Origin: Nitrospinota bacterium
GTDB taxonomy: Bacteria > Nitrospinota > Nitrospinia > JACRGO01
Direction: 5' to 3'
NCBI GenBank assembly: GCA_016212295.1
Contig: JACRGO010000163.1
Location: 1 to 13,723, forward strand
Length of the DNA: 13,723 bases
Translations under genes and position numbers: made by a program
Part shown: positions 1 to 13,723 of the stretch, piece by piece
How positions within the stretch are numbered: position 1 is the first letter of the stretch
Layout: every line of letters begins with the position of its first letter
Notes under the pieces: model-generated
Databases searched by the model: none
Told to the model about the DNA's origin: nothing
What the model saw: only the letters and a program-made list of their open reading frames with translations

Positions 1-379
1 ACGTTTAGTGGAATACCAACGTTTACAACACCATTTTTTAATATAAAGCTACTGAAAAAAAGCAAAAAATAACGATAAAGCCACCGCACTCGGAGTTCAA
101 TGAGTTTTCTCCAAGTTTTTAGGAGCTAACTGGATAGGCATATTTTCTTTTTTTCTTCAATTTGGCCTCCTAAAGGCGGAACTACTAGCCGTGAACCTAA
201 ATATTCCGGGTGTACGCTGAATCAAAGGTATCTTTGAGAGTGCATTCAGCTTTTACCATTTTCGGGATTATTATTTGAACATCTTATGTTTACAATCTAC
301 TACAAGCGTAAACGCTCAAGCAATTTTCTCTATAATTTTGATTTTCAGAGCCCTTCCGGCAAACCTTTTTTTATTATCA
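1..379. other. AT-rich intergenic region upstream of orphan antitoxin
   Basis: No convincing gene is seen here in either strand. The stretch is more AT-rich than the rest of the window. The only structure I can point to is a modest inverted repeat: gctgaat at 216-222 pairs with attcagc at 244-250, with an inner caaag (223-227)/ctttg (232-236). This could be a small RNA hairpin or an operator. A BrnT toxin gene, the usual upstream partner of BrnA, was looked for here and not found. An open frame continues upstream from 380 to 275, but its product is hydrophobic and unlike the antitoxin family, so I treat that part as non-coding. Confidence 0.4.
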
Positions 380-616
380 ATGGGGTATGCCACGAAAACT
401 GAATACGATCTTTCGAAAATGAAGTCTCGCAAAAATCCTTATGCGGCAAAATTTAAAAAGTCCGTAACTATGCGTCTGAGTGAAGATGTCATTGGTTATT
501 TTAAGCAAATGGCGGAAGAGGCAGGCGTCCCATATCAAAGCCTCATCAATCTTTACCTACGAGATTGTGTAGCGCATCACAGAAAAATAGATATATCCTG
601 GCAAACTACACCATAG
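380..616 (+). CDS. BrnA/CopG-type antitoxin, apparently orphan
   Basis: This is a small 78-residue protein of the BrnA/CopG-like ribbon-helix-helix antitoxin group. Such proteins bind their own promoter as dimers and neutralise a partner RNase toxin. The family signature is visible: an N-terminal EYDLSKMKSRKNPYA segment, then the strand KKSVTMRLSEDVI (about residues 29-41), then two helices ending in PYQSLINLYLRDC and a short C-terminal tail with ISW. I chose the ATG at 380 because the family pattern begins a few residues later. A longer frame from 275 adds 35 hydrophobic residues with no family match. No Shine-Dalgarno sequence precedes 380; an internal ATG at 419 is an alternative. No toxin gene lies on either side: upstream is non-coding and downstream is a convergent TPR gene. 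It may be a solitary antitoxin left after toxin loss, or a stand-alone regulator. The family call is fairly secure; the orphan status holds only within this window. Confidence 0.75.
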   Translation: MGYATKTEYDLSKMKSRKNPYAAKFKKSVTMRLSEDVIGYFKQMAEEAGVPYQSLINLYLRDCVAHHRKIDISWQTTP

Positions 617-659
617 CTTACCTCCGGCATTACTGAACTCTGGTGGTTGAACATTATTA

Positions 660-2453
660 CTATTTCTTCAACTCTTCAACATACAGCTTCATTACTTCGG
701 ATTTTTCAAATTCCGGATCGAGTTCCCTGGCCTCTTGAATCACGTTTTTATTTTTCTGCAAGGACTCCCTGATATGTTGTATCGCCTTGTCACGATGCCC
801 AAGCAGAAGGGAACACTCCGCGATGTTAAGTAATTGCAGGTCCGCTTCGCTCTTGTCCACCTCCGCCAGCCAGGCATAGAGGTCATGGGCCTTCTGGAAT
901 TCTCCCTTTCCTTTATGATTTCTTGCCTCCTTGCCCACTGTTCTGAAAGCTGTCATTTCATCATTGCTTGCCGCTTTTTTATAAATCTCCGTTGCCGGGC
1001 CGCCTTTCTTTTCCAATACCAGGCGAGCGGCCTCCAGGGCTAATTTACCGGCCTCCCCGGTTTTTCTCTTGATCTCTTCCTGGGATATCTCAGGCTTGAG
1101 TTTCCCGGACAACTCTTCCTTGTACTTTTCCTTATACGCGGAGGCCACTTTCACCAGGGAATTAAAGGACATGCTTTCCTTCAGCGCCTTTTCCGCCTGG
1201 GGGTCGGCTGCAGCGATTTGTTTTGCCTCTTCCTCGAAAATGGAAACCGAAATGGCCATCTTTTTCTCGTTTTCCGCGCATTCTTCCTTGTCCAGGTGCT
1301 TTGCGATGTTATGGCATTCCTGCATTTGCTCCGAGGCCCTATCAAAAAATTGCCCTGCTTCCTTGTAGTCGCCTTTTTTCAGCGCATCCGTTCCCTGTCC
1401 CATCTGGCATTCCCCCATCAGGCGATGCGGACTGGGAGCTTCCTTCTTGATTTTTTTCGCGCTGGAGATGTTTTTTTGAGCGGAAATATATTTTTTTTGC
1501 TGGAGCTGGCCCTTGCCCAAATCAAGGTATGTATCGAAAAGCGATTTTTTCTGGGCGTCCCCTTTTCCCGCTGTTTCAAGAAGATCGATGGCCTTTTGAA
1601 GGACTTTTTCCATTCCCTGGTAATCCTCTTTTTCTCTCAGCCGTATCGCTTCATCCTTCAGTTCCAGGTACTTCTTGAAAGTATCAGCCGACTCCACAAT
1701 GCCTGCCCTGCTTTGGGAAACGGCCTTCCTCTTTTCCTTGTCTTTTAAAAAGATTTTTAAATCATTAAGAAGCCTTTGTTTAATCTGGTCAGATTTCTTC
1801 ACCAGGGCCGATTGGCCGGCGAATTGATTCACAATGGCGGCCACGTCCTCGCCCGTTACGCTTCCCCCGGCCAGTTTCTTCCGGGCGGCCTCTTTTCCGA
1901 CTTGCAGGTATTGATTATATTGCTGAACATCCTTGGCGGATGGCTCCAGTTCCTTTTCATAGTAAGTGGAAAAGGATATTCCCATTTCGCCGAACAGGTT
2001 GGAGCAAGATAGTAGATCGCTCGTGTCTAAATCACCGAAATCGACATGTACCTTTTCATTGTTTTCAATCTGGTAAATAAAATCCGCGCCCTTGACATAA
2101 TGGTTTATTATGAAGGCTTCCATGAAATTGTCGATTTCATTGCTGGAAAAACTGATGCCCTCCTGAGCCCATTTCATCTTGTTTTTCAGGATTTCCTTGG
2201 ATAATGGATCAAGCGCATTGCGGTATTCGTGGTTGTCATGGCAATTAAGAACAATGACCCTGTCTCTCTCGGCGGAATCCTTTCTTTTGAGGTTCTTCTT
2301 TAATTGTCCTATCAGCACGCCGATGATTTCATCGGCGTTGCCTGCTTTCGCCTGCTCCACACTGGAGGAGAGCCCCTTGAGAATCCAGGAAATGGCCAGG
2401 CAAGCCGCCGCATTCGTGCTTACAACCAGAAAGGTTTGTTCGTTTTTGTCCAT
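660..2453 (-). CDS. TPR-repeat protein of unknown function
   Basis: A 597-residue soluble-looking protein with no signal peptide or membrane segment. The N-terminal ~190 residues form a separate region that I do not recognise. It starts MDKNEQTFLVVSTNAAACLAI and includes a His/Asp/Cys-containing stretch, VLNCHDNHEY (68-77). From about residue 255 onward the sequence is helical, rich in Lys and Glu, with alternating helix pairs typical of tetratricopeptide repeats, for example around 264-292, 305-335, 350-385 and 515-565. The C-terminal repeat (NIAECSLLLGHRDKAIQHI) is the clearest, and the protein ends with the ELDPEFEKSEVMKLYVEELK pattern often seen at the end of TPR arrays. Such arrays act as protein-protein scaffolds. 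The ATG at 2453 is preferred over an upstream TTG at 2486, whose codons run into a repeat; no Shine-Dalgarno sequence is visible. It lies 120 bases downstream of hypX on the same strand, so co-transcription is possible, but a hydrogenase role is not supported by sequence. Confidence 0.7.
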   Translation of the reverse strand: MDKNEQTFLVVSTNAAACLAISWILKGLSSSVEQAKAGNADEIIGVLIGQLKKNLKRKDSAERDRVIVLNCHDNHEYRNALDPLSKEILKNKMKWAQEGISFSSNEIDNFMEAFIINHYVKGADFIYQIENNEKVHVDFGDLDTSDLLSCSNLFGEMGISFSTYYEKELEPSAKDVQQYNQYLQVGKEAARKKLAGGSVTGEDVAAIVNQFAGQSALVKKSDQIKQRLLNDLKIFLKDKEKRKAVSQSRAGIVESADTFKKYLELKDEAIRLREKEDYQGMEKVLQKAIDLLETAGKGDAQKKSLFDTYLDLGKGQLQQKKYISAQKNISSAKKIKKEAPSPHRLMGECQMGQGTDALKKGDYKEAGQFFDRASEQMQECHNIAKHLDKEECAENEKKMAISVSIFEEEAKQIAAADPQAEKALKESMSFNSLVKVASAYKEKYKEELSGKLKPEISQEEIKRKTGEAGKLALEAARLVLEKKGGPATEIYKKAASNDEMTAFRTVGKEARNHKGKGEFQKAHDLYAWLAEVDKSEADLQLLNIAECSLLLGHRDKAIQHIRESLQKNKNVIQEARELDPEFEKSEVMKLYVEELKK

Positions 2454-2486
2454 AGCGCGACGTGGCCGCAGCCAAAGGGGAAACAA

Positions 2487-2523
2487 AATTACAAATTACA
2501 AATTACAAATAAATTACAATTAC
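2487..2523. repeat. Short tandem aattac repeat upstream of TPR gene
   Basis: The word aattac occurs five times (2487, 2494, 2501, 2512, 2518), the first three with an exact 7-base period. The array sits just 5' of the TPR gene and directly in the hypX-TPR gap. A related piece, aattacaaataaa, recurs at about 4304-4316 just upstream of the hypX start. So the same repeat word precedes two consecutive minus-strand genes. The rest of the gap (2524-2573) is AT-rich with no other feature. Confidence 0.7.
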
Positions 2524-2573
2524 TGAATGCCAAAAACAATTCCATTCCCTTTTCCTTTGTTTGTTCTTTGTTA

Positions 2574-4286
2574 TTAAGGCGCCCTTCTTATGCGCCGGTG
2601 CTTCGCAAGGTGCGGAGGCGTGCGGGAGTGCGGGACCTTATAAACAAAATTGTGCCGCGCCACGTGGTAACTGGGATCGAACCCAAAAAAATTAAGCCGC
2701 ATGCGCTCCATCTCGGCGGCCCTGTAGGACTCCAGGGGCCTCAGTTTCTCGTCTTCCTCTCGCCGCCGCTTTTTTTCCAGGAGCATTTTTTCCAGATCAG
2801 GACCATTGGCAAGCTCCTCCGCGATTTGCTCCACCCTGGCCCTGAAATCCGGGACGTCCTTTCCAAAACAATCGTCGATCAATCCCATCTCCTTAGCCTC
2901 GGGCGCGCCCACAGGCAAGCGCTTTTCAGTGAGTTCCCCGGCTCTCTTCTCTCCCACCCGCCTGGGCAGGAGATAGGTCCAGTACTCGGATCCGTAAAGG
3001 TTCCCCATCTGCTTATAGTGGGGATTCAGGACCACGCCTTCGCGGGCGTAGACCTTGTCCGGGGCCAGGGCAAGGAAGACCCCGCCTCCGCCGGAATTCC
3101 CCTGCATTGCGGAAATAGTCAAGCGGCCCTCGGTTTCGATTACGGCGCGGGCGAGATCGTTCATGGCGTTGATGTTGCGCCACGATTCCTCGGCGGGACT
3201 CTCCGCCGCCTCGATTAAATTAAGATGTATGCCGTTGCTCCAGAAATCGGGTCCGCCCATAAGGACAATGGCCTTGGCGCCGCGCTCAATGGCGCGGCGG
3301 TAGACCACAAGCAGCCTGGCGCATTGCTCAACTCCCATTGCCCCGTTGTGGAACTCGAAGTGCAGATAGCCCACGCCGTTTTTTTCCTCGTAATAAATCT
3401 CACGGTAGGTTTTGCGGTCCAGGGGAGAGAACGGGTCCAGCGGACACTCAGGCACGTCGTTAATTTTCTCTTTCAGGAGCATGGCCGCCGGCAATTTGAA
3501 AGTCCTTTCCCCGTCCACCCTCCTTTTTAAATGGGTGATCCACACGGCCCCGTCCACAGTGGCGCGGCAGACGGCCCCGTGGCGCCTGGCGATGATCTCC
3601 CCTGCCTTCCCCTTCAGGACGCCTTCCTCAACGCCATTGAAGATAAAGAATTCCTCTCCGAAAATTTTGTCCAGCGCGCCTGGAAAGCCGTCGCCCGCGC
3701 GGATTTTTTTAAGCGCCACCACCGTTGAATCCGTCTCCCAATTAATGGCGCGTTCCTCCTGCTTCACTAATGGACGCCATTTTCCACGGACGCCCTCGCT
3801 GGATATGTCCAGCGGCTCCGGTCTGAAGTCTCTGCTTTCAAATCGCTGGATGGTTTGAAGAAGGGCCTCAACCGATGCCTCCGCGACCTCGCGGCGGTAA
3901 AGACCGCTCTTGCATGCCGGGCGCATTTTGAAATTCACCGCGGCCCATACATCACCGGCATCCATCTCGCCATTGGCCCGCAGGACCGTTACCCCCCATT
4001 CCTCCTCCCCGTCCATAATGGCCCGGTCAAGGGCGGAGGGTCCCCTGTCCCCCTTGGGCCCAGGATGAATGACCATGCACGGATGGTTTTTCCAGATATT
4101 CTCCGGTATGGCCCGCCGCAGGTAGGGGGCGATTATCATATCCGGCTGGAACAACTCCACGGCCTCCGTGGCCACGGAGTCGTTGATGTCGAACTCAACT
4201 GAGACCTCGTGTCCGCGCCGCGTAAGCTCCACGTAAAGGCGCTGGCTGAGGCTGTTAAAGGAGTGTGTGAGGAACAGGATTCGCAT
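2574..4286 (-). CDS. hypX: HypX/HoxX, CO-forming [NiFe]-hydrogenase maturation enzyme
   Basis: A 570-residue two-domain protein. The N-terminal ~280 residues are a formyltetrahydrofolate hydrolase/transferase fold, and the C-terminal part is an enoyl-CoA hydratase/crotonase fold. This order defines HypX (HoxX), which takes the formyl group of N10-formyl-THF, passes it to coenzyme A, and releases CO for the Fe(CN)2CO centre of [NiFe]-hydrogenase. Visible motifs are VIHPGPKGDRGPSALD (72-87) with the catalytic-type His74, MDAGDVWA (108-115) with the conserved Asp109, GGPDFWSNGIHLNLIE (344-359), the glycine-rich GNSGGGGVFLALAPD (396-410), and NPHYKQMGNLYGSEYW (421-436) with the tyrosines expected in the CoA/CO-release site. 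The typical C-terminal signature NFFGFDPSYHVARHNFVYK ends near residue 550; the last 20 residues (Arg/Pro/His-rich) look like an added tail. The start matches the family MRILFLTHSFNSL; no Shine-Dalgarno sequence is visible. It lies downstream of hypD on the same strand. HypX is classically linked to hydrogenases that must mature in the presence of oxygen. Confidence 0.93.
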   Translation of the reverse strand: MRILFLTHSFNSLSQRLYVELTRRGHEVSVEFDINDSVATEAVELFQPDMIIAPYLRRAIPENIWKNHPCMVIHPGPKGDRGPSALDRAIMDGEEEWGVTVLRANGEMDAGDVWAAVNFKMRPACKSGLYRREVAEASVEALLQTIQRFESRDFRPEPLDISSEGVRGKWRPLVKQEERAINWETDSTVVALKKIRAGDGFPGALDKIFGEEFFIFNGVEEGVLKGKAGEIIARRHGAVCRATVDGAVWITHLKRRVDGERTFKLPAAMLLKEKINDVPECPLDPFSPLDRKTYREIYYEEKNGVGYLHFEFHNGAMGVEQCARLLVVYRRAIERGAKAIVLMGGPDFWSNGIHLNLIEAAESPAEESWRNINAMNDLARAVIETEGRLTISAMQGNSGGGGVFLALAPDKVYAREGVVLNPHYKQMGNLYGSEYWTYLLPRRVGEKRAGELTEKRLPVGAPEAKEMGLIDDCFGKDVPDFRARVEQIAEELANGPDLEKMLLEKKRRREEDEKLRPLESYRAAEMERMRLNFFGFDPSYHVARHNFVYKVPHSRTPPHLAKHRRIRRAP

Positions 4287-4339
4287 TTATAAATTGGGGA
4301 TGAAATTACAAATAAAGTAACACTAAAAAAGGCTATCTG

Positions 4340-4453
4340 AACCACGAATTAGCACGAATTTTATAAAACTACTCTTTCCATTTCAAACTCTGAGTGCTGG
4401 TAGACTTCTTACTTTAAAAATAATTCGTGTTCATTAGTGTCCATTCGTGGTTC
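4340..4453. repeat. Inverted repeat of the ccacgaat/attcgtgg type in hypD-hypX gap
   Basis: The left arm (about 4340-4362, gaaccacgaattagcacgaa) is complementary to the right arm (about 4418-4453, containing attcgtgttc and attcgtggttc), with an extra copy of the word in the right arm. About 55 bases separate the arms. The word pattern (ccacgaat, acacgaat, in tandem and inverted) is the type seen as a dispersed intergenic repeat in many environmental bacterial genomes. It carries no ORF and is not a typical terminator, as no T-run follows either arm. Confidence 0.75.
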
Positions 4454-4500
4454 CTTCTTTTCTAAAACAGACTTTTTCAATGGGAGCGAGAAAAGAATGT

Positions 4501-4562
4501 CTCACACAAAGCCACTAAGCCACAAAGATTTTTTCTTTGTGATCTTTGTGCCTTCGTGTGAG
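4501..4562. repeat. Long hairpin immediately downstream of hypD
   Basis: The left arm ctcacacaaagccac... (4501-4530) pairs with the right arm ...ctttgtgccttcgtgtgag (4531-4562) with a few mismatches. Together they make a stem of nearly 30 bases with almost no loop. The cacaaag/ctttgtg word recurs several times within each arm. It begins 3 bases beyond the hypD stop codon, so it would be the 3' hairpin of the hypD transcript. It may stop RNA decay or attenuate transcription into hypX, but the T-tract of an intrinsic terminator is missing. I consider it a dispersed intergenic repeat first and a regulatory element second. Confidence 0.75.
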
Positions 4563-4565
4563 TGC

Positions 4566-5687
4566 CTATCTCCCGTGTCTTCTAAAGGTATAATACGCGG
4601 CGCAGGCGCCCTCGGAGGAGACCATGCAGGAGCCGACCGGGTTCTCCGGCGCGCAAACTGTCCCGAAGAGTTTGCAGTCAAACGGCCGCTTGATCCCGCG
4701 CAGCACTGCCCCGCATTCGCATCCCTTGCGCTCCTCGGTCTTGACGGACGGAATGGAGAACCTGCGCTCCGCGTCGAATTCAGCGTATTCTTTTTTTATC
4801 CTGAGTCCGCTGTAAGGGACCTGTCCAAGACCGCGCCATTCAAAAACCTTCCGCAGCTCAAAGACCTCCGCCACCAGTTCCTGGGCCTTCCTGTTCCCCT
4901 CCTTCGTCACCACCCGCGTGTATTGGTTCTCCACCTCGGCGCGGCGCTCGTTCAATTGTCTTATCAGCATAAGAACGGCCTGCATTATGTCCAGGGGCTC
5001 GAATCCGGCGATCACCACTGGCCGCTGGTACTCCTCAGCGAAGTATTCGTAAGGACGGCTCCCGATCACAGCGCTCACGTGGGCGGGTCCGATAAAGCCG
5101 TCCAGGGGGACCGTTCCAAATTCGCGGACGTGTGGAGATTCCAGTATATTCTGGATCGCGGCAGGGGTGAGGACGTGGTTGCAAAAGGCCGAGAAATTCT
5201 TGAGGCCGGACTTCCTGGCCTGCTGGATGGCCATGGCCGTCGGGGGCGTGGTGGTCTCGAATCCTATGGCGAAGAAGACCACTTCGCGGCCCGGATTTTC
5301 CCGCGCGATTTTCAGGGAGTCCATGCAGGAATAAACCATCCGCGCGTCCGCCCCCTGTGACTTGGCCTTGAGCAGGCTGGTCCCGTTGGAACCCGGGACG
5401 CGCAGCATGTCGCCGTAACTGCACAAAATCACTTCGGGAATGCGGGCCAGGGCCGTTGCATGGTCTATCCTGGAGATGGGCAGTACGCACACCGGGCAGC
5501 CTGGACCGTGGACCATTCGCACGTTTTCAGGCAGAAGGTCAGTGATCCCGTGCCGGAATATGGCGTGGGTATGCCCTCCGCAAAACTCCATGAGGTTGTA
5601 GGTCCTGGAGGGAAGGGCCTCGGCGTTGATCATGGCGGCCACGGCCTGTACGCGTTCCCTGCCGCGAAATTCCTCGACGTATTTCAT
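4566..5687 (-). CDS. hypD: HypD, [NiFe]-hydrogenase Fe(CN)2CO assembly scaffold
   Basis: A 373-residue protein of normal length for HypD, the cytoplasmic iron-sulfur protein that together with HypC holds iron while cyanide (from HypE/HypF) and CO are attached. Visible signatures are EFCGGHTHAIFRHG with Cys36, GPGCPVCVLP with Cys64 and Cys67, the IGFETTTPPTAMAI segment (141-154), and GFIGPAHVSAVIG (197-209). A Cys-rich C-terminus (Cys323, 325, 338, 345, 354, 362) supplies the [4Fe-4S] ligands. All expected cysteines appear present, so the protein should be active. The ATG at 5687 gives the family start MKYVEEFRG. The frame stays open to 5846, but those extra 53 residues run through a repeat fragment and match nothing in HypD. 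No Shine-Dalgarno sequence precedes 5687. It is followed on the same strand by hypX, 279 bases away. The other partners (hypA, B, C, E, F) and hydrogenase subunits are not in the window. Confidence 0.96.
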   Translation of the reverse strand: MKYVEEFRGRERVQAVAAMINAEALPSRTYNLMEFCGGHTHAIFRHGITDLLPENVRMVHGPGCPVCVLPISRIDHATALARIPEVILCSYGDMLRVPGSNGTSLLKAKSQGADARMVYSCMDSLKIARENPGREVVFFAIGFETTTPPTAMAIQQARKSGLKNFSAFCNHVLTPAAIQNILESPHVREFGTVPLDGFIGPAHVSAVIGSRPYEYFAEEYQRPVVIAGFEPLDIMQAVLMLIRQLNERRAEVENQYTRVVTKEGNRKAQELVAEVFELRKVFEWRGLGQVPYSGLRIKKEYAEFDAERRFSIPSVKTEERKGCECGAVLRGIKRPFDCKLFGTVCAPENPVGSCMVSSEGACAAYYTFRRHGR

Positions 5688-6037
5688 TATTATATAGTCA
5701 AAACTTTTTAAACCACAGATTACACAGCGCGGCATGGCCGCAATTAAAATAAATTTCGATGTATTCAAACGTTCGACGCTATTATGATGATACTTTTCTT
5801 GGCGTTTCCGGTCCAGTAAAACTTTTTCGCGGCAAGTAACTTTCAAAAGCGCTTTTTTTATTTTATAATTATTATTCCCCGGCTAATCTTTAACAACTAT
5901 CCTGGCAAAGGCAACGCTGTATCCGCATAATTTCATCATCTTTTTTGCAAGCGCTTCCCTGCGGCTGAATTTGCAATTCCACCCTTTTATATATCGGGAT
6001 TTCAAGGTTTTTCTTTATAAAACAAAGGGATTGCAGT
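5688..6037. other. Divergent intergenic region between hypD and the REC-PAS gene
   Basis: This is the first part of the 545-base gap between the divergent genes and must contain the hypD promoter. I can point to only one element, a repeat fragment at 5711-5741. It consists of aaccacagattacacag (5711-5727), a known-looking dispersed repeat word, joined to the small palindrome gcggc-atg-gccgc (5729-5741). A similar sequence, gcgcgacgtggccgca, lies just upstream of the TPR gene start (about 2456-2471). No gene, RNA family or clear promoter box is recognised in the rest. Confidence 0.45.
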
Positions 6038-6163
6038 GCGAGTGACTAAAGTGAGTTGAAGTTTAAAGCGCCTAAAGTTGTGGAAATTATTTTTTCTACT
6101 ATACAAAAAGAAACCTACCACAACTTCAGGCGCTTTAGTTCACTTGACACTTTAGTCACTCAG
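6038..6163. repeat. Long imperfect inverted repeat (46-base arms)
   Basis: The left arm 6038-6083 (starts gcgagtgactaaagtg, ends gcctaaagttgtgg) is complementary to the right arm 6118-6163 (starts ccacaacttcaggcgc, ends cactttagtcactcag) with roughly ten mismatches or indels. A 34-base AT-rich centre lies between them. The words actaaag and gcctaaag recur within the arms. A T-run follows the right arm (6165-6170), which would look like a terminator on the plus strand, yet no plus-strand gene lies upstream. It resembles a miniature inverted-repeat or dispersed palindromic element inserted between divergent genes. I see no transposase and no sure target-site duplication. Confidence 0.8.
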
Positions 6164-6232
6164 GTTTTTTGGGAATCACCTATTTTCATTAATCAATTTG
6201 CGAAGCTATGTTCTTAATTTTGAGGTGAAATA

Positions 6233-8101
6233 ATGAAAAAAGTCCTTTTAATCGAAGACGATGAAACAATCACCGATGCCCTGAATTTTACCCTGGGGGA
6301 GGAAGGTTATGAGGTCCTCTGCGCCATGGACGGCGAAGCCGGACTCGAAAAGGCCCGCTCGGAAAAGCCGGACGTCATTCTTCTTGACATAATGCTTCCG
6401 AAAATGAACGGATTCGAGGTCTGCCAGGCGTTGAAATCAGACGAGAAGTTCAAATCCATCCCCATTATCATGATAACGGGGCTGGGGGATACGGATAATA
6501 CCGTCAAGGGGCTTTCACTGGGGGCCGATGACTATGTTTCCAAGCCCTTTGATTTCAAGGAACTCCTGGCCCGGCTGAAATCACATTTGAGGATGAAGGA
6601 GCTATACGACATCGTCAAGACCGAGGAGGAAGAGAAAAGCGCCCTGCTGGACGTCTCCCAGTCCCTGGCCTCCACCATGAACCCCCACGAGACCCTCTAC
6701 ACCATAGTCTCCAAGATCGCGGAGGTCATAGAGGTCAAGCGCTGCTCCATTATTTATGTGGATTCCGGCAACAGGAAGGGATATGTCATGGCCTCCCACG
6801 ATTCAAAAATCATCAAGCACCTTAAGGTGGATATAGAAAAATACCCGGAAATCCTGCAAGTCATGCGAACCGGGCAGCCGGTTGTCATCAATGACGTGTA
6901 CACGGACCCGATCCTCTTTTCCGTCCGCGACACGCTGAGCCTTATAGACATAAAATCCATCATGGCCTTTCCTATCAGCTTCAAGGACACCCTGATCGGG
7001 ACCCTTATCCTCCGCACCTCCCGCAGGGAAGCCGCTTTCAATGAGCGGGAAATCAGGTTTTGCGAGGTCATATCCCACTTGGCGGCCTCTCCCCTGAAAA
7101 ACGCCTATCTTTTCGAGATACTCCACATGGAAAAGGAGAAGGAACGAAACGGACGTCTGGAGGCGGAGGACGCCCTTCAAAGGAGCGAGGAGAAATTCCG
7201 CGTCCTGTACGAGAATATCCCGGTGCCTTACCAGTCCCTGGATGAAAGCGGACGCTTCATCGAGGTCAACGCCGCCTTCCTGAAAAAACTGGGATGCTCC
7301 CGCGAGGAGATCATCGGCGCATGGGCCGGCGATTTGGCCGCTCCCTATCATGTGGACCGGTTTACGGAAAATTTTCTCCATTTCAAGGAAACAGGGGAAA
7401 TAAACGATGTAGAGGTGGATATAAAAAAGAAGGACGGCTCCATCATCACCGTGTCCTACACCGGCCGTATAGGTTATGACCAGCAGGGCAAATTCAAGCA
7501 GACCCACTGCGTGTGGGAGGACGTAACCGAGCGGAAACAGGCCGATGAAAAATTGAAAAAGGCATTGGCGGAATGGGACAATACCTTTAATTCCATCTCG
7601 GATTTCGTCTCCATACACGACACGGAATTCAGGATCGTCAAGGCGAACAAGGCCCTTCTTGATTTTTTAAAAAAGAGGCCGGAAGAGGTTATCGGGAAAC
7701 ACTGCTACGAAATTTTTCATGAAAAAAACGAACCCTGGGACACCTGTCCCCATGCGCAGACCATGGAAACCAACCAATCCAAAACGGAAGTGGTGAACGA
7801 TCCCCATATCGGCGTTCCCCTCCTGGTGACCACGTGCCCCATCTTTGACCTTGAAGGAAAATTCACCGGCTCTGTCCATATCGCCAAGGACATCACGGAA
7901 GCCAAAAAGGCGGAGGAGAAATTAAAGGAGGCATTCAGGGAATTGGAGGAAAAAACCGAACGCCTGGAAAAATTTAATAAGCTGACCGTGGGACGGGAAA
8001 TGGATATGGTCCGGTTGAAGCGGGAAGTAAACGCGCTTTTGAGGGAATCTGGAAAGCCGGAAAGGTATGAGGAGGCGGAGAAGATAAAGAATGGTCAATA
8101 A
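6233..8101 (+). CDS. Response-regulator/GAF/PAS/PAS sensor without kinase domain
   Basis: A 622-residue cytoplasmic signalling protein. Residues 1-120 are a complete receiver domain: acidic pocket Glu8/Asp9/Asp10, phospho-acceptor Asp52 in LLDIMLP, Thr82 and Lys104 in SKPF. Residues ~137-295 form a GAF domain (KRCSIIYVD, PVVINDV, MAFPISFKDTLIGTLIL). PAS 1 spans ~316-437 and PAS 2 ~443-560, each closing with the usual D(V/I)TE motif. PAS 2 carries a cysteine pair, KHCYEIF and WDTCPHAQT (Cys491, Cys505). After PAS 2 come a short coiled coil and a conserved tail (VGREMDMVRLKREVNALL, 587-604). There is no HisKA, HATPase, GGDEF, EAL or DNA-binding domain, so it must act through a partner. A Shine-Dalgarno sequence, gaggtg (6222-6227), lies 5 bases before the ATG, which fixes the start. 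The last residues and the stop codon lie inside a downstream repeat. It is likely phosphorylated by an unlinked kinase. Confidence 0.9.
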   Translation: MKKVLLIEDDETITDALNFTLGEEGYEVLCAMDGEAGLEKARSEKPDVILLDIMLPKMNGFEVCQALKSDEKFKSIPIIMITGLGDTDNTVKGLSLGADDYVSKPFDFKELLARLKSHLRMKELYDIVKTEEEEKSALLDVSQSLASTMNPHETLYTIVSKIAEVIEVKRCSIIYVDSGNRKGYVMASHDSKIIKHLKVDIEKYPEILQVMRTGQPVVINDVYTDPILFSVRDTLSLIDIKSIMAFPISFKDTLIGTLILRTSRREAAFNEREIRFCEVISHLAASPLKNAYLFEILHMEKEKERNGRLEAEDALQRSEEKFRVLYENIPVPYQSLDESGRFIEVNAAFLKKLGCSREEIIGAWAGDLAAPYHVDRFTENFLHFKETGEINDVEVDIKKKDGSIITVSYTGRIGYDQQGKFKQTHCVWEDVTERKQADEKLKKALAEWDNTFNSISDFVSIHDTEFRIVKANKALLDFLKKRPEEVIGKHCYEIFHEKNEPWDTCPHAQTMETNQSKTEVVNDPHIGVPLLVTTCPIFDLEGKFTGSVHIAKDITEAKKAEEKLKEAFRELEEKTERLEKFNKLTVGREMDMVRLKREVNALLRESGKPERYEEAEKIKNGQ

Positions 8102-8204
8102 GTCATTTGGCTTCGCCGTCATTGGGTCATTAAGTCATTGGTAAAGGAACAGGGGGAAATTGACTAATGACTCACTGACCCAATGACAAATGACTATTGA
8201 CCCA
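8084..8204. repeat. aatgac/gtcatt repeat block forming a long hairpin
   Basis: The left arm (about 8092-8145: ggtcaataagtcattt ... gggtcattaagtcattgg) is complementary to the right arm (about 8159-8204: attgactaatgactcactg ... aatgactattgaccc), with one 10-base insertion (ggcttcgccg) in the left arm. The loop contains ggaacaggggg. The block begins inside the preceding gene and supplies its stop codon. A T-run (8211-8216) follows the hairpin, so it may end transcription from the plus strand between two convergent genes. The same element, rearranged, recurs at 10395-10558, including a 23-base stretch present there in inverted orientation. Confidence 0.85.
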
Positions 8205-8214
8205 AGACTGTTTT

Positions 8215-8631
8215 TTAATTCCCCATCATTTTCAAGACAGCAATCGTGATGGAGGTTTGCGCGATCATGAGGCCGATGACCCATTTGATGAGACGTATTT
8301 CCATTTCCTTCATGTCGACTTCCAACTTTTTAATGGAGCCATTCAACGCTGCTTCAGTGTCTTTAATGCGTGCGGCCGAATCCGCCTCAACCTTGGTTAT
8401 GGCCATGGTCAGTCCGGTTTCCGTTTTATTCATTGACGAGATTAGACTGGCCTCCATTCGTTTCATGGAGGCGTTCAACTCGGCGGTCTGCAACTTGAGG
8501 GCTGTGTCCAGTTGTTCCCTTGTGATATGCTGTTTTTCCGCCTCGAATTCCTCCAAGGCCCTGACGATGGATTTCGCCTGTGGTTCGGGGAAAGTTTTGG
8601 AGAGGGTTTCAAGAATGGACATGGTCTGCAT
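8215..8631 (-). CDS. Small coiled-coil protein with C-terminal membrane anchor
   Basis: A 138-residue protein. The N-terminus, ILETLSKTFPEPQAKSIVRA (6-25), resembles the start of DUF1640/CCDC90-type coiled-coil proteins, in which a short helix with a PE-QA motif precedes a long coiled coil. Residues ~35-112 are a continuous heptad-like helix (Lys/Glu/Met/Ala-rich). Residues ~114-134 (LIKWVIGLMIAQTSITIAVL) form one membrane helix very near the C-terminus, so the protein is probably tail-anchored with the coiled coil in the cytoplasm. Prokaryotic members are often found near toxin-antitoxin or mobile loci but have no settled function. The first ATG (8631) is used; Met4 (8622) is equally possible, and the only Shine-Dalgarno-like ggag is rather far upstream. 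It converges with the REC-PAS gene and is divergent from phd. Family assignment is by pattern only. Confidence 0.7.
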   Translation of the reverse strand: MQTMSILETLSKTFPEPQAKSIVRALEEFEAEKQHITREQLDTALKLQTAELNASMKRMEASLISSMNKTETGLTMAITKVEADSAARIKDTEAALNGSIKKLEVDMKEMEIRLIKWVIGLMIAQTSITIAVLKMMGN

Positions 8632-8678
8632 GAGAAAATGCTAACTCCGTGGGAGAAGGGATGTCAAGAGGGACAGAA

Positions 8679-8716
8679 TTGACGATTGAAGGATTGAAAA
8701 CCAAGTCAATCGTCAA
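8679..8716. repeat. Inverted repeat attgacgatt type upstream of phd
   Basis: ttgacgattga (8679-8689) is the exact reverse complement of tcaatcgtcaa (8706-8716), with a 16-base spacer. The word attgacgatt also begins the hairpin region at 12531. It lies in the divergent gap (8632-8792) between the coiled-coil gene and phd, upstream of the phd promoter. It could be a repeat fragment or a regulatory site; position alone does not decide. Confidence 0.6.
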
Positions 8717-8730
8717 GTGTCAATAGCGCC

Positions 8731-8759
8731 TTGACATTGCCCCGGAATTTGTCCATATT
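8731..8759 (+). promoter_or_regulatory. Sigma-70-type promoter for phd-vapC
   Basis: A perfect -35 box ttgaca (8731-8736) is separated by 17 bases from a -10-like catatt (8754-8759, 4 of 6 consensus bases). The phd start codon lies 33 bases further on. Overlapping the -10 is an interrupted palindrome, tcca-tat-tgga (8752-8762 region). That is where a Phd-type autorepressor operator would be expected, although the arms are short. Confidence 0.55.
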
Positions 8760-8792
8760 GGATTCAAACTTAGACAAAAAGGAGATTTTGCC

Positions 8793-9050
8793 ATGGATTG
8801 GAAAATCGGCGAGGCAAAACAAAAGTTTTCCGAGGTCGTCCATGCCGCCCAAAAGGGGCCGCAAATTATCTATAACAGAAAAAAAATGGTGGCCATCGTC
8901 CTGGATTCGGAAAATTATAAGGATTTTCTTCGATTCAAGAAGTCCAAGAACGCCGTCGCCTCGGAATTTGAGAAATTGCGCGAATTATGCGCGGAGGAAG
9001 GATATCAGTTGAAAACGCCCCGGCGCAAAAACAGGAAGGCAAGGCTTTAA
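8793..9050 (+). CDS. Phd/YefM-family antitoxin
   Basis: An 85-residue antitoxin. Phd/YefM proteins dimerise through an N-terminal fold, bind their own promoter, and wrap a C-terminal tail around the toxin. The family pattern is clear: MDWKIGEAKQKFSEVVHAAQ (helix 1), then KGPQIIYNRKKMVAIVLDSE (strands, 21-40), then YKDFL. The C-terminal half is charged and disordered-looking (Lys/Arg-rich end), as expected for a toxin-binding tail. A strong Shine-Dalgarno sequence, aaggag (8779-8784), is placed 8 bases before the ATG. The next gene starts one base after this stop codon, the usual toxin-antitoxin spacing, but that toxin is frameshifted. The antitoxin itself looks intact and probably still represses its promoter. 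Confidence 0.88.
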   Translation: MDWKIGEAKQKFSEVVHAAQKGPQIIYNRKKMVAIVLDSENYKDFLRFKKSKNAVASEFEKLRELCAEEGYQLKTPRRKNRKARL

Positions 9051-9051
9051 C

Positions 9052-9455
9052 ATGAAATACCTTTGCGACACCAACATCATCAGCGAGCTGGCCGGTAAAA
9101 GACCCGATCCAGGAGGCTGGCTTGGGCGGAAGGTGTTTCTTCTTTCGCCATGAGCGTGGTTTCCGTGGAAGAAATTTATTACGGGCTTTCCTGGAAGCCA
9201 AATCACAGGATTTTAAGCTGGTTTGAATCTTTTTTGAAAGGCCACGTTGAGGTTTTAACCATAACGCACGCGATAGCCAAACGATCGGGTTCTCTCAGAG
9301 GAGAACTGCAGGCACAGGGGAAGCCTCGTATGCAAGCGGATATTCTCATCGCGGCCACGGCAAGGGAACACAGATTGACCCTGGTAACCAGAAATGAACG
9401 GGATTTTGAAGGCTGCGGCGTGGCTGTATTGAATCCATTTCTGAAAAAACGATAA
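9052..9455 (+). pseudogene. VapC-type PIN-domain toxin with a frameshift
   Basis: VapC toxins are PIN-domain ribonucleases controlled by a paired antitoxin. The first frame starts with the canonical MKYLCDTNIISELAGKRPDP, carrying the first catalytic Asp6, then ends at a stop (9151-9153). The rest continues in another frame: from about 9114 it reads RLAWAEGVSSFAMSVVSVEE, with the second acidic residue, then MQADILIAATA and VTRNERDFEG near the end with the remaining catalytic acids, to the stop at 9453-9455. Joining the frames near 9110-9113 restores a complete VapC of about 134 residues, so a single-base loss (or 2-base gain) explains the break. All catalytic residues are retained across the two frames, and the gene starts one base after phd, which suggests recent inactivation. 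A sequencing or assembly error, or programmed frameshifting, is possible. The internal ATG at 9150 gives a truncated product lacking Asp6. Confidence 0.85.
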
Positions 9456-9458
9456 AAA

Positions 9459-9548
9459 ACTTCGCGGACTTCGCGGATAAAAAATAAAAATATCTTGGCC
9501 GCGAACGTAAATTAAAAACCCGAAATCAAAAACCCGAAAGCCAAAATT
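9459..9548. repeat. Cluster of short direct and inverted repeats before the MEDS gene
   Basis: Two repeat types fill the gap. First, the 9-base unit ttcgcgga(c/t) is repeated directly at 9461-9469 and 9470-9478, with its inverse ccgcgaa at 9499-9505. Second, aaaaacccgaaa occurs twice with a 14-base period (9514-9525 and 9528-9539). The second type ends 10 bases before the ATG of the MEDS gene, and no Shine-Dalgarno sequence is left between them. Confidence 0.75.
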
Positions 9549-9549
9549 T

Positions 9550-10386
9550 ATGAAAAAACCAGCCATGCATGGCCTTTCTCTCGTGGAAGCGATTGAAAGG
9601 CTGGAAATTCATGACCACCTCTGCCTGATTTACGAGGGGCGTGAAGAGCAATTCGCCGCCATTGTTCCCTTTTTCAAGGCGGGGCTTGCCAGAAGGGAAA
9701 AGTGCGTCTACATCGCGGATGAAAATACTTCACAAGGGGTTTTGGATACCCTGCGGAGGGAAATTATGGATGTGGACTCCGCCCTGGCCTCCGGCGCGCT
9801 GAGCGTTATCACCAAACGGGACGCCTATCTCAAGCAGGGTTATTTCGAGCCGGACTCCATGATACGGCTTTTAAAGGAGACTGTGGAATCGGCGAAAGAA
9901 CAGGGATTCAGCGGACTCAGAGTGACCGGGGAAATGACCTGGGCCTTGGGAGACGAGCCGGGCGTGGAAGGGCTGGTGGAATACGAAGCTAAATTGAACT
10001 ACTTTTTGCCGCAAAACGACATCCTGGTCATTTGCCAGTACAGCGCAAAACGGTTTTCTCCTGAAATCCTGATTGACATTATCCGGACCCATCCCATCGT
10101 CATTTACGGAAACACGGTCTGCGAGAATTTCTACTATGTGCCCCCGGATGAATTCCTGGTTGCGAATCAGCCGGGCGTTGAGGCCAGGAGGCTGCTGAAA
10201 AATATTCTTGACCGGGAGCAAGCGGAAGTTGAATTGAGAAAGGCATACGACGAGTTGCGGGACAAGGCCGATCGCCTCGAACTGTTCCATGAGGTCACGG
10301 TTGGCCGTGAACTGGAAATGGTCCGTTTAAAGAAAGAGGTCAACGCCCTTCTGGCGGAATTGGGAAGGCCGGGGAAATATGAGTAG
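9550..10386 (+). CDS. MEDS-domain sensor protein with shared C-terminal tail
   Basis: A 278-residue soluble protein. Residues ~15-205 match the MEDS domain (methanogen/methylotroph DcmR sensory domain), a RecA-like/ligand-sensing fold first noted in DcmR, the dichloromethane dehalogenase repressor, and in methanogen proteins. Diagnostic features are HDHLCLIYEGREEQF (21-35), KCVYIADENT (51-60), LRVTGEMTWAL (123-133), ICQYSAKRFSPEIL (161-174) and HPIVIYGNTVCENFYYVPP (181-199). From ~220 there is a coiled coil, then the tail VGRELEMVRLKKEVNALL (251-268), nearly identical to that of the REC-GAF-PAS protein. No DNA-binding or kinase domain is present, unlike DcmR itself. The start at 9550 has no Shine-Dalgarno sequence and directly follows repeats; Met6 is an alternative. 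A hydrophobic or one-carbon ligand is a plausible input by family analogy, but the real signal is unknown. Confidence 0.88.
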   Translation: MKKPAMHGLSLVEAIERLEIHDHLCLIYEGREEQFAAIVPFFKAGLARREKCVYIADENTSQGVLDTLRREIMDVDSALASGALSVITKRDAYLKQGYFEPDSMIRLLKETVESAKEQGFSGLRVTGEMTWALGDEPGVEGLVEYEAKLNYFLPQNDILVICQYSAKRFSPEILIDIIRTHPIVIYGNTVCENFYYVPPDEFLVANQPGVEARRLLKNILDREQAEVELRKAYDELRDKADRLELFHEVTVGRELEMVRLKKEVNALLAELGRPGKYE

Positions 10387-10394
10387 GGGAAAAA

Positions 10395-10558
10395 ATAAAG
10401 AATGGTCAATAGTCAATAAGTCATTGGTAAGGGAACAGGGGGGCAGGGAAAAATTGACTAAGACTATTCTTATATGACCATTGACCTAATGACACAATGA
10501 CGGCGAAGCCAAATGACTCAATGACTAATGACTTACTTACTGACCCAATGACTAATTT
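10395..10558. repeat. Second aatgac/gtcatt repeat block
   Basis: It begins 9 bases after the MEDS stop and runs to within 4 bases of the next ATG. Its first part, ataaagaatggtcaata (10395-10411), equals the start of the block at 8084. The part taagtcattggtaa-ggaacaggggg (about 10417-10441) also matches. The arm 10401-10430 pairs with 10452-10482. The rest (10483-10556) contains six spaced copies of aatgac, and 10495-10517 is the exact inverse of 8102-8124. So this is the same element as 8084-8204 in rearranged form. Confidence 0.85.
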
Positions 10559-10561
10559 CCC

Positions 10562-12526
10562 ATGAAATTTTCCACCAAACTCAATCTCCTTCTCCTGTCC
10601 GTTGCCCTCCTCCTTTCCGGGGCGGCCTTCTACGTGATCCACGCCTTCACCCTTGAGGCAATGGAAACCCAAATCACGGGCCACATTGAAGACATGGCCG
10701 CCCATACCATGGACGAGATCGATAAATTGCTGTTCGAGCGGCAGGGCGATATTCAGATTCTTGCCGGAGACTCCATCATCCGGTCCGGGGACTCCACCCC
10801 GGAGGATATCACGAAAAGGCTGATCGAATTTCGCAACTACTACAAAACCTATGTCTCCCTTTCCTTTTTTAACCGGGACAGGATACGGATCGCGGACACA
10901 TCCGGCATTCACATAGGGGAACAGCACCATTCGTGTCAGTGGTCCGAGGACGCCATTGATAACGGCATTGTGAGCGCGGCAAGGGACGTCCGGATGGCGG
11001 AGGACCAGAAAATCCCATGCGTTTACTTCGCCGCCCCGGTCCGGGACAAAACAGGGAAAACCCTTGGGGCGGTGGTGTCCAGAATGCCGATGGAAAAATT
11101 GCGCGGCATTATCAGCGAAAGTTTCAGCCCATACACGAAAATGCGCGTCAAGGTGGATTTGGTGGACAGGGAGGGCATGCTCCTCTATTCCAACCACAAC
11201 GAAAAAGGGATTTTAAAGGAAAAACCGTGGGACAGCATGGAGGCATGGGACTCCTTTAAATCGGGGACAAAAAAATCGGGTAGCATCAGGCATTCCCACT
11301 CTGGCGAGGGGGAATATTTAGGCGTCTTCGCCATGGAACAGGGGTATTTGGACTTCGCCGGAAACGGCTGGACCCTTATGTTCCATATCCCAACCGAGGA
11401 TGTCTTCGCGCCCGTCCTGCGATTGAAGGAAAAGGCGTTGACTCTCCTGTCGCTCATCACGGGCGCGTCGATTTTGCTTATTCTGTTTTTCTCAAGGGCT
11501 GTTTCCATTTCACTTATAAGGCTTAAGGACGCGGCGCTCAGGGTCGGCGGGGGAGACCTGGACGCCAGGATCAATGTCAAATCCGGGGATGAGATCGGCC
11601 AATTGGCCGCTGCCTTTAACCGGATGGCCGGGGATCTGAAAAGGTCGTGGGAGACTTTAAAACGAACCCAGTTCGTTGTCGACCACACCTCCGACGCTTT
11701 TTTCATTATTGGCGCCGATGCGCGCTTTCTGAGCGTGAATAACGCCGCTTGCGAAATGCACGGCTATTCCAGCGATGAGCTGCTGTCCATGTCCGTCCAC
11801 GATCTCAGCCCGGATTTTCCCCCGGCGCGGTGGGCCAAGAATTGGGAAGAGATCAAGGCGCGGCGTTCTTTCTCCTTTGAGACAAGGGGCAGGACCAAGG
11901 ACGGCAAAATTATCTTTGTGGAGGTCATGCAGAATTATATCGAGGACCAGGGAAGGGAATACCTCTATGTCTTTGTGCGCGATATTGCAGAGCGGAAAAA
12001 AATGGAAGGGCAAAATAAAATGATCCTGGAAAGGACCATCGACGGATTTTGGGTCCTGGACCTTCATGGCCGCGTCCTGGAGGTCAACGACTCCTATTGC
12101 GGGATGAGCGGTTACAGCCGCGAGGAATTGCTGTCCATGCGGATTCCCGATATAGAGGCGTCGGAAACCCCGGCAGAGATCGCGGAGCACATCAAAAAGG
12201 TCCTGAAAGAGGGAGGGGATTTCTTTGAAACCAAACACAGGCGCAAGGACGGTAAAATCATCGATGTGGAAATAAGCGCCAATTTCATGGATATTGAAGG
12301 AGGCAGGCTCTTTTCCTTTGTCCGGGACGTCACGGAAAGAAAGCGGACCGTGGCGTTGCTGGCAAGCGAGACGGAAAGGCTGGCCAAATCCAACGCCGAA
12401 CTGGAAAGATTCAATAGCCTGGCTGTGGGGCGGGAGATTAAAATGATTGAACTCAAACGCGAGATCAATGATTTGCTGAAAGAACTGGGACGGGGGGAAA
12501 AGTACACCATTCACAAACCGGAGTGA
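10562..12526 (+). CDS. Membrane sensor: Cache-like, HAMP, PAS, PAS, no kinase
   Basis: A 654-residue inner-membrane receptor. Residues ~7-29 are the first membrane helix (LNLLLLSVALLLSGAAFYVI). Residues ~30-288 form the periplasmic sensor, which looks like a double Cache domain (YVSLSFFNRDRIRIADTSG, VYFAAPVRDKTGKTLGAVV, VDLVDREGMLLYS, GWTLMFHIP). The second membrane helix is ~291-316, followed by HAMP ~311-363 (GGGDLDARINVKSGDEIGQL). PAS 1 is ~366-480 and PAS 2 ~483-594, each with a DI/DV-(A/T)ERK ending. A coiled coil and the tail VGREIKMIELKREINDLL (622-639) close the protein. There is no histidine kinase, methyl-accepting or cyclase domain. Cache domains usually bind small organic ligands, so a ligand outside the cytoplasm is likely. 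No Shine-Dalgarno sequence is visible before 10562, where a repeat block ends. The corrinoid gene follows after 61 bases; a shared transcript is possible. Confidence 0.9.
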   Translation: MKFSTKLNLLLLSVALLLSGAAFYVIHAFTLEAMETQITGHIEDMAAHTMDEIDKLLFERQGDIQILAGDSIIRSGDSTPEDITKRLIEFRNYYKTYVSLSFFNRDRIRIADTSGIHIGEQHHSCQWSEDAIDNGIVSAARDVRMAEDQKIPCVYFAAPVRDKTGKTLGAVVSRMPMEKLRGIISESFSPYTKMRVKVDLVDREGMLLYSNHNEKGILKEKPWDSMEAWDSFKSGTKKSGSIRHSHSGEGEYLGVFAMEQGYLDFAGNGWTLMFHIPTEDVFAPVLRLKEKALTLLSLITGASILLILFFSRAVSISLIRLKDAALRVGGGDLDARINVKSGDEIGQLAAAFNRMAGDLKRSWETLKRTQFVVDHTSDAFFIIGADARFLSVNNAACEMHGYSSDELLSMSVHDLSPDFPPARWAKNWEEIKARRSFSFETRGRTKDGKIIFVEVMQNYIEDQGREYLYVFVRDIAERKKMEGQNKMILERTIDGFWVLDLHGRVLEVNDSYCGMSGYSREELLSMRIPDIEASETPAEIAEHIKKVLKEGGDFFETKHRRKDGKIIDVEISANFMDIEGGRLFSFVRDVTERKRTVALLASETERLAKSNAELERFNSLAVGREIKMIELKREINDLLKELGRGEKYTIHKPE

Positions 12527-12535
12527 GATAATTGA

Positions 12536-12576
12536 CGATTTTCGATTGACAATTGAAAATTGTCAATTGAAAATCG
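12536..12576. repeat. Near-perfect hairpin before the corrinoid-protein gene
   Basis: The left arm 12536-12554 (cgattttcgattgacaatt) pairs with the right arm 12558-12576 (aattgtcaattgaaaatcg) over 19 positions with one G-T mismatch and a 3-base loop. It ends 11 bases before the ATG at 12588, in the place where a ribosome-binding site should be, and no Shine-Dalgarno sequence is present. No T-run follows, so it is not a normal terminator. It shares the word attgacgatt with 8678-8687. Confidence 0.85.
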
Positions 12577-12587
12577 TAAATGACAAA

Positions 12588-13259
12588 ATGACCCAAAACG
12601 ACTCCATATACATTCAGAGCCTGAAGGCCGCTTTTGATGAATTTGACAGCGCGAAAGCGATGGCGCTGGCGGAGCAATATGTTCATACGGAATCCGAGCC
12701 GTATCGCTTCCTGACTCACATAATGAAAGAGGCCGTCAACTTGGTGGAAGGAAATTGGCAAGGGAGGCTTGTCAGCCTGACCGAGGTTTATAGATTGGGC
12801 AAGGCCATCGAAAGTTCTGGAAATTGTGTTCTGGAATTCATGAAGGAAGCCTTCTATGATGATTTGGACTTTAATAATGAACGCGTTCGTATCCTTATAA
12901 CCACATTCAATGACTGGCACGAATTCGGGAAGATCATTATCAGCACTTTCCTGAAATTTGAAGGATATGCCGTTGAAGATATCGGGATGACTCCGTCCAT
13001 CTGCGCCTTGGTTGACGCGGTAGTTGAAAAAAAACCTGACATCCTGGCTATCTCTGTCTTAATGGTCAATTCCGCTCTTATGCTGGCGAATCTGAGGAAG
13101 CGGCTTGACGAAAATGGCTGCGGAAATGTCAAGGTAATAGCCGGCGGCGCTCCGTTTTACTTTGACCCGACTCTTGCGGCAAGGTTTAAATTTGACGGGT
13201 ATGCCTCGACGCCTTTTGAAGCCTTGAACTTGGTGAAAAAAATCATGGAGAGAAAATGA
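12588..13259 (+). CDS. Corrinoid (cobamide)-binding methyltransferase protein, MtaC-like
   Basis: A 223-residue protein with the two-part layout of MtaC/MtbC/MttC-type corrinoid proteins. A helical N-terminal cap (~1-90) is followed by a Rossmann-like B12-binding domain (~98-222). The cobalamin signature is intact: DWHEFG (Asp109, His111, Gly114) gives DxHxxG with the cobalt-ligating His, SVL at 156-158 lies 41 residues later, and GG at 186-187 after a further 27, exactly the family spacing. Such proteins carry a methyl group on cobalt between a substrate:corrinoid methyltransferase and a second methyltransferase acting on CoM or tetrahydrofolate. The segment around His (TTFNDWHEFGK) departs from the commoner EGDxHDIGK, marking a divergent subgroup. 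The ATG at 12588 is chosen; an in-frame TTG at 12546 lies inside the hairpin. The stop overlaps the next gene by 4 bases (atga), indicating translational coupling. Confidence 0.88.
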   Translation: MTQNDSIYIQSLKAAFDEFDSAKAMALAEQYVHTESEPYRFLTHIMKEAVNLVEGNWQGRLVSLTEVYRLGKAIESSGNCVLEFMKEAFYDDLDFNNERVRILITTFNDWHEFGKIIISTFLKFEGYAVEDIGMTPSICALVDAVVEKKPDILAISVLMVNSALMLANLRKRLDENGCGNVKVIAGGAPFYFDPTLAARFKFDGYASTPFEALNLVKKIMERK

Positions 13260-13723
13260 ATTCTTACGAAAGAGTCATGACAGCCCTAAGCCACAAACAA
13301 CCGGACCGCGTGCCGTTTTTTTTGTGCTTTACCTTTTATGGGGCAAAAGAGCTGGGAATGGACATCAGGAAATATTTTTCAAAGGCAGAGCATGTGGTGG
13401 AAGGGCAAAAAAGGCTCCTCGACAAGTTCGGCCATGATTGCCTGTATCCCTTTTTCCATGCCGCGCTCGAGGCCCATGCCTTTGGCCAGGATATTGAATT
13501 TTACGAGGACGGCCCCCCTAACGCCGGCAGGCCGGTGATCCGCGGCAGAAAGGATATCTTTGAACTGAAGACGCCGGATCCAGCGGACAATGAAAAGCTT
13601 TTGGAGGCCGTTAAAGCGGTGGAGCTTTTATCCAGGGAGTTCAGGAAAAAAACGCCCGTTATATCCGCTGTCATAGGCCCATATTCCTTGCCTGTCATGC
13701 TGATGGGATTGAACAAATGGCTG
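13256..13723 (+). CDS. UroD/MtaA-family methylcobamide methyltransferase, partial at window end
   Basis: The first 156 residues of a protein of the uroporphyrinogen decarboxylase/MtaA superfamily; the frame is open to the last base. It begins MNSYERVMTALSHKQPDRVP, the typical start of UroD-like methyltransferases (RVxxALxxxxPDRVP). It continues with FGHDCLYPFFHAALEAHAFG and, near the edge, VISAVIGPYSLPVMLMG, which matches the family's (V/I)xGPFTLAxxLxG segment. In organisms that use corrinoid proteins, these zinc enzymes move the methyl group from the corrinoid protein to coenzyme M or another acceptor; the zinc-binding His/Cys region would lie beyond the window. Overlap with the corrinoid gene (atga) and a ggag Shine-Dalgarno sequence at 13247-13250 show they are one operon. 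True heme-pathway UroD is unlikely given this context. Which methyl acceptor it uses cannot be told from this part. Confidence 0.88.
   Translation, partial: MNSYERVMTALSHKQPDRVPFFLCFTFYGAKELGMDIRKYFSKAEHVVEGQKRLLDKFGHDCLYPFFHAALEAHAFGQDIEFYEDGPPNAGRPVIRGRKDIFELKTPDPADNEKLLEAVKAVELLSREFRKKTPVISAVIGPYSLPVMLMGLNKWL

Follow-up and report, generated by a model that had tools for sequence, protein, structure and literature searches.

Three sensor proteins of a Nitrospinota bacterium end in one and the same conserved segment of about 40 residues. Many of the kinases encoded beside genes for proteins with this tail carry a second conserved helix, previously unnamed, which we call M2. The tail is probably the part through which independent sensor subunits couple to a separately encoded histidine kinase; they would act on it in trans by means of a contact between the tail and M2. 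The coupling of sensor and kinase is strongly supported by the gene neighbourhood, by genome-wide co-occurrence, by kinases that have M2 alone in front of their kinase domains and by one natural fusion. The window, which is the whole stretch of 13,723 nucleotides analysed, is the complete contig C118 of the assembly. The features of the window and of its continuation are as follows.

6233-8101, + strand: P1, a REC-GAF-PAS-PAS sensor with the tail at its end (Pfam and tail profile)
7895-8047, + strand: residues 555-605 of P1, predicted helix of 51 residues that leads without a break out of the last PAS domain into the tail (AlphaFold2)
7943-8074, + strand: tail segment of P1 (profile A5, E 6.9e-20)
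9550-10386, + strand: P2, a MEDS sensor with the tail at its end (Pfam MEDS, E 1.8e-54)
10255-10383, + strand: tail segment of P2 (profile A5, E 2.2e-19)
10562-12526, + strand: P3, a Cache-HAMP-PAS-PAS receptor with the tail at its end (Pfam, with dCache_1 under the curated cut-off)
12380-12514, + strand: tail segment of P3 (profile A5, E 3.7e-23)
12546-13259, + strand: B12-binding corrinoid protein, encoded after P3 and before the kinase (Pfam B12-binding and corrinoid families of NCBIfam)
13256-13723, + strand: N-terminal portion of a URO-D family protein (Pfam URO-D), truncated where the contig stops, with the C-terminal part on contig C139
13599-13723, + strand: 125 bp shared exactly with one end of contig C139 (sequence identity)
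about 14516-15988, joined coordinates: ORF of the partner kinase, about 2 kb past the third tail

The C-terminal tail

The initial annotation had described three sensors with unrelated inputs and one shared tail, and this description holds. Profile A5 matches the end of each protein, and Pfam finds no kinase, cyclase, methyl-accepting (MCP-signalling) or DNA-binding domain in P1, P2 or P3. The tails of P1 and P2 have a sequence identity of 60% over 50 aa (E 7e-21), and those of P1 and P3 of 60% over 35 aa (E 1e-14). The segment common to the three reads LExFNxLxVGRExxMxxLKxExNxLLxxxGxxxKY, and the wider consensus of the tail is LxxKxxELExFNxLxVGRELKMIELKKEINxLLxxxGxxxKYxI. In 84 diverse tails, the R and E of the VGRE motif are invariant, and positions L8, F11, M22, E24, L25, K26, E28, N30, L32 and G37 are conserved at 90% or more. 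AlphaFold2, with an alignment of 70 rows for P1, predicts an unbroken helix of 51 residues that starts at the last PAS strand and takes in the tail, with a pLDDT of about 94-98. A coiled coil followed by the segment, a Gly and a Tyr had been proposed; the segment and the two residues are real, and the prediction refines their arrangement, in that VGRE lies inside the unbroken helix and the conserved Gly and Tyr lie beyond its end.

A scan for the tail over one genome per species matched at least 316 relatives. The best 80 of these are spread over bacteria (Bacteroidota, Verrucomicrobiota, Planctomycetota, Proteobacteria, Cloacimonadota, Ignavibacteria, Acidobacteriota) and archaea (ANME and Methanosarcinales, Altiarchaeota, Pacearchaeota), among other groups. 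The 128 tail copies collected span many bacterial and archaeal phyla, and almost never share a protein with a kinase domain. In 127 of the 128, no more than 30 residues separate the end of the profile match from the C-terminus. With this position and its conserved residues, the tail is not a generic low-information coiled coil found at random places, which the initial annotation had named as a way to be wrong. Its suggested profile search, with a record of the input domains, returned varied inputs ahead of the tail: among 87 tail proteins, PAS is found on 62, REC on 23, GAF on 12, HAMP on 7 and Cache on 6, and PocR, MEDS and other input domains occur likewise. Families outside those listed match at most one member, and this includes any kinase family; these proteins thus have no kinase domains, or almost none. 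Tail genes often lie several in tandem, with six in locus L050.

Scans of Pfam and NCBIfam with the isolated tail gave only scattered weak matches and no covering model; the tail is therefore not a truncated known transmitter domain, and, as supposed at the outset, no named domain of these databases describes it. The PDB holds no solved structure related to the tail or to M2. No tail was found at E 1e-3 in plasmid and phage records, in which the low-complexity filter may hide matches.

The closest known element is the S-helix, a conserved parallel coiled coil of about 40 residues that links two domains within one protein, has an ERT signature, and neighbours PAS, GAF, MEDS, PocR and HAMP domains (Anantharaman, Balaji and Aravind 2006, PMC1592074). 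The tail resembles it in length, in its conserved polar core residues and in these same neighbours, and the predicted 51-residue helix, at high pLDDT, provides the continuous coiled-coil helix near sensory domains that an S-helix should have. However, the S-helix lies between two signalling domains while the tail lies at the protein end, and the ERT of its central heptad occurs in none of 84 tails. Since these two defining features are missing, we reject the assignment of the tail to the S-helix.

The tail could also be compared with the HisKA/DHp domain, with which it shares the transmitter position and dimeric helices, the tail dimer being putative. By eye, FxxxxVGREL looks like FxxxxSHEL, as if the tail were a degenerate DHp helix whose H-box His had turned to Arg and which formed mixed four-helix bundles with real kinases. 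This is the least credible of the readings that we considered. There is no profile similarity to HisKA of the neighbouring kinases (hhalign probability 0.5%, over 7 columns), on which ground we reject it; moreover, the H-box proline is absent and the tail has no conserved His that could serve as phospho-acceptor.

The M2 helix and the genes beside the tail

Downstream neighbours of tail genes, where mapped, are on the same strand in 64 of 75 cases. Among these 64 immediate same-strand genes, HATPase_c is found in 30, HisKA in 28 and CheR in 17, while upstream neighbours have HATPase_c in only 3 of 44 cases and consist mainly of single REC proteins and unrelated ones. Where the next gene is a kinase gene, the pair consists of a sensor that has no kinase and an adjacent kinase, as in a sensor and kinase that work in trans. 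The initial annotation had supposed that the partner kinase or complex is encoded elsewhere; it is usually the next gene. It had also suggested a search for kinases bearing the same segment, and what the partner bears instead is a different helix.

This helix, M2, was first recognised by eye in neighbour kinases as a recurrent ATLNLLEDL helix, and its consensus is ELxxxxxELxxxxxAxLNxMEDL. In the M2 profile, A19 and N22 are conserved at 90% or more and D26 is invariant. At E<1e-3 the profile matched 61 ORFs of the collected loci, and it matched nothing once these sequences were reversed. M2 is located in the kinase linker ahead of a PAS or phospho-acceptor domain, or makes up the entire N-terminus. 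It is no general feature of kinases, with 15 matches in ten genomes that have at least 784 HATPase_c domains. A comparison of profiles gave a probability of 3% that the tail and M2 are homologous, and we reject this homology. An ERT-like start is found in 19 of 48 M2 rows, so M2, judged from its sequence, may be an elaborated S-helix. When searched in isolation against Pfam and NCBIfam, M2 matched no family, the strongest match being TorS (E 1.3e-4), in 2 of 48 rows. Neither the tail nor M2 is in these databases, and a string search of the full text of 5.4 million open-access papers found neither motif in print; a keyword search for trans-acting sensors gave general reviews only. The predicted structure of an M2 kinase is of low confidence (pLDDT 54).

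Of immediate downstream genes that are not themselves tail genes, 44 of 93 have M2, as compared with 1 of 44 upstream genes. In 6 of the 44 pairs the start codon (ATG) of the M2 gene and the stop of the tail gene overlap (distance -3), and the two are at most 30 bases apart in 19 of 44, which is consistent with coupled expression. About half of the tail genes have a next gene without M2. These include a cassette of Bacteroidota composed of the tail gene, CheR and a hybrid kinase without M2, in which an M2 gene sometimes follows 4-5 kb further on.

The CheR neighbours raise the question of whether the tail is a target or a tether for CheR-type methylation of helix glutamates, as in chemoreceptors or in RsbK. 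For this reading there is a precedent in the S-helix of Bacillus cereus RsbK, a signalling helix with reported RsbM-type methylation (PMC4574943). However, CheR is largely confined to the Bacteroidota-type cassette, and most other loci, the window included, have no adjacent CheR while their tails are equally conserved. We regard a role in methylation as improbable.

Two kinases have M2 and nothing else as their N-terminal region. The kinase of locus L117 (341 aa) has three 21-residue M2 repeats before HisKA, and that of L170 has five M2 repeats ahead of HisKA. In each, a kinase without a sensor adjoins a sensor without a kinase, which argues that M2 is the input. M2 is also present on some tail proteins themselves (L048, L063 and L110). 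In L112, a natural fusion, a tail segment lies near the N-terminus of a single chain that goes on with PocR, two M2 helices and HisKA-HATPase-REC-REC-Hpt. A homologue search with this protein for further fusions matched its PocR domain only, so it does not represent a fusion family. The internal segment of L112, which precedes the kinase, is what would be expected if the tail were an ordinary coiled-coil linker left over from truncated (split) sensor kinases, with no special function. Positions that are invariant across phyla, an almost constant C-terminal end and tandem copies are unlike decaying ends, and make this origin very improbable.

Co-occurrence across genomes and the partner kinase

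An M2 profile made from the named loci (A6) was run on 291 relatives of the window genome. Tails are found in 24 of these genomes and M2 in 7, and all 7 are among the 24 (P 1.1e-8). One of them, G001, had supplied one training row to the profile; when it is left out, tails are present in 6 of 6 genomes with M2 (P = 1.3e-7). The second set comprised 196 relatives of a Desulfobacteraceae genome, and the training genome was excluded from it; here 12 of the 15 genomes with M2 also have tails (P = 2.3e-9). Both sets are largely independent of the loci used in training. These P values ignore the kinship among genomes, and genomes rich in signalling proteins are likelier to hold either motif; adjacency is the stronger argument. 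Of the 20 M2 matches in the second set, 13 lie within 5 kb of a same-strand tail and 7 do not. In 30 named genomes, 35 of 39 M2 matches have a tail at a distance of 5 kb or less, and in the ten of these genomes in which HATPase_c domains were counted, 13 of 15 M2 matches have one on the same strand; this adjacency is partly by construction, since these genomes are partly the source of the profile, but the absence of M2 elsewhere in them is not. In a mirror-tree comparison, the co-divergence of tail and M2 (r 0.39) barely exceeds that of tail and DHp (r 0.30), and co-evolution of the sequences is thus merely suggestive.

The partner kinase in this genome is found just past the contig edge. The sole M2 match in the assembly at E<=1e-5 is a kinase on contig C139, with the domains M2-M2-HisKA_2-HATPase_c. 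The last 125 bases of the window are exactly the reverse complement of the end of C139, this 125-mer is found nowhere in the assembly except at these two contig ends, and the URO-D frame stays open across the join of C118 and C139, over 351 codons. The order in the joined sequence is P1, P2, P3, the corrinoid protein, the URO-D protein and the M2 kinase, followed by a protein of the 23S rRNA intervening-sequence type and two hybrid kinases. An M2 kinase after the tail genes had been predicted, and was thus found in data that were not used in the prediction. In G001, which is of the same genus, a homologous M2 kinase (42% identity) adjoins the homologue of P1. In the window, a toxin-antitoxin-like pair and an ORF on the opposite strand lie between P1 and the other two sensor genes, so the three genes need not form one transcript. 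Two further, more divergent tail copies are located on contig C168 of the same genome, directly upstream of a HAMP-PAS-PAS-HisKA kinase that has merely a weak M2-like stretch, VLLSILED.

The pairing with M2 bears on another explanation, in which the tail is a homodimerisation cap for PAS/GAF dimers and the kinase is reached otherwise, by phosphorylation of REC or by PAS contacts. The tail does extend the PAS-proximal helix and has coiled-coil character, and the REC domains present on 23 of the 87 tail proteins could be phosphorylated by the adjacent kinase. However, most tail proteins, P2 and P3 included, have no REC, and a cap explains neither the invariant R-E, the G and Y after the helix and the C-terminal position nor the fact that the tail occurs together with a single rare helix of kinases. 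We consider it unlikely, though the least so of the alternatives.

A model of coupling in trans

The kinases with M2 only, the L112 fusion, the overlapping gene starts and the tail proteins that bear M2 lead us to propose a contact between the helices of tail and M2. Against this, pairing in the neighbourhood can reflect shared regulation without contact. The initial suggestion that the tail allows several inputs to signal to one partner kinase agrees with the evidence for coupling; we infer the physical docking of the tail on M2, as well as the stoichiometry and the direction of the signal. In the proposed model, the input domains (PAS, GAF, REC, MEDS, Cache-HAMP and others) on one polypeptide would drive a continuous helix into the VGRE tail, and the kinase, a separate polypeptide usually encoded by the next gene, would receive the signal through M2. 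Tail and M2 would form a coiled coil or helical bundle, in place of the covalent linker found in ordinary sensor kinases. The R-E of the tail might, at a guess, pair by charge with N/D of M2. Because such a contact would replace the covalent linker, several sensors could share one kinase, and in this genome the three sensors would feed the single M2-M2-HisKA_2 kinase. Tail proteins bearing M2 would allow relays.

Stand-alone sensors that act on kinases in trans are known from H-NOX and its kinase, from NosP/NahK and from chemoreceptors with CheA. These systems are similar to the one proposed in having separate polypeptides, often adjacent genes and several inputs per kinase. However, they use domain-specific or CheW contacts, whereas a common short tail on varied inputs and a common kinase helix are found here. 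In the docking domains of polyketide synthases, the C-terminal helix of one polypeptide contacts a coiled coil, N-terminal or in a linker, of the protein that the next gene encodes; the working principle is similar by analogy, with different proteins and chemistry. In a broader and more tentative view, to which we give somewhat less than even weight, tail and M2 would be a widespread and interchangeable plug-and-socket pair of bacteria and archaea that makes multi-subunit receptors of sensor kinases, in which many plugged inputs share a kinase with one or more sockets (tandem M2 repeats) in its linker and M2-bearing tail proteins are the relays.

If the model is correct, the many PAS, GAF and REC sensors that have no output domain and stay unassigned in databases could be given a kinase partner from sequence alone. 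It would also show how a single kinase can collect several unrelated signals with no fusion of the proteins, and would provide a short modular coupling element for sensor engineering.

Neighbouring genes in the window

Upstream of the three sensors that share the C-terminal tail, and divergent from them in orientation, lie two adjacent hydrogenase maturation genes:
2574-4286, -, formyl-transferase/enoyl-CoA hydratase fusion (HypX-like)
4566-5846, -, HypD

Three ORFs are located between the REC-GAF-PAS-PAS and MEDS sensors:
8215-8631, - (opposite strand), coiled-coil ORF, probably membrane-anchored
8793-9050, +, Phd/YefM-like antitoxin
9150-9455, +, short PIN-domain ORF, in which the profile match starts only at position 33

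Tail and M2 genes in other genomes

M2, the conserved kinase-borne helix proposed as the partner of the tail, can be repeated in tandem at the kinase N-terminus, in copies of 21 residues:
L117:1079-2101, kinase with three copies
L170:841-2445, kinase with five copies

In Margulisiibacteriota (L050:3-7175), six near-tandem tail genes precede one M2 kinase. A repeated cassette of Bacteroidota (L105, L058, L082, L054 and others) is composed of a tail protein, CheR and a hybrid kinase lacking M2; in the genomes of L058 and L054, an M2 gene is found 4-5 kb downstream of the tail. Locus L106 has four genes in a row:
3-926, KaiC-like ATPase
949-1314, KaiB-like protein
1491-3497, PAS tail protein
3620-6889, REC-M2 kinase

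Besides L106, a second upstream neighbour also has a KaiB match.

Corrinoid and methyltransferase genes

The MEDS and Cache tail sensors are separated from the M2 kinase, which is carried by the overlapping contig C139, by genes for a corrinoid protein and a methyltransferase of the URO-D type. These two genes occupy 12546-13723 on the + strand, at the end of the window that connects to C139.

This arrangement may represent a methyl-compound regulon.
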